A DNA stretch of 64,000 nucleotides from Exiguobacterium profundum (lineage in GTDB: Bacteria > Bacillota > Bacilli > Exiguobacteriales > Exiguobacteriaceae), in contig NZ_MRSV01000001.1 of the NCBI RefSeq assembly GCF_001909285.1, positions 1,940,556-2,004,555 on the forward strand, given 5' to 3'. A model generated the notes under the pieces. The model did not search any database, had not been told where the DNA came from, and saw nothing but the letters and a program-made list of their open reading frames with translations. Both the position numbers and the translations under genes were made by a program. Positions 1 to 64,000 of the stretch are shown piece by piece. Every line of letters starts with the position of its first letter. Position 1 is the stretch's first letter.

Positions 1-228
1 TTTGATCATCTTGTCTTCAAAGACACCGCGACCTGTTTCTGTATGTGCTAATTTCGCGAGTGCGACGTGTTGCTCAAGTCCTGCAAGCGCCATCGCCTGT
101 ACGATATGGTCGATTTTCTCCTGGTCGAACGTCATCAACGTATCGAGTGCTTTATGCGCACTGGCTACGAGCGTGTCCACCATTTGTTCTGCCGTTGTTT
201 CCACTTTTGCTTTCTCTTTGACTGCCAT
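1..228 (-). CDS. adhE: Bifunctional acetaldehyde-CoA/alcohol dehydrogenase, N-terminal fragment
   Basis: Reading the minus strand from the ATG at 228 gives 76 residues that begin MAVKEKAKVE and reach HTETGRGVFEDKMIK, the opening of the aldehyde-dehydrogenase half of AdhE. The window edge cuts off the rest. AdhE reduces acetyl-CoA to acetaldehyde and then ethanol in the cytoplasm, re-oxidising NADH during fermentation. The start has a strong AGGAGG eight bases upstream. The 388 bp to the divergent MarR gene hold a Rex-like operator and a perfect cre box, the expected pair for a fermentative gene. Only about 9 percent of a normal AdhE is visible, so the identity rests on the N-terminal segment. 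Confidence 0.85.
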   Translation of the reverse strand, partial: MAVKEKAKVETTAEQMVDTLVASAHKALDTLMTFDQEKIDHIVQAMALAGLEQHVALAKLAHTETGRGVFEDKMIK

Positions 229-370
229 GTTAGGTTCCTCCTCATAAGTGAGAGCTTTTAATGAACATATTGACTTGATGGAAGCACATTATGATGACTG
301 TTTTTTAGAGATTGTGCTTTCCTTCACATTCATAGAATACAATGTTTTTCAGGTTTTGTGGGTGACAACA

Positions 371-388
371 ATGTGAACTCTTTCACAA
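371..388 (-). promoter_or_regulatory. Rex (NADH/NAD+ sensor) operator upstream of adhE
   Basis: The minus strand reads TTGTGAAAGAGTTCACAT, matching the Rex consensus TTGTGAA-N4-TTCACAA at 13 of 14 defined positions. It lies about 145 bp upstream of the adhE start. In Gram-positives Rex represses adhE-type genes until NADH accumulates. The role is inferred from the motif and its neighbour gene. Confidence 0.75.
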
Positions 389-480
389 TATTTTTTTATT
401 TATTTTTGATAGCTCTTGATTTTTGTTTGCGTCCTCAGTAAAATCGAATGCGTTTTCATGAAAATATATCAAACCTTTAA

Positions 481-494
481 TGTAAACGCTTACA
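481..494. promoter_or_regulatory. cre box (CcpA site) between adhE and marR
   Basis: TGTAAACGCTTACA is a perfect palindrome that fits the catabolite-responsive element consensus at every position. It lies about 250 bp upstream of adhE and 120 bp upstream of the MarR gene, so it could serve either. Its pairing with the Rex site makes adhE the likelier target. Confidence 0.75.
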
Positions 495-551
495 TATTTT
501 GTGTCGATTCAATCTCTACTATGATGTATCAATCATCACATCAACCCGTTT

Positions 552-603
552 TTAGGTTCAACTTCACCTAACTCGTGTATAATGAAAATAGAACCTAACT
601 AGG
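552..603. promoter_or_regulatory. marR promoter flanked by TTAGGTTC inverted repeats
   Basis: A TATAAT -10 lies at 578-583. It is bracketed by TTAGGTTC at 552-559 and its reverse complement GAACCTAA at 591-598. The upstream arm also forms TTAGGT-N8-ACCTAA (552-571), and the downstream arm runs into CCTA-AC-TAGG (594-603). MarR proteins commonly repress their own gene from such sites. The same TTAGGTTC occurs at 230-237, right at the adhE start. No good -35 is visible. Confidence 0.55.
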
Positions 604-616
604 AAGTGAATCTATT

Positions 617-1063
617 ATGCCGAAACAAGATGCAGCGGACCAGTTTGTCAAACTGATTCCTTTAATTCGTCGTAAATTGTTACGTCGATCTGATTTTCCT
701 CAAATTCCAAACCTGAACTTCTCTCATTTCCATCTATTGATGTTGATTGAGGACGAGGGGGCTGTCACGAATGGACGAATCAGTGAGACACTCTCCATCG
801 CGCCACCGAACGTTACCCCGCTCATCACGAAATTATTGAACGAAGGGTATATTACGCGGGTGCCAGACGAGCGGGATCGCCGCGTGATTTGGAATCAACT
901 GACCGAGAAAGGTGAACGGATCTTACTTGAGCGCAGAGACTCATTCCGTAGACTATTCGAGGAACGTCTCGCCTTTTTGAATGAGGACGAAACTGACCGA
1001 CTCATTGAGAGTTTGAAGACACTTACAGAGATTGTCGAGAAGATGGACAAAGGTGACGAGTAA
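617..1063 (+). CDS. MarR family transcriptional regulator
   Basis: This 148-residue protein has the size and layout of MarR regulators: helical dimerisation ends around a winged helix. The recognition part is near GRISETLSIAPPNVTPLITKLLNEGYITR, and the basic wing reads PDERDRRVIWNQLTEKG (about residues 85-101). It should bind DNA as a dimer and respond to a small ligand that cannot be guessed. The ATG follows AGGAAGTG with normal spacing. It is divergent from adhE and probably autoregulated through the TTAGGTTC repeats around its promoter. A role in controlling adhE is possible but unproven. Confidence 0.85.
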   Translation: MPKQDAADQFVKLIPLIRRKLLRRSDFPQIPNLNFSHFHLLMLIEDEGAVTNGRISETLSIAPPNVTPLITKLLNEGYITRVPDERDRRVIWNQLTEKGERILLERRDSFRRLFEERLAFLNEDETDRLIESLKTLTEIVEKMDKGDE

Positions 1064-1143
1064 AACTTTTCTCGTCAATTCCCACAACTTCTTATATAAT
1101 CTGTAATGAATCTACGTACAAATGGAAAGAGAGATGACATGTA

Positions 1144-1857
1144 ATGGGTCGTAAATGGAACAACATTAAAGAGAAGAAGGCGTCAAAAGATGCGAACACG
1201 AGTCGCGTCTATGCGAAGTTCGGTCGCGAGATTTATGTGGCCGCCCGTCAAGGGGAACCTGATCCTGAGTTGAACCAGTCATTAAAATTCGTTGTGGAGC
1301 GTGCGAAGACGTATAACGTGCCCCGGGCAATCATCGATCGTGCCATCGACAAAGCCAAAGGTGGCGATGAGGAAAATTTCGATGAGCTTCGATATGAAGG
1401 GTTTGGTCCGAATGGTTCGATGGTCATCGTCGATACATTGACGAATAACGTCAACCGTACGGCTTCAGAAGTTCGTGCCGCGTTCGGTAAAAACGGAGGC
1501 AACATGGGAGTCAGTGGCTCGGTCGCATATATGTTCGATGCAACTGCCGTCATCGGTGTCAATGAAATGTCGGCAGATGACGTCCTCGAACTCATGATGG
1601 AACATGACCTTGATGTGCGTGATGTTATCGAGGAAGACGAGACGGTCATCGTCTATGCCGAGCCAGAAGCGTTCCACGCCGTTCAAACTGCATTCAAGGC
1701 TGCCGGTGTAGAAGAGTTTGCCGTTGCGGAATTGACGATGCTCCCGCAGAACGAAGTGTCACTCGATGACGCTTCGCAAGAACAGTTTGAAAAACTAATC
1801 GATGTGCTCGAAGACTTGGAAGATGTGCGCCAAGTGTATCATAACGTCGAGATGTAA
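1144..1857 (+). CDS. YebC/PmpR family protein (YeeI type)
   Basis: The 237-residue protein starts [20 protein letters not shown] and contains [23 protein letters not shown], the conserved N-terminal helical region of the YebC/PmpR family. Three domains fit the family length. Members were long called transcriptional regulators, and some are now linked to ribosomes stalled at proline runs. The local sequence does not decide between these roles. The start follows a GAAAGAGAG purine stretch. It is monocistronic, with a strong terminator right after the stop codon. Confidence 0.9.
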
Positions 1858-1862
1858 CACTT

Positions 1863-1897
1863 AAGCGATAACTTTCACGAGTTATCGCTTTTTTTCT
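1863..1897 (+). terminator. Rho-independent terminator of the yebC-like gene
   Basis: The perfect 10-bp stem AGCGATAACT / AGTTATCGCT (1864-1873 with 1880-1889) is followed directly by a T run. Confidence 0.9.
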
Positions 1898-1905
1898 TTT
1901 TCGAT

Positions 1906-1933
1906 TTGACAAGGGTCACATCATATGTTAAAT
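1906..1933 (+). promoter_or_regulatory. SigA-type promoter of the antiporter-like gene
   Basis: A perfect TTGACA (-35) at 1906-1911 and TTAAAT (-10) at 1928-1933 are 16 bp apart, about 67 bp upstream of the ATG at 2001. Confidence 0.65.
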
Positions 1934-2000
1934 TTCAAAAAGTCTTTATCATATTAAAGTGATACCAAGAGAAAGAAAACGCGAAAGGTGTTGGATCGAT

Positions 2001-3320
2001 ATGAACGCAGTATTACTTGCAGTCATCGTCTTATTTGCGCTCGCCATCAGCCGAGTGCACATTGTATTATCATTAATCTTAGCGGCGCTTGTCGGAGGGC
2101 TTGTTGGAGGACTTGGGTTCAACGATACGTTGACCGCCTTCAGTGACGGTCTTGGTGGTGGAGCGAGCATCGCACTCAGCTACGCACTCCTCGGTGCATT
2201 CGCTGTCGGGTTATCTAAAACTGGGCTTCCGGACGTCTTAGCTGGAAAATTGATTTCAATGTCAGGTCGTGACGTGTCAGGAAAACGTGTGATGGTTGTC
2301 AAAGCATTCCTGTTGTCACTCATCTTATTGTTATCCATCAGCTCTCAAAACGTGCTTCCGATACACATCGCCTTTATCCCGATTGTGATTCCGCCGTTAC
2401 TCGTGCTGTTCAATGAGTTGAATGTAGACCGTCGTCTCGTAGCGACCATTTTGACGTTCGGTCTTGTGACACCATATATGCTGTTACCTGTCGGGTTTGG
2501 TGGGATCTACTTGAATGAGATTCTCATCGCGAATGTCGAAGCGAACGGATTGACTGTCGGAGACGTCAACATCATCTCAATCATGGGAATCCCGGCATTG
2601 GGGATGGTCGTCGGATTGATAGCTGCGTTCATTCACTACCGTAAACCGAGAACGTATGAAACGATCGCACTCGGACCAACTGATTATGAAGTACGTCAAA
2701 TGAGTGGTTTGAAGATGATCATGACACTCGCAGTCGTTCTCATCGTGTTGATTGTTCAGTTGCAGACCGAGTCGATGATCGCCTCTGCGGTGACTGGTCT
2801 GATCTTACTCTCAATCTTCCGCCTGATTCCATGGTCTGAGGCAGATGATATCTTCACAAGCGGCATGCGCATGATGGCATTCATCGGGTTCGTCATGATC
2901 GCTGCAAGTGGATTCGCTGCCGTCATCCGCGAGACAGGTGCGATCGAACCACTCGTCAACGGAGCGAGCGATTTAATGGGTGACTCTAAACTCATTGCCG
3001 CTCTCGTCATGTTGCTCGTCGGCCTTGTCATCACGCTCGGAATCGGTTCAAGTTTCTCGACCGTTCCAATCATTGCTGCGATTTTCGTCCCGCTCTGTGT
3101 ACAATACGGGTTCTCAGTCGAGGCGACCATCGCCATCATCGGGACTGCAGGAGCGCTTGGGGACGCAGGTAGCCCAGCGAGTGACTCGACACTCGGACCT
3201 ACGAGTGGATTGAACGCTGACGGTCAACACGATCACTTGCGTGAAACGGTTTGGCCAACGTTCTTACACTACAATATTCCACTCATCATCTTCGGTGTGA
3301 TTGCCGCGATGGTGCTTTGA
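2001..3320 (+). CDS. Na+/H+ antiporter family (YuiF-like) transporter
   Basis: This is a 439-residue, very hydrophobic protein with about 11-12 predicted membrane segments. A glycine-rich N-terminal repeat reads AALVGGLVGGLGFNDTLTAFSDGLGGG. A C-terminal segment, GTAGALGDAGSPASDSTLGPT, is typical of NhaC-like ion/organic-acid antiporters. The B. subtilis YuiF group has the same length and layout and is regarded as a putative amino acid transporter. The ATG at 2001 is preferred over a GTG at 1959 because GAAAGGTG lies about 11 bases upstream of it. The substrate cannot be read from sequence. It has its own promoter. Confidence 0.8.
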   Translation: MNAVLLAVIVLFALAISRVHIVLSLILAALVGGLVGGLGFNDTLTAFSDGLGGGASIALSYALLGAFAVGLSKTGLPDVLAGKLISMSGRDVSGKRVMVVKAFLLSLILLLSISSQNVLPIHIAFIPIVIPPLLVLFNELNVDRRLVATILTFGLVTPYMLLPVGFGGIYLNEILIANVEANGLTVGDVNIISIMGIPALGMVVGLIAAFIHYRKPRTYETIALGPTDYEVRQMSGLKMIMTLAVVLIVLIVQLQTESMIASAVTGLILLSIFRLIPWSEADDIFTSGMRMMAFIGFVMIAASGFAAVIRETGAIEPLVNGASDLMGDSKLIAALVMLLVGLVITLGIGSSFSTVPIIAAIFVPLCVQYGFSVEATIAIIGTAGALGDAGSPASDSTLGPTSGLNADGQHDHLRETVWPTFLHYNIPLIIFGVIAAMVL

Positions 3321-3338
3321 TCATTTTTTCCGTCGTGA

Positions 3339-3410
3339 TTAAATGGTTGCTAATAAAATGAGGATGAGAATAAACCAGATTCCCGTATACATGAGGATTT
3401 CGGTGAACAT
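3339..3410 (-). CDS. Putative 23-residue membrane peptide
   Basis: An ATG at 3410 on the minus strand follows a perfect AGGAGG about six bases upstream. It opens a 23-codon frame, MFTEILMYTGIWFILILILL then ATI, ending in TAA. The product would be almost entirely one membrane helix with an acidic N-terminus. It lies downstream of gltD beyond a hairpin. No family is recognised. The strong ribosome-binding site and the hydrophobic, uninterrupted frame argue that it is real, but an ORF this short could arise by chance. Confidence 0.45.
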   Translation of the reverse strand: MFTEILMYTGIWFILILILLATI

Positions 3411-3433
3411 AAAATTCCTCCTAAACAAAAGAT

Positions 3434-3460
3434 AAGGAGCGACGGCTGTCGCTCCTTTTT
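3434..3460. terminator. Bidirectional terminator between the YuiF-like gene and gltD
   Basis: The stem AAGGAGCGAC / GTCGCTCCTT (3434-3443 with 3448-3457) has TTTTT on the plus side and a weaker ATCTTTTGTTT on the minus side. It can end the antiporter transcript and gltBD. Confidence 0.8.
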
Positions 3461-4910
3461 ATGATGAGGTTTTTAATTCGGTCTTGCAAGTATCGAGATA
3501 CGCATCGACGACCTCTGCCACTTCTCGACCTTCCCGAATCGCCCATACGATCAAGCTTTGCCCTCGCTTGGCATCCCCAGCGACAAAAACGTTTTCCGTT
3601 GCCGTCTGGAAATCTTTCGTCTTCTCGACGCCGATTTTCCGCAACTCATGCTCCGGTCGCTCAAATCCGATGGCGACGAGGACGAGGTCCGCCGGATATG
3701 TCTCCATCGAATCCTCTTCCACGAAGAACGTCGCTTGACCATCGGGATTGACCACTTTCGTCATCCGTTCCGTCTCGATTCCGATGACACGCCCCTCTCT
3801 CGTAACGATTTGGTTGGAACGAATCAAATACGTTCTTGGGTCCTTTTCATAGACCGCAAGCGATTCGGCATACGCATAATCCGTCGTATCCGTATCCGGT
3901 TGAAGTGGCCATGGTCGCTCAGGAGCCCTAAACAATCCTTTCGAAGGGTGCTTCCCAAACTGGATGACAGATTTCGCTCCTTGACGAATCGCGGTCGCCA
4001 CACAGTCGGCCCCTGTATCACCACCTCCGATGACGATGACGTCTTTGCCTTTGGCATCATGTCCTGGTGATCGAGTCAATCCTTTCCGTTCGTACATGGA
4101 TGCCGTCAAATAGTCCATCGCCATTTCAACACCACGTGCATCATCGCCATCAATCCCGAGCGTGCGCTGTTTCTGAGCTCCTGTAGCGAAGATCACCGCA
4201 TCGTATTGGTTCCGAAGCGCCTCGACTGTCACATCCGTACCGACCTCTATGTTCGTCTGGATGACAATCCCCTCTTGTTCGAGTAACCGAATACGGCGCC
4301 TCACGACGTCCTTATCCAGTTTCATGTTCGGGATTCCGTACATGAGTAGCCCTCCCGGTTCATCCGCCTTCTCGATGATGGTGACGGAATGTCCGAGCTG
4401 GTTCAGTTGGTCAGCAGCCGCTAATCCAGCCGGCCCACTTCCGATGATGGCGATGGTCATCCCGGTTCTTCGATGGACAGGTCTTGGTTTCACCCATCCT
4501 TCTTCAAATGCCCGATCGATGATGGTTCGTTCAATCGATTTGATGGCAACCGGATCTTCACTGATTCCGAGTGTACAAGACCCCTCACATGGTGCGGGAC
4601 AAACTCTCCCCGTGAACTCTGGGAAGTTATTCGTCTCCATCAATCGGTGATACGCTCCCATCCAGTCCGATTTTGTCACAAGCTTGTTCCACTCCGGGAT
4701 ATAGTTGTGAATCGGACACCCAATCGTCTCCTGTCCAATCATATCCCCGACATGACAGAATGGAGTGCCACAGTCCATACAACGTGCTGCTTGCTGTTTG
4801 ACCGATTCGTCATCCATTCGCGTCGTATATTCCTCATAATCCTTCACTCGTTCATCCACCTGACGTTCCGGTAATGTGGAACGTGGAATGTTTAAAAAGT
4901 TATGGTTCAT
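3459..4910 (-). CDS. gltD: Glutamate synthase (NADPH) small subunit
   Basis: This 483-residue protein transfers electrons from NADPH via FAD to the large subunit for the reaction glutamine + 2-oxoglutarate to two glutamates. The N-terminal cysteines, CMDCGTPFCH and later CPAPCEGSC, bind iron-sulphur clusters. Two Rossmann motifs follow: IIGSGPAGLAAADQLNQLG for FAD and VIGGGDTGADC for NADPH. Length and layout are normal. Its ATG overlaps the gltB stop codon by four bases, so the subunits are translationally coupled. A hairpin follows the stop codon. Confidence 0.97.
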   Translation of the reverse strand: MNHNFLNIPRSTLPERQVDERVKDYEEYTTRMDDESVKQQAARCMDCGTPFCHVGDMIGQETIGCPIHNYIPEWNKLVTKSDWMGAYHRLMETNNFPEFTGRVCPAPCEGSCTLGISEDPVAIKSIERTIIDRAFEEGWVKPRPVHRRTGMTIAIIGSGPAGLAAADQLNQLGHSVTIIEKADEPGGLLMYGIPNMKLDKDVVRRRIRLLEQEGIVIQTNIEVGTDVTVEALRNQYDAVIFATGAQKQRTLGIDGDDARGVEMAMDYLTASMYERKGLTRSPGHDAKGKDVIVIGGGDTGADCVATAIRQGAKSVIQFGKHPSKGLFRAPERPWPLQPDTDTTDYAYAESLAVYEKDPRTYLIRSNQIVTREGRVIGIETERMTKVVNPDGQATFFVEEDSMETYPADLVLVAIGFERPEHELRKIGVEKTKDFQTATENVFVAGDAKRGQSLIVWAIREGREVAEVVDAYLDTCKTELKTSS

Positions 4911-7900
4911 GCGTTACCCCCCTCAGTCACAACCCGGAACAATTCAAGCGCTCGGTCTGCTTCACTCAACTCCGGTCGATTCGCCTCGATTCGACGCATG
5001 ACGTCCAATACATTCGCATAATCTCGTGGAACGACCTTTACAAAGCGAGAGCGAGCTTGTACGAACGACTCTAAAATGGTCCGTGCTTTGACACTGTCTG
5101 TATGAAACTGATGCGCCTCAAGAAGTGCATAAATTTGTTCCACGTCTTCATCGTTCAATTCTTTTATAACGGAGACGAGCTCCTCGTTGACGAGTCGATC
5201 GTACGCTTGATTCCCATAAATATATGCGATGCCACCTGACATGCCGGCTGCGAAGTTCCGTCCGACGTCACCGAGGACGAGAACTGTTCCCCCGGTCATA
5301 TACTCACATCCATGATCGCCGACTCCTTCGACGACTGCCGTCGCCCCAGAATTTCGAACGGCAAAACGCTCGCCGACATGACCGTTAAAGAAGGCCTGTC
5401 CGCTCGTCGCTCCGTACAAGCAGACGTTACCGGCAATCATTTGTTTACTTTCATCAAACGGCGCATGTTTTTCAGCGATCAATGCTAATTTTCCACCGCT
5501 CAAGCCTTTCCCAATATAGTCATTGGCATCACCGATGACGGAAATGGTGATCCCTCGTGGTAAAAATGCTCCTAGGCTTTGTCCGGCTGATCCACTGAGG
5601 CGAAGCGAAATGGTATCATCCGCTAAACCGACCTGACCGTGAACTTTCGTCACTTCAAACCCTAACTGTGTTCCGACGGCGCGATCGGTGTTTCGGATGC
5701 GACCAACGAAGAATGTCGGCTGCAACGAGTTGATTGACCGAGAGACTGCCGGAATCAATTTCCGGTGATCATAGGAACGATATGCCGGGTGAGCGAGTTC
5801 TTCACGTTCAGGAAGTGGTGTCGGCATCGAGAGCATCGGTGCTAAATCTAACCGTTTTGCTTTCGGATGACTCGTCTTCCATTCACTCTCTTCAAGAAGA
5901 TCCGTTCGACCAATCACTTCATCAAGTGAGGTCATACCGAGTGACGCTAAAATTTCCCGTACTTCTTCGGCCAAGAACGTCATCAAGTTGACGACATGTT
6001 CTGGTTTCCCCATAAATTTCTGACGAAGCACCGGGTCTTGTGTCGCCACACCGACCGGACATGTATCTAAATGACATGCGCGCATCATAATACATCCAAG
6101 GACGACGAGCGGTGCTGTCGCAAACGCAAACTCTTCCGCCCCGAAGATGGCAGCTAGGACGATATCTCGTCCCGTCATGAGCTTTCCGTCTGTCTCAAGT
6201 GTTACTCTCCCCCGCAACCCGTTCAACGCGAGCGTTTGATGCGTCTCTAAGAGACCAAGTTCCCAAGGAAGACCTGTGTGCTTGATTGATGTTTTTGGAG
6301 AAGCACCGGTCCCACCATCATATCCACTGATGACAATCGTATCCGCGTTCGCTTTCGCCACACCCGCTGCGATTGTCCCGACGCCTGACTTCGAGACAAG
6401 TTTGACACTGATTTTCGCCTTCGGGTTCACATGCTTTAAGTCAAAGATGAGTTGGGCCAAGTCCTCAATCGAATAAATGTCGTGATGTGGAGGCGGTGAA
6501 ATGAGCCCAACACCTGGAACGGATCCGCGTACTTCGGCGACCCATGGGTACACCTTATTTCCGGGAAGTTGACCACCCTCACCCGGTTTTGCCCCTTGCG
6601 CCATCTTGATTTGAATCTCATCGGCATGGTACAGATATTCTGCCGTCACCCCGAATCGCCCGCTCGCGACTTGCTTGATGCGGCTGATGCGTTCGTTCCC
6701 AAACTCATCCGGGACGAAGCGTGCTCGGTCTTCCCCACCTTCGCCCGAGTTACTTTTCGCACCAATCTGATTCATGGCGATAGCGAGGGTTTCATGCGCC
6801 TCTTTCGACAAGGACCCGAATGACATTGCTCCCGTCTTGAAACGGCGAACGATCGACGTGATTGGTTCCACTTCTTCGAGTGGCACAGGACGTTGCGTTT
6901 TAAATGCAAACAACTGTCGAATGAACTGTCCTGATGAATCATGTAGCTTCACATAAGCGTCATAATATTTTCGTTCCTTCTCACGACATGCACGTTGCAA
7001 CAAATGAATCGTCTTCGGATTAAATGCATGTTCTTCCCCATCTGCACGCCATTGGAAATCACTTCCCGCTTCGAGCGGCCGATTCGTCGCATAGGCGGAC
7101 GTATGGAGTGTTTTCGCCTCGTCTTCTAGCTCTTTAAATCCGATCCCAGACAGTTGGGACGTGGTTCCCCTGAAATGCGTTTCAATCAAATCACGGTCTA
7201 GTCCGACGGCTTCAAAAATTTGAGCCCCGCGATAACTTTGAATGGTCGAGATACCCATTTTCGACATGATTTTGACGATGCCTTCGACGACTGCTTTTTG
7301 ATACGAGCGTATGGCCTCTTCAAATGAATGCGCGATTTGTTCACGTTCGACTAAATCTCGAATGGTCGCATAGGCCACGTAAGGGTACACCGCATCTGCC
7401 CCATACCCAATCAAGGTCGCTGCTTGATGCACTTCTCGTACCTCACCGCTCTCACAAACAAGACTACAGCTCGATCGCAAGTTCTCTCGAATCAAGTGTT
7501 GATGAACTGCACTCAGTACGAGGAGAGACGGCATCGCAATCTGTTCGCGATCGATGAGCCGGTCAGATAGAACAATCACATTTGCTCCATTCCGAACCAT
7601 CTCACTGACTTGTCGCAAAAGTGACTCAAGAGATGTCTCTAAATCATCCATGAACGTCGTATCGACTCGTTCGACCTTGAGCCTCTCGTCAAGTTGCTTG
7701 AGGGCCGCCCCATCAATCATCGGATGATCTAACCACACACGTTTCGCATGACCTCGTCCGGTATGGACCGGATCTCCTTGCGGACCAATCCAAGTAAATG
7801 TAGCCGTTACAATTTTCTCCCGCAACGCGTCAATCGGTGGGTTGGTCACTTGTGCGAAGTGTTGTTTGAAATAATGGAACAAGGAACGGGGTCGTGTCGA

Positions 7901-9346
7901 GAGCACCGCGATTGGTTGGTCATGTCCCATCGAGCCGATTGGATCTTTCTCATCTTTGATTAACGGAACCATATACTGTTCAATGTCTTCTTTCGTATAT
8001 CCAAACGCACGTTGCACACGCTCGAGTTCAGGCAGTTCTTCTTCATCGACCCCTCGATCCTCAAGAATCATCATCTGCCTAAGCCATTTGTGATAAGGCT
8101 CTGACTTCGCAATCGTCTCTTTGATCTCATGATCTGGTATCAATCGCTTTTCAATCAAGTCGATCAATAACAACTGTCCTGGTCTTAAACGCTGTTTTGA
8201 TTTAACGTTCTCTGCGTCAACCGGAATGACTCCTGTTTCAGATGAGAGAATCAATTCCCCGTCCAATGTTTCGACATAACGCATCGGACGTAAGCCGTTA
8301 CGATCTAAAATTGCCCCGATTTGCCTTCCATCCGTGAAGACGACTCCAGTCGGTCCATCCCACGGCTCCATGATGGATGAATGATACTGATAAAAGTCGC
8401 GCTTGAACGGTTCCATCTGTCCTTCGACAAATGGTTCAGGAATCAACATCATCGCCGTGTGGGCAATCGAGCGACCCGTTCGTGTGAAGAATTCAAAAGC
8501 GTTATCGAGCATGGACGAGTCGCTTCCATCCTCTTGAAGCACAGGGAACAAGTGTTGAACGTCTTCAAATAAGTCTGTTGACGTGACCCCTTCCCGCGCT
8601 CGCATCGCATCGATATTTCCGCGAAGCGTGTTGATTTCCCCGTTATGGACTATCATTCGGTTCGGATGTGCTCGTTCCCAAGAAGGGAACGTATTCGTCG
8701 AGAAACGAGAATGAACGATGCCGAACGTACTCTTGTAATGAGGGGATTGCAAGTCCAAATAAAATGCTGCGATTTGATTTGGCGTCAACATCCCTTTATA
8801 CACAATCGTTCTCGTTGAAAGGCTTGCGATATATAGGGGTAATGATTCGACCTTTTCGATTTTTCGACGAAGTTCATAGAAGACGCGTTCATTCGCGTCC
8901 TCATCTAGGAATGGACATGAGATGAACCATTGATAGATCACCGGTTGTGTGACCTGTGCATGTTCACCGATTTGCATCGGGTCGACAGGTACTTCGCGCC
9001 ATTCAATCGTCGAACAATCAAGTTCATCCGCCATCCGTTCCATCAAAGTGATCTTTTCGTGAAGCTGATTCTCAGACGGCTGAAAAAAAACCATTCCGAC
9101 AGCGTAACGACCGAGTGACGGAAGGTTCATGGTTTGCGTAAACAATTCGTGTGGAATTTCAGTCATGATACCAGCCCCATCACCAGCATCGATGACACCT
9201 TGTCCTCCTCGGTGCTCTAAATTACATAACATGGAGAGCGATTTTTGGACGTTTTTATGTTTCTTTAGCCCATGTAAATTGACGTAAAGTCCAATCCCAC
9301 ACGCATCTTTCTCAAATTTTGAGTCATACAAACCAACTCGACTCAT
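4907..9346 (-). CDS. gltB: Glutamate synthase large subunit
   Basis: The 1479-residue large subunit has an N-terminal class II glutamine amidotransferase domain whose nucleophile is the Cys of DACGIGLYV, exposed after removal of a short propeptide. A central domain and the FMN-binding synthase domain (GGTGASPKTSIKHTGLPWE) follow. A CIMMRACHLDTCPVG cluster motif and a C-terminal GXGXG beta-helix complete the normal layout. The ATG at 9346 is chosen because AAAGGGG lies eight bases upstream, against a GTG six codons earlier. It forms a two-gene operon with gltD. No gltC-type regulator is adjacent, but the upstream region carries paired inverted repeats. Confidence 0.97.
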   Translation of the reverse strand: MSRVGLYDSKFEKDACGIGLYVNLHGLKKHKNVQKSLSMLCNLEHRGGQGVIDAGDGAGIMTEIPHELFTQTMNLPSLGRYAVGMVFFQPSENQLHEKITLMERMADELDCSTIEWREVPVDPMQIGEHAQVTQPVIYQWFISCPFLDEDANERVFYELRRKIEKVESLPLYIASLSTRTIVYKGMLTPNQIAAFYLDLQSPHYKSTFGIVHSRFSTNTFPSWERAHPNRMIVHNGEINTLRGNIDAMRAREGVTSTDLFEDVQHLFPVLQEDGSDSSMLDNAFEFFTRTGRSIAHTAMMLIPEPFVEGQMEPFKRDFYQYHSSIMEPWDGPTGVVFTDGRQIGAILDRNGLRPMRYVETLDGELILSSETGVIPVDAENVKSKQRLRPGQLLLIDLIEKRLIPDHEIKETIAKSEPYHKWLRQMMILEDRGVDEEELPELERVQRAFGYTKEDIEQYMVPLIKDEKDPIGSMGHDQPIAVLSTRPRSLFHYFKQHFAQVTNPPIDALREKIVTATFTWIGPQGDPVHTGRGHAKRVWLDHPMIDGAALKQLDERLKVERVDTTFMDDLETSLESLLRQVSEMVRNGANVIVLSDRLIDREQIAMPSLLVLSAVHQHLIRENLRSSCSLVCESGEVREVHQAATLIGYGADAVYPYVAYATIRDLVEREQIAHSFEEAIRSYQKAVVEGIVKIMSKMGISTIQSYRGAQIFEAVGLDRDLIETHFRGTTSQLSGIGFKELEDEAKTLHTSAYATNRPLEAGSDFQWRADGEEHAFNPKTIHLLQRACREKERKYYDAYVKLHDSSGQFIRQLFAFKTQRPVPLEEVEPITSIVRRFKTGAMSFGSLSKEAHETLAIAMNQIGAKSNSGEGGEDRARFVPDEFGNERISRIKQVASGRFGVTAEYLYHADEIQIKMAQGAKPGEGGQLPGNKVYPWVAEVRGSVPGVGLISPPPHHDIYSIEDLAQLIFDLKHVNPKAKISVKLVSKSGVGTIAAGVAKANADTIVISGYDGGTGASPKTSIKHTGLPWELGLLETHQTLALNGLRGRVTLETDGKLMTGRDIVLAAIFGAEEFAFATAPLVVLGCIMMRACHLDTCPVGVATQDPVLRQKFMGKPEHVVNLMTFLAEEVREILASLGMTSLDEVIGRTDLLEESEWKTSHPKAKRLDLAPMLSMPTPLPEREELAHPAYRSYDHRKLIPAVSRSINSLQPTFFVGRIRNTDRAVGTQLGFEVTKVHGQVGLADDTISLRLSGSAGQSLGAFLPRGITISVIGDANDYIGKGLSGGKLALIAEKHAPFDESKQMIAGNVCLYGATSGQAFFNGHVGERFAVRNSGATAVVEGVGDHGCEYMTGGTVLVLGDVGRNFAAGMSGGIAYIYGNQAYDRLVNEELVSVIKELNDEDVEQIYALLEAHQFHTDSVKARTILESFVQARSRFVKVVPRDYANVLDVMRRIEANRPELSEADRALELFRVVTEGGNA

Positions 9347-9433
9347 ATCATCGACCCCTTTCACTCACAGTTTCGTAATTAACATTTTGTTCTAAATATT
9401 CTGAAAAATCAAGTGAGTTGCATGCATTTTTGC

Positions 9434-9483
9434 ATAACAGTTATCTCAAAGAGTGCTATTGAAAGCGTATACATAACTGTTAT
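9434..9483. promoter_or_regulatory. Paired 11-bp palindromes upstream of gltB
   Basis: ATAACAGTTAT (9434-9444) and ATAACTGTTAT (9473-9483) are near-palindromes and reverse complements of each other, 39 bp apart centre to centre, roughly 90-140 bp upstream of the gltB start. Such paired dyads are typical of LysR-family control, as with GltC in Bacillus. The assignment is inference; the motif itself is plain. Confidence 0.4.
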
Positions 9484-9567
9484 CAATGGATTTATCGTTT
9501 TTAGTTATGTTCAATAAAGAATAAATATCCATAAATATTATTTATTTATAGGTTCTTCAGAACGCAA

Positions 9568-9598
9568 AAAAAGGATATCCTGAAGATACCCTTTTCTT
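9568..9598 (-). terminator. Terminator of the TspO-like gene
   Basis: On the minus strand AAGGGTATC-TTCAG-GATATCCTT forms a stem with one G-T pair and is followed by a run of seven T. Confidence 0.75.
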
Positions 9599-9600
9599 GA

Positions 9601-10353
9601 TTATTGTTCTACTGTTTTACGCGTATGATGCAAAAACGATTTCGGACGTTTCCACAAAATCAAACCGATATACCCAATCGCTAGCAATGCAAGGGCGCTG
9701 ACAATCACAACATAGAGTGTGCCTTCTTCGATTCTAGCCAAGATTCCGATATACGCCCATACGAATACGAGTGGGTAGATGAAATCATGATGCCACCACA
9801 TAAAGAGTAGGGCAAGGACTACACCGACCATCAGCATAAGTGAGGTCCAGGCAAGTTCATCAAGACCTAACAGCGACGTGATCTGTTCCGTCTTCATCAC
9901 AACGAACGTGTTGACGATGGTCGCGACTGATACCCAGCCGATGTAGATGGAGAACGGGAACCGATCGAGCCAACTCGTAGACGTTCGAAAAGCGATGTAA
10001 TACAACCAGCACAGCGTCGCCAGGAACAACACCATGATGACAAGTGAGACGACGAACCATTCGTTCGTGAATGCCAATAACCATAAACCATTCAACACGC
10101 AAGAGACTAAAAATCCAGCCTTCATTCGCTCGGCTTGAAGATTCGCCGTCGTCCCTTTCTTCAACTGGAGCACCAGCCAGACAAGAAGCGCGACATAGAT
10201 GACACCCCAAATTGAGAAAGCGTATCCTGCCGGCTTAAAGTAGATATCGATGCGGTCCGAAACCGCTGCATTGTCGCCGCTCGCGAAGTAGTTGATGACG
10301 ACGGTCGCTAAAAAAGCGACCCAGTTTACAATCGGCCATTTTGATAAGTCCAT
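9601..10353 (-). CDS. TspO/MBR-like tryptophan-rich membrane protein
   Basis: The roughly 250-residue protein has about seven hydrophobic segments, rich in Trp and Tyr (FSIWGVIYVALLVW, WWHHDFIYPLVFVW), as in the longer tryptophan-rich TspO/MBR relatives. TspO proteins bind porphyrins and other hydrophobic ligands in the membrane. The exact role here is unknown. In-frame starts are only GTG at 10359 and ATG at 10353, because a stop lies just upstream. The only strong ribosome-binding site, AAGGAGGTG, is 22-28 bases away and is separated from the start by a perfect hairpin (see that entry). It has its own terminator. Confidence 0.7.
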   Translation of the reverse strand: MDLSKWPIVNWVAFLATVVINYFASGDNAAVSDRIDIYFKPAGYAFSIWGVIYVALLVWLVLQLKKGTTANLQAERMKAGFLVSCVLNGLWLLAFTNEWFVVSLVIMVLFLATLCWLYYIAFRTSTSWLDRFPFSIYIGWVSVATIVNTFVVMKTEQITSLLGLDELAWTSLMLMVGVVLALLFMWWHHDFIYPLVFVWAYIGILARIEEGTLYVVIVSALALLAIGYIGLILWKRPKSFLHHTRKTVEQ

Positions 10354-10356
10354 AAG

Positions 10357-10390
10357 CACGATCTTCTAAATGAAGATCAAACACCTCCTT
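10357..10390 (-). promoter_or_regulatory. Shine-Dalgarno separated from start codon by a perfect hairpin
   Basis: AAGGAGGTG (complement of 10382-10390) is followed by TTT and then GATCTTC-ATTTA-GAAGATC (10360-10378), a perfect 7-bp stem, and then GTG-CTT-ATG. Linear spacing is too long for normal initiation. Folding the stem would leave about 5 bases to the GTG or 11 to the ATG. It could bridge the ribosome-binding site or act as a switch. Confidence 0.5.
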
Positions 10391-10440
10391 TTGTAACATA
10401 ATATTCAATACCCGCATCCATGTGACTCTACACGTATAAA

Positions 10441-10462
10441 GGGGCTCGCATATGCGAACCCC
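10441..10462 (-). terminator. Hairpin downstream of the aldo/keto reductase remnant
   Basis: GGGGTTCGCATATGCGAGCCCC on the minus strand can fold on itself and is followed by a short TTTAT. The stem is strong but the T tail is weak. Confidence 0.55.
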
Positions 10463-10469
10463 TTCTCAA

Positions 10470-11291
10470 TTAAAAGTCGATTTCGTCTGGATCTGGTCCG
10501 AGACGTTCCCCTGTCGCCACTTGATCGATTTTCGCCAAATCGTCCGCATCGAGTGAGAAGTCGAATACATCAAAGTTCTCACGGATTCGATGTGGTGTCA
10601 CCGATTTCGGTAACGCGACATGACCAGACTCAAGATGCCAACGGAGAACTATCTGTGCCGGCGTCTTCCCATGTTTTTCTGCAATCTAAAAAAAAGCAGG
10701 GATGTCTAAAAACTTTCCTTGCATGAGTGGACTCCATGCCTCGATTTGAATCCCTTCATCTTGGCAGTAATCCAACAAATCCGGTTGCGGGAGTTGTGGA
10801 TGAAGTTCAACTTGATTGATGAGTGGCGCCATCAGACCGGCTTCTTTCAATGTTTCTAAGTGGTGTTCTTTAAAGTTGGATACACCGATTGCTTTGATTT
10901 TTCCGTTTTTTTTTAAATCGATGAGATCTTTCCACGCATCGACGAACCCATCTACCGGCCAATGCAACAGACAAAGGTCCAAATAATCTGTCTGGAGTCG
11001 TTTTAACGAGTCTTCGAATGCCTCTTTCGTTTTGCCTTCACGAATGTCATCATTCCAAATCTTCGACGTGATGAACAATTCAGAGCGGTCTACACCTGAG
11101 AGATGAATTCCCTTCGCAACGCCCTCTTCATTTTTATAGATTGCAGCCGTATCGATGTGACGATAGCCTGTTTTGATGGCTTCAACGACAGCAGCTGGTG
11201 CCTCGGTTTCATTATCGACCTTCCAGACACCAAAGCCGATCATCGGAATTTCGACCTTATTTCGTAATGTTGCGTAAAGCATCTCATTCAT
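10470..11291 (-). pseudogene. Aldo/keto reductase interrupted by an in-frame TAG
   Basis: The first 201 codons encode an aldo/keto reductase: GFGVWKVDN, the catalytic region HIDTAAIYKNEEGVAKG, and LDLCLLHWPVDG. The frame then meets TAG (10686-10688) just after a run of eight T. The same frame continues without any shift as [20 protein letters not shown] and on to DPDEIDF before a proper TAA at 10470-10472. The C-terminal part carries the conserved [12 protein letters not shown] cofactor-binding segment, so losing it should inactivate the enzyme. With the stop counted as one residue the total of 273 fits the family. It is a pseudogene, a read-through case, or a one-base sequencing error; an indel does not explain it. 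Confidence 0.8.
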
Positions 11292-11347
11292 CCCCTTTTC
11301 ATTCTAACGAGCTGATTGTATCATACCCGAGAATTTATTTCGGAAAA

Positions 11348-12142
11348 CTAAATCGTCAAATCTTTTCGGGTGAATCGGATGAACGAGAGTGCTGAAAAGA
11401 TGGTCAGGAGAGCGAGTAACCAGATGAAATGGATTCCCCAATATTCCTCACGCATGATGGCACCGGCGTCAAAGAGAGAGAAGAATGAGAGGTTTGACAT
11501 CCAATCGAATTGATCGCTCACTCCTTGGATGATGTTCACCATGAGAAAGAACGTGAATATCCCGCCCGTCACCATATAGGATTTACTACTATCATCGAAC
11601 AGACTCGCAATCACATAAGCGGCTACGCCTAGGACGAGCAACATGAGCGCTCCATTCAATTGAAGCATCCACAATACCGCATAGTCGATTTGTAAATCGA
11701 ACAGAAGGTCCGCTGCCATTAAACTCAACCCATTTAGACCGACAAATAGCCCGACTGCCACAATCAACACAACAAAGCTTGACATCACATACGTGACTCG
11801 AGAAATCGGGGCCGCCATATACAGCATGATTTCTCCAGAATCGACCGGTTTGGCCAACAGTTTCGAGGCGAAAGTCAATGCGAATAAAACTGCGAGGACG
11901 TAAAAAATCAAGCCATAATAGTTACTCGACAATAGATTGAGGACGTTGTCCATCGCCATCGACGCATCGATTTGGAAGACATCGAGAAGCTCAGGTGGCA
12001 ACGACTCTAATTTTGCCTCAATCAATCCTGTTTCTTGAATAGATGGGAAGATTGCGGCTAAGAAAAAGAGATATATGCTAGTCCCGACTGAATATCCTAG
12101 AATCCAACTGCGATTCTGTTTCAACATGGAGCAAATTAACAT
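11348..12142 (-). CDS. ABC-2 type exporter permease
   Basis: The 264-residue protein has six hydrophobic segments with a large extracytoplasmic loop after the first (about residues 40-80), the layout of ABC-2 permeases. The ATG at 12142 is chosen because GGGGAGG lies nine bases upstream and the start follows the ATPase stop codon by one base. Longer in-frame starts would overlap the ATPase. It works with the adjacent ATPase, probably exporting a drug, lipid or peptide. The pair is divergent from a TetR gene, suggesting a regulated efflux system. The substrate is unknown. Confidence 0.8.
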   Translation of the reverse strand: MLICSMLKQNRSWILGYSVGTSIYLFFLAAIFPSIQETGLIEAKLESLPPELLDVFQIDASMAMDNVLNLLSSNYYGLIFYVLAVLFALTFASKLLAKPVDSGEIMLYMAAPISRVTYVMSSFVVLIVAVGLFVGLNGLSLMAADLLFDLQIDYAVLWMLQLNGALMLLVLGVAAYVIASLFDDSSKSYMVTGGIFTFFLMVNIIQGVSDQFDWMSNLSFFSLFDAGAIMREEYWGIHFIWLLALLTIFSALSFIRFTRKDLTI

Positions 12143-12143
12143 G

Positions 12144-13016
12144 TCACGTCGCCTCCCCGTAATACTGCATGAATAGATGTTCGAGCTCGTCTGTGCCACT
12201 TGTCAGTGATTGAACCTGAAACTCCGCCAATGTTCGGATGAGGTGGTTCAGCTCTATCGGTGTCGAGATGGTGACCTCAACATGCATGCCGTCCCGTTCA
12301 CCAGAATCGGCCGCGAATCGAACGGCTTCCGCTTCCGTTGAAAATTCGACTCGGTACCGTTTCACGCTATGTTGTCGTAATTGTTCCATGTCCTCTTCGA
12401 TGATGATGCGTCCATCTTTAATCAACGCGGCACGGTCGCACGTCCGTTCCATCTCAGGGAAATGGTGAGAACTCATGAGAATCGCTTTCCCAGATTGCTT
12501 TTCTTCAATTAACCAATCGATTAGACGATCTTGCATGAGCGGGTCTAATCCGCTCGTCGGTTCATCCAATATATAGACGGGCACATCTTTCATGAAACAG
12601 GTTATGATGGCGAGTTTTTGCTTCATTCCCTTTGACATCTTCCGTACTTTCGTCGCCTCATCGAATGAAAACCGTTCACGTAATTGCCGTTCACGATCCG
12701 AATTCGTTTTGTGCAAATGGCGCGTCAATCGAATGATTTCTTCTCCCGTCATGTTCTGGGGATAATTGATTTCTCCTGGCAAATAGCCGACACTCCGTTT
12801 CACTTGCTCCGTCTCCTGCCAACAGTCGAATCCGTTGATGGTCGCCTTGCCTTCACTCGGCTTCAAAAGACCCATCAAATGTCGAATCGTTGTGGATTTC
12901 CCAGCGCCGTTCGGTCCGATGAATCCGAAAATTGTACCTGGTGATACATGTAGTGAAACGTCAAAAATACCATGTGTGGCATCAAATCGTTTCGTCAATC
13001 GCTGAATCCGAATCAT
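12144..13016 (-). CDS. ABC exporter ATP-binding protein
   Basis: The 290-residue ATPase has Walker A GPNGAGKST (about residues 34-42), a signature variant in KMSKGMKQKL, Walker B VYILDEPTSGLD and the switch histidine in MSSHHFPEME. The C-terminal extension after about residue 215 is typical of ATPases paired with ABC-2 permeases. The ATG is preceded by AAGGAGGG. The next gene begins two bases after its stop codon. Its promoter has an extended -10 directly beside a 14-bp repeat that is also present at the tetR promoter. Confidence 0.92.
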   Translation of the reverse strand: MIRIQRLTKRFDATHGIFDVSLHVSPGTIFGFIGPNGAGKSTTIRHLMGLLKPSEGKATINGFDCWQETEQVKRSVGYLPGEINYPQNMTGEEIIRLTRHLHKTNSDRERQLRERFSFDEATKVRKMSKGMKQKLAIITCFMKDVPVYILDEPTSGLDPLMQDRLIDWLIEEKQSGKAILMSSHHFPEMERTCDRAALIKDGRIIIEEDMEQLRQHSVKRYRVEFSTEAEAVRFAADSGERDGMHVEVTISTPIELNHLIRTLAEFQVQSLTSGTDELEHLFMQYYGEAT

Positions 13017-13052
13017 CTCGAACCCTCCTTTTTTGTATTTTTTTTACGATAT

Positions 13053-13117
13053 GATTACAAAACTAGTATATCACGTTCTTTTTTGAAATGGATATGGTAT
13101 ATTGATTACAAAACTAG
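13053..13117. promoter_or_regulatory. Divergent ABC/tetR promoters with two identical 14-bp operator candidates
   Basis: GATTACAAAACTAG occurs exactly at 13053-13066 and 13104-13117, 51 bp apart. The first overlaps the extended -10 of the ABC operon (TGATATACT on the minus strand). The second follows directly after the extended -10 of tetR (TGGTATATT, ending at 13103). Occupancy of both by the TetR protein would shut off both units. Confidence 0.65.
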
Positions 13118-13137
13118 AGAGAGGAGCGCTTAAATCA

Positions 13138-13701
13138 ATGGATGGATTTGCGAAACGCACCGAAGAAAAACAACAAGCGATCTTACGTGCCGCCTATGAC
13201 TTGATGACAGAGAAGCAATCCCGATTCACAATCAGTGAGTTAGCGAGTCGAGCGCACGTCTCCCCCGTATCTATCTATAATTACTTTGGGTCAAAAGACC
13301 AGGTTATCGTGCAAGTCCTAAAGCAGATGACAGAAGAGCAGATGAGTTGGATTGAACATGCGATTGAATCGAACGCTCCATTCGATGCGTTACTCGTCGA
13401 GATCCTAACACGAAAAATCCAGTCAGCGGTTCTCTTTGACGAGACCATCACAGCAATGATTCAACAAGACCCGAACTGGGAACAGCTTGCGACTCGAGGA
13501 TATACTGCTTTCGCCCGGTTGATTGAATACGGGAAGGCCCAAGGGTCAATTGATTCGACGTTATCCACTTCTTCTTATTTACGCTATGTACAATTCATGC
13601 AACAGGCTATCCTGTCCGATCCTCAGTTTTCAATCGAGAATATGAAGGAAACGATGGAAGTCTACTTTCATTTCTTTTTGAATGGAGTCATGAAACGCTA
13701 A
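13138..13701 (+). CDS. TetR family transcriptional regulator
   Basis: The 187-residue protein has the N-terminal TetR helix-turn-helix: KQQAILRAAYDLMTEKQ, then FTISELASRAHVSPVSIYNYFGSKDQVI (about residues 13-60). A helical ligand-binding domain follows. The ATG at 13138 is the start supported by GAGAGGAG; the longer frame from 13102 would run through the operator. It is divergent from the ABC-2 exporter, which it probably represses along with itself. The ligand is likely a compound exported by that pump. Confidence 0.9.
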   Translation: MDGFAKRTEEKQQAILRAAYDLMTEKQSRFTISELASRAHVSPVSIYNYFGSKDQVIVQVLKQMTEEQMSWIEHAIESNAPFDALLVEILTRKIQSAVLFDETITAMIQQDPNWEQLATRGYTAFARLIEYGKAQGSIDSTLSTSSYLRYVQFMQQAILSDPQFSIENMKETMEVYFHFFLNGVMKR

Positions 13702-13738
13702 AAGGTGACTGTCTCAAGCAAGCAGACAGTCACCTTTT
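13700..13738. terminator. Bidirectional terminator between tetR and the FAD oxidoreductase
   Basis: The perfect 15-bp stem AAAAGGTGACTGTCT / AGACAGTCACCTTTT (13700-13714 with 13724-13738) has a T run on both strands. Confidence 0.92.
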
Positions 13739-14851
13739 TTATGTGTGATAGATAAAGTCTTCAATTGGATAGAGCGATAGATCCACTTCCGCGTCTCCTG
13801 TCAGAACGAGGTCACTCAACACTTTTCCGATGAACGGGCCGACCGTCAAACCGGATGATCCCAGACCGTTGGCGACCAACAGTTTTTTTGCCCCAGGTTC
13901 CCTTCCGAGTACGGGAATTGAATTCGGTGTGACCGGACGGAAGCCGACTTTCGTCCCCACGAGTTCTGCCTCGGAAAGTCCAGGTGCCGACTCCAAACCT
14001 TTCGTCAGTACTTCGTGTACTCCGATTGCAGTCGGACGAACGTCGAACGCTTTTCCTTTCTCATGTGTCGAACCGATGACCACTTTCCCGTCGTCAAATC
14101 CGAGTAAATAGCGGCGTCGTGGCGGCATGACGACCGGCCAGTCAGATGCATCTGTATCCTTCAACTGGACGTGGACGAGCTGGGCCTTTTCCCCTTCGAC
14201 TCGTACCGTATATCCAAGAGGCTGTAACAGTTCCGGTAACCAAGCACCCGTCGCAAGGATGATTTCATCCGCTTCATATCTCACTCCGTCACACTCCACA
14301 CCAATCTCATCTCCGCTCGTCAACCGTGCTGAACCGTTGACAAATGTGACGCCACGCTTGATAGCGACTCTCTCAAGTGCAGCGCGAAAGCGTCCGCCGT
14401 CGACTCTAGCCCCTCCTGTCACGAAGAGTGCATCGTATTCATCGGATAACGGTGGGAAACGATGTTGTGCCTCTTCAGCAGTCAGTCGTTCGAGTTCACC
14501 GATTTCTGGCGCTTCTTCTCGACGAAGCAACGTTCGCTCCATCATCTGGTCGAGCTTTGTTTCTTCATGGAGCGCAAGCGTCCCGACACGTTTGTATCCG
14601 GTATCCGTCTCCCCTTCAGCCTCCAGCTCTTTGACGACCTTAGGATAATAGCTTGCTCCGCCTTTCGCCAGTGCATACCAAGCTTTGTTGCGTCGCTGCG
14701 CAATCCACGGACATACGATTCCTGCCGCGGCATCCGTTGCTCTTCCTTCTTCTTTCCGGTCAATGACCGTTACATCCGCTTTACCAGCTAAATGATAGGC
14801 AGCCGAAACACCGACGATCCCTGACCCGATAATCACTATTTTCTTCATCAT
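13739..14851 (-). CDS. DAO-type FAD-dependent oxidoreductase
   Basis: The 370-residue protein has the FAD-binding motif VIIGSGIVGVSAAYHLAGKADVTVIDR at the N-terminus and the DAO-family C-terminal segment GFRPVTPNSIPVLG followed by NGLGSSGLTVGPF. The family oxidises amine substrates such as glycine, sarcosine or D-amino acids. The substrate here cannot be set from sequence, though a D-amino acid would fit the racemase-type cluster at 33-39 kb. Two adjacent ATGs (14851, 14848) are possible starts. The only Shine-Dalgarno lies 30 bases upstream, beyond a perfect 8-bp hairpin. Confidence 0.85.
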   Translation of the reverse strand: MMKKIVIIGSGIVGVSAAYHLAGKADVTVIDRKEEGRATDAAAGIVCPWIAQRRNKAWYALAKGGASYYPKVVKELEAEGETDTGYKRVGTLALHEETKLDQMMERTLLRREEAPEIGELERLTAEEAQHRFPPLSDEYDALFVTGGARVDGGRFRAALERVAIKRGVTFVNGSARLTSGDEIGVECDGVRYEADEIILATGAWLPELLQPLGYTVRVEGEKAQLVHVQLKDTDASDWPVVMPPRRRYLLGFDDGKVVIGSTHEKGKAFDVRPTAIGVHEVLTKGLESAPGLSEAELVGTKVGFRPVTPNSIPVLGREPGAKKLLVANGLGSSGLTVGPFIGKVLSDLVLTGDAEVDLSLYPIEDFIYHT

Positions 14852-14887
14852 AAATCTGTCTTGCGCAGACAGATGGACACATCCTTT
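14846..14887 (-). promoter_or_regulatory. Second case of a hairpin between Shine-Dalgarno and start codon
   Basis: AAAGGAT (complement of 14881-14887) is separated from ATG-ATG by ATCTGTCT-GCGCA-AGACAGAT (14854-14874), a perfect 8-bp stem. When folded, the spacing drops from about 30 to about 9 bases, a normal value. Confidence 0.5.
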
Positions 14888-14922
14888 CGTAAAAAAATCA
14901 TCGACCCAACGGATCGATGATT
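14888..14922 (-). terminator. Terminator of the Bax-inhibitor-like gene
   Basis: AATCATCGA and TCGATGATT (complements of 14914-14922 and 14896-14904) form a 9-bp stem, followed by a run of T on the minus strand. Confidence 0.85.
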
Positions 14923-14927
14923 GATTC

Positions 14928-15662
14928 TTATTCTCTCATCGCTAGACGATAAAGTAAATCTAACAACTCGATGTAGAGCCACACGAGCGTGACGATTAAT
15001 CCGAATGCCGCGACCCATTCCAACTGTTTCGGAGCCCGAGCTTCGACTTGACTTGCGATAAAGTCAAAATCCAAGACGAGAGCGAGTGAAGCGACGATGA
15101 CAATCACGAATTGAACACCGATCGCAAGTGGGCTTGAACCGGTCATGAATGCCAAGCCTGAACCGAACAAACTCATCACGAGTTGCACGAGATATAACAA
15201 CATGACTGTGAACATGGCTGCCATGACACCGGCTTTAAACTTCTGTGTCACTTTGACAAGCCCTGTCGTATAGACAAACCACATCGCAAAGGCGACGACA
15301 AACGTCGTTAATACGGCACGTCCCACAATACCAGGGACCATCGCTTCAAAGAAATACGAAATCGATCCGACGAAGACACCCTCGATAATCCCGTATAGGG
15401 GTGCGACGATCGGAGCCGTATTTGGTTTAAACGTGATGAGCAAAGCAAAGATAAAGCCGAGGATGAGTGACCCGATCATGAGCGGGAACAAGAGCCCTTC
15501 TCCAATCGTCGGGACGACAAGCCATGTCGTACCGGCTGCCGCTGTCACGAGTAAAAGCAAGGTGAACACTTTAGACCATGTTCCTGCTTTCGTCATCGGT
15601 TCGGCACTGTAAGCTGAGGACTGCATTGATTTACGAAGTAATGGATTCGATTTTAAGTTCAA
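14928..15662 (-). CDS. Bax inhibitor-1/YccA family membrane protein
   Basis: The 244-residue protein has a soluble N-terminus (about 25 residues) and seven hydrophobic segments. The Bax1-I type motif GIIEGVFVGSISYFFE sits near the centre, and a C-terminal acidic stretch reads LALVLDFDFIASQVEARAPKQLEW. Members are membrane proteins, some acting as pH-dependent calcium leak channels. The physiological role here is unknown. The start is TTG with AAAGGAG ten bases upstream; no ATG is available. It appears monocistronic. Confidence 0.85.
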   Translation of the reverse strand: MNLKSNPLLRKSMQSSAYSAEPMTKAGTWSKVFTLLLLVTAAAGTTWLVVPTIGEGLLFPLMIGSLILGFIFALLITFKPNTAPIVAPLYGIIEGVFVGSISYFFEAMVPGIVGRAVLTTFVVAFAMWFVYTTGLVKVTQKFKAGVMAAMFTVMLLYLVQLVMSLFGSGLAFMTGSSPLAIGVQFVIVIVASLALVLDFDFIASQVEARAPKQLEWVAAFGLIVTLVWLYIELLDLLYRLAMRE

Positions 15663-15688
15663 CGTTGAATAGCTCCTTTATTGTTCAG

Positions 15689-16213
15689 TTACTGTTTTGC
15701 GAACACGTCGATGAACGCGCGCATATAATCTGGTAAGTCTGGCGGACGACGACTTGAGACGATATGTCCGTCGACGACGACCGGCTCATCATGCCAAATC
15801 GCTCCCGCATTTTCCATGTCATCTTTGATTCCAGGCGTGCTCGTCACGTTCACCCCGTCTAGAATGTTCGCAGAAATCAACACCCAACCGGCGTGACAGA
15901 TTTGACCGATTGGTCGTTTTTGTTCATCCATATAACGGACGAATCCTTTCACCGAATCGAAACGGCGCAATAAGTCAGGAGACCATCCGCCTGGCACGAG
16001 GATCGCATCGAACGATGTAATGTCCACATCATCAAACGCCACGTCAGATTTTGCTGGCACACCGTATTTACCGATATATGCGTGATCGGCCTTCTCCCCT
16101 GCGAGGATCACGTGCGCCCCTTCTTCACGAAGGCGATGTACCGGGTACCAAAGCTCTAAATCCTCGAAGTCATTACTGACAAGTTGAAGGACTTTCTTCC
16201 CTTGTAATTTCAT
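15689..16213 (-). CDS. DJ-1/PfpI family protein
   Basis: The 174-residue protein carries the family nucleophile cysteine in PIGQICHAGWVL, with the preceding acidic residue in the SNDFEDLELWYP segment and an oxyanion region in ILVPGGWSPDLLR. Members act as glyoxalase- or deglycase-like stress proteins or as small peptidases. The exact reaction cannot be assigned. The ATG at 16213 is favoured by AAGGAGGGG; an upstream ATG would add seven residues and skip that site. It is transcribed away from thyA. Confidence 0.88.
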   Translation of the reverse strand: MKLQGKKVLQLVSNDFEDLELWYPVHRLREEGAHVILAGEKADHAYIGKYGVPAKSDVAFDDVDITSFDAILVPGGWSPDLLRRFDSVKGFVRYMDEQKRPIGQICHAGWVLISANILDGVNVTSTPGIKDDMENAGAIWHDEPVVVDGHIVSSRRPPDLPDYMRAFIDVFAKQ

Positions 16214-16391
16214 CAAACCCCTCCTTTTATTCATTCCCCATTATACCCGAAACCGCTAGTCACGAAAACGAAGAATCATGATTGTTTTTTCTTTATATGG
16301 ATTCATCCTGATTCACGACACTATATCTTGTGTTTCCTTCCCACAATTGATACCTTTAGTGGTAGGAGATTGAGAAGGAGGAACATAACGT

Positions 16392-17186
16392 ATGAAACAA
16401 TATCATGACTTATGTCGACACATCCTCGACCATGGTGTCGTAAAAGAAGACCGGACCGGGACCGGGACAACGAGTGTATTTGGTTACCAAATGCGTTTCA
16501 ATCTGCAAGAAGGATTCCCCCTTATCACGACGAAGAAATTACATATTCGTTCCATCATTCACGAACTATTATGGTTCATCTCAGGAGAGACGAACGTCCG
16601 ATACCTTCAAGATAACGGGGTCCGCATTTGGAACGAATGGGCAGACGAAGAAGGCAATCTTGGTCCAGTATACGGTTCACAGTGGCGTTCTTTCCCACGC
16701 CCGGACGGTTCTTCTGTCGATCAGTTGGCTCAAGTGATTGACCAAATCAAGACGAACCCAGATTCAAGAAGGTTGATCGTCTCGGCATGGAACCCAGGAC
16801 AGCTAGAGGAGATGGCCCTGCCGCCGTGTCACCTATTGTTCCAATTCTATGTCGCTGACGGAAAGCTTTCGTGTCAATTGTATCAACGGAGCGCTGATAC
16901 GTTTTTAGGGGTACCGTTCAATATCGCCTCATACGCACTACTCACGCATATGGTCGCACACGTGACCGGACTCGAAGTCGGCGACTTTGTCCATACCCTT
17001 GGTGATGCACACATCTACCACAACCATCTCGAACAAGTGGAACTTCAGTTGTCGCGTGACCCACGTCCGCTACCAAAACTCAACATTGTCCGAGACGTCC
17101 CTTCAATCGAATCATTCCGTTTTGAAGACTTCGAAATTCTAGGATATGATCCGCATCCGCACATCAAAGGAGAAGTGAGCGTATGA
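16392..17186 (+). CDS. thyA: Thymidylate synthase
   Basis: At 264 residues this is exactly the short E. coli-type ThyA length. It converts dUMP to dTMP with methylenetetrahydrofolate. The catalytic Cys lies in [14 protein letters not shown]. The substrate-binding [18 protein letters not shown] and the C-terminal [14 protein letters not shown] are intact. AAGGAGGAAC precedes the ATG. The dfrA gene starts within its stop codon (four-base overlap), which couples dTMP synthesis to regeneration of tetrahydrofolate. Confidence 0.98.
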
Positions 17187-17671
17187 TTTCACATGTCGTC
17201 GCATATGGATTAGGTCGTGAAATCGGAAAAGATAATGACTTATTATGGCGTTTGCCAGATGACTTGAAACATTTCAAGACCATCACGTCTGGCGGAACGG
17301 TCGTGATGGGAAGAAAGACGTTTGAGTCCATCGGTAAAGCGTTACCGAACCGACGCAATATCGTCGTCACATCAGATGTTTCCTTTTCAGCAGATCAAGT
17401 CGAAGTCTGGCATGATTTAGACCGTCTCGTCGAAATGAGTCAAGATGAAGAATGGTTTGTCATCGGTGGCGCCACGTTATATGAGCAGACGATGCTGATG
17501 ACGAGCCGGATCTATGCAACGGAGGTCGCTGCATCGTTCGAGGCCGATACGTATTATCCCGAACGGATTGGGGAATGGTCAATTACGAGTACAATCGACC
17601 ACCCGCAAGACGAAACACATGCATATGCCTTTTCATTCAAACAATACGACAAAACAGACATCGCATCATGA
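17183..17671 (+). CDS. dfrA: Dihydrofolate reductase
   Basis: The 162-residue protein reduces dihydrofolate to tetrahydrofolate with NADPH. The family motifs are [16 protein letters not shown] (with the catalytic acid in PDDL), [18 protein letters not shown], and [12 protein letters not shown]. Length is normal. Translation is coupled to thyA by ATGA overlap, and the pair ends at a shared bidirectional terminator. Confidence 0.97.
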
Positions 17672-17680
17672 TGTCTGTTT
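17652..17680. terminator. Bidirectional terminator between dfrA and the GGDEF gene
   Basis: AAACAGACATC / GATGTCTGTTT (17652-17662 with 17670-17680) forms an 11-bp stem with T runs on both sides. Confidence 0.9.
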
Positions 17681-17681
17681 T

Positions 17682-19172
17682 TTAGTCTGGCAATTTTTCC
17701 AGCCACTGTTCAATTTTTCTCGTGATGACTTCGTCTTGTTCTCCATCCGCATAATCGTCATAGATTGCTCCGAGTTCAGACGCCGTTCGTTTCGATACAG
17801 CAAGAATGTGACTATATTTGCCTCGTTGCTCTTTCACAGCAGACAACGTCCCTCTCGCTTCTTGTGCACGCGTATCATCCAAGACGAACATCTCGATATT
17901 GTCATTACAAGAATACGCCTCGTAAGGACGGTATACGACTTCATATCGGCGGTGCTCTTTCGGGAGTCGATCAGCGAGCGATGTATAAGTATTGGCAGAC
18001 ATCGTCACATAGGCGATTCGCTTCTCCTCACGAACAGCAGAAGTGTATCGGACGACACGATTTCGTCCATCTCGTTTCGCCTTATAAAGCGCCTCATCTG
18101 CGTAGGCACACCACTCTCCAAGTGTATAGCCTGTCTGGCAGACTCGGGTGTATCCAATCGACACCGTCACCTGATGGTCGTATGGAAACTCCATCTCTTC
18201 GATACGTGTTCGGACTCGCTCGAGTACCGATTCGACGATTGCACGGTCTGAGACGTTCAAGAGGATTAAAAATTCTTCGCCTCCGTATCGGATGAGCTCA
18301 TCACTAGAGCGAATAGCATGACGGATTTCTTCAGAAACGCGATGAAGAACGTCATCGCCATACGAGTGACCAAACGTATCATTCAATTGTTTGAAGTGAT
18401 CGATATCGAGAAGTGCGACAGCAAAACTCTCACCAGACCGCTCCAATCTCGAGATGAACCGAGAAAAGGTCGCCTTTAAATACTTACGGTTGAAAGCACC
18501 CGTTAATTCATCCACGAGTAACGCTTTTGATACGAGACGTGATTTTTCGATATGTAGTCCGAGACGCACCAATCGTTCCTCCATCGGCACCCACGATTCC
18601 CAATAATCGTCGAATCCGTATGAATAGGCCGCAAGACGATAATGTTCATTCGTTCCGATGACAATAAGTGGAACATAGAGCTTTCTCATCTTGCTCACGA
18701 AAGATTGGATATCTCGCTCTTTAAATTGTGGCCATAATTCAACGTCCATGATGATGGCTTTCGGCACATCCTCATAATCGTATTCGACGGCCTCTTCTAG
18801 TGTCTGCAAAAATACCGGACGTGCTCCGAGCTTCTCGACGCGCGACTTGTAACGACTAAATGTAGAAAAGCTTGCGGATAAGATGAGGACAAGATCCTCA
18901 TCCTCCTGTTCAATCCCTAAGACGGTATGGATATAGCGTTTCACAGGAGAGATCAAGGTCAAAGCTTCCGCATGTGTGAGGACGCTTGGCAACTCCTTCG
19001 CGTCAGACTCGACACGACTAAAGATTTCTAACAAATGCATCAATCGTCGTTGCCGAACTTCCTTCTTCATCCAATCGAGTAGAAACTCGATATCGCTTTT
19101 TGGAATTTGTTTCGACTCCGATATCTTTTTCAAAATCATATGTATACGCTCAGTGAGTTGACCTTGCTCCAT
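17682..19172 (-). CDS. Diguanylate cyclase with flanking receiver-like domains
   Basis: The 496-residue soluble protein has a helical N-terminus (1-92), a receiver-like fold around 93-210 with an Asp at 143 in AIIMDVELW, and a GGDEF domain at about 218-375. The active site is GGEEF (297-301). An RSSD inhibitory motif lies at 288-291, the canonical five residues upstream. The C-terminal 120 residues form a further alpha/beta segment that looks receiver-like but lacks a clear phospho-acceptor. It should make cyclic di-GMP from GTP. No histidine kinase is adjacent. The ATG follows an AGGGGGG stretch. Confidence 0.9.
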   Translation of the reverse strand: MEQGQLTERIHMILKKISESKQIPKSDIEFLLDWMKKEVRQRRLMHLLEIFSRVESDAKELPSVLTHAEALTLISPVKRYIHTVLGIEQEDEDLVLILSASFSTFSRYKSRVEKLGARPVFLQTLEEAVEYDYEDVPKAIIMDVELWPQFKERDIQSFVSKMRKLYVPLIVIGTNEHYRLAAYSYGFDDYWESWVPMEERLVRLGLHIEKSRLVSKALLVDELTGAFNRKYLKATFSRFISRLERSGESFAVALLDIDHFKQLNDTFGHSYGDDVLHRVSEEIRHAIRSSDELIRYGGEEFLILLNVSDRAIVESVLERVRTRIEEMEFPYDHQVTVSIGYTRVCQTGYTLGEWCAYADEALYKAKRDGRNRVVRYTSAVREEKRIAYVTMSANTYTSLADRLPKEHRRYEVVYRPYEAYSCNDNIEMFVLDDTRAQEARGTLSAVKEQRGKYSHILAVSKRTASELGAIYDDYADGEQDEVITRKIEQWLEKLPD

Positions 19173-19218
19173 TCCCGTCCCCCCTATGTTCGTACTCCCC
19201 GAATTCTCTTATGTTTCG

Positions 19219-19247
19219 ATTATGCGACTTCTCAGGATGAAATACAA
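19219..19247 (-). promoter_or_regulatory. SigA-type promoter of the GGDEF gene
   Basis: On the minus strand TTGTAT (-35, 19242-19247) and CATAAT (-10, 19219-19224) are 17 bp apart, about 47 bp upstream of the start. Confidence 0.5.
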
Positions 19248-19312
19248 CTATTTCCTTATTTTTTTCTATTGTTTTACATATTACTAGGACTTATGCCCTA
19301 AAAAAGACATAC

Positions 19313-19333
19313 TAAAAGCGGTCTTGCGACCGC
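19313..19333 (-). terminator. fumC terminator
   Basis: GCGGTC-GCAA-GACCGC followed by TTTTAG on the minus strand, just after the fumC stop codon. Confidence 0.8.
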
Positions 19334-19339
19334 CTTGTG

Positions 19340-20740
19340 TTATTTTTTCATTTTTTTTTTCGGTGACGTCATCTCTTCCGGACGAATCCATTGATCAAAT
19401 TGTTCTTCAGTCAATAAACCGGTTTCTAAGGCTGCTTCTTTTAAAGAAGTACCATTTTTATGTGCCAATTTCGCAATTTTTGTTTCTTTTTCGTATCCGA
19501 TATGCGGGTTGAGTGCTGTAACGAGCATGAGTGACTGCTCCACATTATGTGAGATCACTTCATGATTCGGCTCGATTCCGACAGCGCAGTGATCATTGAA
19601 AGAATGTAAGCTGTCCGTCAATAGACGACAAGTCTGTAGGAAATTATACATAATGACTGGTTTGAAGACGTTCAATTCAAAGTTCCCTTGACTCGCCCCA
19701 AAACCGATTGTCGCATCATTTCCGAGTACTTGTGCGGCAACCATCGTGAGCGCCTCACTTTGAGTCGGGTTAACTTTACCCGGCATGATTGAACTTCCTG
19801 GTTCATTCTCCGGAATAGTGATTTCTCCGATTCCTGCACGTGGTCCAGAAGCCAACCAACGCACGTCGTTCGCAATCTTCATCGCGTCCATCGCTAAGGC
19901 TTTTAATGCACCATGTGTGAAGACGAGTTGATCGTGACTCGTGAGGGCGTGGAACTTGTTGACGGCTGTCACAAACGGTTTACCCGTCTCTTCTGAAATT
20001 TTCTTAGCTACAACTTCACCGAACTCAGGGTGTGCATTGATCCCAGTTCCGACGGCCGTTCCTCCAAGTGCAAGCTCCGTGAGTGGCTCAATCGTGCGCT
20101 CGATCATCTGTTTTGACAATTCAAGCATCCGGACCCACCCACTGATTTCTTGACCGAGTGTGACCGGCGTCGCGTCTTGAAGGTGCGTCCGACCAATTTT
20201 GACGATATCCATAAATGCCTCAGCTTTTTGTGAAAGAGTTTGATAAAGCGAGTCGATTGCTGGAAGGACATCATCTTGTACGGAAAGGATGGCGGCGATG
20301 TGCATCGCAGTTGGATACGTATCATTCGAGCTTTGCGATTTGTTGACGTCATCATTCGGATGAATCGTGATAGATGCTCCGCGAGCCTGTAACTTTTCAT
20401 TCGCAAGATGCGCAATGACTTCGTTGACGTTCATGTTTGACTGCGTGCCCGACCCTGTCTGCCAGACGACAAGCGGGAATTCTGCGTCATGTTGCCCTGC
20501 TAAAATCTCATCAGCCACCTCTGCGATGATCGCTGCTTTCTCTTCCTCGAGTACACCGAGTTCAGCGTTTGCTAAAGCGGCACCTTTTTTCAAAATGGCT
20601 AATGCGTATACGATTTCAAGTGGCATCTTCTCTGCACCAATTTTAAAGTTTTCAAGACTACGTTGCGTTTGTGCTCCCCATTTCGCCGTAGCTGGAACTT
20701 TAATTTCCCCCATTGTGTCCCGTTCGATCCGATAATCCAT
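19340..20740 (-). CDS. fumC: Class II fumarate hydratase
   Basis: The 466-residue enzyme interconverts fumarate and malate in the TCA cycle. It has the superfamily signature [15 protein letters not shown], the [14 protein letters not shown] substrate region and [16 protein letters not shown]. Homotetramer and oxygen stability are family traits. The C-terminus ends in a lysine-rich tail encoded by an A-rich run. GAGGGGGAA precedes the ATG. It is monocistronic with its own terminator. Confidence 0.96.
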
Positions 20741-20814
20741 GTATAATTCCCCCTCTATAGTTGACTACGCTTTCATTTTAGCGAAAAACCATCTAAAAAG
20801 AAATGACTCCGTCA

Positions 20815-20845
20815 AAAAAGCGACCAAGAATGATCTCGGTCGCTT
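20815..20845 (-). terminator. Terminator of the CobW/exonuclease/RNase H group
   Basis: AAGCGACC and GGTCGCTT (complements of 20838-20845 and 20818-20825) form an 8-bp stem followed by TTTTTT on the minus strand, overlapping the stop codon of the RNase H-like gene. Confidence 0.85.
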
Positions 20846-21236
20846 AATTCATTCCATTCAATGCGTCACGTGCAATCACATCCGCTCGATTCTCCGCTCG
20901 TGGGACCCATTTCAAGAACACGGTCGGCAATTCATCGTAGGCAATCAGTGCTTTCAGAAATAAAGGCTTCGCCGATGCATCTTTCATGAAACGTTGCTCT
21001 AATGCGCGAACAATCACTTCAGCGTCGGAATACAGCATGAATGAGGTTTCACCTTTTAATGCATGAGCTTGTTCCAGTGCATAAGCACATGCAGCCAATT
21101 CCGCATGAACGCTTGTCAATCCTTGCATGCGACGTTTAAACGTCGATACCGTACCGTCGGACGACTTGATCCACACACCGATTCCGTTATCTCCAGTCGT
21201 CTGATTGGTGGCCGCGTCAAAATAGATGTGAACCAA
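20844..21236 (-). CDS. RNase H-like protein
   Basis: The 130-residue protein shows all four RNase H acidic positions: Asp in VHIYFDAAT, Glu in SVHAELAACAYAL, Asp in MLYSDAEVIV and Asp in ENRADVIARDA. It lacks the basic handle of E. coli RNase HI. It should cleave RNA in RNA-DNA hybrids. The TTG at 21236 is preferred: GGGAGG lies about eight bases upstream and the family begins at this point. It overlaps the upstream exonuclease gene by 20 bases, so the two are translated together. Confidence 0.82.
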   Translation of the reverse strand: MVHIYFDAATNQTTGDNGIGVWIKSSDGTVSTFKRRMQGLTSVHAELAACAYALEQAHALKGETSFMLYSDAEVIVRALEQRFMKDASAKPLFLKALIAYDELPTVFLKWVPRAENRADVIARDALNGMN

Positions 21237-21999
21237 ACCGGTACGCCTCCCAATCTGTATTGACAGGAGCATGGATATCAATCTGAGACAGTCGTTTCGA
21301 TAAGAGGGCGATTTCTTCATGGCCGTCTAGTTTTTTGTTTTTTTTTTGATGGGGCGCTTCAAGTGTTTCATTTTGAACATGCACATAAAGCGTCTCAATC
21401 GTATCGTAATGCTGAATCAAAATCGTCGCCGTCTTCGGACCAATGCCACGCACCCCCGGGATGTTATCCGAAGAGTCTCCCTGCAATGCCTTCACGTCGA
21501 CAAACTGATGTGGTTTCACCCCGTACATCATTTCAAAAGAAGCTTCATTGACAAGCTGCTCCTCACCTTTTTTCGGCATGATTTGAAACACGTTCGGAGA
21601 CAACAACTGAAGTAAATCGCGGTCTGAAGAATAGAGGTACGATTCTCCTGGAAAAGCTGTCGCGACGGCGCCCATCAAATCATCGGCCTCATATCCCGTC
21701 AACTCGGATTGTAAGATGCCTCGTTCATCCAAAGCAGCCCTTAATTTCAAATAGTCTTCAAAGAGCGGCTCCGGAAGTCCGTTACGCGTTGCTTTATATT
21801 CAGGATACAGCGCGTAGCGGTGGGTGGACTCTCGTGTCCCGTCCCAAAAGAAAGCGATATGGGAAAAGTCTGTCGTCCAGGAATCCACCTTCCGAAGCAA
21901 TCCTTTTACCGTCACTTCCGGATCTTGTGCTCGTCTTCGCTCCGTTGCAAAATAATAACGTGACAATAAATTAAATCCGTCAACTAGAATAAGCTTCAT
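21217..21999 (-). CDS. ypcP: Stand-alone 5'-3' exonuclease (flap endonuclease type)
   Basis: The 260-residue protein matches the 5'-3' exonuclease domain of DNA polymerase I without the polymerase part: ILVDGFNLLSRYYFA, an acidic site in GYEADDLMGAVA, SSDRDLLQLL, and the helix-hairpin-helix region QGDSSDNIPGVRGIGPKTA. It removes RNA primers and flaps. Its start overlaps the end of the CobW gene by 20 bases, and its end overlaps the RNase H-like gene. Co-occurrence with an RNase H-like enzyme suits joint primer removal. Confidence 0.9.
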   Translation of the reverse strand: MKLILVDGFNLLSRYYFATERRRAQDPEVTVKGLLRKVDSWTTDFSHIAFFWDGTRESTHRYALYPEYKATRNGLPEPLFEDYLKLRAALDERGILQSELTGYEADDLMGAVATAFPGESYLYSSDRDLLQLLSPNVFQIMPKKGEEQLVNEASFEMMYGVKPHQFVDVKALQGDSSDNIPGVRGIGPKTATILIQHYDTIETLYVHVQNETLEAPHQKKNKKLDGHEEIALLSKRLSQIDIHAPVNTDWEAYRFGSHLF

Positions 22000-22930
22000 C
22001 TTGCTCCACCTCACATGCTTTTAATCCCCGTGCCAGTGCATCTTGGTCTAGTTCCTTCCCAATCCAAACAAATACGGAACGATCCCCTTCATGCATCTCA
22101 TTTGCAAAAGTTGCGCCCATCAACTGATTCGTCGCTTGAATGACAAACTTGCGCTCCTCATCCTGTAAGCGGACAATCGCCTTCATCCGATACATCGCAT
22201 CCTCATAGTGCATCAACACTTCACGAACGTAACGGGTCACGCGCTCTCGAGACAACGGACGCTCGGCACTCAACGTGATCGCACGAAGGGAAGAGACCGA
22301 TTCACTCGTCTCTGTCAGTTGGCTCAACTTTTGTTCATCGACACGTGACAGTTGGAACGTATTCTCAAGTAATTCGTAATCGCCTTTTGTTTGAATCGTC
22401 TCTACAATCCTCACCGTCGGATTGAGTTGCTCGATTCGGCGGCGTGCTTGATTGAGTTCATCCGTCGACACTAAATCGGTTTTATTTAACAAGATGAGAT
22501 CAGCATAAGCGATTTGATGAATCCCTTCTTTGAACAGTTCACGATCCATTTGACTGGCATCCACAACCGTCAAGATGGCATTCATTTTGAAGTGTTGTCG
22601 CAAATATTCATCATAGTAAATCGTCTGAATGATCGGTGCGGGATCCGCGACACCGGTAGTCTCGATGATGACCCGGTCGAATGTTTCTTGCTTTGCAGCC
22701 AATTGATAGAACGTCTTACTCAAATCATTTTGGATAGAACAGCAAATACATCCGTTTGAGAGTTCGATTTGCTCTTGGTCCATCTTGACGATCAATTGTT
22801 CATCGATATTTATCGCGCCAAGCTCGTTGACGATCAGACAAATTTTTTCATCCGTCGTCGCGAGTAAGCGGTTCATATACGTTGTCTTGCCTGCTCCTAA
22901 AAATCCGGTCACTAATTGTACGGGAATCAT
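21980..22930 (-). CDS. CobW/G3E family GTPase (metal chaperone type)
   Basis: The 316-residue protein has Walker A TGFLGAGKTTYMN, the metal-binding GCICCS motif (CxCC), the guanine specificity motif LLNKTDL, and a CobW C-terminal domain. Such GTPases deliver zinc or other metals to client proteins. Which metal is used cannot be read, and I saw no clear Zur box upstream. It is first of three overlapping genes on the minus strand, followed by the exonuclease and RNase H-like genes, a possible link to metal-dependent nucleases. Confidence 0.9.
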   Translation of the reverse strand: MIPVQLVTGFLGAGKTTYMNRLLATTDEKICLIVNELGAINIDEQLIVKMDQEQIELSNGCICCSIQNDLSKTFYQLAAKQETFDRVIIETTGVADPAPIIQTIYYDEYLRQHFKMNAILTVVDASQMDRELFKEGIHQIAYADLILLNKTDLVSTDELNQARRRIEQLNPTVRIVETIQTKGDYELLENTFQLSRVDEQKLSQLTETSESVSSLRAITLSAERPLSRERVTRYVREVLMHYEDAMYRMKAIVRLQDEERKFVIQATNQLMGATFANEMHEGDRSVFVWIGKELDQDALARGLKACEVEQDEAYSS

Positions 22931-22945
22931 GATACCACCCTTTTC

Positions 22946-24124
22946 TTACAAATCTTCGTGCGCGCGAGCCCATTTCTCATAACGCGCATCCAATAAATCA
23001 ATCAAGTGAAGCATCCAAGCCTCCGTCGTCATCGGGAGGACACTCGATCCCCACTCACGTTTCCCATGATGTGATAAAATCATGTGCCAGATTCGATGGT
23101 GGACATCCAATGGCAGTCGCGTCGACATCTGGCGTAACGTTTCTTCAAACAATAGCCCACCGTATGGCATATGCCCGATTAGTGTGCCCATCGGGTTGAT
23201 GGAGATGCCGGTCGTTTCACTTGTGCCCTCAACAGGAGATAACTTCTCAAAACGATTCGGACTAGATAACAGATGACTGTATTCATATATTTTTCCGATG
23301 TCGTGGAAGAGGATTCCAAGTGCGAGTTCATCCCAATTCAACGGTTCTTTCCGCTCGGCCATCGCTTCACAGGCGGCATACAGCGATTCAAACGTTCCTT
23401 TATATGCCTGTTCGATTTTAACACCGTTCATCGTATTCCAAAGGTCGACTTTGTGCAACTGCTCCGCTTCTTTGATTACACGAAACACCATCGCCAAATA
23501 GTCATCTTGCTCTTGAATCCGATAGCCGAGACGAAGCATACACACGGTATGCTTTAATAGACCTCCCACATAGTTATGATGGTGGTAGAGTGCCGCTGGC
23601 GATAGTACGAAATCATCCCAAACGAAATCAAGGAGGCCATAGGCGAGCTGTTGATAGGTCGGTGACAACGTATCAATCAAACTGAACAATTCATCCGCAA
23701 ACTGCTCCATCGTCTCATCCCCTGGCAAGCCTGGTAATAACGAGATTGCCTCATCTTTTGAGATAGGATGGACGCGGTCAATCGTAATCGATTTTGCGCC
23801 ATCCGGTTTTGGATAGACATCGATTTTCCCTGATAGCTCGATGACACCCGACTCGTAGATTGGAAGCAGTTCACTTTCATTTCCACGGAGCCAATGTTTG
23901 GCACGCATCATCCCGTTCGCCGTTGTGACACTTAGTTGAAGCCATTTCGCACCATTCTTCCCTTCTCTAACCTCGACTGTACTGACGAGCGCTTTTGTTT
24001 GGACAGGGGCCCCATCGGCTAACTGGTCTAAACGTTCCTTTGATTTGTCTATTTGTGGTATTTGAAACCGATCATGGTTCATCGATGAACCGATGACCGG
24101 ATCAATTTGTTGATAATAGTTCAT
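22946..24124 (-). CDS. YhaM-like 3'-5' exoribonuclease / HD-domain protein
   Basis: The 392-residue protein has an OB-fold-like nucleic-acid-binding region at about 40-130 and an HD domain with GGLLKHTVCMLRLG, ILFHDIGKIYEY, MIGHMPYGG-type and ILSHHGKREWG motifs, in the order seen in YhaM. YhaM degrades RNA and single-stranded DNA with Mn2+. It is longer than the roughly 314-residue Bacillus protein because of an extended N-terminus, so it may be a divergent paralog. The second ATG (24124) has the better spacing to AGGAGGG. Confidence 0.75.
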   Translation of the reverse strand: MNYYQQIDPVIGSSMNHDRFQIPQIDKSKERLDQLADGAPVQTKALVSTVEVREGKNGAKWLQLSVTTANGMMRAKHWLRGNESELLPIYESGVIELSGKIDVYPKPDGAKSITIDRVHPISKDEAISLLPGLPGDETMEQFADELFSLIDTLSPTYQQLAYGLLDFVWDDFVLSPAALYHHHNYVGGLLKHTVCMLRLGYRIQEQDDYLAMVFRVIKEAEQLHKVDLWNTMNGVKIEQAYKGTFESLYAACEAMAERKEPLNWDELALGILFHDIGKIYEYSHLLSSPNRFEKLSPVEGTSETTGISINPMGTLIGHMPYGGLLFEETLRQMSTRLPLDVHHRIWHMILSHHGKREWGSSVLPMTTEAWMLHLIDLLDARYEKWARAHEDL

Positions 24125-24221
24125 AATCATTCCCTCCTCGCATCTTATGACATTGTATCGTGTTTCCGTCTATTAGGCGAACATACTTTCTAGTAGGGTG
24201 ACGATTTTGCCATCATTATAT

Positions 24222-24235
24222 TGAAAGCGCTTACG
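24222..24235 (+). promoter_or_regulatory. cre-like box upstream of the 170-residue unknown gene
   Basis: TGAAAGCGCTTACG matches the cre consensus except for the last base. It lies 45 bp upstream of the start codon, so CcpA binding would probably block transcription. Confidence 0.5.
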
Positions 24236-24279
24236 ATTATTGATACGATAAAGGTAGTTCGATAAAGGGGGAAACGATA

Positions 24280-24792
24280 ATGATTTCATTAATCGATACG
24301 TATGAACGTTTCATCGCCTCGGGGGAAGCGACACGTTATGCACAAGAGCAACAATCCATTGAACATATTCTGCAAGCGTCAACTTGTCCGGTAGGGATGC
24401 AGGACTTAGAACAGTCACTCACGCATCTTTCCGGTAATCCATATGCCAAAGATGCATCACTCGACAAAATCGTCGAGCATGAGATGAAAGGGGCTATGGC
24501 GGCGCTTGAGCTTTCCGGTTATCCTCTTCAGACGCCGTTAGCGAAGGCGGTTATCCTGTCTGCTTTCGCTCGAACGAACCGACTCAATATTGATAAACTA
24601 AAAGAACTGAGCCACGCCGATCTTCTCGTCCGAATCCAATCAGCAGAGCGTGCTTGGAAGCGAACATACGCATTGTTACACCGTTCAACGCCGACTCAGA
24701 TTTGTGGTCAAATGGATTCGCTCCTCGGTGGATGCGCTATCCAACGCGTTCTTGAGGCAATCAAACAACCCGGAACGACAAAAACGGCATAA
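24280..24792 (+). CDS. Conserved-looking hypothetical protein, 170 residues
   Basis: I do not recognise this protein. It is soluble and mostly helical, with no signal peptide or membrane segment. It has three cysteines (CPVGMQDLEQ, ICGQMDS, LGGCAIQ), two of them near the C-terminus. The ATG follows GGGGG. It stands alone between divergent and convergent minus-strand genes and ends at a strong bidirectional terminator. A cre-like box in its promoter suggests control by carbon supply. Codon use looks like its neighbours. Confidence 0.7.
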   Translation: MISLIDTYERFIASGEATRYAQEQQSIEHILQASTCPVGMQDLEQSLTHLSGNPYAKDASLDKIVEHEMKGAMAALELSGYPLQTPLAKAVILSAFARTNRLNIDKLKELSHADLLVRIQSAERAWKRTYALLHRSTPTQICGQMDSLLGGCAIQRVLEAIKQPGTTKTA

Positions 24793-24828
24793 GAAAAGGA
24801 GCGGTCCCCGGGCCGCTCCTTTTCTTAT
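24789..24828. terminator. Bidirectional terminator between the unknown gene and hfq
   Basis: The 14-bp stem AAGAAAAGGAGCGG / CCGCTCCTTTTCTT (24791-24804 with 24813-24826) has A- and T-rich flanks serving both strands. Confidence 0.88.
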
Positions 24829-24830
24829 GC

Positions 24831-25079
24831 TCATCCTTCTGTTACTTCAACTGCATCCGGCTCATATAGTGTTACATTACGTGCCGGAGAGAATGTCGAA
24901 ATCGCATGCTTATAGATCAATTGTTGACGACCTTCCGACTCGACGATGACAGTAAAGTTATCAAATGACTTGATGACACCTCGAATTTGAAACCCGCTTA
25001 CTAAAAATACGGTCGTTGGTACCATTTCTTTTCGAAGTAGATTCAAAAAATGGTCTTGAATGTTGTAGCTCGCTTTCAT
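24831..25079 (-). CDS. hfq: RNA chaperone Hfq
   Basis: At 82 residues it has Sm motif 1 ([29 protein letters not shown]) and Sm motif 2 ([14 protein letters not shown], with the YKH uridine-binding residues). It forms a hexamer that binds U-rich and A-rich RNA. The C-terminal tail is short and acidic, as in Gram-positive Hfq. It follows miaA by 27 bp, the common miaA-hfq order. Confidence 0.96.
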
Positions 25080-25106
25080 GCTGGATTCCCCCTAGTCTTT
25101 ATCTCT

Positions 25107-26042
25107 TTAAAATAATCGGAATAAAAAAAAAAACCCCTCTACATCATCATAAATATTTTTATATGATAGTTCAAATGATTTTCGACCCATATCCACCCAA
25201 ATTCCATCAAATTGATGACGGAACCAAGTTAATTGCCGTTTCGCGAACTGTCTTGTGTGCTGTTTAAGCAAGTCGGTCGCTTTCTCTTTCGACATCTTTC
25301 CATCGATAAAGGGAATCATTTCCTTATATCCGATGGCCCGCATCGCCTGCGTATCACGATATCCTTGTGCCAAAAGTCGTTTGACTTCTTCGACAAGTCC
25401 TGCTTCCATCATCGCATCGACGCGTTGATTGATTCGGTCGTATAATATCTCACGATCTGCGTGGAGGACGAACAATCGATAATCATAATGTTCGGATGGC
25501 GTACTGTCTGTTGTCTGTGTATCACCTTGCATCGCCACCTCGAGCGCCCGTACGACGCGACGCACGTTATTTGGATGAATCGTAGCCGCACGCTCTGGGT
25601 CAAGTTGGACCAATCGTTGATGTAGCGCTTCACGCCCTTCGACTTCTGCAAACCGTTCGAGTTCAGCCCGCAGTGCTTCATCGACAGGTTGCTCCACAAA
25701 TTCATAATCATATAAGATCGAGCGAATGTATAGCCCCGTCCCACCGACGATAATCGGTAACTTGCCACGGGCATAAATATCATCGATGGCGGCACGCGCC
25801 AATTGTTGGAACATCGCGACACTCATAGCATCATCAGGGTCACAAATATCAATCAAATGATGCGGGATCCCTTCGGCCTCTTCTTTCGTCACTTTTGCTG
25901 AACCGATGTCCATGCCCCGGTACACTTGAACCGAATCACCCGAGACGATCTCGCCGTCGAACGCTTTTGCTAGTTCGATGCCCGTCTTCGTTTTGCCAAC
26001 AGCGGTCGGCCCGACGATGACGACGACAGGTATTTTTTTCAT
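25107..26042 (-). CDS. miaA: tRNA dimethylallyltransferase
   Basis: The 311-residue enzyme adds a dimethylallyl group to A37 of tRNAs that read UNN codons. Motifs: VIVGPTAVGKTKTGIELA (P-loop), EIVSGDSVQVYRGMDIGSAK, PHHLIDICDP and IVGGTGLYIRS. The ATG at 26042 has GAGGAG eight bases upstream; a GTG three codons earlier would have almost no spacing. The last codons contain an eleven-base T run (complement of 25133-25143) giving the odd end GFFFLFRLF. It is co-directional with hfq. Confidence 0.96.
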   Translation of the reverse strand: MKKIPVVVIVGPTAVGKTKTGIELAKAFDGEIVSGDSVQVYRGMDIGSAKVTKEEAEGIPHHLIDICDPDDAMSVAMFQQLARAAIDDIYARGKLPIIVGGTGLYIRSILYDYEFVEQPVDEALRAELERFAEVEGREALHQRLVQLDPERAATIHPNNVRRVVRALEVAMQGDTQTTDSTPSEHYDYRLFVLHADREILYDRINQRVDAMMEAGLVEEVKRLLAQGYRDTQAMRAIGYKEMIPFIDGKMSKEKATDLLKQHTRQFAKRQLTWFRHQFDGIWVDMGRKSFELSYKNIYDDVEGFFFLFRLF

Positions 26043-26063
26043 ACATCTCACTCCTCAATTAAA

Positions 26064-26086
26064 AACCCGTCTCTTCAAGAGACGGG
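26064..26086 (-). terminator. Terminator between the small membrane-peptide gene and miaA
   Basis: CCCGTCTC-TTGAA-GAGACGGG followed by TTTTT on the minus strand. Confidence 0.88.
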
Positions 26087-26089
26087 CCA

Positions 26090-26185
26090 TCAAATTCTTC
26101 TTTTTATTCTATCATCAAATACGACGGCAAACAGCATCCAACCACATAAAAGTAATCCGAGTAATAACACGAGACCATCACTCAT
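26090..26185 (-). CDS. Putative 31-residue single-pass membrane peptide
   Basis: From ATG 26185 the minus strand encodes 31 residues: MSDGLVLLLGLLLCGWMLFA, then VVFDDRIKRRI and TGA. A single membrane helix is followed by a charged, mostly basic tail, the usual topology for a tail-in anchor. AGGAGG lies nine bases upstream of the ATG and a strong terminator follows four bases after the stop codon. These signals together make a real gene likely. No family is recognised; small membrane peptides like this often regulate a larger membrane complex, but no partner is evident. Confidence 0.6.
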   Translation of the reverse strand: MSDGLVLLLGLLLCGWMLFAVVFDDRIKRRI

Positions 26186-26248
26186 CTGCTTTCGCCTCCT
26201 TTAGCTTCCTCATTCCCACTTTTCACATTTCAGACACAAAATAACTGT

Positions 26249-26276
26249 AAAAAAGCACACTCAATAAAGAGTGCGC
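26249..26276 (-). terminator. Terminator of the SMI1/KNR4 gene
   Basis: GCGCACTC-TTTATT-GAGTGTGC (one G-T pair) followed by TTTTTT on the minus strand. Confidence 0.8.
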
Positions 26277-26319
26277 ATTTCAAAGTCATCATTCAAATCA
26301 AATACTCAGTCATCATCTT

Positions 26320-26799
26320 TTAACCTCTGAACCAATCCCAAAAATGAGCACCTTGGGCGACAATCAAATAGTCGAACCAGCGTCTATAATCCACCGGAAG
26401 TTTTTCGGTGTCATTTGCGTACGTTAAAAATTCCCCAATCCAAATGTAGTTCTCATTTTCGCCTAAGACCTCGCAAACAATCCATTCCCCATCTCTCCCG
26501 ACACCGACGGGGATGAATTGTTCAGGGCACTCCCATATTTCACGATATTCGATGATTTCATCCACACTAAAGAGTCGAATCCCTCCACCATATGTCGGAT
26601 GGACAAATAGTTCAACACCATTATGACTCTTTAAAAATTGGATAACGTCATTTGGCATCATTTGCTTCAATCGCTTGATTTCAACTTCCGTCGCGGGCTC
26701 ACTGAATGAAAAGTGTAACGTGTCCACATATCCCTCTTCATTTTGAATTTCGATTCGATTATTTACAAGCCTACTTTTCAACGCTTCAAGTGCAATCAT
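26320..26799 (-). CDS. SMI1/KNR4 (SUKH) family protein
   Basis: The 159-residue protein has the SUKH-superfamily pattern: SEPATEVEIKRLKQMMPNDVIQFLKSHNGVELF near residues 33-65, then GGIRLFSVDEIIEYRE and IPVGVGRDGEWIVCEV. In many bacteria these are immunity proteins to polymorphic toxins. Others are stand-alone with unknown roles. No toxin, LXG or RHS gene is nearby, so it is an orphan. The ATG at 26799 has GGGG eight bases upstream. A terminator follows. Confidence 0.75.
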   Translation of the reverse strand: MIALEALKSRLVNNRIEIQNEEGYVDTLHFSFSEPATEVEIKRLKQMMPNDVIQFLKSHNGVELFVHPTYGGGIRLFSVDEIIEYREIWECPEQFIPVGVGRDGEWIVCEVLGENENYIWIGEFLTYANDTEKLPVDYRRWFDYLIVAQGAHFWDWFRG

Positions 26800-26897
26800 C
26801 AACTCAACCCCACTTTTTGAGAATTAACGACATTCGTACCGTATCTTTCATTTCCACTTTTCTAAGTATTGCATATATCGACCTTTCAGCGTTCAAT

Positions 26898-26938
26898 AAA
26901 AAAGGACATCGGGCACGACTTGATCGCGTCCGATGTCC
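26898..26938 (-). terminator. Terminator of the AmiS/UreI-like gene
   Basis: GGACATCGG and CCGATGTCC arms (complements of 26930-26938 and 26904-26912) enclose a loop that can pair further, and TTTTTT follows on the minus strand. Confidence 0.85.
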
Positions 26939-26958
26939 TCGAATCGTTTTTTAATTCT

Positions 26959-27558
26959 TCATGAAGCAATTTCTATCGTCTGTTTCGTACGTTTGACAGA
27001 AACGATGAAGTACAGGATTGCCGTACCGCTCGCCGCCCACCAAACCATGTCATACCATCCGTTCATCAGTCCAGCCATCCCAGCCATCGCCGGGACAATC
27101 AGCGTCAACCATGATAATACGAGGGCGACACGTGCTGTGATGGCCTCATTCGGTTTTTCGAGTCCCATTCCAAAGAAGAACAACGCCCAAAGGAATGACC
27201 AGAAGAACCACGTCAACGCTCCCATCGGATCACTTTCTGCAATCGCCATCACACCGTAAAAAGCAGCTGCAATCGAAACGAATAATGAGAACCAGCCAAC
27301 GCCACGTCCGTCTAAATTCAAAATAAACGTCACCCCTACATATAAATAAGTGAACGCAAATAGATAGATACTCGCATGACCGAATTGCTCTTCTGGACTC
27401 GCCCCAATCAATAACCATGTGGCGATAAACGTTTGTAAGAGTCCCGTAAACAAAATAAAAAATCCTGCGCTCTTGCTATCCACTTTCCCGAGAAGAACGA
27501 GACTATTTAAAAACAGTGCGACGCCACCGAATAGTAAACTTACATTACCCACACTCAT
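26959..27558 (-). CDS. AmiS/UreI family urea or amide channel
   Basis: The 199-residue protein has six membrane segments, starting MSVGNVSLLFGGVALFLNSLVLLG, with the family's conserved aromatic segments FLYAF-type (IYLFAFTYLYVGVTFILN) and LTWFFWSFLWALFFF. UreI is a proton-gated urea channel and AmiS an amide transporter. Neither urease nor amidase genes are in this window, so the substrate source is unknown. It has its own terminator and no obvious operon partner. Confidence 0.82.
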   Translation of the reverse strand: MSVGNVSLLFGGVALFLNSLVLLGKVDSKSAGFFILFTGLLQTFIATWLLIGASPEEQFGHASIYLFAFTYLYVGVTFILNLDGRGVGWFSLFVSIAAAFYGVMAIAESDPMGALTWFFWSFLWALFFFGMGLEKPNEAITARVALVLSWLTLIVPAMAGMAGLMNGWYDMVWWAASGTAILYFIVSVKRTKQTIEIAS

Positions 27559-27662
27559 TACCCCTTTGTACAGATGTCTGACCTTTAATCTACTGTATCA
27601 CTTTAGCTTGAATTCGCTTTCAGTGCAAGGGGATTTTTACGTGTTCACGAGAACGCCACGCC

Positions 27663-28523
27663 TTACTCATTCTCAAGGGTTTGGATGGCCTCGTCGATTC
27701 GCTCTTGTTCCTCATCCGTGAAAGTCGGATATTGTGGATCAATGCGTTCAAGAACTTCAATCATGACTGACGAAATAATAAAACGACTATACCACTCATC
27801 ATCTGCCGGCAATACATACCAGGGTGAGACTTCCGTTGATGTGTGCGACAACATCTCGGCAAAGATTCCTTGATATTCTTCCCAATGCTGCCGCTCTTCG
27901 ATGTCACTGAAGGAGAATTCCCAATTCTTTTTCGGATCTTTTAATCGTTCAAGCAAACGGTCTCGTTGTTTATCTTTAGATACATTGAAAAAGAACTTGA
28001 TGACTTCGAATCCGTTTTCCTGTAAATAGCGTTCATAATCGTTGATTTGACGATATCGCATCTGCCAGACCTCTTCCTGGTCCATTTCCTCCGGAAGTAC
28101 TTCGTCCCCCAACAAATCATGTACACGTGGTGCAATGACCTCTTCATAATGAGATCGGTTCAAAATCCCGACCTGGCCTCTTTCAGGTAATAAGTCATGC
28201 ATTCGCCACAGATAGTCGTGCTTTTTTTCTGTATCATAAGGTTTTTGAAACGCATTCGTCTTCAGTCCTTGGGCGTTCAAATTTGAAAAGATATAGCTGA
28301 TTGCCTCATCTTTTCCACCCGCATCAAGCGCCTGTAAAACGACAATAATCCCTTTCTTACTCTCGGCATACAATCGCCAATGTAGCTCTTTCAATCGCTC
28401 GACACTGTTCGGGATGAGTTCAGTCGTCAAGGTGTCATCCTCCGGTTTGTCTGAAACAGTCGTTGGAATATCATCTAATTGAATCTTTCTGTTTGGTGAT
28501 ACAATAAATTCCTTCGTGTTCAT
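27663..28523 (-). CDS. Polyphosphate kinase 2 family protein
   Basis: The 286-residue protein has PPK2 motifs: Walker A in VLQALDAGGKDEAI, the lid RSHYEEVIAPRV, and Walker B-like FEVIKFFFNVSKDKQRDRLLER. PPK2 enzymes use polyphosphate to phosphorylate AMP or ADP. The stand-alone single-domain size fits a class I-III enzyme. The class cannot be fixed by eye. It is monocistronic and seems to lack a strong terminator of its own. Confidence 0.9.
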   Translation of the reverse strand: MNTKEFIVSPNRKIQLDDIPTTVSDKPEDDTLTTELIPNSVERLKELHWRLYAESKKGIIVVLQALDAGGKDEAISYIFSNLNAQGLKTNAFQKPYDTEKKHDYLWRMHDLLPERGQVGILNRSHYEEVIAPRVHDLLGDEVLPEEMDQEEVWQMRYRQINDYERYLQENGFEVIKFFFNVSKDKQRDRLLERLKDPKKNWEFSFSDIEERQHWEEYQGIFAEMLSHTSTEVSPWYVLPADDEWYSRFIISSVMIEVLERIDPQYPTFTDEEQERIDEAIQTLENE

Positions 28524-28579
28524 ACTCGTTCTCCTTTTCGCTCGACGTTCAACTTTGATTTACCCAAAAACTGCATAAG

Positions 28580-28609
28580 AAAATCTCTTCCGAAAATTTC
28601 GGAAGAGAT
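28580..28609 (-). terminator. Terminator of the M4 protease gene
   Basis: The long perfect stem ATCTCTTCCGAAA / TTTCGGAAGAGAT (28583-28609) is followed by TTTCTT on the minus strand. Confidence 0.85.
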
Positions 28610-28618
28610 GTTGAGAAC

Positions 28619-30148
28619 TTAGTAGATTCCGACAGCGTCAAATGATTTCGCAGCTGATACCGCTTGCGGACTTGTCGCACCGTAAAGGTCTTTCGCAGAT
28701 TGTACGACCGCTTGACGAAGGCTTGAGAAGTTAGACGTTGGTGTCAAGTAAACATTGAGGGCACGGTAATAGATATCCCCCATCGCCATGACTCCTACTC
28801 CTTGCACCGATACGCCGTAGTGCGATCCACCGTTACCTAAGAGGTATGCCGCTTTGTTGACGATACCTGAGTTGATGTGAACCCCACCATTGTCTTGTGT
28901 GCCTGTGTAACGTTTCGAGTAGTGATCTGGGTCACCGTATGCAGCCGGGTTCGCCATCGAACGAAGTCCGTCGCCCGCTACACCAGGTGTGTAGATGTCT
29001 TCCCCTACCAACCAGTCGAAGTTTGTGCCGACGCTATATTCCGCCACTGTACCTAAGATATCCGATACTGCTTCATTGATCGCCCCGGACTCGTTTTGAT
29101 AGATTAATCCTGCCGTGTACTCCGTGACCGCGTGAGTCAATTCGTGAGCGACTACGTCAAGCGCACCTGAAAGATACGTGAACGTTTGACCGTCACCGTC
29201 TCCGTATACCATCTTACTTCCGTCCCAGAACGCATTGTTGTAGCTACGGCTATAGTGAACCGTTGAGTTCAATGCAGCTCCGGCGTTGTCATAGCTGTTC
29301 CGTCCGTAAGTGTTTTTGTAGAAATCATATGTCTTTGTCGCGTTGACGTGTGCAGAGACAGCGGCACGGTCATAAGTCGTGTTCAAGACGTTATCCACGT
29401 CAGCCCATAGCGAACCTGGGAGTGTCGTACGGTTTTTCGCATCGTTCGTATAGATTCCCTTCCCACGCGTTGAATCTTGGAGATAATAGTAAGATCCGCT
29501 CTTCGTTGTCTTGAACGTTTGGCTGTAGCCGAGAACATCGATTCCCGTTCCCGTATAAGTCGTACCTGTCACACCGTTCGTCGGTCTTGCGTGAGCCAAC
29601 TGGTCGAATTTATTGAGTACCTCACCCGTCCCCGCATCGATGAAGTATGTCCAACGGGATGGCTCTTCCGCTTCAAGGATCGTTCCGGTCACTTGATATG
29701 CATAGACCGACTTGTCACCTTTTGGATAGACAATCAATTCTGCTTCCGGTTCGAGCTCGTAGGCCCCTTTATGACCGACAAGCTTTTTGTAACTCGCAAT
29801 GGCTTTCTTTTCAGTTAACTTGATTGACTTATGTAGATTTTTGACCGTTTTTTCATCATCCACGACTGTCTTCAATTGACCCGCTTCATCTACGACACCG
29901 ACTACCACACCACCGAATACGGGTACGCCATCAACTGTCTGTTGGAGTTTAACCACTTTCCCGACTTTGTCTGATTTCGACTCGATCGTCTTGAACTCAC
30001 CCTTTGATTTGACATACTCTTTTACAATGGTTGTCGGCGCACTTTCTGATGGTTTCGTCAGAGTGCCTGACTTCAATTCTGCCGCACCGACCAATTGTGG
30101 GACGAGCAAGACGCCTGCGATTAGTGATGTAGAAACAACTTTTTTCAT
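28619..30148 (-). CDS. Secreted neutral metalloprotease (M4, bacillolysin type)
   Basis: The 509-residue preproenzyme has a signal peptide ([24 protein letters not shown] split near residue 23), a long propeptide with FTP and PepSY parts (about 35-185), and the mature peptidase. The zinc site is HELTH at 335-339 with Glu359 in GAINEAVSD. The C-terminal catalytic His lies in NGGVHINSG. Calcium-binding Asp residues surround GDGDGQTF. It is exported and self-processing. AAAGGAGGAAAACAC precedes the ATG. Confidence 0.95.
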
Positions 30149-30282
30149 GTGTTTTCCTCCTTTGTGATGATTCTTACTTTACACACTTTCCCACAAAGGC
30201 TGTATCCATCTTTTTAATTATTTTGATAATTCATAATATTGAGTATTTAGAACCATTCATTCTATTTACGACCTAATTTTAT

Positions 30283-30321
30283 CCAAAAAAATTCGTGCTC
30301 CTTTAGGAAAGGAGCACGAAT
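30283..30321 (-). terminator. Terminator of the second ABC-2 exporter operon
   Basis: A perfect 14-bp stem ATTCGTGCTCCTTT / AAAGGAGCACGAAT (30291-30304 with 30308-30321) followed by seven T on the minus strand. Confidence 0.92.
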
Positions 30322-30323
30322 AA

Positions 30324-31322
30324 TTAATAAACATCTTTTTGGGTAAAGTGGTAAAACGCATACGCCAAGGCGACCATCGACCAAATGAGAATGACGAGTA
30401 GCGAAAACGGTAACGTCATCCCATCAATCGGAGGAGCCTGCCCTTCCAAATAGGTATGAAGACCGAAGTTGACGTTCACCAGGTATTTCGAGCTATCCCA
30501 GTTTGAGCCAAGCGATGTCAAGAGTGGCCCCGAGATGAGGACAGCCATCATGATTCCGATTCCAGTCGCCGTATTTTTCACCAAGACAGAAATCATGAGA
30601 GAAATTGTCCCGACCGCAGCCACGACGAGCCATGAAAGACCCATCGACATAAGCAGGTACTCCCACATCGGCAACGTATGCACAAAGTCGGTCGAGAAGG
30701 TTCCGGTCGGCGAAGCTTGGAAACCGGTCAAAATCGGAGCATTCCATCCGTCCCAGCCGAGAACGATGCCGGATATGGCGTAACTGACGACGGCGGTCAC
30801 AAATATTAAAATCGATGTATAAAGGAGCGTCGTCAGCCATTTGGCGAGCAAGATCTTATATCGCCGGACCGGTCGCGATAACAACGTCTTGATCGTTCCA
30901 TCATTATGTTCTCCGCTCACGATATCTGCCATCAATACAATAATGAACAGCGGTAGGACAAGCGTAGTTCCTTGGGAGAAGAAGACGCGCATAAACGTCG
31001 GAGCTCCCGGATAATTCGGATTGATATCATTATCAAGATAATACTGATTCTGTTGGACTTGGAACTCAAGAATCTGCCGAAACTCGTCTTGAACGTTCGC
31101 GGAGGCGAGTCGGTTTTGTGTATCAATGATCTCTTGCTGGAGATCGACACGCCAATCAATCGTTCCTTGTTCTTCGCGTTGTTTCTCGATTTGACGATAG
31201 TTCGCATACGTGAACATCGAAACAAGCACGATCAGGATGATGGAGACGACCATCAATCTGCGCTTCCGATGAATCTTGAGCACTTCATTACGAATGAGAC
31301 CGAGCATCGATGGATTAGGCAA
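30324..31322 (-). CDS. ABC-2 type permease
   Basis: The 332-residue protein has an N-terminal basic stretch LIRNEVLKIHRKRRLM, a first membrane helix at about 20-40, a soluble extracytoplasmic region of about 85 residues, and five more helices. GEHNDGTIKTLLSRPVRRYKIL is the cytoplasmic segment typical of ABC-2 permeases. The TTG at 31322 is the best start: AGGCGGTGATC, nearly the full anti-16S complement, lies just upstream. GTG 31331 is the alternative. It overlaps the ATPase by eight bases and forms an exporter with it. Confidence 0.82.
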   Translation of the reverse strand: MPNPSMLGLIRNEVLKIHRKRRLMVVSIILIVLVSMFTYANYRQIEKQREEQGTIDWRVDLQQEIIDTQNRLASANVQDEFRQILEFQVQQNQYYLDNDINPNYPGAPTFMRVFFSQGTTLVLPLFIIVLMADIVSGEHNDGTIKTLLSRPVRRYKILLAKWLTTLLYTSILIFVTAVVSYAISGIVLGWDGWNAPILTGFQASPTGTFSTDFVHTLPMWEYLLMSMGLSWLVVAAVGTISLMISVLVKNTATGIGIMMAVLISGPLLTSLGSNWDSSKYLVNVNFGLHTYLEGQAPPIDGMTLPFSLLVILIWSMVALAYAFYHFTQKDVY

Positions 31323-32235
31323 TGTGATCACCGCCTGTCAACGTGATGAAGAGGTCCTCTAACGTTTGGACTCGGCGCTCGAGTCCGAACACCTCGACAT
31401 CTCTTTCCATCAAATATCGATTCAACTTCGCCGTCTCTTCCACGTTCATGGAAATACGAATCGTTCGTTCGTCCACCACGTCCGCTTGGTCGATTCCTTC
31501 GTACCCTTGAACGATCGGCAATACTTCGAAGCTATTCGTCACATGTAAGTCGACCGTTGACGCGAGTTCTTCAATCAAAGCATGGACCGTCCCCACCTTG
31601 ACAATCTTGCCTCGCGACATGATGGCGACTCGGTCCGCTAATAGCTCAATTTCAGCTAGGATGTGGCTCGACACAAGAACACTCAGCCCAGTTTCTTCAA
31701 CGAGACGACGGATGAAAAGTCGTAAATCCCGAATCCCCATCGGATCGAGCCCGTTCGTCGGCTCATCCAAGATGAGCACCCGTGGATTGTTTAATAACGC
31801 TTGGGCAATCCCGAGCCGCTGACGCATCCCGAGAGAGTACGTCTTCACTTTATCATCGATTCGAGCAGTCAAATCGACGAGGTCAATGACTTCTTGGATT
31901 CGCTTATCATCGACGCCAGGTAACATGCGTGCGAACGCTTCTAAGTTCTCACGTCCGGATAGAAACTTATACAGCTCTGGATTCTCGACGATTGCGCCGA
32001 TTTGATTCATCGCTTGGACGAATTGTTTGTCGACACGATACCCACAAATCGATACATTTCCTTTCGTCGGTTTGATCAAGCCAACAATCATTCGAATCGT
32101 CGTCGTCTTCCCGGCGCCGTTCGGCCCTAAAAATCCGAAGACCTCACCCGGGTAGACGTCTAACGAAATGTTATCGATAATCGTCTTTTTCCCAATCACT
32201 TTAGTTAGTTGATGTAGCTTTAACGTCGGTTCCAT
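31315..32235 (-). CDS. ABC exporter ATP-binding protein
   Basis: The 306-residue ATPase shows GPNGAGKTTTIRM (Walker A), YSLGMRQRLGIAQAL (signature), VLILDEPTNGLDP (Walker B) and VSSHILAEIE. The layout matches bacitracin- or lantibiotic-resistance type ATPases paired with ABC-2 permeases, including a C-terminal domain of about 90 residues. The substrate is unknown. No sensor kinase pair is adjacent, unlike typical BceAB systems. Confidence 0.92.
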   Translation of the reverse strand: MEPTLKLHQLTKVIGKKTIIDNISLDVYPGEVFGFLGPNGAGKTTTIRMIVGLIKPTKGNVSICGYRVDKQFVQAMNQIGAIVENPELYKFLSGRENLEAFARMLPGVDDKRIQEVIDLVDLTARIDDKVKTYSLGMRQRLGIAQALLNNPRVLILDEPTNGLDPMGIRDLRLFIRRLVEETGLSVLVSSHILAEIELLADRVAIMSRGKIVKVGTVHALIEELASTVDLHVTNSFEVLPIVQGYEGIDQADVVDERTIRISMNVEETAKLNRYLMERDVEVFGLERRVQTLEDLFITLTGGDHIA

Positions 32236-32353
32236 TGTCTCACCTCTTTCTTTATTCTATCGGACAAAAGCGAATCTGTCCTATTCGAACATTCACATAG
32301 GGCACATCCATTTATATTTGATATGATGTTTATATAGAAAGCGAGGTCAGCCC

Positions 32354-33103
32354 ATGAAACAGTCGAAATGGTATGCATTTTTAAGTGGCGCCGTTCTTTT
32401 AACGGGAATCGCCGTCTACGGTCTATGGATCGGCTATCAAGATATCGTCAATCCGCCGGAGCGAACACTTTCCGTCTCCGAAGATGAACGTCCTGAGCCA
32501 GAAGGAGACGTCTACGTCGCATTAGGCGATTCGTTGACACGCGGTGTGGGGTCAACATCAGGCGCAGGATATGTACAGCCTGTCAGCACTGCTCTTGAAG
32601 AAGAAGGCGTACGTACGCAAAACCTTGCCGTGTCTGGGGCACGAACAGAAGATTTACTCACACAACTCGAGCAACCTGAAGTGCGTCGAACGATTGAGAA
32701 CGCACGATATATCACGTTGACCATCGGTGGAAACGATTTGTTCAACCGTGGGGAAAACGTCGATAACTTCGAATCCGTCGATATTCAACAAGTGGTCACG
32801 GATGCGAAGACGAATTTAGAAACGATTTTCACTGAAATTCGATCACTCAACGATTCAGCAACCATCGTGTATATCGGTCTATACAATCCGTTTCAAAATG
32901 ATGAGAATGGACAAGCATTCAATCAGCTCATCCTCGATTGGAACGCATCCGCGAAACAATTGGCGAATGCGCAGAATATCGATGTGATCGACCCGTTCGC
33001 CTACATCTCTGACTTATCAAGAGACCTTGCGACCGACCAGTTCCACCCGAGTGACCGTACGTATGAGAAATTCGCGAATGATGTACTCTTCGTTCTCGAA
33101 TGA
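32354..33103 (+). CDS. SGNH/GDSL hydrolase, membrane-anchored
   Basis: The 249-residue protein has one N-terminal membrane helix (about 6-27) and the four SGNH blocks: GDSLTRG (Ser), SGARTEDL (Gly), TIGGNDLF (Asn) and DQFHPSD (Asp and His). It should act as an extracytoplasmic esterase or lipase, as in the YpmR group. The ATG follows AGCGAGGTC. It is monocistronic and ends at a bidirectional terminator. Confidence 0.9.
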   Translation: MKQSKWYAFLSGAVLLTGIAVYGLWIGYQDIVNPPERTLSVSEDERPEPEGDVYVALGDSLTRGVGSTSGAGYVQPVSTALEEEGVRTQNLAVSGARTEDLLTQLEQPEVRRTIENARYITLTIGGNDLFNRGENVDNFESVDIQQVVTDAKTNLETIFTEIRSLNDSATIVYIGLYNPFQNDENGQAFNQLILDWNASAKQLANAQNIDVIDPFAYISDLSRDLATDQFHPSDRTYEKFANDVLFVLE

Positions 33104-33104
33104 A

Positions 33105-33134
33105 CAAAATCCTCGTCAGCTTGACGAGGATTTT
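33105..33134. terminator. Bidirectional terminator between the SGNH gene and the GNAT gene
   Basis: AAAATCCTCGTCA / TGACGAGGATTTT (33106-33118 with 33122-33134) with T runs on both strands. Confidence 0.92.
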
Positions 33135-33806
33135 TTACTTCTCATATCGAACGATCCACTGTTCCCCTTGTTTCATCATGCCCGTCCCGACCCAACCGGC
33201 TTGGAGCAACTCAACTTGTCGCTCACGATTTTCCATCGGTACATCTTGCACAACTGATGTGGGATGCCACGAACGATGCATCTCTTTGTAAAAAATATAG
33301 CGGAGTTTCCCGCCATACTTTTCTTTCAACGCCCCGATTCTGAGTCCGAGCGTGAACTTGTCTTTCATGCTTGGAATATTGAAGGGTGCGACCGTCGCAC
33401 AGACGACATCGAATCGATCATCCGATTCCACTTGTGCCATCAACAGTTTGCCTAAATGTGTCTGTAGTCCATATCCACGGAAGTCTGGATGGACGTTCGT
33501 CACTTCCTGATACAGGACACGTTCAAGCGAATCCTCCGGCCATCCGATATCCCGCCCTAGATGTTCCGCATCGATCGGTGGGATGAGCATCGCTCGGAAC
33601 GCGATGATCCGACCATCTGATTTTGCCCCAATCAACGTCTGGTCATTCAATAGTTTCGTGAACTCCTCGATGGATAGCGATTGATAATGTTCTGGTTCAG
33701 TCAATGCCTGAATGACCGCATCTTGGACGGACAACAGTTCCGGTAAATCAGACAAGCCTAGAACGCAAACATAAAGGGAAAGGTCTTTGATCTCACCTTT
33801 CCACAT
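33135..33806 (-). CDS. GNAT acetyl/succinyltransferase of the racemase cluster
   Basis: The 223-residue protein has the GNAT CoA-binding region EVTNVHPDFRGYGLQTHLGKLLM. The following TVAPFNIPSMKDKFTLGLRIGALKEKYGGKLRYI resembles the GNATs found beside N-succinylamino-acid racemases. It would transfer a succinyl group to D-amino acids. The ATG at 33806 has GGAG nine bases upstream; a TTG five codons earlier lacks a site. It overlaps the racemase gene by 14 bases. The assignment to succinyl-CoA comes from context, so acetyl-CoA is not excluded. Confidence 0.72.
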   Translation of the reverse strand: MWKGEIKDLSLYVCVLGLSDLPELLSVQDAVIQALTEPEHYQSLSIEEFTKLLNDQTLIGAKSDGRIIAFRAMLIPPIDAEHLGRDIGWPEDSLERVLYQEVTNVHPDFRGYGLQTHLGKLLMAQVESDDRFDVVCATVAPFNIPSMKDKFTLGLRIGALKEKYGGKLRYIFYKEMHRSWHPTSVVQDVPMENRERQVELLQAGWVGTGMMKQGEQWIVRYEK

Positions 33807-34929
33807 GCGATTCTTCTCCAATCACGTAAGAATCCGTCGTCAATTCACGCAACACGTCCTCATCGACGTCAATACCGAGTCCCGGACGATTGTTCAGCGA
33901 GATGATTGGTAAATCATATAATAAGTTTCCGACATCTTTCCCGAATCGGAGCGGGCCCGTCAACTCGACCGTCTTCACGATTTTACTCGAGAAAGCGACG
34001 TGGAATCCTGCACTCGATGCAATAGAGGATTCGACCATGGAACCGATCTGGCATTCGATTCCGGACATTTCCGCCATATGGACCAACTTTCTCGCTGGAT
34101 AGATGCCACCACACTTCATCAGCTTGATGTTCGCTTTATGGGCTGCTTGCATCATCGTCAAGCGTCTCATATCGTGAACGTCTTTCAGCCCTTCATCCAT
34201 CATGAGCGGGACGGAAATTTTTTGTTTCATTTTTAGCATGCCTTCAAAATCATCCGCCTTGACCGGTTGTTCGACCCAATCGATGCCATACGGTTCGAGT
34301 AGACGCATGGCTTGAACCGTATTGGCCGCGTTGACCCACCCTTGGTTAACATCGACTCGAATCGGCACGTCATTTCCTACCGCTTCCCGTACCGCCTTGA
34401 CACGCGCCACATCCGTTTGCACATCGACTCCGACCTTCATCTTCACTGCCGTATAGCCTCGTTTCATTTGTTCGAGTGCCTCTTGTGCCATATGGTTCGG
34501 CTCTCCGATACTCAAGACGTGCGTGACTGGGAATGACTCATGGTACCGACCGCCAATCCATTCGTAGATGGGTTGATTCAGCTTTTTCCCGATCACATCA
34601 TGACAGGCGATATCGAGTGCTGCTTTGGCAGCCGGAACACCACGAATCGCACGGTCCATCTCGTCATGAATATGCTCTAAGTGCATCGGATTTTTTCCGA
34701 TTAGGTGCGGAGCCAATAGATGACGGAGGACGCTGACCGTGCTCTCAGCGGACTCACCCGTCACATGCTCATCCGCCACGGCTTCTCCATATCCGACAAG
34801 TCCACATGCGGTCGTCATTTTGACGATGACAGATGGCATATCATCATAACGGTGATAACTGACGATGAATGGTACCTTCAATGGAAAGCGAACCGAGAAA
34901 ATTTCTATTTTTTGAATATTCTTGTTCAT
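33793..34929 (-). CDS. Enolase-superfamily racemase, N-succinyl-amino-acid racemase-like
   Basis: The 378-residue enzyme is a muconate-lactonising subgroup member. Catalytic Lys residues sit in AVKMKVG (163-165). Metal ligands are Asp193 (RVDVNQGW), Glu220 (WVEQPV) and Asp245 (LMMDEGL). The second-base lysine lies in NIKLMKCGG. From memory it closely resembles the Bacillus cereus N-succinyl-Arg/Lys racemase group, including VADEHVTGES and GSMVESS. A dipeptide epimerase is the main alternative. The ATG has GGAG only about two bases away, an oddly short spacing; a GTG sits one codon earlier. Confidence 0.8.
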   Translation of the reverse strand: MNKNIQKIEIFSVRFPLKVPFIVSYHRYDDMPSVIVKMTTACGLVGYGEAVADEHVTGESAESTVSVLRHLLAPHLIGKNPMHLEHIHDEMDRAIRGVPAAKAALDIACHDVIGKKLNQPIYEWIGGRYHESFPVTHVLSIGEPNHMAQEALEQMKRGYTAVKMKVGVDVQTDVARVKAVREAVGNDVPIRVDVNQGWVNAANTVQAMRLLEPYGIDWVEQPVKADDFEGMLKMKQKISVPLMMDEGLKDVHDMRRLTMMQAAHKANIKLMKCGGIYPARKLVHMAEMSGIECQIGSMVESSIASSAGFHVAFSSKIVKTVELTGPLRFGKDVGNLLYDLPIISLNNRPGLGIDVDEDVLRELTTDSYVIGEESHVER

Positions 34930-34962
34930 CACTCCTTTACTTCAACTGCTCTTTCCTCTATA

Positions 34963-34983
34963 TTGTCGTTATATAGTCGCTAA
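34963..34983. promoter_or_regulatory. Candidate operator 1 of the racemase cluster
   Basis: Two tandem half-sites, TTGTCGTTA and WGTCGCTAA, with an 11-bp period lie between the divergent racemase and regulator genes, 20 bp before the regulator ATG. A second copy at 37678-37698 differs at one of 21 positions. It also overlaps a possible -10 (TATAGT). Confidence 0.65.
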
Positions 34984-35002
34984 ATTGCAAGGGGGATTTT
35001 CA

Positions 35003-36202
35003 ATGTCCATCCATATCGCCGTTGTCGGCTCACCATCGTTTATACAACAGGTACGGAACGGTTCTTCTTTACCCGATGTTCGAATCGAGGGATTTCCTTA
35101 TGATGACCCGCGTGAAGCGAAGGACATCGCTACGAAACTCCTATTTTTTGACGGAGTGTTCTTCTCCGGTTCATTCCCTTATACGTATGCGACGGAGGAA
35201 GCGACCCTTCCATTTGCCCATCACGTCGTTCAAGATGATGTCGTGTTGTTGACGTCACTTTTATACGTGACATTGACACAACAGCTCCGAATCGAAGAGC
35301 TCTCCATCGATCTCGTTGATGCGTCACGACTTGAATCAATTTTAGCATCGTTTCCAAGCCACATGTCGCCACCGCAAGTGAAAGAACTTAGTCCGTATAT
35401 GAATTTCGAAGAGTTGATTTCGTTTCATGAGCAACTTCAACGAAATGGGACGACTCGATTCGCCTTGACGAGTGTCGAGCGAGTTCATCGACACTTAGTG
35501 GAAAATGGTTTTGCTAGCCAACTCATGATGGAGCCGGAAGAGAGAATTCTCCACCACTTCCATGATTTTATTCAACAGATTCGATTGAACAAATCAGACC
35601 AGTCACAACTCGCCGTGCTCTTCTACTCGGATGCCAGTGAAGATACGCTCAACCATGTGACAACACATCATTATTTCGGTGGTAAATTGATGGAGACCAC
35701 TCAAGACGGTATCGTCCTATTATCGAGTAAAGGAAAGATTGACTCCGCCATGTCAAACGGTTTCATCTTGTCAGAGAACATTTCTGGTCATGTAGGGATC
35801 GGGTATGGTTCCGATTATCAACGCGCCGTTGAGCATGCCGAACTTGCCCTTCATACGACAAACAATGCCGCTATTCGCATCGTCGACGATTCAAAACGAA
35901 TGACGTTCAGCGATCAACCGGCACCGATTCATTTCCGCGTCACGCAAACGCGTGTCTATGACATGATGAAACAGACGGGTATGAGTCCGATTAATATCGA
36001 AAAGCTCATTCATTTTTCAATGGACCATCTCGAGTTTACAGCGAAAGAGCTGACCGACCATTTAAATGTGACACGTCGCACGACAGAGCGACTCATCAAA
36101 AAATTGGTTGATGCAAAACTTGTTCATCGGATTGGCGAAGAGATGAGCTACAGCCAAGGTCGTCCGCGTACCGTCTATAAATTTCAATTCCCGGTCGATT
36201 GA
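35003..36202 (+). CDS. Putative transcriptional regulator of the racemase cluster
   Basis: The 399-residue protein has a C-terminal winged helix (about 330-395: FTAKELTDHLNVTRRTTERLIKKLVDAKLVHRIG). The central part (215-300) reads like a degenerate GGDEF-type fold, with HVGIGYGSDYQRAVEHAELAL but no catalytic GGDEF. The N-terminus (1-130) is an alpha/beta sensor-like domain starting MSIHIAVVGSPSF. I cannot name the family. The ATG follows AAGGGGG. Divergence from the racemase and the shared operator copies suggest it controls the cluster, perhaps sensing an amino acid. Confidence 0.72.
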   Translation: MSIHIAVVGSPSFIQQVRNGSSLPDVRIEGFPYDDPREAKDIATKLLFFDGVFFSGSFPYTYATEEATLPFAHHVVQDDVVLLTSLLYVTLTQQLRIEELSIDLVDASRLESILASFPSHMSPPQVKELSPYMNFEELISFHEQLQRNGTTRFALTSVERVHRHLVENGFASQLMMEPEERILHHFHDFIQQIRLNKSDQSQLAVLFYSDASEDTLNHVTTHHYFGGKLMETTQDGIVLLSSKGKIDSAMSNGFILSENISGHVGIGYGSDYQRAVEHAELALHTTNNAAIRIVDDSKRMTFSDQPAPIHFRVTQTRVYDMMKQTGMSPINIEKLIHFSMDHLEFTAKELTDHLNVTRRTTERLIKKLVDAKLVHRIGEEMSYSQGRPRTVYKFQFPVD

Positions 36203-36217
36203 CGACCGGGAATCGTT
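36187..36217 (+). terminator. Terminator of the cluster regulator gene
   Basis: ATTCCCGGTC / GACCGGGAAT (36187-36196 with 36204-36213), overlapping the stop codon, followed by CGTTTTA. Confidence 0.8.
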
Positions 36218-37645
36218 TTATTGAGCCGCTTGTTCCGCGACAGGTTCTTCCTGTTGGATGACTGCCATGCGCTCAATCGTATATCCCGTAAAGGCATATA
36301 CAATCGAGATGACTGGTACGATGAAGTTCAAGACGGCGTAAGGCGCGTATTCGAATGCCCCAACCCCGAGCGTACCGAGAATGAATACCCCACACGTATT
36401 CCACGGGATGAACACCGATGTCAATGTTCCACCGTCCTCGAGGGCACGAGATAAGTTTTTCGACTGTAGTCCCATTTTTTCATATGCTCTAGCAAACATT
36501 CTCGACGGGACGACGATTGAGATGTACTGCTCCGAACACGTCGCATTCGTTGCAATCCCAGCTAAAATCGTTGAAGCAATCAACGAACCTGCCGTTTTCG
36601 CCAATTTCAAAATTTGGTTCATAATAGATTGTAGCATTCCCGAATATTCTAAAATCCCCCCGAACGTCATCGCGACGATGGTCATCGAGACCGTGTACAT
36701 CATCGCATCAAGACCACCTCTACTGAAGAGGTTATCGACCAGTTCATTTCCCGTCTCGATGACATAACCACTCTGAAGAGCGCCTACGCTGTCAGCGAGC
36801 GTTCCACCTTGAATGAACACTTGAGCCAAGAAGCCCAGTGCAATCCCGACGACGAGCGCCGGAATCGCTGGCACCTTCTTTGCAACGAGCAAAATGACAG
36901 CTAGTGGGACGATGAGTAACCATGGTGAGATGACAAAACTATCTTCAAGAATGTTAAGCGTCTGTGTGATCTCTGAAGAGTCCGTCGTCGAATCTGCGAA
37001 CCGTCTACCTAGCCAAGCGTATACCCCTAGCGCGATGATAAGTCCTGGAATCGTCGTATATAACATGTGCCGGATATGTACGAATAAATTAGTATGAGTC
37101 AAGCCGGCCGCCAAGTTTGTCGTGTCTGACAATGGTGACATCTTGTCCCCAAAATATGCACCAGAGATGACAGCCCCCGCTACCATCGGCGCTGGTATCC
37201 CCATACTCAGCCCGATGCCCATCCCCGCTACTCCAATCGTCCCCATCGTCGACCATGAACTCCCGATTGAGAGCGCGACGACCGCACAGATGAGACAAAT
37301 CGTTAACAAAAAGTATGCCGGTGAGATGATCTTCAGTCCGAAATAGATCATCGTGGCAACAATTCCTCCACCGATCCATGCCCCAATCGTCAACCCGACC
37401 AAAATGATGATGACGACTGCCGGTAAGGCGAGACGAATCCCTTTATACATCATCTCTTCAATCTCTTTCCACTTGAACCCGTGACGCCAGGCGACGATTG
37501 AAGCGACTGCCGTTCCGACGATGAGCGGAATGTGAGGACCTTGACCGAGCTTAACGATCGAGATGAGCATGACGACGATCATCACCCCGAGTGGCATGAG
37601 CGCCCACCCTAACTTCATGTCTTGCTTGTTCCCCGTTGTTTCCAT
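36218..37645 (-). CDS. NhaC family Na+/H+ antiporter or amino acid antiporter
   Basis: The 475-residue protein has about 11 membrane segments and NhaC motifs such as GAVISGAYFGDKMSPLSDTTNLAAG and ATNATCSEQYISIVVPSRMF. Some NhaC relatives exchange organic acids or amino acids rather than Na+ (for example malate/lactate by MleN). Within this cluster an amino acid or peptide substrate is plausible. GGGGAGG precedes the ATG. The promoter has a cluster operator copy and a cre-like box. Confidence 0.85.
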   Translation of the reverse strand: METTGNKQDMKLGWALMPLGVMIVVMLISIVKLGQGPHIPLIVGTAVASIVAWRHGFKWKEIEEMMYKGIRLALPAVVIIILVGLTIGAWIGGGIVATMIYFGLKIISPAYFLLTICLICAVVALSIGSSWSTMGTIGVAGMGIGLSMGIPAPMVAGAVISGAYFGDKMSPLSDTTNLAAGLTHTNLFVHIRHMLYTTIPGLIIALGVYAWLGRRFADSTTDSSEITQTLNILEDSFVISPWLLIVPLAVILLVAKKVPAIPALVVGIALGFLAQVFIQGGTLADSVGALQSGYVIETGNELVDNLFSRGGLDAMMYTVSMTIVAMTFGGILEYSGMLQSIMNQILKLAKTAGSLIASTILAGIATNATCSEQYISIVVPSRMFARAYEKMGLQSKNLSRALEDGGTLTSVFIPWNTCGVFILGTLGVGAFEYAPYAVLNFIVPVISIVYAFTGYTIERMAVIQQEEPVAEQAAQ

Positions 37646-37677
37646 CTAATTTCCTCCCCTATAGCGAAAATTCAGAA

Positions 37678-37698
37678 TTGTCGTTATATTGTCGCTAA
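37678..37698. promoter_or_regulatory. Candidate operator 2 of the racemase cluster
   Basis: Tandem TTGTCGTTA and TTGTCGCTAA half-sites with an 11-bp period, matching operator 1 at 20 of 21 positions. It lies just downstream of the NhaC -10 (minus strand), a position suited to repression. A reversed half-site (TTTTCGCTAT) lies at 37660-37669. Confidence 0.7.
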
Positions 37699-37705
37699 TA
37701 ACGTT

Positions 37706-37734
37706 ATGATAGCGCTTACACTTATGTGATGCAA
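37706..37734 (-). promoter_or_regulatory. NhaC promoter with an embedded cre-like box
   Basis: TTGCAT (-35, 37729-37734) and TATCAT (-10, 37706-37711) are 17 bp apart on the minus strand. TGATAGCGCTTACA at 37707-37720 matches cre with one mismatch and covers the spacer, so CcpA would repress. Confidence 0.6.
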
Positions 37735-37735
37735 T

Positions 37736-37775
37736 AAAAAAATGAGTGGACAGACATCTGTCTATCACACTCATT
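37736..37775 (-). terminator. Terminator of the M20 deacylase gene
   Basis: An AATGAGTG / CACTCATT outer stem with an inner GACAGATGTCTGTC stem, followed by T on the minus strand. Confidence 0.85.
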
Positions 37776-37780
37776 CTGAA

Positions 37781-38869
37781 TTATGTTGCTGCAATTCGGA
37801 GCGCATCCGCAAGTAGGCGTGCCCCATCTTCTAACGCGTCATGGTCAAACGTCATATGCGGATGATGAAGGCCTGGACCTAAATCAGCGCCGATTCCAAT
37901 CATCGTCGCATCAAGTGACGGTTTCTCGACGGTATAGAAATGAAAATCATCGCTACCTGACGTGACAATTCTCTCGACGAGAGCCGACTGATCGAAGCGT
38001 TGCTCAATCGCCTGCTTCGCAATCTGACTTGACTGTTCCCCAACGACCGCTCCCGGTGTGAAGTCTTGCCACTCCCATTCCAGTTTCACACGATGAAGCT
38101 GCCCGACATGGAGTAGCATGTCTTCGACACGATTTCGCAGTTCGAGCAATTCCTCATTTTGTTGAGCACGGACATCAATCGAGAACGTCGCATTTCCTGG
38201 AATGATGTTCATGTTGTCACTTCCAGCATGGACTTTTGTCAACTTGACGGAGTGTGGCTCAAACGGTGACAAGTAAATGCTTTTGAGCATGTGTTGAATC
38301 GTGAAGATGACATCGAGTGCATTCTGCCCTTGATGTGGTCTCGCTCCATGGGCATCATCTCCAAGCACTTCTCCTTTTAGGAAGAAGGCAGCCCCATGTT
38401 GAATTGCCGCCGCGTATTGCCCCTTTTTCAATTTTTTTTTCGGACGCAAATGAATCCCGAACAGTTGCGTCACGTCTTCGAGCGCACCTCGTTCGATCAT
38501 GGCGAGCGAACCGTTTCCTTGCTCTTCGGCAGGTTGGAAGATGAAACGGATTCGCTTTTGTAACGCTTCGTCTTTCAACTGTTCGAGCGCACCGAGCACC
38601 ATACTGATGTTCGCGTCGTGCCCACATGAATGGTTCGCTCGAAACGTACCGTCCACTTGTTGCCATAACGCGTCGATATCGGCTCGGACCGCAATCACCT
38701 CTTCTCCCGATCCAATCTCCGCGATTACTCCGGTCACGTCCTCAAACGTTCGATGGGGAATCGACCAGTCTGATAAGATGGATGCGATTGTTCGAGTCGT
38801 CTCGACTTCTTTCCAACTGATTTCTGGATGAGCATGAAAATGTTCAAACCACTTGAGTACGTTTGTCAT
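37781..38869 (-). CDS. M20 family amidohydrolase (N-acyl amino acid deacylase type)
   Basis: The 362-residue protein has M20 metal-site motifs: VRADIDALW, SCGHDANISMVLGAL, FQPAEEQGNG, then HGARPHQGQNALD in the dimerisation domain. It matches the amidohydrolase/hippurate hydrolase branch that removes acyl groups from amino acids. In this cluster it would desuccinylate the L-form made by the racemase. The ATG at 38869 has GGAG six bases upstream. Longer starts have no site. It follows the DoxX-like gene by 16 bp, so they may be co-transcribed. Confidence 0.85.
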   Translation of the reverse strand: MTNVLKWFEHFHAHPEISWKEVETTRTIASILSDWSIPHRTFEDVTGVIAEIGSGEEVIAVRADIDALWQQVDGTFRANHSCGHDANISMVLGALEQLKDEALQKRIRFIFQPAEEQGNGSLAMIERGALEDVTQLFGIHLRPKKKLKKGQYAAAIQHGAAFFLKGEVLGDDAHGARPHQGQNALDVIFTIQHMLKSIYLSPFEPHSVKLTKVHAGSDNMNIIPGNATFSIDVRAQQNEELLELRNRVEDMLLHVGQLHRVKLEWEWQDFTPGAVVGEQSSQIAKQAIEQRFDQSALVERIVTSGSDDFHFYTVEKPSLDATMIGIGADLGPGLHHPHMTFDHDALEDGARLLADALRIAAT

Positions 38870-38885
38870 ATGTATCTCCACACCT

Positions 38886-39230
38886 TTAGATTTTTTTGAC
38901 ACCTTTTATAAGAATCCATTGAAGCGGGAGTCGTCCCCATGTAACCCATTTCGGAATGACTTTCCCACCGATTCTAGAAGGTTTGACCGCCATGTTGATA
39001 TTGGCTGGGAAGACGGCGATAAAGAATGCCGGTAGCGTTTTCTTTACGAACGTCGTCCCCTTGTTCAGTAAGAGCATCGCCCCGAAGACGACTTCAACGA
39101 CTCCGCTTAGTTGCACCATCAAGCGGCGGAACGGCCAAGATTTCGGAATAATAGACATGAACGCCTTCTCTTTGACAAAATGTAATACCCCTGCCCCGAA
39201 GAGTAACACCCCATATAAATTTCGTACCAT
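38886..39230 (-). CDS. DoxX-like small membrane protein
   Basis: The 114-residue protein has about four hydrophobic segments and the DoxX-type start VRNLYGVLLFGAGVLHFVKEKAF. DoxX relatives are linked to quinone or thiosulphate redox chemistry, and the function is poorly defined. AAGGAGG precedes the ATG. Only 16 bp separate it from the M20 gene downstream, so it may belong to the racemase cluster transcript by position. No role there is evident. Confidence 0.72.
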   Translation of the reverse strand: MVRNLYGVLLFGAGVLHFVKEKAFMSIIPKSWPFRRLMVQLSGVVEVVFGAMLLLNKGTTFVKKTLPAFFIAVFPANINMAVKPSRIGGKVIPKWVTWGRLPLQWILIKGVKKI

Positions 39231-39258
39231 AACTCATCCTCCTTTTGTATAAGCATAG

Positions 39259-39288
39259 CAAAAAAGGCGGGCATATTGCCCACCTTTT
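39259..39288 (-). terminator. htrA terminator
   Basis: AAAAGGTGGGC-AATAT-GCCCGCCTTTTTT on the minus strand, with one wobble pair, overlapping the htrA stop codon. Confidence 0.85.
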
Positions 39289-40552
39289 ACAATGCAGAAC
39301 CGTTCGCATTTTGAATCTCGACTTGAACCGTCTCCGTTTTTCCGTCCCGGATATATTCGATGTCGACCGTTCCGTCTGTATCTCGAATCAATTCACTACG
39401 GAGATCAATGAACGAGCTGACGTCTTTGTCATTAATTTTTACGATGACGTCACGTGCCTTAAGACCCGCTTTCGCAGCTGAACTATTTTGTTGCACTTCC
39501 ACGATGATCGTTCCGGCAGTCACCGATTCAGGTAAGTTGATTTGTTCCGTCAAGTAACCTGGAGGGAACTCTGATACGTCACGAAGTGAGACGCCGAGTG
39601 ACGGATGATTCACTTCTCCCGTCTGTTCAATTTGATTGATGAGCGGCAACGCGATGTCGACCGGGATTGAGAATCCGACCCCTTCAACTTCTGCTGTCGC
39701 AATTTTCATCGAGTTGATCCCGACGAGTTGTCCTTCTTCGTTGATTAACGCACCACCTGAGTTACCTGGGTTGATGGCCGCATCCGTTTGAATAACCTCG
39801 GCGTTGAAGTCGGCCTGTCCGTTCTCATCTGTATCGACCGGTACGAGACGTGACGTCGATGAGACGACACCGCGCGTCACGGAGTTCTCGAATTGTCCGA
39901 GCGGATTCCCGATGGCGATGACCGTTTGTCCCGGTTTCAACTCACTCGATTTCCCGATTGAAATAACGGCCGGTACCTTATCAGCGTCTACTTTTAAGAC
40001 GGCCAAGTCATACGTCGCGTCACTTCCCATGAGTGTCGCTTCCGCAGTCGTCCCGTCATTGAAAGTGACCGTCAATTTATCAGCCCCGTTGACGACATGA
40101 TGGTTCGTCGCGATATATGCTGAGTCGCCTTCTTTTTTATAGATGACGCCCGATCCGACTCCAGCCTCGACCGCTTCACTCGAGAATCCGCTTTGGGCGA
40201 AGTTGTTTACAGTCACGACGGCCGGTTGAGCGGTCGCGACGGCATTTGTGACCGAAGAATCGGATACGTTCGATGACGTTTGGACCGGAGTCCCTTGCGA
40301 GGTCACGTTCGTGTCACTCACACTCGTCGCGGGTTGGTCGATGAACGGATATGCGATTGCGCCCGTCAACAACGCTCCGATGACTCCACCGACAAGTCCC
40401 GGGAACATACGGCTGACGAATGACGGTTTTGATTGTGTTCGTACTTTTGTCTCTTCTCGGTTGGATGAACCGAGTTCTGTATCTAACCAATCTTTTTGTT
40501 GCTCTGATTCATGTAATTGATCGTGTTCATTTGATTGATCGTGACGATCCAT
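39287..40552 (-). CDS. htrA: HtrA-like serine protease
   Basis: The 421-residue protein has a cytoplasmic N-terminus rich in charged residues (1-47), one membrane helix (about 50-72), a trypsin-like domain and a C-terminal PDZ domain (about 320-415). The catalytic triad is His152 (TNHHVV), Asp182 (TYDLAVL) and Ser265 (NPGNSGGAL). It degrades or refolds misfolded proteins at the outer membrane face. GAGGAG precedes the ATG. Bacillus homologs are controlled by CssRS; no CssR site was identified here. Confidence 0.93.
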   Translation of the reverse strand: MDRHDQSNEHDQLHESEQQKDWLDTELGSSNREETKVRTQSKPSFVSRMFPGLVGGVIGALLTGAIAYPFIDQPATSVSDTNVTSQGTPVQTSSNVSDSSVTNAVATAQPAVVTVNNFAQSGFSSEAVEAGVGSGVIYKKEGDSAYIATNHHVVNGADKLTVTFNDGTTAEATLMGSDATYDLAVLKVDADKVPAVISIGKSSELKPGQTVIAIGNPLGQFENSVTRGVVSSTSRLVPVDTDENGQADFNAEVIQTDAAINPGNSGGALINEEGQLVGINSMKIATAEVEGVGFSIPVDIALPLINQIEQTGEVNHPSLGVSLRDVSEFPPGYLTEQINLPESVTAGTIIVEVQQNSSAAKAGLKARDVIVKINDKDVSSFIDLRSELIRDTDGTVDIEYIRDGKTETVQVEIQNANGSAL

Positions 40553-40663
40553 AATGATTCATCTCCTCTGTGTTATCTTCTACCCTTACTATAACGAAGA
40601 GGAACACTCATTTATAAAATGATAAATGAATTACAAGATTCTTCACATTTTACGTCATTTCAT

Positions 40664-41482
40664 TCAGACAATCACATTTCTTAACGTACCGAGACCTTCA
40701 ATCGTCACTTCGACCGTGTCTCCCGTTTGTAGATACGTCGGTGGCGTCATCCCGTGCCCAACTCCGGCTGGTGTACCCGTCGCGATGACGTCGCCCGCTT
40801 CGAGCGTCATGCCTTTCGACAGTGTACGAATGAGTTCATCAATCGGACGAATCATATCGGCTGTCGTCCCATCTTGACGCGTCTCCCCATTGACACTTGT
40901 TTTGATTTGGAGAGGGAACTGGAGCTCGTCCGGTGTGACGACGAACGGTCCCATCGGACAAAACGTATCGAACGACTTGCCACGGAAGAATTGGACATGT
41001 TCTTTTTGCACGTCTCGAGCCGTCACATCGTTTAGAATGGTGTAACCGAAAATGTGCTCCTCGACCGCTTCGATGTCTCGTCCAGACTTGCCGATGATGA
41101 CGGCGAGCTCACCTTCATAGTCAAGTTTGTCCGTCAATTCAGGATGACGCTCAATGACCGCTTCCGGACCGACGACCGAGGTCGGTGCTTTCGTGAAGAT
41201 GACGAGTTTCCCTGCTCCTGCTGTATCCATCTCTTTCACGTGTTCTTCGTAGTTCTTGCCGATACAAATCACGTTTTTCAATGGACGGTACGGGGCGAGT
41301 AGTTTCACATCCGTCATTCGGTATGAGGGCGCCACGTCCAAATCGATATCTGGTTCGAACTCACGCGCGATCACTTCTAATAAATTTGTCGTATGTACTT
41401 GATTGCTGACATCGTAGACGAAATCGCCTTTGACAATCCCCACTCGTTGCTCTTCTTGCATCTCAAAACTACACCATTTCAT
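40664..41482 (-). CDS. Fumarylacetoacetate hydrolase family protein
   Basis: The 272-residue protein carries the FAH-fold core: CIGKNYEEHVKEM, then PTSVVGPEAVIERHPELTDKLDYEGELAVIIGKSGRDI and YTILNDVTARDVQ. The metal ligands are in DYEGELAV. Family members hydrolyse beta-diketones, decarboxylate oxaloacetate, or isomerise catechol-pathway intermediates. The reaction here cannot be fixed. GGGGGAG precedes the ATG at 41482. It stands alone. Confidence 0.85.
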   Translation of the reverse strand: MKWCSFEMQEEQRVGIVKGDFVYDVSNQVHTTNLLEVIAREFEPDIDLDVAPSYRMTDVKLLAPYRPLKNVICIGKNYEEHVKEMDTAGAGKLVIFTKAPTSVVGPEAVIERHPELTDKLDYEGELAVIIGKSGRDIEAVEEHIFGYTILNDVTARDVQKEHVQFFRGKSFDTFCPMGPFVVTPDELQFPLQIKTSVNGETRQDGTTADMIRPIDELIRTLSKGMTLEAGDVIATGTPAGVGHGMTPPTYLQTGDTVEVTIEGLGTLRNVIV

Positions 41483-41511
41483 TGAAAACTCCCCCTTTTT
41501 CAACAAAAAAC

Positions 41512-41539
41512 AAAAAATCGAGACATCTCTGCCTCGATT
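41512..41539 (-). terminator. nrdDG terminator
   Basis: AATCGAG / CTCGATT stem (41516-41522 with 41533-41539) with a TTTTTTG tail on the minus strand, overlapping the nrdG stop codon. Confidence 0.8.
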
Positions 41540-41993
41540 ATACTTTATTCAAAAAGATGATTCGTTGATTACTCGATCCTCGAAAACGAAGTCCCATATC
41601 TCGTAGCGACTGCTCGTAACGACCGTCGACGAGCACATCGGCGTAGTCCAACACGGTTTGAATCGCTTCGTCATGCATCGCTTCCAACTGTTCGAGCGTA
41701 TAACCCGTATACACCCACACATTTTTACCGAGCGACTTACATGCCGTGACGAGTTTTGCTAACGCTGACGATTGAAGAAACGGTTCGCCTCCAGATATGG
41801 TCACCCCGTCCCAACCACTAAGCTTGACGCGCTGAACAAGTTCCTCTACTTCGACATCCTCACCCCCGGTTGGATTCCACGAGGAAGGATTGTGACACCC
41901 TTTACAGTGATGTGGACAGCCAGCAGTAAAGATGACCGTCCGAATCCCCGGTCCGTCAACGACGGATTCTTCAACGACGGATAGAATGCGCAT
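41538..41993 (-). CDS. nrdG: Anaerobic ribonucleotide reductase activase
   Basis: The 151-residue radical-SAM enzyme has the CX3CX2C cluster motif in GCPHHCKGCHNPSSW and the GGEPFLQSSAL SAM-binding motif. It makes the glycyl radical on NrdD. It overlaps the end of nrdD by 23 bases. Its N-terminus, MRILSVVEESVVDGPGIRTV, is typical. Confidence 0.96.
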   Translation of the reverse strand: MRILSVVEESVVDGPGIRTVIFTAGCPHHCKGCHNPSSWNPTGGEDVEVEELVQRVKLSGWDGVTISGGEPFLQSSALAKLVTACKSLGKNVWVYTGYTLEQLEAMHDEAIQTVLDYADVLVDGRYEQSLRDMGLRFRGSSNQRIIFLNKV

Positions 41994-43821
41994 CGTGTTT
42001 CACCCTCGCCCGCTCTTCTTCTCGCTTCGCCGTATTCCAACGGTCCATCGTCCCGACCAAATAACCGGTGATGCGGCGGATTCGTTCAATGTTTGTATCC
42101 TCGCCACACGTCGGACAGGCATCGTCAATCAGTCCTTCTAACCCACAATTTCCGCAACGATCGACCGGATGATTGATGGAACCGTAGCCGATATCATGCT
42201 GTCGCATCAAGCGGACAATCGATTCCACCGCTTCCGCATTGTGGGCAAGTGACCCATCGACTTCGACATATGAAATATGTCCCGCGTCACACAATGCGTG
42301 ATACGGTGCCTCGATTCGGATTTTCTCACGAATTGATACAGACTGATAGACCGGCACGTGGAATGAATTTGTATAAAAGGCACGATTAGTGACACCTTCA
42401 ATCATCCCAAACGTTTCCTGGTCTCGCGTCACAAATTTACCTGACAATCCTTCTGCCGGTGTCGCGAGCAACGAAAAGTTCAAGTCGTACGTTTCGGCTG
42501 CCGCACGCATGCGATTGGCCAAATGCGTGACGATGTCAAGACCGAGTCGCTCCGCTTCACGCGACTCAGCATGTGTACCTCCCGTCAACACCTTCAACGT
42601 TTCAGCGAGTCCGATGAAACCGAGTGAAAGCGTTCCTTGTTTCAATACGTCTCGGACTTCATCATGAATATGTAACTGCTCACTTCCACGCCAGACACCT
42701 TGTGTGTAGAGGAAACGAAATTCTTCAGCGCGACGCGTACATTGATATTCGAAACGCTCGACCAACTGTTCGATCCCGATGTCGACATATCGGTTGAGAA
42801 TGCTGTAAAAATCCGAGATCGACTCCGAGACAAGTGCCATCTTCACCAAGTTGAGTGTGGAAAAGGAAAGATTGCCACGACCGATCGACGTCTCTTCTCC
42901 GTGTCGGTTTCCCATGACCCGAGTGCGGCAACCCATATACGCCACTTCAGATGCATGTGTCCCATCATAGTAAGCGGCATTGAACGGGGCATCGATGAAG
43001 GAAAAATTCGGAAATAGCCGTTTTCCTGTGACCCGACACGCTTCACGGAAAAGATCGACGTTCGGATCGTCCTCCCGAAAGTTGATTCCTTCCTTCACTT
43101 TAAAGATTTGAATAGGAAAAATCGGAGTCTCCCCGTTCCCTAACCCACGTTCCGTGGCACGAAGTAGCTCTCGAATGAGGATACGTCCCCACTTTGATGT
43201 GTCCGTTCCATAATTGATCGAAACGAAAGGCACTTGCCCACCACCTCGTGAGTGCATCGAGTTCGCATTGTGGATGAACGCCTCACACGCCTGATACGTC
43301 GCCGAAATCGTCTCTTCTTCCGCGAGTGTCTCCAATTGCGTTTCTTCCCAGTCAACGGGTAAGGATTGGAGTCGGCTCAGTTGACGCTCATATGTCTTCT
43401 CGACATACGGTGCCAAGTCGATGTCAAACATCGGGAACGCCTGCCCCCCGTGTTGCATATTTTGATTCGCTTGAAGGATGATCGATGCGAGTGCCATGGC
43501 GGAGCGAATGTCCTTTGGTGACCTGATTGTTCCATGCCCCGTATGGAATCCATCTTTTAATAATTGACCGAGTGGAATTTGACAACATGTCGTCGAGCCT
43601 GTGATGTAATAGTCGGCGTCGTGCACGTATAAATAGTTATCAGTGACGGCCTGTTTTGGTCGCTCCGACATCAAATACGTCTGCGATAGTTCTTTCGACA
43701 CTTCCGAAGAGAGTCGTGCTAGTTTCCCGAGCGGGGATTTACCGTCCACGTTCGCATTCTCTTGTACTAAGTCTTGATCTGGTAAGATGCAGACGTCCTC
43801 ATACAACTGCAGTAATTTCAA
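41971..43821 (-). CDS. nrdD: Anaerobic ribonucleoside-triphosphate reductase
   Basis: The 616-residue class III reductase reduces nucleoside triphosphates with formate. The C-terminal zinc-type cysteines (CGNCGLEGLIDDACPTC) precede the glycyl-radical segment RRITGYLVG. The N-terminus enters the catalytic region directly: there is no ATP-cone, so the usual allosteric overall-activity site is missing and the protein is shorter than the roughly 700-residue forms. The start is TTG with GAGGTGAT about five bases upstream. NrdR-like boxes lie in its promoter. Confidence 0.95.
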   Translation of the reverse strand: MKLLQLYEDVCILPDQDLVQENANVDGKSPLGKLARLSSEVSKELSQTYLMSERPKQAVTDNYLYVHDADYYITGSTTCCQIPLGQLLKDGFHTGHGTIRSPKDIRSAMALASIILQANQNMQHGGQAFPMFDIDLAPYVEKTYERQLSRLQSLPVDWEETQLETLAEEETISATYQACEAFIHNANSMHSRGGGQVPFVSINYGTDTSKWGRILIRELLRATERGLGNGETPIFPIQIFKVKEGINFREDDPNVDLFREACRVTGKRLFPNFSFIDAPFNAAYYDGTHASEVAYMGCRTRVMGNRHGEETSIGRGNLSFSTLNLVKMALVSESISDFYSILNRYVDIGIEQLVERFEYQCTRRAEEFRFLYTQGVWRGSEQLHIHDEVRDVLKQGTLSLGFIGLAETLKVLTGGTHAESREAERLGLDIVTHLANRMRAAAETYDLNFSLLATPAEGLSGKFVTRDQETFGMIEGVTNRAFYTNSFHVPVYQSVSIREKIRIEAPYHALCDAGHISYVEVDGSLAHNAEAVESIVRLMRQHDIGYGSINHPVDRCGNCGLEGLIDDACPTCGEDTNIERIRRITGYLVGTMDRWNTAKREEERARVKHDAHSIRR

Positions 43822-43835
43822 AACCCATCACCTCA

Positions 43836-43886
43836 CTATATATGGATTCAAAACAATATTAATCGTTTTATAAATCCTATATATAG
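43836..43886. promoter_or_regulatory. Pair of NrdR-like boxes upstream of nrdD
   Basis: CTATATATGG (43836-43845) and CTATATATAG (43877-43886) match the CWATATATWG core of NrdR boxes, the first with one mismatch. They are 41 bp apart centre to centre, close to four helical turns. NrdR represses ribonucleotide reductase genes. Confidence 0.6.
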
Positions 43887-43952
43887 ATTATGGCATGTGT
43901 TTTTCTCGATGGTTTCGAGTCGATATTGTGACAGTTTACTTGTGGCATACGA

Positions 43953-43988
43953 TAAAAAAGAGCCTCGTCTTCGATAAGACAAGGCTCT
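43953..43988 (-). terminator. Terminator of the FNT channel gene
   Basis: AGAGCCTTGTCTT / AAGACGAGGCTCT on the minus strand (13 bp, one mismatch), followed by TTTTTTA. Confidence 0.88.
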
Positions 43989-44011
43989 ACGTTATATGTG
44001 ACAAACATCAT

Positions 44012-44851
44012 TTATTTAACCGCTTTTACAACTTTTAATTCGACTTCTTCCTCTAATTCTTGTGCTTCACGGAGACCCTTCGAGTTGAGCCACGTATAGA
44101 TGGCTCCCATGAAGAGCGCTCCACCGATAATGTTACCGAACGTTGCAGGAATCAAGTTGTGAATTGCACCTGCCATGCTGATCGTCTCCGGGTGTGGGAC
44201 GACGAGCGTCAAGGCGAACAAGACGAAGTTGGCGATGACGTGGTCGAATCCTGAAGCGAAGAAGACCGCGACAAGGAAAATCATCGAGAAGATTTGAGCG
44301 AACTCATTTTTCTTTTTTTTCGTTAAGAAAATAGCGAGACAGACCATCCAGTTACAGAAGATGGCGCGGAAGAAAATTTCGACCGTCGTATGGTGCATTT
44401 TCCCCTCAACAACGGAGAACAACCAGTTGTTCATCCCGAGTTCTTGGATGACGCCAGTCGGTGCAAGTAGTAACGCAAATAGGATTCCCCCGAGTGCGTT
44501 CCCGACGAAGCAGAGCAACCAGACGAGCATCGTATCACTAAGCGTCGTATAACCGCGAAGTGTCGACGTTGTGAAATACATCGTATTCCCCGTGAACAAT
44601 TCCGCTCCCCCATAGATAATCATGACGAGCGCGATCCCGAACGAGAAGCCCCCAATGAGTGTCGTGAACGGAGATTCCGCTAAATACATACCGTTGACGA
44701 CTTTCAACGTGAAGATTGAAGCAAAGCCGATAAAGATCCCGGCTAACATTGCCCGTAAAAAGTATTCCATTGGACGATAATGAATCATTTGCGAGGAAGC
44801 CTGTGCTTTTTTCCGTAATTTTTCGAGTGCATGGATTTCCATTGATGCCAT
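44012..44851 (-). CDS. Formate/nitrite transporter family channel
   Basis: The 279-residue protein has the six-helix FNT core (GGAELFTGNTMYFTT and HVIANFVLFAL segments) and a long C-terminal charged tail. It forms a pentameric channel for formate, nitrite or related anions. The ATG at 44851 has AAGGG eight bases upstream; the upstream in-frame starts lack a site. The promoter carries a SigA -35/-10, a Rex-like operator directly at the -10, and a cre box, so formate release during fermentation is the likelier role. Confidence 0.9.
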   Translation of the reverse strand: MASMEIHALEKLRKKAQASSQMIHYRPMEYFLRAMLAGIFIGFASIFTLKVVNGMYLAESPFTTLIGGFSFGIALVMIIYGGAELFTGNTMYFTTSTLRGYTTLSDTMLVWLLCFVGNALGGILFALLLAPTGVIQELGMNNWLFSVVEGKMHHTTVEIFFRAIFCNWMVCLAIFLTKKKKNEFAQIFSMIFLVAVFFASGFDHVIANFVLFALTLVVPHPETISMAGAIHNLIPATFGNIIGGALFMGAIYTWLNSKGLREAQELEEEVELKVVKAVK

Positions 44852-44902
44852 GTCACAAACCCTTCTTTCTGAATAATTAAATAGGAAAGTATCAGTTCGA
44901 AT

Positions 44903-44947
44903 ATGTGAAATCATTAACAATATAAACTGTACAGTCTCTGTTGGCAA
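44903..44947 (-). promoter_or_regulatory. FNT gene promoter with Rex-like operator
   Basis: TTGCCA (-35, 44942-44947) and TATATT (-10, 44919-44924) are 17 bp apart on the minus strand. The 18-bp site at 44903-44920 reads TTGTTAATGATTTCACAT, two mismatches from the Rex consensus, and begins within the -10. Confidence 0.62.
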
Positions 44948-44981
44948 TCCTGTCTTGCATGAATTGACAGAGTGTTCACAT

Positions 44982-44995
44982 CGTAATCGTTTACA
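44982..44995 (-). promoter_or_regulatory. cre-like box upstream of the FNT promoter
   Basis: The minus strand reads TGTAAACGATTACG, one mismatch from the cre consensus. It lies about 35-50 bp upstream of the -35, a position where CcpA usually activates, as for ackA. Confidence 0.55.
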
Positions 44996-45009
44996 TATGG
45001 CGGATTTGT

Positions 45010-45046
45010 GAAAAAAAAAAAAGTGCTCCGATTTCTCGAAGCACTT
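45010..45046 (-). terminator. ctc terminator
   Basis: AAGTGCTTCG / CGGAGCACTT stem followed by twelve T on the minus strand. Confidence 0.9.
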
Positions 45047-45055
45047 GTGTAACTC

Positions 45056-45703
45056 TTATTCTTTATCCTCAGACGATTCTTCAGCTTCTTCCGATGAAGC
45101 TTCTGATGCTTCCTCTTGAGTTGAACCTTCTTCCGACTCTTCCTCTTCAACTTCTGCAACCGGCTCATTCACAGAGGCGATGTGCATATCTGGTTCCGAG
45201 ACGATCGTGTACGATTTGTCTTCTGGAAGATCCGCTACGGTCACCGAATCACCGATTCCAAGCTCTGACACATCGAGTTCGATGCGTTCAGGGATGTTGG
45301 CCGGTGTCGCAGCGACCGTCACTTTATAAAGTGACTGGGCAAGATATCCGCCTTCTTTGACGCCTTTCGCGTCGCCAACAAGGACGATATCCGCTTCAAC
45401 TTCTGTCTCTTCATCCATCTTCACGGCCATGAATTCGACGTGCTGATAGAAGTTTGTGAACGGGTCCGTTTCCGATCCGTGCACGAGCGTGTTGATTTTA
45501 TTTCCATCGTAATGGAGTTCAATCAAGGCATTGTCACCGTGGTCTCGAAGAATTTTACGAAGGTCCATCTCGTCAAATACGATTGGAGTGCTGTCTACTT
45601 TGTAGCCGTAGACGACGCCTAACGCTTTTCCTTCCTTACGCAACTTCGTGCGCAGTGACCGTGGGCGTAATTCTCGTTTTGATACTTGAAGTTTGTTCGT
45701 CAT
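45056..45703 (-). CDS. ctc: 50S ribosomal protein L25 / general stress protein Ctc
   Basis: The 215-residue protein has the L25 5S-RNA-binding domain (1-95: [23 protein letters not shown]) and the Ctc C-terminal TL5 domain, ending in a very acidic tail of about 35 residues ([20 protein letters not shown]). It binds 5S rRNA and, in Bacillus, belongs to the sigma-B stress response. AGGAGG precedes the ATG, and a sigma-B-like promoter is visible upstream. Confidence 0.93.
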
Positions 45704-45809
45704 TTTCTTTTCCTCCTACATGGATATACATTTCATGTCGACATCTTGAGGGTGAGGCAGTGAAAAAGCCACCTCTCAACCTCGATGCGTTGAGTGACAT
45801 GTGTATAGT

Positions 45810-45835
45810 TTTCCCATGAGGACGGCTGAATAAAC
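45810..45835 (-). promoter_or_regulatory. Possible sigma-B promoter of ctc
   Basis: GTTTAT and GGGAAA with a 14-bp spacer on the minus strand (45830-45835 and 45810-45815) match the sigma-B consensus GTTTAA-N14-GGGTAT in 9 of 12 positions. The leader between it and ctc also holds a CTCAAC/GTTGAG hairpin followed by TTTTT. Both are suggestive only. Confidence 0.4.
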
Positions 45836-45868
45836 GTTACATCGTGTTAAAACAAGGTAACAAGACGA

Positions 45869-47686
45869 TTACATGACGCGTTTAAATAACTTCTCAAGCT
45901 CATACGTGCTCCATTTCACGAGAATCGGTCGCCCGTGCGGACACGTAAACGGAGACGTCGTACGACTCAAATCATCAATCAATTGTCGCATCATCTCCAT
46001 ATTGAGTGGATGATTCGCTTTGATCGATCGTTTACACGCCATGAGGATTGATGCTTCTTCGCGATATTTCGCGATGTCGATTGACCGCTGTTGAATGGCC
46101 ATCTCCACCAGATCACGAATCGTGCCCTCTAAGTCATGTTGCGGATACCATGTCGGAATCTCACGGACAAGGAACGTGTTACCCCCAAACGGCTCTAACG
46201 TGATGCCTGCATCCGCTAGAAGCGGGAGCACTTCTTCGATAGCGAGCGTCTCTTCTTGCGTGAACTCTAACGTCAGCGGAATCAACAGAAGCTGATACTC
46301 TTTTTCCGGACGTCCTAACTGCTCATAAAACAACTCATACTTGATGCGTTCCTGAGCGGCATGTTGGTCCATCACGTACATCCCGTCTTCCGCTCCACAG
46401 ATGATATAACTCGAATGCAGTTGCCCGATGACGTCTAGTGCCGGTAAACGCTCCGACTGACGTACAGACTCCTCGACCTGTTCTGGTTCGATCATCTCTG
46501 CCTCCGGCTCATGAACGAGCGGAGCCGGGTTCCACTGGGATGGTGACGTGAGCGTCTCCTTCCGTTCTCTCGGAATCGGATAGTTCCACTCGACCGAATC
46601 TGCCTGTTTAGGTTGGGGCTCCATCGAAAAGTCGAGTTTCGACTGTTCAGAAGGTGTCACACGTTTCGGCTTCGGTTCTTGTTTCACAGACGGAATGAGA
46701 CGTTGTTCCCGGAGTGTCAATTGAACGGTCTCTCGGATGAGCTGGCATAGTTCTTTTTCTTTCGACAAACGCACTTCACGTTTCGTCGGATGGACGTTCA
46801 CGTCAATCAACATCGGGTCCATCTTCACTTCGAGCACGGCAATCGGATAACGACCGATCGGTAAGAGCGTATGGTAGCCTTCAAGCACGCTTTGGGTCAG
46901 TGCAAAGTTCTTGATGCTTCGACCGTTTAAGATGAGAGTCACGTACTGTTTGTTCGAACGGGTCACTTCCGGTCGCACGAGATGGGCGCTCAGCGTATAA
47001 TCGTTCGTCTTGCTCGACGCCGTGACGATTTGTGCAGCGACTTGGCGACCATAGATGGCAAGCATCACTTGTTTCAAGTCTCCATTCCCGTTCGTACGCA
47101 ACAATTCTTTCTCTTCATGAAAGACCGTGAATCGAATCTCCGGATGAGACAGCGCTAAACGGTTCAACGTATCGGTAATGCTCGCAAGTTCCGTTGCTGA
47201 CGTCTTCAAATATTTGAGACGGGCCGGTGTGTTGAAGAAGAGCTGGCTAACCGCGATCTCAGTCCCGATGTTCGTAGCTGCCGGATTTGTCGCCTTGACG
47301 ACTCCACCTTCAAGCGTCATCTCAAAGCCATCCTCCTCCGCTCGCTTTGATTTCAACAAGACGTGACTGACCGACGCGATCGAGGCGAGCGCCTCACCAC
47401 GGAAGCCGAGCGTCCGAATGCGGAACAAGTCGTGCTCGTCCCGGATTTTACTCGTCGCATGTCGTAAGAAGGCTCGGGCGGCGTCTTCTTCATGGAACCC
47501 ATGCCCGTTATCTCGCACTTTGATTAGACGGATGCCCGCCTCTTGTAAGTCGACGTCTACTTTCGTCGCTCCCGCGTCAATCGCATTTTCGACTAATTCT
47601 TTCACGACGGAAGCAGGTCGCTCGACGACCTCCCCGGCTGCGATTCGGTTCGCGAGCTGTTCAGGTAACTCTCGAATGATTCCCAT
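45869..47686 (-). CDS. mutL: DNA mismatch repair protein MutL
   Basis: The 605-residue protein has the GHKL ATPase motifs ELVENAIDAGATK, DNGHGFHEEDAARAFLRHATSKI and TLGFRGEALASIASV, then a proline-rich linker and a C-terminal dimerisation domain. The endonuclease motif DQHAAQERIKYE and the C-terminal CPHGRP fit a nicking MutL as in Bacillus. It starts four bases after the mutS stop codon with GGGTGA spacing, so the two are co-translated. Confidence 0.97.
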   Translation of the reverse strand: MGIIRELPEQLANRIAAGEVVERPASVVKELVENAIDAGATKVDVDLQEAGIRLIKVRDNGHGFHEEDAARAFLRHATSKIRDEHDLFRIRTLGFRGEALASIASVSHVLLKSKRAEEDGFEMTLEGGVVKATNPAATNIGTEIAVSQLFFNTPARLKYLKTSATELASITDTLNRLALSHPEIRFTVFHEEKELLRTNGNGDLKQVMLAIYGRQVAAQIVTASSKTNDYTLSAHLVRPEVTRSNKQYVTLILNGRSIKNFALTQSVLEGYHTLLPIGRYPIAVLEVKMDPMLIDVNVHPTKREVRLSKEKELCQLIRETVQLTLREQRLIPSVKQEPKPKRVTPSEQSKLDFSMEPQPKQADSVEWNYPIPRERKETLTSPSQWNPAPLVHEPEAEMIEPEQVEESVRQSERLPALDVIGQLHSSYIICGAEDGMYVMDQHAAQERIKYELFYEQLGRPEKEYQLLLIPLTLEFTQEETLAIEEVLPLLADAGITLEPFGGNTFLVREIPTWYPQHDLEGTIRDLVEMAIQQRSIDIAKYREEASILMACKRSIKANHPLNMEMMRQLIDDLSRTTSPFTCPHGRPILVKWSTYELEKLFKRVM

Positions 47687-47690
47687 CGAC

Positions 47691-50219
47691 TCACCCTTTC
47701 TTTGCGGTCTGTTGCAGTTCATACAGCGCCTGCATCGCTTCGATTGGATTCATTGCCAATAAATCGAGTTTGAGTAGCTGTTCTCGAACAGCGTCAGTTG
47801 ACTCGAACAACGACAACTGGCTGACTTCTTCCACTGGGAGTGGAACAGCCTCCTCGTTTAAAACAGGTTTCGTCGCCTCCGACTCGAGTTCTGACAGAAT
47901 CGTTCGGGCCCGGTCGATCAACGAATCCGGAAGTTCGGCCAATTCTGCCACATGAATCCCATATGATTTGTCTGCACGTCCTGGATGTACTTCATGCAAG
48001 AACACGACACGCCCATCCCGTTCAATCGCCCGGACATGAACATTCTCAAGTGTCGGAATCGAATCTTCGAGCACCGTCAATTCATGATAGTGCGTCGAGA
48101 AGAGTGTCTTCGCGCCGATTGATGAAGCGATATATTCCACAATTGCCTGTGCGAGCGCCATTCCGTCATACGTCGACGTCCCGCGACCGATTTCATCTAA
48201 TAAAATCAAACTATGTTCCGTCGCCTCAGTGACAGCTTGGCGCGTCTCGGTCATCTCGACCATGAACGTCGACTGTCCGCTCACCAAATCGTCCGCCGCA
48301 CCGATTCGTGTAAAGATACGGTCAAAGAGCGGAAGTTCCGCCGCTTCTGCCGGGACGAATGAACCGATTTGATGAAGGATCGCGATCAAGGCAAATTGAC
48401 GCATGTACGTCGATTTACCGGACATGTTCGGACCCGTGATGAGTAACATTTGACGTGTGTCGTCAAGCGTCAAGTCATTGGCGACATATTCGCCTCGCGG
48501 CAAGACCGTCTCAATGACAGGGTGACGCCCACGTTCAATTTGGACGTGAGATGTCGTAACTGGGCGAACGTATTCCCGCTTCTCCGCCACAACGGCAAGA
48601 GCGAGGAGCACATCTAATTCACTGAGTGAACGGGCCAATTGTTGAAGGTCCTTCGTATACGTCTTCACTTCTTCTCGGAGCGCGACAAACAAGTCATATT
48701 CGAGCGTACAGCTCTTCTCTTCCGCACCTAAGATGAGGGCTTCCTTCTCTTTCAGTTCTGGCGTGATGTAACGTTCCGCATTCGTCAACGTCTGTTTCCG
48801 CTCATAACGTCCTTCTTCAAGCAACTTCGCATTCGCTTTCGTCACTTCCAAGTAGTAACCAAATACGCGGTTATACCCGACCTTTAACGATTTGATGCCG
48901 GTCGCGATGCGTTCCTGTTGTTCGAGGTTGGCAATCCACGATTTTCCGTTCGCTTTCGCTTCTAACAGTTCATCGAGCTCATCCGAATAACCATGACGAA
49001 TCATCCCGCCCTCTTTCGTCGAAATCGGAGGTGAATCGACAAGGGCAGCCCGGAGCTGTTCACTCAATGTCTCGAACGAGTCAAGATTCTGTTCGATTTG
49101 ATGCAAGCGATCGGCTTTCACCGTTTGTAAGAGTGACCGGACGGCTGGCATCCGTTCAAGTGTGTCGCGTAGTTGGACGAGATCTCGCGCATTCGCCGTC
49201 CCGTACCCGACTTTTGCGACAAGGCGTTCGATATCGTAGACTCGCTTCAGCTCTTCTTGTAGTTGATCGCGCAACATGAAGTCGTCCACCAAGTTCTCGA
49301 CGGCATCCTGTCGCTCTTTAATGCCTTGCTCTGTATAGAGTGGCTGTTCGAGCCAACGCTTCAACAAACGACCGCCCATCGCCGTCGTCGTCTCATCAAG
49401 GAGTGAAAGGAGTGACCCTTTCCGTTCCCCTGAACGAGCCGAACGGAACAACTCAAGATTTCGGGCCGTATTGGCGTCAAGTTGCATGTGCTGTTCAACT
49501 TCATAGGCGACAGCTGGTTGCAAGTGATCGAGCGAACGTTTCTGTGTTTTCGTGAGATAGGCGAACAACAACTCAAACGCCGAACGCTGTGCCTCATCTT
49601 TCGCACCTTGTGCGAGTGGACTCTCCCGCTTGTCCACTTGAATCGAGAGAGGAATGCCGGTCTGTTTTAACAAGTCAGCGAGTCGTTCATCCTCGACGAT
49701 GACCTCGTTCGGAAGCAATCCTTCGATTTCTCGTAAGACGGCTTCTTCTGACGAGAGCGTCGTCAGCCACGATTCCCCCGTCGTCACGTCACCTCGAGCA
49801 ATTCCGAATCGGCCTGCGACGTCCGAGATGGCGACGAGATATCGGTTCTCTTTTTCACTAAGTGACGCCATATATGTACCTGGCGTGATCACTTGGATGA
49901 CTTCCCGTTTCACGAGCCCTTTCGTCGCCTTCGGATCCTCCGTTTGTTCACAGATGGCGACGTTAAAACCTTTTTCGATCAACTGTTCGATGTAGATTGC
50001 CGCGGAATGGTGCGGGACGCCGCACATTGGAATCGGATGCTCGGCCTGTTTCCCATTTTTAGAAGTAAGCGTGAGCTCTAACTCTTTCGCGACAATTTGC
50101 GCATCTTCAAAAAACAACTCGTAAAAGTCGCCGAGTCGATAGAATAAAAACGCGTCCGGATAGTCGGCCTTGATGGAGAAATATTGTTTCATCATTGGTG
50201 TTTGATGGACTTCTTGCAT
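47691..50219 (-). CDS. mutS: DNA mismatch repair protein MutS
   Basis: The 842-residue protein has the mismatch-binding motif [10 protein letters not shown] (Phe-X-Glu), the connector and lever domains, and the ATPase with [13 protein letters not shown], the signature [11 protein letters not shown] and [14 protein letters not shown]. It recognises mismatches and recruits MutL. AGAGGTGA precedes the ATG. It follows ricA with a small hairpin but no clear terminator between them. Confidence 0.98.
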
Positions 50220-50272
50220 GTTGATTCACCTCTAGAAAGTACAACAGCTGACCATCGGCCAGCTGTGTCGTT

Positions 50273-50704
50273 TTAGTATCCGCAGCCGCCGCGTGCTTGT
50301 TCAGCCGCCATGCCGCTCCCTGTCTTTCCTGCAAGGACGTCACCGTCCGTCGATTCGATGATACGGTCCGTCACGGAGTTCGCGAGCGTCACCGTCACGT
50401 ATTGAAGCAAATCGTTCACTTCGACTTGAGTTTCCTGGAACGCTTGAACGACCGGAATTGAATCGAGTTCTTCCATCGCTTTATCAATCTTTTGCTCGAC
50501 TTTCGCAAGTGCTTCCGTCTTGCCATAGTGCTTACAGTTGACGGCTTCTTTTTGTAAGAACTTGATTCGTTTAATCAAAGTCTGTACGCGGTCACTTCCG
50601 TTTACTTTCGCTTCCGCTTCTTTGAAGCGCGCCACTTCTGGTGTTTGTGCTAATACATCTGCCAATTCTCTTGCTTTTGCAATTACTTGTTGATCGGTCA
50701 CCAT
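50273..50704 (-). CDS. ricA: RicA (YmcA) subunit of the RicAFT complex
   Basis: The 143-residue helical protein belongs to the YmcA/YlbF family. Cys57 in NCKHYG and a second Cys near the C-terminus (GGCGY) match residues that hold the iron-sulphur clusters of RicAFT. This complex governs RNA processing through RNase Y, and biofilm formation and competence. In B. subtilis ymcA lies near cotE-mutS-mutL. Here it is followed directly by mutS. A hairpin (ACAGCTG/CAGCTGT at about 50240-50262) lies between them. Confidence 0.88.
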   Translation of the reverse strand: MVTDQQVIAKARELADVLAQTPEVARFKEAEAKVNGSDRVQTLIKRIKFLQKEAVNCKHYGKTEALAKVEQKIDKAMEELDSIPVVQAFQETQVEVNDLLQYVTVTLANSVTDRIIESTDGDVLAGKTGSGMAAEQARGGCGY

Positions 50705-50762
50705 TGTAAACCCCTTTATGTCTATAATGTAATCGTGCTCAAAAGCACGTGAATGTTCTTTC

Positions 50763-51239
50763 TCATTCTAACATGAACGATTCCGAAACGGTACTAGCGG
50801 GATTCGTTGATTCACGTAACATATCGACATGTGGAATACTATCTTCTTGATACACATCACTCGTCCGTTTGAAGCCAAACGAGGCATAAAAAGGTTCCAC
50901 ATACGTCTGCGCTTGCAGGTATAACGTCTCATGTCCAAAATCTTTGATTGCCGCATCCATCAAGAGGCGGGAATACCCTTTCCCTCGATGCGTCGCTTTC
51001 GTGACGACACGTCCGATGGCGACCGGAGATGCTTCCGTCAATACGCGAAGGGCGGAGACAATCTCTCCACCTTCTTCAATCCAATAATGGATGGCTGATA
51101 CGTCCTTTCCATCCACCTCTTGGTACGGACAGTTCTGTTCGACCACGAATATCTCAGTTCGTAATGCCAGTAAGCGATACAATTCCATCGTTGTCAGTTC
51201 ATCAAACGCTTTTTTCTTTTTTTTTATCCCCCTAATCAA
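50763..51239 (-). CDS. ElaA-like GNAT acetyltransferase with an unusual start
   Basis: The protein (up to 158 residues) has the ElaA pattern FDELTTMELYRLLALRTEIFVVEQ and GRVVTKATHRGKGYSRLLM. The start is unclear. An AGGGGG lies where a ribosome-binding site should be, but it is followed by ATA and A9GA6 with no ATG, GTG or TTG in frame before residue 18. The only other start is a TTG at 51239 that overlaps the stop codon of the upstream gene and has GGGGTGA close by. A missing T in A9-G (making ATG) would also explain it. Confidence 0.78.
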   Translation of the reverse strand: MIRGIKKKKKAFDELTTMELYRLLALRTEIFVVEQNCPYQEVDGKDVSAIHYWIEEGGEIVSALRVLTEASPVAIGRVVTKATHRGKGYSRLLMDAAIKDFGHETLYLQAQTYVEPFYASFGFKRTSDVYQEDSIPHVDMLRESTNPASTVSESFMLE

Positions 51240-52698
51240 TCGTCACCCCGAGTGCCCGGGCGACATGTAATCCGCTCGTCATCGCGCCAATCGTCCCCGC
51301 TCCTGGAAATACGGTATCCCCGCACACAAAAAAGTTCGGCAAGTCGGTGCGATAACTCGCAGCGCGAAAGAGCGCCTGGCTAGGAGTCTGCGCATAACCT
51401 CCGACTGCCCCATGCGGTCGCTTCGTATACTTCACCCATGCCCCGGGTGCACCAGGAAGAAGTAGTGACGACTCGCGGTCCCAAGCGGGAAAAGCAGTTG
51501 CGACGACGTCGACGAGACGATTGGTCCAATCTTGCTCTAGTTTCTCATATGCCGCCCGGTCTTTCCAATGTTGCCATTCTGATAAATCGATATGTGTGGA
51601 TACCGTGATGGTCCGTTCCGGTTTTTCTGTGCGCTTCACGTCATCCGGCGCGGACATGGAAATGAACGCATGCCTACTCGGTAATCGCTCGTGATAGATT
51701 TGTTGAAACAGGGGTTTCTGTCGACACACATCCTCAGGCAAGACGAGGTACAGACTGAACGTGCCCCATTGTGACTGCTTCAATTGTCTGCGATACTGTC
51801 GTTTGAAGCGTCGTTGTTCTTGTCCTCTCAGAAGCTCGCTCGTCCGTTCAATCGGGATGGCGGAAACAATGACATCGACCAGTTCAAGTCGTCCTCTTCG
51901 ATCGGTGATGAGCCATCCATCCGTCACTCGTTCGATGGATTGGACGTCTCTCCCTAATTTCGTCTCCCCACCAAACGTCCGAACGGCGCGCTCTAACGCA
52001 TGAGCCAATTGATACAGTCCACCTTCCACATAGTACGCTCCTTCGTGATAGACTGACAGCGCCACTGCACCGAGTAAATGACTCGCTTCTTTCGCACCGG
52101 TTTGCAAACTGTCGAGCAGAACGCCATCGATAAATCGCTCGAACATTGTACCGCTTAGTCCATGACGGACCAACGTGTCGCCGAGTGGACGCTGGAGTTT
52201 CATTAGCGCTGTGATTTGATTCGGCCGGAATCCTTTTAGTGCATAGATCATATCCGAGACCGTGCAAAGTGGAAGAGCGGGCAACTGCTGAAACAACGGA
52301 CGAATCTTCTCAAAATCGCCCCACACTTCACGATAGAATGCATGAATCGCCTGACTGTTCTCAGGGAAAGTGCGACTAAGCTCTTCGAGTAGATGTTTGC
52401 GGTCGCGATAGTAAGTGACGGTGACGTCAGGCAGTTGAATGTCCATCACCTCGTCCAGTAACGTCACCTCGACCGATTCGCCCAATTTCTGAAGAACCCG
52501 CTGATGGACCCCTCCTCGTTCGAATCCCATACCGAGCGTTGCCCCTGCAGGAAACAAATAGTCACCCCGTTGAAACTTGCCGGCACACCCACCCCATTCA
52601 CGCGATGCTTCTAATACAATCACATCATGCTCTTTCTGCTGCGCGAGCGCAGCTGCAGTCAAACCCGCAACGCCTCCACCTATGACCCCGATTTTCAT
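51232..52698 (-). CDS. Carotenoid desaturase-like FAD oxidoreductase
   Basis: The 488-residue protein has the FAD motif IGVIGGGVAGLTAAALAQQ with the desaturase EASREWGGCAGKF segment, and the C-terminal family signature VCGDTVFPGAGTIGAMTSGLHVA. It fits the CrtN/CrtI and related phytoene-desaturase group. It probably acts on a carotenoid, but the reaction (desaturation, oxidation or isomerisation) is not fixed. No other crt gene is in the window. The second ATG (52698) has GGAGG with normal spacing. Confidence 0.83.
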   Translation of the reverse strand: MKIGVIGGGVAGLTAAALAQQKEHDVIVLEASREWGGCAGKFQRGDYLFPAGATLGMGFERGGVHQRVLQKLGESVEVTLLDEVMDIQLPDVTVTYYRDRKHLLEELSRTFPENSQAIHAFYREVWGDFEKIRPLFQQLPALPLCTVSDMIYALKGFRPNQITALMKLQRPLGDTLVRHGLSGTMFERFIDGVLLDSLQTGAKEASHLLGAVALSVYHEGAYYVEGGLYQLAHALERAVRTFGGETKLGRDVQSIERVTDGWLITDRRGRLELVDVIVSAIPIERTSELLRGQEQRRFKRQYRRQLKQSQWGTFSLYLVLPEDVCRQKPLFQQIYHERLPSRHAFISMSAPDDVKRTEKPERTITVSTHIDLSEWQHWKDRAAYEKLEQDWTNRLVDVVATAFPAWDRESSLLLPGAPGAWVKYTKRPHGAVGGYAQTPSQALFRAASYRTDLPNFFVCGDTVFPGAGTIGAMTSGLHVARALGVTID

Positions 52699-52836
52699 GT
52701 ACATCCCTCCTCTTTATATCATACCTGCTCCTTTACAAAATTGAAGAAATGAATCGGTTTTTGAGATTAGGGTTGTCTTTTAAAGGGTTCCCATTCTCTT
52801 ATGCAGAAATAGTTTACAGTCTGAAAAGGTAAGGTG

Positions 52837-53337
52837 ATGAAAATGCGTAGTCGTGTCATGGTTTATTTATTGATTCCTATCCTCATCTTTATTGGTATAC
52901 TGATTACCCCACCTTCCGAGGAATCGCTCAAGCTCGCGACGATGACCGTCGTCAGCATCCAGGAGATGATTCCTTACGAAAAAGAGTATACGGCACAGAA
53001 AGTGCTAGAAGAACGATCAATGGACGACAAATCAGCCACCATCGAAGAATGGCGTCTCGAACAAGGGGCTAGAACGTCTTATAGTTATGTGCTCAGACTG
53101 AGAGGATTTGAGCATGTGACACAGATTGATGCAGGGGCAGCCAACACGAGATCGGACGGCTATTACGCGATGCAGGCCCATAGCCCGATTTTTGAGACGG
53201 ATAAACCGGTATCGACAGACTATCCGATTGTCGTGTTCAGTTCGGAACAACGTCTTGTTATCGGACAGATGGATGTCCGGGTCATTTACGAAGAGGACGG
53301 TCAATTGAAGAAATGGATTGTATTGGAGGATGAATAA
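52837..53337 (+). CDS. Secreted or membrane-anchored protein of unknown function
   Basis: The 166-residue protein has one N-terminal hydrophobic segment (VMVYLLIPILIFIGILI), likely a membrane anchor or signal, followed by about 140 polar residues, mostly beta-rich. No cysteine lipobox is seen. I recognise no family. AAAAGGTAAGGTG precedes a run of GTG-ATG-AAA-ATG; the middle ATG is chosen. It is followed seven bases later by the flaR-like gene on the same strand, so they may share a transcript. Confidence 0.6.
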   Translation: MKMRSRVMVYLLIPILIFIGILITPPSEESLKLATMTVVSIQEMIPYEKEYTAQKVLEERSMDDKSATIEEWRLEQGARTSYSYVLRLRGFEHVTQIDAGAANTRSDGYYAMQAHSPIFETDKPVSTDYPIVVFSSEQRLVIGQMDVRVIYEEDGQLKKWIVLEDE

Positions 53338-53343
53338 GAGTAG

Positions 53344-53898
53344 ATGAGCAGCTTAACGATTGATAGCAATCTAAATATGAAACGCATCATGATCATCGGT
53401 TCTGGTGGTGCGGGGAAATCCACACTCGCCCGTCAACTAGGTGAACGATTACATCTCGATGTCTATCATTTGGACGCTCTCATGTGGAGACCGGGATGGG
53501 TGATGGCACCGAGAGAAGAACGAATCGACATCCAACAACAACTCGTGAAGAAGGATGAATGGATTATCGATGGAAATTTCGGGAATACCCTTGATTTACG
53601 ACTACAGGCAGCGGACACTGTCATTTTAATCGATCTTCCACGCATCGTCTGTATATATCGCGTCCTCAAGCGAGTTGTCCGATATCGTGGTACGACACGA
53701 CCTGATATGGGTGCATCCTGTGAGGAAAAACTCGATTTCGCATTTCTGAAGTGGGTTTGGAATTTTCCTGACATTCAAAAGCCAGAGATGGTCAAACGAA
53801 TCAAACAATATTCTCACGAGAAACAGATCATCGTCTTAAAATCTCGGAAAGATGTTGAAAACTTCATTCATCAAATGAAAAGGCAGGAGTTTCTATGA
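53344..53898 (+). CDS. P-loop kinase, FlaR-like (DNA topology modulation family)
   Basis: The protein (184 residues) has P-loop IIGSGGAGKSTLARQL and the family segments YHLDALMWRPGWV and GNFGNTLDLRL. These proteins resemble adenylate kinases and were annotated as topology-modulation proteins, but their true substrates are unknown. The ATG at 53344 is poor in Shine-Dalgarno sequence. An in-frame ATG at 53377, at the motif start, is the alternative. Its end overlaps the VOC gene by four bases. Confidence 0.75.
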   Translation: MSSLTIDSNLNMKRIMIIGSGGAGKSTLARQLGERLHLDVYHLDALMWRPGWVMAPREERIDIQQQLVKKDEWIIDGNFGNTLDLRLQAADTVILIDLPRIVCIYRVLKRVVRYRGTTRPDMGASCEEKLDFAFLKWVWNFPDIQKPEMVKRIKQYSHEKQIIVLKSRKDVENFIHQMKRQEFL

Positions 53899-54245
53899 AC
53901 CCTATCCTTCACAAAATCGGTACCATTTTCATTCCGGTAAGTGATATTCAAAAAGCGCGTGACTGGTATTGTGATTTATTTGATCTTTCAACAAAAGGAG
54001 AGATCTTATTCGACCATTTATATGTCATTCCATTAGAGGGTACGAACCTCGTTTTAGATAGTAAAATCTACTCAAAAGAGAACATCATCCAGACACCGCT
54101 GTTTCACTTAAATACGCACGATATTCATCAAGCTTATTCTTATATGACTCAACACGACATTGAGGTCATCACACCCATCGAGCACGAACATTGGTTCAAT
54201 TTTAAAGATCTTGATGGAAATGTCATCATGGTATGCAAATGCTAA
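53895..54245 (+). CDS. VOC superfamily (glyoxalase fold) protein
   Basis: The 116-residue protein has a VOC-type beta-alpha-beta layout: GTIFIPVSDIQKARDWYCDLFDL at the start and EHEHWFNFKDLDGNVIMV at the end. This fold includes glyoxalases and antibiotic-binding proteins. The substrate is unknown. AGGAG lies five bases before the ATG, which overlaps the FlaR-like stop codon. Confidence 0.8.
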   Translation: MNPILHKIGTIFIPVSDIQKARDWYCDLFDLSTKGEILFDHLYVIPLEGTNLVLDSKIYSKENIIQTPLFHLNTHDIHQAYSYMTQHDIEVITPIEHEHWFNFKDLDGNVIMVCKC

Positions 54246-54390
54246 CATCGGATCAAACCTTTAACTAACTTTATCAGGTTATTCAGGTCGATTGTATCGA
54301 AGACTATCTTAAGGAAATGAGCCATTTTAACAAGTAAATCAAGTTGTATAAGTAATAAGATTTGCTCCTACTTAGATGTGAGGTGATCAT

Positions 54391-54915
54391 CTGTTTTTTC
54401 TTCTTATTTCTGGAACACCTGGATCAGGAAAATCCACATTGGCTAAGCGTATCATCCAACACGTACCCGCAGTCATCATCGATCATGATGTTTCAAAGAC
54501 CGCCCTACTCCATACGCTTCATATTGGCAACTTCTCGGATGGAGAAATCGGGAAGATGGCTTATGATGTCGATTGGTCGCTCGTCGAGTATCACCTATCA
54601 CTTGGACAAAACGTCATTCTCGACAGTCCTTGTCTCTATGATGAAATGCTCGATAAAGGGATAGCGATTGCCACCAATTACGGAGCGACTTATCGTTATA
54701 TCGAGTGTCGTCATGAAGATTACAAAGAAATTAACGCACGACTTCGAAACCGTGTCAGACGACCTAGTCAAATTGATCAAATTTCGTATGAGAATTGGTC
54801 TAAGATGAATGAACACTGCAAAAGGCCTACTAACCATCCATACTTACAAACCTATACGATGGACAATCGGGAACTTCCGATTGAGCGAATTATGTCGTAT
54901 CTTTTGGAAAACTAA
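54391..54915 (+). CDS. P-loop kinase-like protein, probable CTG start
   Basis: The frame that reads FFLLISGTPGSGKSTLAKRI (Walker A) and continues to a normal stop has no ATG, GTG or TTG upstream of the P-loop. A CTG at 54391 lies five bases after GAGGTGATC, an excellent ribosome-binding site. Starting at the only canonical codon (TTG, 54439) would delete the P-loop. The full protein is 174 residues, of the AAA_33-like kinase type with no clear substrate. Either CTG initiates, or an original ATG has mutated. Confidence 0.65.
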   Translation: MFFLLISGTPGSGKSTLAKRIIQHVPAVIIDHDVSKTALLHTLHIGNFSDGEIGKMAYDVDWSLVEYHLSLGQNVILDSPCLYDEMLDKGIAIATNYGATYRYIECRHEDYKEINARLRNRVRRPSQIDQISYENWSKMNEHCKRPTNHPYLQTYTMDNRELPIERIMSYLLEN

Positions 54916-54916
54916 G

Positions 54917-54953
54917 AAGAGAACGCTTTCATATAGGGAGTGTTTCTTTTTTT
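54917..54953 (+). terminator. Terminator of the kinase-like gene
   Basis: AGAACGCT / AGTGTTTCT pairs with one bulge and one G-T pair and is followed by a run of seven T. Confidence 0.65.
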
Positions 54954-55036
54954 ATTAATTTTTGTATATTTTTTCTTTACAATTAATAATCATACATATA
55001 CACTTAGTCTCATCTACAACAGGGAGGCATTATACA

Positions 55037-55807
55037 AAAAAGAAAAAATGGTTATTAGCAGGAACACTTATGATGAGCGCAGTATTACTCGGTGCATGTA
55101 GTCAAGAGACAGAAGGTGAAGCGACAGAAAAAAAAACGCTCGTCATGGGGACGAGCGCCGATTACTTCCCATATGAATTCGTTGATACGGCAAACGGGGA
55201 TGCGATTGTCGGATTCGATATTGAAATCGCAGAGACGATTACAGAACGTCTCGGTTACGAATTGAAGATTGAAGATATGGACTTCGGTAGCTTACTCGGA
55301 GCCTTGAACAGCGGGCGTGTCGACTTCGTCATGGCCGGGATGACGCCAACAGAAGAGCGTAAAGAGAATGCGGACTTCTCAGACATCTATCTATCCGCGA
55401 CAAACTTGATCATGACAAAAGACGAGTCCCTTCAGGCAATCGAAGATTTGTCTGGTAAGAAAATCGGTGTCCAAACGGCTTCGATTCAAGAAAATATCGC
55501 TAAAGAACAAGCACCAAACGCTGAACTCGTATCGTTGAACAAGATCCCTGAAATCGTTCAAGAGTTGAACACAGGTCGAATCGATGCAATGGTCATCGAA
55601 GACACGGTGGCACAAAAGTATTTGGACCAAGATGACAGCTTCTATACATTCGCTTTGAAAGAGGATGGCGAAAAAGGATCAGCTGCTGCCTTCAAATTAG
55701 ATGATGAGTTACGCGACCAGTTCAACGAAGAGTTGAATAAAATGATGGAGTCAGGTGAAATCGATGAATTGGTGAAAAAATGGTTCTCGATGGAGCCAAC
55801 TGAATGA
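55037..55807 (+). CDS. Amino acid ABC solute-binding lipoprotein with a lost start codon
   Basis: The frame encodes a lipoprotein with signal KKKKWLLAGTLMMSAVLLGAC (cleaved before Cys) and a family 3 binding domain: GTSADYFPYEFVDTANGDAIVGFDIEIAE, DFVMAGMTPTEERKENADFS, GSAAAFKLDD. No canonical start lies between the AGGGAGG (55021-55027) and the signal. The frame stays open upstream only to a useless TTG (54962). Restoring TG after the first A at 55037 would give ATG-AAA-AAG-AAA-AAA, exactly eight bases after the ribosome-binding site. No permease or ATPase follows. The gene body looks intact, so the loss is recent or is a sequence error. Confidence 0.72.
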   Translation, partial: KKKKWLLAGTLMMSAVLLGACSQETEGEATEKKTLVMGTSADYFPYEFVDTANGDAIVGFDIEIAETITERLGYELKIEDMDFGSLLGALNSGRVDFVMAGMTPTEERKENADFSDIYLSATNLIMTKDESLQAIEDLSGKKIGVQTASIQENIAKEQAPNAELVSLNKIPEIVQELNTGRIDAMVIEDTVAQKYLDQDDSFYTFALKEDGEKGSAAAFKLDDELRDQFNEELNKMMESGEIDELVKKWFSMEPTE

Positions 55808-56817
55808 GACAAATCGAGCTTCCGATCTATCCCGTCGTTTATCCGACGGGACATCGGTTAAACCAAAATGAAAGTCAGTTCCCGTTACCTGACCGCATCA
55901 AGAATCAGCTTGATTCGTTGACGTATCATGACTTACACGAGTATCCAGTCGAACCAATCAATGAGTTGTTCGAACGCTACGCTACATACGCCGGCGTCAC
56001 ACCTGAGCAATTACTCGTCGGTTGTGGGAGTGATGAGATGATCCATGTCGTGACGCAAGCGTTGCTCGCACCACATGATATCGTCTTATCTCCGGCACCT
56101 GACTTTTCGATGTATCCCATCTTCACGACCATTGCACACGGTCATCATGTTCAAGCCGTTGATTTATCGTATGAGGGAATTCTAGAGGCGATTGAGACGC
56201 ATCATCCAAAGCTTCTTCTCCTTTCGAATCCGAACAATCCAACTGGGAAGCTATGGACCGTAGAAGAGTTGACGCATCTCGCCTCACTCGTGCCATATAT
56301 CGTGGTGGATGAGGCGTATATGGACTTCACACCAGATGCGAGCATGATTCCGTTCATTGCGAACCATCCAAATCTCATCGTCCTTCGCACGATGTCAAAA
56401 GCTTTTGGATTGGCAAACGTACGAATTGGATTCATGGTGACAAACACCGAACTCGCACACTATTTCCGTCAATTCATCCCACCATTTAATATCAGCGGGG
56501 TGAGTGCAAAAATTTGCAACATCTTCTTAAAAGATGCGACTTATCTTCAAGAATCAATCAAATGGCATGACCAGATGCGGCAAAAGTGGGCACTAGCCTT
56601 TGAATCCATCGGTCATGTCCTCCCTGCATCGACAAACTTCTTGTATATCGAGTTAGAACAACCTGAAGCAGTGTGGGCCCATTTGACCGACTTGAACATA
56701 CACACGTCGAAACAACCTACGGGGATTCGGGTGACGATTGGTGATGAGACGGCGCTTCATCTTGCATATACAGCTATTCAGAAATACAAGCAATCAAGTC
56801 ATGTCAAAAACTCCTGA
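55804..56817 (+). CDS. HisC-like aminotransferase, second copy
   Basis: The 337-residue PLP enzyme has the HisC pattern: [43 protein letters not shown], and the PLP lysine in [17 protein letters not shown]. It is a clear paralog of the his-operon HisC at 61637-62653. It overlaps the binding protein stop by four bases, so it is linked to amino acid uptake rather than to the his operon. It may transaminate aromatic amino acids or histidinol phosphate. Confidence 0.85.
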   Translation: MRQIELPIYPVVYPTGHRLNQNESQFPLPDRIKNQLDSLTYHDLHEYPVEPINELFERYATYAGVTPEQLLVGCGSDEMIHVVTQALLAPHDIVLSPAPDFSMYPIFTTIAHGHHVQAVDLSYEGILEAIETHHPKLLLLSNPNNPTGKLWTVEELTHLASLVPYIVVDEAYMDFTPDASMIPFIANHPNLIVLRTMSKAFGLANVRIGFMVTNTELAHYFRQFIPPFNISGVSAKICNIFLKDATYLQESIKWHDQMRQKWALAFESIGHVLPASTNFLYIELEQPEAVWAHLTDLNIHTSKQPTGIRVTIGDETALHLAYTAIQKYKQSSHVKNS

Positions 56818-56838
56818 ACCACGCGTTCAGGAGTTTTT
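56806..56838. terminator. Bidirectional terminator after the second hisC-like gene
   Basis: AAAAACTCCTGAA / TTCAGGAGTTTTT (56806-56818 with 56826-56838), T runs on both strands. Confidence 0.92.
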
Positions 56839-56839
56839 G

Positions 56840-57394
56840 TCAGTAGATCGTCTTGATCACACGTGCCGGATTTCCTCCGACGACTGTTCGAGATGGCACA
56901 TCTTTTGTGACGACCGCACCGGATGCGACGACGGCCTCATCCCCAATCGTCACACCGGGATTGATAATCGCCCCTCCACCGATCCACACGCGGTCGCCGA
57001 TGGTCACCGGCTTCCCGAACTCATATCCTGAGATCCGATCGATCGGATCGATCGGATGTGTCGCCGTATAAATATGTACACCCGGTGCGAGCATGCAGTC
57101 ATCCCCAAACGTGATGGGACAGATGTCTAGGAAGACACAGTCAAAATTCGCATAGAATCGATCTCCTAAGTGGATGTTATACCCATAATCACATTTGAAG
57201 TTCGGCTCGATATAATACGACCCTTTCGTCGATCCGAGTAACGCACCAAGAATCTCTTTTCGTCCTTCCAAATCATCGATTCCAGAACGATTGAATTGTT
57301 CAGTTAATCTCCGGGCATGCTTCCGATCTGCAACGAGCGTTTCATCACCAGCTAAATACAGTTCACCACGAATCATCTTTTCTTTTTCCGACAT
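56840..57394 (-). CDS. Maltose/galactoside O-acetyltransferase family
   Basis: The 184-residue left-handed beta-helix acetyltransferase has the N-terminal [22 protein letters not shown] segment and hexapeptide repeats leading to [34 protein letters not shown] and [15 protein letters not shown]. The catalytic His lies in TATHP. It transfers acetyl from acetyl-CoA to sugars. AAGGAGGG precedes two ATGs; the second is spaced better. Confidence 0.92.
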
Positions 57395-57479
57395 CATAAT
57401 CCCTCCTTAAAATTAGTATAGAGGATTTTTCAAGGGTTTAGGGAATAGAGACAAGGATGAGCAGAAGGAGGCAGATCAC

Positions 57480-58403
57480 ATGAAACGAATACTGGAATGT
57501 CGAGCAAGTGATTTTATCACGTTTAATCGTCAAGATTTAATCGATTCGATTCGAAAAGCAGAAGGTCGAACGGTCATGGCCGAGGTCATCCCGACGGTGC
57601 AGCCGTTGTATCCAGAAGTGACAAACGCAGAACTAGCACGAGCATTCGGTGTCGACTTGATTTTATTGAACATGATCGATGTGTTTCATCCTTACATTAA
57701 AGGACTTGAAAGTCATGCATTATTCGGGGAGATGCCGGGTGATGAGATGAGCGATCATCCGATTCTCGAACTAAAACGACTGATTGGATTGCCAGTTGGA
57801 GTCAACTTGGAACCTGTTGATTTTTCAGAGAAGTCTTCCGAGATGAATGAAGTAAAACGAGGCAGACTCGCTTCAATCGAAGCGTTCCAAAAAGCATCGG
57901 AGCTCGGGTTTGACTTCGTCTGTTTGACAGGCAATCCGAATACCGGGGTCACGAATGAAGCAATCGAACAAGCAATCATCCAAGCACGTCGTGAATTCGC
58001 AGGGGTCATCATTGCCGGGAAAATGCATCAAGCCGGTGCAGGCAATGTGTTAGACCGCGACGCGTATATCCGCTTCGTCGAAGCTGGCGCAGATATCATC
58101 CTCCTTCCGGCTCCAGGCACTGTACCTGGCGTCCGTGAAGAATCGTTTCACGAACTCGTTCAGGAATTGCAAGTGCTCGGCGCTCTCACGTTAGCGGCGA
58201 TTGGAACGTCACAAGAAGGCGCAGATGTCGAGACCGTTCGGGAGATCGCACTCTCTTCAAAACGAGGCGGAGCGGATATCGTGCATATAGGTGACGCCGG
58301 ACTGTCCGGAATTGCCGTACCAGAGAACATTCAGGCACTGTCCATTGCGATTCGCGGACGACGCCATACGTACATTCGCATGGCCGCCTCGGTCAATCGG
58401 TAA
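57480..58403 (+). CDS. Predicted TIM-barrel protein of unknown function
   Basis: The 307-residue protein shows alternating strands and helices of a TIM barrel, with likely phosphate-binding loops such as IIAGKMHQAGAGNV, ADIILLPAPGTVPG and GADIVHIGDAGLSG. It has no signal. It looks like the group sometimes annotated as phosphonomutase- or dehalogenase-like, but I cannot give a reaction. AAGGAGG lies upstream of the ATG. It stands alone, with a bidirectional terminator shared with the his operon. Codon use looks native. Confidence 0.6.
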   Translation: MKRILECRASDFITFNRQDLIDSIRKAEGRTVMAEVIPTVQPLYPEVTNAELARAFGVDLILLNMIDVFHPYIKGLESHALFGEMPGDEMSDHPILELKRLIGLPVGVNLEPVDFSEKSSEMNEVKRGRLASIEAFQKASELGFDFVCLTGNPNTGVTNEAIEQAIIQARREFAGVIIAGKMHQAGAGNVLDRDAYIRFVEAGADIILLPAPGTVPGVREESFHELVQELQVLGALTLAAIGTSQEGADVETVREIALSSKRGGADIVHIGDAGLSGIAVPENIQALSIAIRGRRHTYIRMAASVNR

Positions 58404-58404
58404 C

Positions 58405-58438
58405 ACAAAAGAGGAAGGAGCGCGTCTCCTTCCTCTTT
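58405..58438. terminator. Bidirectional terminator between the TIM-barrel gene and the his operon
   Basis: The 13-bp stem AAAGAGGAAGGAG / CTCCTTCCTCTTT (58408-58420 with 58426-58438). It ends both transcripts. Confidence 0.88.
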
Positions 58439-58441
58439 CAT

Positions 58442-58750
58442 TTACCATTCCGTGACGTCTCGACGTGGTTTCGCCGGTGTGGTAGTACCGTGACGCTTGG
58501 CGAGTAAAGCTTCCACATCCTCTAAACGAACACCTTTGGCTGCTAACAAGACGAGTAAGTGATACAGAAGGTCGGCTGACTCTTCAACCAAGTCTTCATC
58601 CGTCATAGCAGCAATGACGACCTCAAACGCTTCTTCCCCGAACTTTTTCGCGATTTTTTCAACGCCTTGTTCCAATAAATAAGTCGTATACGAACCTTCT
58701 TTCGGTTCATTTTTTCTTTTTTGAATCAATTGTTCCAATTCATGAATCAT
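58442..58750 (-). CDS. hisE: Phosphoribosyl-ATP pyrophosphatase
   Basis: The 102-residue all-alpha MazG-like protein hydrolyses phosphoribosyl-ATP to phosphoribosyl-AMP, step two of histidine synthesis. Motifs: [30 protein letters not shown] and [13 protein letters not shown]. In Bacillus hisI and hisE are often fused; here they are separate, with a four-base overlap (ATGA). Confidence 0.95.
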
Positions 58751-59079
58751 ACGTTCACCTCCGTAAAGAAACAGCTTCGATTACCGGTATGACACGTCGG
58801 GCCATTCGCATGAACACGAACGAGAAGCGCATCCTGGTCACAGTCGATGTGGATGCTGACGACGTCCAGTGTATTTCCGCTCGTCTCCCCTTTCATCCAA
58901 AGCCGACCTTTTGAACGAGACCAGAACGTGACGACCCGTTCACGAAGCGTCTGTCGGATTGCCTCATCATTCATATATCCGAGCATGAGGACCGCCCCGT
59001 CGTCGTCTGAGACGATGATGGCGGGAATCAGTCCATTTTCGTCGAAACGAACCGCATCGGCAAGTTGTGACTCGTGCAT
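58747..59079 (-). CDS. hisI: Phosphoribosyl-AMP cyclohydrolase
   Basis: The 110-residue enzyme opens the adenine ring in step three. It has the zinc and Mg motifs [28 protein letters not shown] and CHTGNRSCF. It overlaps hisF by 52 bases, a long overlap. The start is supported by GAGGTGAAGC eight bases before the ATG. Confidence 0.95.
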
Positions 59080-59795
59080 ACGTGCTTCACCTCTTCTACT
59101 GTCGTTTTTCGGTCATGTAAGATGGATGCAAGTAATGCGGCATCGACTTTCTCAAGCGCTTCGACTACGTGCTCGGCATTGCCTGCCCCACCGGATGCGA
59201 TAATCGGAATGTCGACGACTTCACGAAGTTGTTCTAAAATCGCAAGGTCATAACCGCTCTGCTTTCCATCTTGGTTCATGGACGTGACAAGAAGTTCACC
59301 CGCCCCGAGCGCGGCCACTTGTTTCGCCCATTCGACCGCCAACAGGTCCGTTTTCTGTTTTCCACCATATGTGTACACATAATATTCGCCATCTTCAAAC
59401 TTTACGTCGATTGCGACGACGATACATTGCGAACCGAAACGATCGGCCGCTTCACGAATGAGACTTGGGGATTCTACAGCGAGCGTGTTCAACGATACTT
59501 TATCTGCCCCTGCTTTTAATAGTGACGAGATATCCTCGAGTGAACGAATCCCGCCACCGACCGTCAGCGGGATGAATACTTTCCGCGCCACCGCACTGAC
59601 GACATCGAGCATCGTCTGGCGACGTTCCGTACTTGCCGTGATATCGAGAAAGACAAGTTCATCGGCTCCGGACTCATCGTAATATTTCGCGATTTCGACC
59701 GGATCACCGATGTCTCGTAGTTGTACGAACTCAATCCCTTTGACGACACGACCTTCTTTCACGTCAAGACATGGAATAATTCTGCGTTTAAGCAT
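59028..59795 (-). CDS. hisF: Imidazole glycerol phosphate synthase, cyclase subunit
   Basis: The 255-residue TIM-barrel enzyme has the HisF start [22 protein letters not shown] and phosphate loops [10 protein letters not shown] and [12 protein letters not shown]. It uses ammonia from HisH to make imidazole glycerol phosphate and AICAR. The ATG at 59795 is chosen on the GGGAGG spacing; it overlaps hisA by eight bases. Confidence 0.97.
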
Positions 59796-60501
59796 AACGC
59801 GCCTCCCATTCAATCAGTTCTTCGATACTCACCTTACCGGACAGGAGTGCTTTCCCGACGACAGCCTCATCAATTTTCGCCATCTTCAGCTCCTTCACGT
59901 CCTCTTCAGTCGTCACACCGCCTGAGGCGATCAATGTGACGTTGACGATTTGACGTAACGCCTTCATGCGAGAAACGTTCGGTCCATTCAGTTTCCCATC
60001 GGATCCGATATCGGTATATAGAATCGTCTCGATCCCCCGTTTGACAAGGTCTTGTGCGACCGAGATGTCATCGAGTTTTGTCGCTTCCTGCCATCCGTTA
60101 ATGGCGACCTTCCCGTCATAGGCATCGAGTGCAACAGCGATTCGTTTGCCATACTTTTCAATCGCCTTGTCTAGAAAGTCAGGATCCGTAAACGCCTTCG
60201 TCCCTAAAAGGACGCGATCCGCACCGGTTTCCATCACAGCATCAAGTGCGGCTTCTGAACGAATTCCTCCTCCTGTTTGGACAAGGAACCCTAGAGACTT
60301 CGCATAGCGGACAACGTCTAAATGACGCGGTTCACCTGCCTTGGCCCCTTCTAAATCAATCAAGTGAATCATCGGGACCTTCCCTTGCCACGCTTTTAAT
60401 AATTCATACGGATCTCCGTATTGTTCTTCCGTAGAAAAATCACCTTCCGTCAAACGGACGATCTTGCCTCCAATCAAATCAATGGCGGGTAGTAATCTCA
60501 C
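59788..60501 (-). CDS. hisA: ProFAR isomerase
   Basis: The 237-residue TIM barrel isomerises ProFAR to PRFAR. The start is GTG (60501), with AAGGAGG nine bases upstream, giving the family N-terminus [36 protein letters not shown] and [13 protein letters not shown] are its phosphate loops. It overlaps hisH by 23 bases. Confidence 0.96.
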
Positions 60502-61066
60502 GCTCGACCGCCTCCTTCCATTCTTGAAGTAAGCTGAGACCAAATGTCCCGCTCTTTTCCGGGTGGAACTGCATGCCCGTCACGAGCCCTTTTTGAACGA
60601 TTTTCGGAACTTTCTCACCCATATAATCAGCTGCCGCCACGATGTAATCGTCGGCCGTCACGGCATGGTAAGAGTGGACAAAATAGACATCCTCATCGCG
60701 AAGGATCGAGTTCCATCCGACGTGTGGGAGACGCTTCGCTCGCATCCGTTCGACCGTTCCCGGAATCAACCCGAGACCTTTTGTCGGCATACCTTCCGTG
60801 CTCGAATCAAACAAGAGCTGCATCCCAAGACAGATCCCTAAAAATGGCTTTTCCGTCGCCATCTGTTGCAATAGTGGGATAAGACCCGTCTGTTCGAGCG
60901 ATTGCATCGCTTGCGGGAAGGCACCGACCCCAGGAAGTAAAACGGCATCCGCCTCTTCAATTTGATTTGCATCGTTCGTGATCACGACGTAGCAACCGAT
61001 GGCTTGTAATGCACGTTCGACGTTAAATACGTTTCCCATACCATAATCGATGACCGCTACTTTCAT
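60479..61066 (-). CDS. hisH: Imidazole glycerol phosphate synthase, glutaminase subunit
   Basis: The 195-residue class I glutamine amidotransferase supplies ammonia to HisF. The nucleophile Cys lies in [12 protein letters not shown] and the His-Glu pair in GMQFHPEKS. The ATG at 61066 overlaps the hisB stop codon by four bases, so the longer start used by a naive reading (61078) is less likely. Confidence 0.96.
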
Positions 61067-61650
61067 CCTTCGATCCATCCTTTCGTAGAAGGGAGACGGT
61101 TCGTCCCATCGCTAGAGACCGCTTCGGCAAGCGCTCGTCCGAACGCTTTGAACAACCCTTCAATCATGTGATGTGAGTTCGACCCGTACAGAACAGAAAG
61201 GTGCAGTGTGAGTCGACCATTCATGGCAACGGCACGAAAAAATTCCTCAGCGAGTTCGGTATCAAAATCACCAAGCTTCGGATTGCGAATATCCGCTTGA
61301 TAGACGAGAAATGGGCGTCCTGACACATCAATGACCGCTCGCGCTAGCGTCTCATCCATTGGCATGTAACTCGACCCGTAGCGGCGAATTCCGACTTTAT
61401 CCCCGAGTGACTTGGAGATGAGCTGACCGAGTGCGATCCCGACATCCTCGACCGTATGGTGGGCATCGACCCACGTATCGCCTTCGACTTTCACGTCTAA
61501 ATCCATCTGACTGTGAAAAGCGAGCAACGTCAACATGTGATCGAAGAAGCCGACCCCCGTTTGAATGGAGCTTTCACCCGTTCCGTCTAGATTTAATCGA
61601 ATGTCAATTTTCGTTTCTTTCGTTTCACGTTTTAGTTCAGCTGTTCTCAA
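61063..61650 (-). CDS. hisB: Imidazoleglycerol-phosphate dehydratase
   Basis: The 195-residue enzyme has the Mn-binding motifs [31 protein letters not shown] and [14 protein letters not shown]. It is the single-domain form, not fused to the histidinol phosphatase. The start is TTG with AGAGGTGA six bases upstream. It overlaps hisC by 14 bases. No separate histidinol phosphatase is in the window. Confidence 0.96.
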
Positions 61651-62653
61651 CAGAATTCACCTCTTCAATCGTTTGTCGGATCAAGGCATACGCCTCGTCT
61701 GTCCCTGCACTGACACGTAGTCCATCGGGAAAAGCACGTACATGGACCCCTTTATCAAGGAAGCGGGATGCCCATCCTTCACTATCATCCGTTTTGACAT
61801 AAATGAAGTTGGCACGGCTCGGTAAAATCTCACCGACTGGTCGTAACAACTCCGTTAACTTCTCACGTTGCGCCGTATGGAACTGAATCGACTCTTGAAT
61901 ATAAGATTCATCTCGTAAGACGACGTTGGCGACAGCGGCACTGAGTCCACTGACATTGAATGGCGAACGGAAGCGGTCAATCTGTTCGATGATTTCTTCA
62001 GATGCAATCATGAAACCAATCCGGAGGTTCGCTAGACCGAACGCCTTCGATAACGTCCGTAAGATGATGACGTTCGGATATTCGTTCAAGCGAGACACAA
62101 ATGAGTTCTTCATTGTGAAATCAATATACGCTTCATCCACGACGAGGTACGGTACACGTGTCGCAATGTCAGACAATTCGTCTAATGTCCACATCTTTCC
62201 GGTCGGGTTATTCGGATTCGAAATCAAGACGAGTTTAGGGTCTGTTGTTCGAATGACTTCAGCCAACGTCTCGTAACGCAAACCCTGTTCGTCCGGTTGT
62301 GTGAAATGCCCTCTGGCAATTTGTGTATAGATGCCATACATCGAAAAGTCTGGGGCCGGTGCGACCACACGGTCTTCCGTATCCAAAATCGCCTGACTCA
62401 AGATGGCCAATAGCTCATCGCTCCCGCTGCCGACCATGAGTTGAGTCGGCTCGACTCCCGCATAGTCAGCATAGCTCGCTTTTAAAGCGAGCAATTCTTC
62501 GACTGGGTAACGGCTGAGTGCCTCGAGTGATACGTCTCGAATAGCTCGTTCGAGACGTTCTGGTAACGGATATTGGCTTTCATTTTGATTGAGCGCATAT
62601 CCCGAAGCGGCATGAGGTACATAGCGTGGGATATTTTGATAATTTCGTCTCAT
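61637..62653 (-). CDS. hisC: Histidinol-phosphate aminotransferase
   Basis: The 338-residue PLP enzyme carries [44 protein letters not shown] and the PLP lysine in [17 protein letters not shown]. It sits in the his operon between hisD and hisB and overlaps hisD by four bases. The copy at 55804 is a paralog. Confidence 0.95.
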
Positions 62654-63867
62654 ATGTCCTCCATCCGAACAGCCATCGCACGGGCGTGTCCTTCTAATTG
62701 TTCTTGTTTGGCGATTCGAATCGCTGCCTTTGTAATCGTCTCATCAAGTTCTGTCATCTCAAGGAACGTCTGACGGCGATAAAAATCATCGACCGATAGT
62801 CCACTAGAGAAGCGGGCCGTCCCGCTCGTCGGCAAGACGTGGTTCGGTCCAGCGATATAGTCTCCAAATGCTTCGGCTGCCTCATGTCCGAGGAAGAACG
62901 AACCACCGTGACGGATTGCCCGCATCAACGCCTCAGGATCTTTGACGGCCAACTGGACGTGCTCCGCGGCCATCGTATTCGCGTACTCGATCGCATCCTC
63001 GATTGTCCGGTACAAGACGCCGCCACGCTTCAACGATTCTCTCGCAATGTCTTGGCGTGGTAATAGCACTAATTGTCGCTCAAGTTCTTGCTCGATTTGA
63101 TCGCGGAGTGTTTCTGACGTGACAAGCGCAATCGCAGTCGCCTCGACGTCGTGTTCCGCTTGTGCGAGCAGGTCGGCGGCAACCCACTTCGGGTTCGCCG
63201 TCTCATCGGCAATGATCAACACTTCGGATGGTCCGGCGACGGAGTCGATACCGACGATGTGTGAGACGAGAGCCTTCGCCGTCGCGACATATGCATTTCC
63301 TGGGCCGACAATCTTGTCAACTTGACGAATCGTTTCTGTCCCGTATGCGAGTGCTGCCACGGCTTGGGCCCCACCGACCAGAAAACATTCATCGGCACCT
63401 GCAATTTTTGCTGCAATCAATAGGGAAATGTCAATCCCATCTGCTTTTGGTGGGGTGACCATGACGACTCGTTTGACGCCAGCAACTTTCGCCGGAATGA
63501 TGTTCATGAGGACGCTCGACGGATAGACGGCAGTCCCCCCCGGTACATAAACCCCTACCGAATCAAGTGGCATATAGCGTCTCCCAAGTCGGAACATCGT
63601 ATCTTCGAACACATCGTCTTGTCGGACTTGACGCGCATGAAATGCACGAATCCGTTCCGCTGCTAATGTCAGCGCCTCTGTCAATTCAGCATATGCGACT
63701 GGCGGATTAAAGCGGGCCAAATCGACCGATTCGATTCGGTCGACCCCGTCGAATTGTTTCGTCCACTCAAGCAGCGCTTCGTCTCCGCGGGCCTCGATCG
63801 ATTCCACGATCGGTTTCACGGCTTCGACCCAAGCTTCGCGCCTTGAGCGATTCGTTTCTTTACTCAT
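62650..63867 (-). CDS. hisD: Histidinol dehydrogenase
   Basis: The 405-residue enzyme oxidises histidinol to histidine with NAD+ and zinc. Motifs: GVYVPGGTAVYPSSVLM, VGPGNAYVATAKALV, SVAGPSEVLIIAD and GPNHVLPTSGTARF with the zinc His residues. It is about 20 residues shorter at the N-terminus than most family members. AGGAGGAGAACGC precedes the ATG, which overlaps the hisG stop codon. Confidence 0.96.
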   Translation of the reverse strand: MSKETNRSRREAWVEAVKPIVESIEARGDEALLEWTKQFDGVDRIESVDLARFNPPVAYAELTEALTLAAERIRAFHARQVRQDDVFEDTMFRLGRRYMPLDSVGVYVPGGTAVYPSSVLMNIIPAKVAGVKRVVMVTPPKADGIDISLLIAAKIAGADECFLVGGAQAVAALAYGTETIRQVDKIVGPGNAYVATAKALVSHIVGIDSVAGPSEVLIIADETANPKWVAADLLAQAEHDVEATAIALVTSETLRDQIEQELERQLVLLPRQDIARESLKRGGVLYRTIEDAIEYANTMAAEHVQLAVKDPEALMRAIRHGGSFFLGHEAAEAFGDYIAGPNHVLPTSGTARFSSGLSVDDFYRRQTFLEMTELDETITKAAIRIAKQEQLEGHARAMAVRMEDI

Positions 63868-64000
63868 GCGTTCTCCTCCTGACTCATCTTTCGAATCCAG
63901 GCCTTCAATTCGTCAGGCTGTTCTGCTAAAGCTGTCTCACTCGTGATGAATTTTGCATTGATTGAAAAAATCGTCTCGTATTCTTCCAAGTCGTTTGCAG
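63864..64000 (-). CDS. hisG: ATP phosphoribosyltransferase, C-terminal fragment
   Basis: The last 45 codons of a gene run into hisD: ...NDLEEYETIFSINAKFIT and on to RKMSQEENA, then TGA overlapping the hisD ATG (ATGA). The segment looks like the C-terminus of short-form HisG, and the position before hisD is the usual one. Upstream his-operon regulation lies outside the window. The residue evidence is limited, so the call rests partly on context. Confidence 0.75.
   Translation of the reverse strand, partial: ANDLEEYETIFSINAKFITSETALAEQPDELKAWIRKMSQEENA

Follow-up and report, generated by a model that had tools for sequence, protein, structure and literature searches.

The five-gene cluster at 33135-38869 of the window, the 64,000 nucleotide stretch of Exiguobacterium profundum DNA analysed here, is best read as a self-contained, repressor-controlled unit that would convert D- to L-amino acids, probably basic ones, a reading of sequence and context to which a probability of roughly 0.65 can be attached. 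As originally predicted, a GNAT-fold protein, an enolase-superfamily racemase, a divergent regulator, an NhaC-type carrier and an M20D hydrolase are encoded together, all five ORFs having been confirmed at this place. Gene content, conservation, the clade shared with the enzyme BC0371, the M20 subfamily, the operator sites and the predicted folds are direct observations; from these we infer each of the enzyme activities, and sequence and context likewise suggest the preference for basic amino acids, the succinyl nature of the acyl group and the D-to-L direction. The features of the cluster are:

33135..33821, minus strand: GNAT-fold N-acyltransferase, proposed D-amino-acid N-succinyltransferase (predicted model, GNAT fold, racemase adjacency)
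33793..34932, minus strand: BC0371-clade racemase of the enolase superfamily, starting at GTG 34932 or ATG 34929 (domains, structure-database match, tree)
34936..34964, plus strand: promoter-like TTTACT-17-TATATT toward the regulator (consensus match only)
34963..34983, minus strand: operator 1, racemase/regulator intergenic, TTAGCGACTATATAACGACAA, direct repeat of period 11 (motif search)
35003..36202, plus strand: regulator, proposed ligand-relieved repressor (predicted structure)
36187..36213, plus strand: terminator-like hairpin where the regulator and nhaC genes converge
36218..37645, minus strand: NhaC-superfamily carrier, proposed importer of (basic D-) amino acid (family models)
37678..37698, minus strand: operator 2, upstream of nhaC, TTAGCGACAATATAACGACAA (motif search)
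37707..37720, minus strand: cre-like site TGTAAGCGCTATCA for CcpA, upstream of nhaC (match to the cre consensus)
37749..37766, minus strand: terminator-like hairpin between M20 and nhaC
37781..38869, minus strand: M20D amidohydrolase, proposed to desuccinylate N-succinyl-L-amino acids; a GTG start at 38902 is open as well

The GNAT and racemase ORFs overlap by 29 bases, and the hairpin at 37749..37766 suggests that M20 and nhaC are separate transcription units. Operator 1 starts at the end of the second hexamer of the promoter-like sequence, matches of this kind being no commoner than in shuffled sequence (10 found, 8.3 expected).

In the proposed pathway, the NhaC-type carrier would import a D-amino acid, to the alpha-amino nitrogen of which the GNAT would add a succinyl group, or could instead transfer an acetyl group from acetyl-CoA. 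The racemase would interconvert the N-succinyl-D- and N-succinyl-L-amino acids through the two-lysine 1,1-proton transfer of the enolase superfamily, and the M20 enzyme would hydrolyse only the L-form, giving L-Arg or L-Lys and so pulling the flow one way. L-Arg might then be used by members of the arginase and arginine deiminase families encoded elsewhere in the genome. The regulator would occupy the direct repeats that serve as operators, one at the divergent racemase/regulator promoters and one near that of nhaC, until released through the binding of a pathway compound by its PrpR_N-like domain, with the cre-like site possibly adding carbon catabolite control to nhaC.

The racemase and its likely substrates

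The racemase possesses MR_MLE N and C domains (Pfam search), and its best solved relatives are 2p88, 2p8b and 2p8c (E 2e-159), followed by 3jva (E 1.6e-72). PDB 2p88 is BC0371 of Bacillus cereus, an N-succinyl-Arg/Lys racemase, to which the window protein is identical at 228 of 361 aligned residues (63%). Both fall within one 20-row IQ-TREE clade, comprised of BC0371 and 19 loci including the window, with support of 100/99, and they agree at 7/7 clade-marking positions; L080, a locus left out of this comparison, carries five of the seven residues. K164, K166, D194, E221, D246 and K270, among which are the two catalytic lysines and three metal-binding acids, are invariant in all 39 rows of the racemase alignment, as is E323. 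Assignment as a MenC-type NSAR/OSBS was rejected, the TIGR01928 score of 126.9 bits lying below the cut-off of 200.65.

BC0371 is a well-known case of an enzyme function predicted by docking, and Song in 2007 is said to have confirmed by assay its activity on N-succinyl-Arg/Lys. The docking pointed to N-succinyl arginine as substrate (PMC4372640), and the consulted parts of the literature on this assignment describe no partners, regulator, operator or cell role. BC0371 was assigned there as a lone enzyme, whereas the window racemase, which resembles it in clade, sequence identity, marker residues and the absence of the aspartate pair of dipeptide epimerases, lies inside a five-gene cluster.

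It is possible, albeit unlikely, that the same three-step D-to-L chemistry serves other amino acids or acyl groups, such as N-acetyl derivatives or neutral and aromatic D-amino acids, with neither NhaC nor the racemase tuned to Arg/Lys. M20D enzymes cleave many N-acyl groups and the GNAT fold says nothing of the acyl donor, but the reported assay of BC0371 on Arg/Lys, and the supported clade in which the window racemase shares all of its marker residues, favour basic substrates. The hints from the carrier are indirect, consisting of the membership of the riboswitch-controlled LysW in the NhaC superfamily, as given in the part of PMC5584792 consulted, and of family matches below cut-off; furthermore, GkNSAR is described in the relevant part of PMC8142540 as active on N-succinyl-phenylalanine. 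Docking of BC0371, by contrast, selected N-succinyl arginine, and the conversion of basic D-amino acids is the preferred reading.

Operators, regulator and carrier

The original prediction included operators shared within the cluster, and these proved to be real. The sequence GTCGTTATATWGTCGCTAA occurs twice in the window (34965-34983 and 37680-37698), against an expectation of 0.01, and allowing three mismatches across the 2.9 Mb genome adds no further site. The operator is a tandem TTARCGAC repeat, which at a threshold of at least 20 bits is found in 39/41 loci bearing the regulator as opposed to 2/40 without it (the latter including L017-L024); 61 sites were detected in real sequence and three in reversed sequence. 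As the operator matrix was trained on sites between racemase and regulator in 27 loci, these are not independent evidence; sites at nhaC and divergent-regulator genes are, and outside the training set the operator scores at least 16 bits before 23 of 30 nhaC genes and at least 20 bits in 11 of 13 divergent-regulator loci. The seven nhaC genes without an operator comprise five in Lysinibacillus-type loci having the regulator and two in loci lacking it. The gene for the window M20 protein is preceded by no operator at 12 bits or above. Among 20 loci of regulator paralogues (L167-L186), only L184, itself a high-scoring relative, has an operator of at least 20 bits, hence the motif seems confined to the racemase-linked branch.

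No Pfam or NCBIfam family matches the regulator above its cut-off, PF06506 reaching only 12.5 bits against a cut-off of 29.1. The predicted model has three domains: a PrpR_N-like sensor (approximately residues 1-201), a middle alpha/beta domain (approximately 202-307) and a C-terminal winged helix (approximately 312-399), the last of these matching winged helices over residues 312-399 on structure comparison. In the model, residues 1-198 have the fold of the PrpR N-terminal sensor domain, with Z scores of 17.0 to 2q5c and 15.8 to 2pju (rmsd 2.9 and 2.6 over 182 and 181 aligned residues, at 11-12% identity). The middle domain resembles nucleotide-cyclase-like folds at Z 8.2 to 8.7, which may reflect just a common arrangement and is not claimed as homology. 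The regulator differs from PrpR/NtrC-type activators in its winged helix and in the absence of a sigma-54 ATPase domain among the 15 Pfam families matching at E 10 or better. It would act on the TTARCGAC operators as a ligand-released repressor, with both repression, rather than activation, and the ligand being presumed.

More tentatively, and at slightly less than even odds, this protein may represent an undescribed repressor family of Bacilli in which a cyclase-like middle domain lies between a PrpR_N-like sensor and a winged helix. The family would respond to an N-acyl (N-succinyl) amino acid and, by way of tandem TTARCGAC repeats, govern a modular regulon. At the core of such a regulon would be the BC0371-type racemase, while the carrier and the source of acyl groups (a dedicated GNAT or none) would be swapped between lineages; across loci the operator does precede differing carrier types, namely NhaC, YfcC-like and oligopeptide-binding.

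The window NhaC matches Na_H_antiporter (Pfam) and, at 449.7 bits, exceeds the TIGR00931 cut-off of 370, although the family name does not fix the substrate. Identification as the arginine/ornithine antiporter ArcD was not supported (NF052307, 370.7 bits against a cut-off of 650). Both this carrier and its replacements in other loci match basic-amino-acid families only below cut-offs, and the YfcC-like assignment is itself a match below cut-off. The likeness to ArcD, LysW and other lysine carriers of the NhaC superfamily is one of carrier superfamily; LysW is riboswitch-controlled (PMC5584792), whereas the window nhaC has a protein-type operator, and a search of the window and of 14 related loci found no lysine riboswitch before nhaC. 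Three other RNA elements, none a lysine riboswitch, are present in L064 and L077.

That NhaC is merely a sodium/proton antiporter for pH or salt stress, incidental to the cluster, appears improbable. It would fit the TIGR00931 score and a genome paper in which nhaC copies in the genus are counted among its pH genes (PMC6331483), but nhaC carries one of the two cluster operators in the genome, 19 of the 28 loci from other genera that belong to the same racemase clade have NhaC, and elsewhere the cluster operator precedes other types of carrier.

The acyltransferase and conservation of the locus

The original GNAT label did not stand on sequence alone, as PF00583 gave E = 0.07, below its cut-off in the Pfam search, but is upheld by the predicted model (pLDDT 93.4), which matches known GNATs at Foldseek E 3.5e-8 and VIA Z 16.4 (rmsd 2.7, 154 aligned); a GNAT fold for the protein at 33135-33821 is thus supported. 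Among 398 genomes of the class, which share ancestry, 90 have the racemase at E 1e-100 and 73 the cluster-type GNAT at E 1e-10, the latter being present in 62/90 racemase genomes as against 11/308 others. The GNAT adjoins the racemase in 45 of the 46 genomes with a racemase at least 58% identical and in none of the other 44, of which 16 harbour an unlinked GNAT (13 strong and three weak matches). Of 20 loci of unlinked GNAT genes, those of the g60 group gave no lead, the neighbours looking like housekeeping genes by reading, and in L147 and L166 the gene caller returned no GNAT ORF.

All five genes occur together in 11 of 12 named Exiguobacterium loci, one of the 11 (L014) having a split regulator frame; E. 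qingdaonense (L007) has no NhaC in its locus. Many of the named loci come from the same genomes as unnamed ones (L004 and G016, for instance), and the two sets are not to be added. Beyond the genus, the same racemase clade is represented by 28 loci, nine of which have all five genes; M20 is missing within the locus in 13, NhaC in nine and the regulator in 11. M20 is found in all 12 named loci of the genus and in 14 of 27 GNAT-bearing loci of the clade outside it; together with the adjacency of GNAT and racemase, this goes against the possibility, raised with the original prediction, that the enzymes are not conserved together. Eight loci from a contig scan at 26-30% identity (L017-L024) lack the cluster partners and were left out of the clade counts, and in L089 the simple gene caller gave no racemase ORF, though tblastn finds the racemase.

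Such linkage bears on a very unlikely alternative, that of a dipeptide epimerase and peptidase salvaging D-containing peptides in the manner of YkfB/YcjG, which would leave the GNAT without a role despite its adjacency. The dipeptide epimerases 3jva and 1jpm (YkfB) are the next solved relatives after the BC0371 structures, sharing the enolase-superfamily subgroup fold and lysine pair, but at E-values some 87 orders of magnitude weaker than 2p88. In epimerases of the L-Ala-D/L-Glu type an Asp-x-Asp pair holds the substrate amino group; this is absent from the window racemase, where VELTG aligns with the ADLDA of 3jva, and together with the BC0371 clade and its marker residues this led to rejection of the dipeptide epimerase as the main reading, a possibility that had been named as a potential refutation. 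Nor does the window cluster include an oligopeptide transporter, although more distant racemase-regulator loci adjoin oligopeptide-binding, M19 and S12 genes. Racemase-regulator clades without the cluster-type GNAT do exist, some near peptide-uptake and peptidase genes, hence part of the family may use other N-acyl compounds or dipeptides.

A hydrolase subfamily probably common to two pathway types

The product of 37781..38869 is an M20D amidohydrolase by its family score (Peptidase_M20; TIGR01891, 267.4 bits, above the cut-off of 153.75) and its conserved residues H80, C82, H84, D85, E115, E116, H140 and H335, which are invariant in 26/26 rows and make up an intact metal site. Geobacillus kaustophilus reportedly converts D- to L-amino acids through a GNAT, an N-succinylamino acid racemase and an M20 desuccinylase (attributed to Sakai in 2006), and the M20-GNAT-MenC-type operons found in six of the 20 MenC-type loci fetched, with one more lacking the GNAT, are presumably of this type. 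In a tree of 26 rows and five other M20 proteins, both sets chosen by the analyst, the M20 proteins of the cluster and of these operons share one side of a 100/100 branch, opposite the other five. Those of racemase loci from more distant clades (L093, L105, L110 and L111) lie outside this subfamily.

The predicted equivalence to the Geobacillus pathway was supported by the M20 subfamily, the BC0371 clade and gene conservation, and qualified by differences in racemase and GNAT. The proposed reaction types are the same three, but the G. kaustophilus racemase is from another enolase subgroup and its GNAT from another subfamily: the cluster and MenC-type-operon proteins are distant GNATs, aligned by hhalign at 23% identity over 133 columns (probability 89.9, E 1.7e-6). 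Other neighbours of the MenC-type operons differ as well, including an RpiR-type regulator in L230 and a POT-family carrier in L238. With racemase and GNAT both outside the MenC-type-operon subfamilies, the cluster would be a Geobacillus-like pathway of separate assembly, in which the hydrolase appears common to both types while the racemase and acyltransferase have been swapped.

The hydrolase partnering the MenC-type racemase-GNAT pair is L-specific. The reverse direction, in which D-Arg or D-Lys would be made from the L-forms as a signal or cell-wall modifier and exported by NhaC, is the least probable alternative considered. In its favour, a racemase step is reversible and D-Arg and D-Lys are signals in Vibrio cholerae (PMC10390336), but the window M20 protein belongs to that same hydrolase subfamily and the cre-like site upstream of nhaC fits catabolic use.

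As a D-to-L conversion unit, the cluster represents a complete, testable pathway for the BC0371 clade, consisting of carrier, acyltransferase, racemase, hydrolase and repressor, and offers a plausible cell role for a type of enzyme hitherto studied in the test tube. It also points to a single dedicated hydrolase subfamily serving two racemase-acyltransferase pairs that were built separately; if true, genes of this M20 subfamily would mark pathways of D-to-L conversion. The regulator, with its operator, offers an entry point to the way in which Bacilli may detect these compounds, and the regulon can be sought in other genomes by means of the motif. Should the proposed repressor family and modular regulon prove correct, the recycling of D-amino acids would be widespread in Bacilli, having evolved separately and being specifically sensed.

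Layout and conservation of the cluster

The original prediction's description of the five-gene layout proved correct, with all five genes lying at 33135-38869 as set out here:

33135-38869: cluster of five genes, arranged as follows
Leftward, within this interval: GNAT and racemase, with overlapping ORFs
Rightward: regulator, starting from the intergenic region shared with the racemase
Leftward, beyond the regulator: nhaC and M20 hydrolase genes
Between M20 and nhaC: terminator-like hairpin
Between regulator and nhaC: terminator-like hairpin

The hairpin scan returned 12 terminator-like sites, against 5.1 in shuffled sequence. No description of the cluster, its regulator or its operator was found among the matches listed from the open-licence literature.

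The window comes from an Exiguobacterium-type genome: its five closest named loci, 92-96% identical at the racemase, all belong to Exiguobacterium. The racemase is present at E 1e-100 or better in 90 of 398 genomes of the class, including 19/19 of the genus; for another genus of the same family, 19 genomes were listed and all were negative at this threshold. The GNAT profile matches 73/398 genomes at E 1e-10, 11 of which have no racemase at E 1e-100. When adjacency was counted by position in the two search listings, the GNAT adjoined the racemase in 45 of the 46 genomes with a racemase at least 58% identical, the sole exception (G060) carrying its GNAT elsewhere, and in 0/44 of the remaining racemase genomes, where unlinked GNAT matches were strong in 13 and weak in three.

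Gene order was determined at 81 loci; the counts below and those above come from genomes with common ancestry, not from independent events. The complete set occurs in 11 of 12 named loci of the genus, the other (L007) being without NhaC; the 11 include a metagenome-assembled genome (L014) in which the regulator frame is split and the other four are open. The 28 close-clade loci outside the genus come from 27 genomes plus Lysinibacillus cavernae (L015); 27 of these loci have GNAT, 19 NhaC, 17 the regulator and 15 M20, and nine have all five genes.

Operator and regulator

A direct repeat of period 11, of the type TTARCGAC-N3-TWARCGAC, is found in all 27 loci with a divergent regulator-racemase pair and NhaC, some of these intergenic sites having one or two mismatches. 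A matrix built from the 27 sites and scanned over the 81 loci identified 61 sites of at least 20 bits, versus three in reversed sequence; such sites occur in 39/41 loci with the regulator and 2/40 without. Outside the training sites, operators of at least 16 bits precede 23 of 30 nhaC genes; and of 13 loci whose regulators are divergent, 11 have operators of at least 20 bits, lying ahead of genes for a DcuC/YfcC-like carrier (four), SBP_bac_5 (five) or the racemase (two). By our reading, the nhaC operator lies closely 3' of a -10-like hexamer in several lineages, where a repressor would be expected to bind. A cre-like site is also found upstream of nhaC in the window and in 11/11 named Exiguobacterium loci with NhaC; a perfect palindromic cre-like site, TGTAAACGCTTACA, lies separately at 481-494 of the window.

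In the regulator model (pLDDT 86.0, pTM 0.62), the N-terminal 200 residues are PrpR_N-like (Z 17.0 and 15.8); they are followed by a middle domain that matches cyclase-like folds only weakly, and by a winged helix. The family profile matches 145/398 genomes at E 1e-15, several more than once. Among 20 further loci (L167-L186), an Amidohydro_3 gene, from one cluster with a single member scanned and presumably D-aminoacylase-like, lies within five genes either side in six, as does an M20 gene in six, and genes for ABC transporters of amino acids or peptides occur frequently; these neighbours suit a regulator family concerned with using N-acyl or D-amino acids. At L169, L171, L172 and L173, with families assigned from single scanned members, the regulator paralogue is followed in the same direction by Amidohydro_3, class A beta-lactamase-like and amino-acid ABC transporter genes, an arrangement that resembles a further regulon for using N-acyl-D-amino acids or peptides.

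Enzymes and substrate

The GNAT label stood on structure rather than on Pfam, which gave only E = 0.07: the AlphaFold model (pLDDT 93.4) matches GNATs. Residues 115-120 form the loop RGYGLQ, in which Q120 is invariant (alignment A1); the GNAT acyl-CoA motif has G or A at that position, and the loop may bear on the acyl donor. Weaker relatives (138-168 bits) lie near NhaC-type genes scoring 615-637 bits, with no racemase adjoining, in L161, L162 and L164 from small f10 genomes.

The best solved relative of the racemase is 2p88 (BC0371 of Bacillus cereus; E 2e-159), followed by a dipeptide epimerase (E 1.6e-72). The aspartate pair of the epimerase 3jva, which we take to be a substrate-holding feature of dipeptide epimerases, is E-x-T in the window racemase. 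In the midpoint-rooted tree of 39 racemases together with BC0371 and 3jva, where the long branches of 3jva and L108 meet, BC0371 groups with 19 loci, the window among them (20 rows, support 100/99), and only one of the 19, L080, has an unlinked GNAT. At seven positions, the 18 rows with a linked GNAT all carry one residue that is seldom seen in 20 other rows, L080 being excluded from this comparison; BC0371 has the clade residue at 7/7, L080 at 5/7.

The substrate evidence is indirect and points to basic amino acids. BC0371 was reportedly assigned to Arg/Lys by Song in 2007. The replacement carrier is nearest YfcC, a putative basic amino acid antiporter, at 363.7 bits, below the cut-off of 500. 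A gene in some more distant racemase loci is presumably RocB-like, although in NCBIfam it has only M20 matches, all below cut-off. The window genome carries two genes of the arginase family and one of the arginine deiminase family. A review assigns BC0371 by docking to N-succinyl arginine (PMC4372640), and LysW, a riboswitch-controlled lysine carrier, belongs to the NhaC superfamily (PMC5584792).

Two other arrangements accompany more distant racemases. In L096, L097, L098, L101, L102 and L106, the racemase and M20 lie near the putative RocB-like gene and one for a sodium:alanine symporter, with an aminotransferase gene in most. L086, L087, L090 and L114 have M19 dipeptidase, oligopeptide-binding, S12 hydrolase and small GNAT genes, the same operator preceding the oligopeptide-binding gene; this is possibly a D-peptide version of the regulon.

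A hydrolase subfamily shared with MenC-type operons

The window genome also holds a MenC-type gene, and the enzyme ExiOSBS is presumably from Exiguobacterium. A review table gives ExiOSBS a value of 41 per M per s with N-succinyl-phenylglycine, and GkNSAR 23,750 with a different substrate, N-succinyl-phenylalanine (PMC8142540). These values, from different substrates, are a bare hint that MenC in genomes of this kind leaves the racemase role unfilled.

Twenty MenC-type loci were picked from among the higher-ranking matches of a search that hit 246/378 genomes. In six (L230, L232, L234, L237, L238 and L239), the M20, GNAT and MenC-type genes are consecutive, the GNAT being about 270-290 residues long, and we take this layout to be the Geobacillus kaustophilus pathway (Sakai 2006); in L235, M20 adjoins the MenC-type enzyme with no GNAT. 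An RpiR-type regulator gene neighbours the L230 operon and a POT-family carrier that of L238. A review confirms an NSAR and L-succinylase system that uses G. kaustophilus enzymes (PMC7431475).

Five of the six operon GNATs were scanned, all exceeding the PF00583 cut-off, and their family and that of the cluster GNAT are only distant relatives. The seven MenC-linked M20 proteins share 37-48% identity with the window M20 (alignment A5). A 100/100 branch splits 26 such M20 proteins from five others taken from racemase or regulator-paralogue loci, in a tree for which we chose both sets and in which three rows have long branches. As four of these five come from more distant racemase clades, this hydrolase is not universal in the racemase family. 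The simplest reading of these sequences is that one hydrolase subfamily would serve two separately assembled racemase-acyltransferase pairs.
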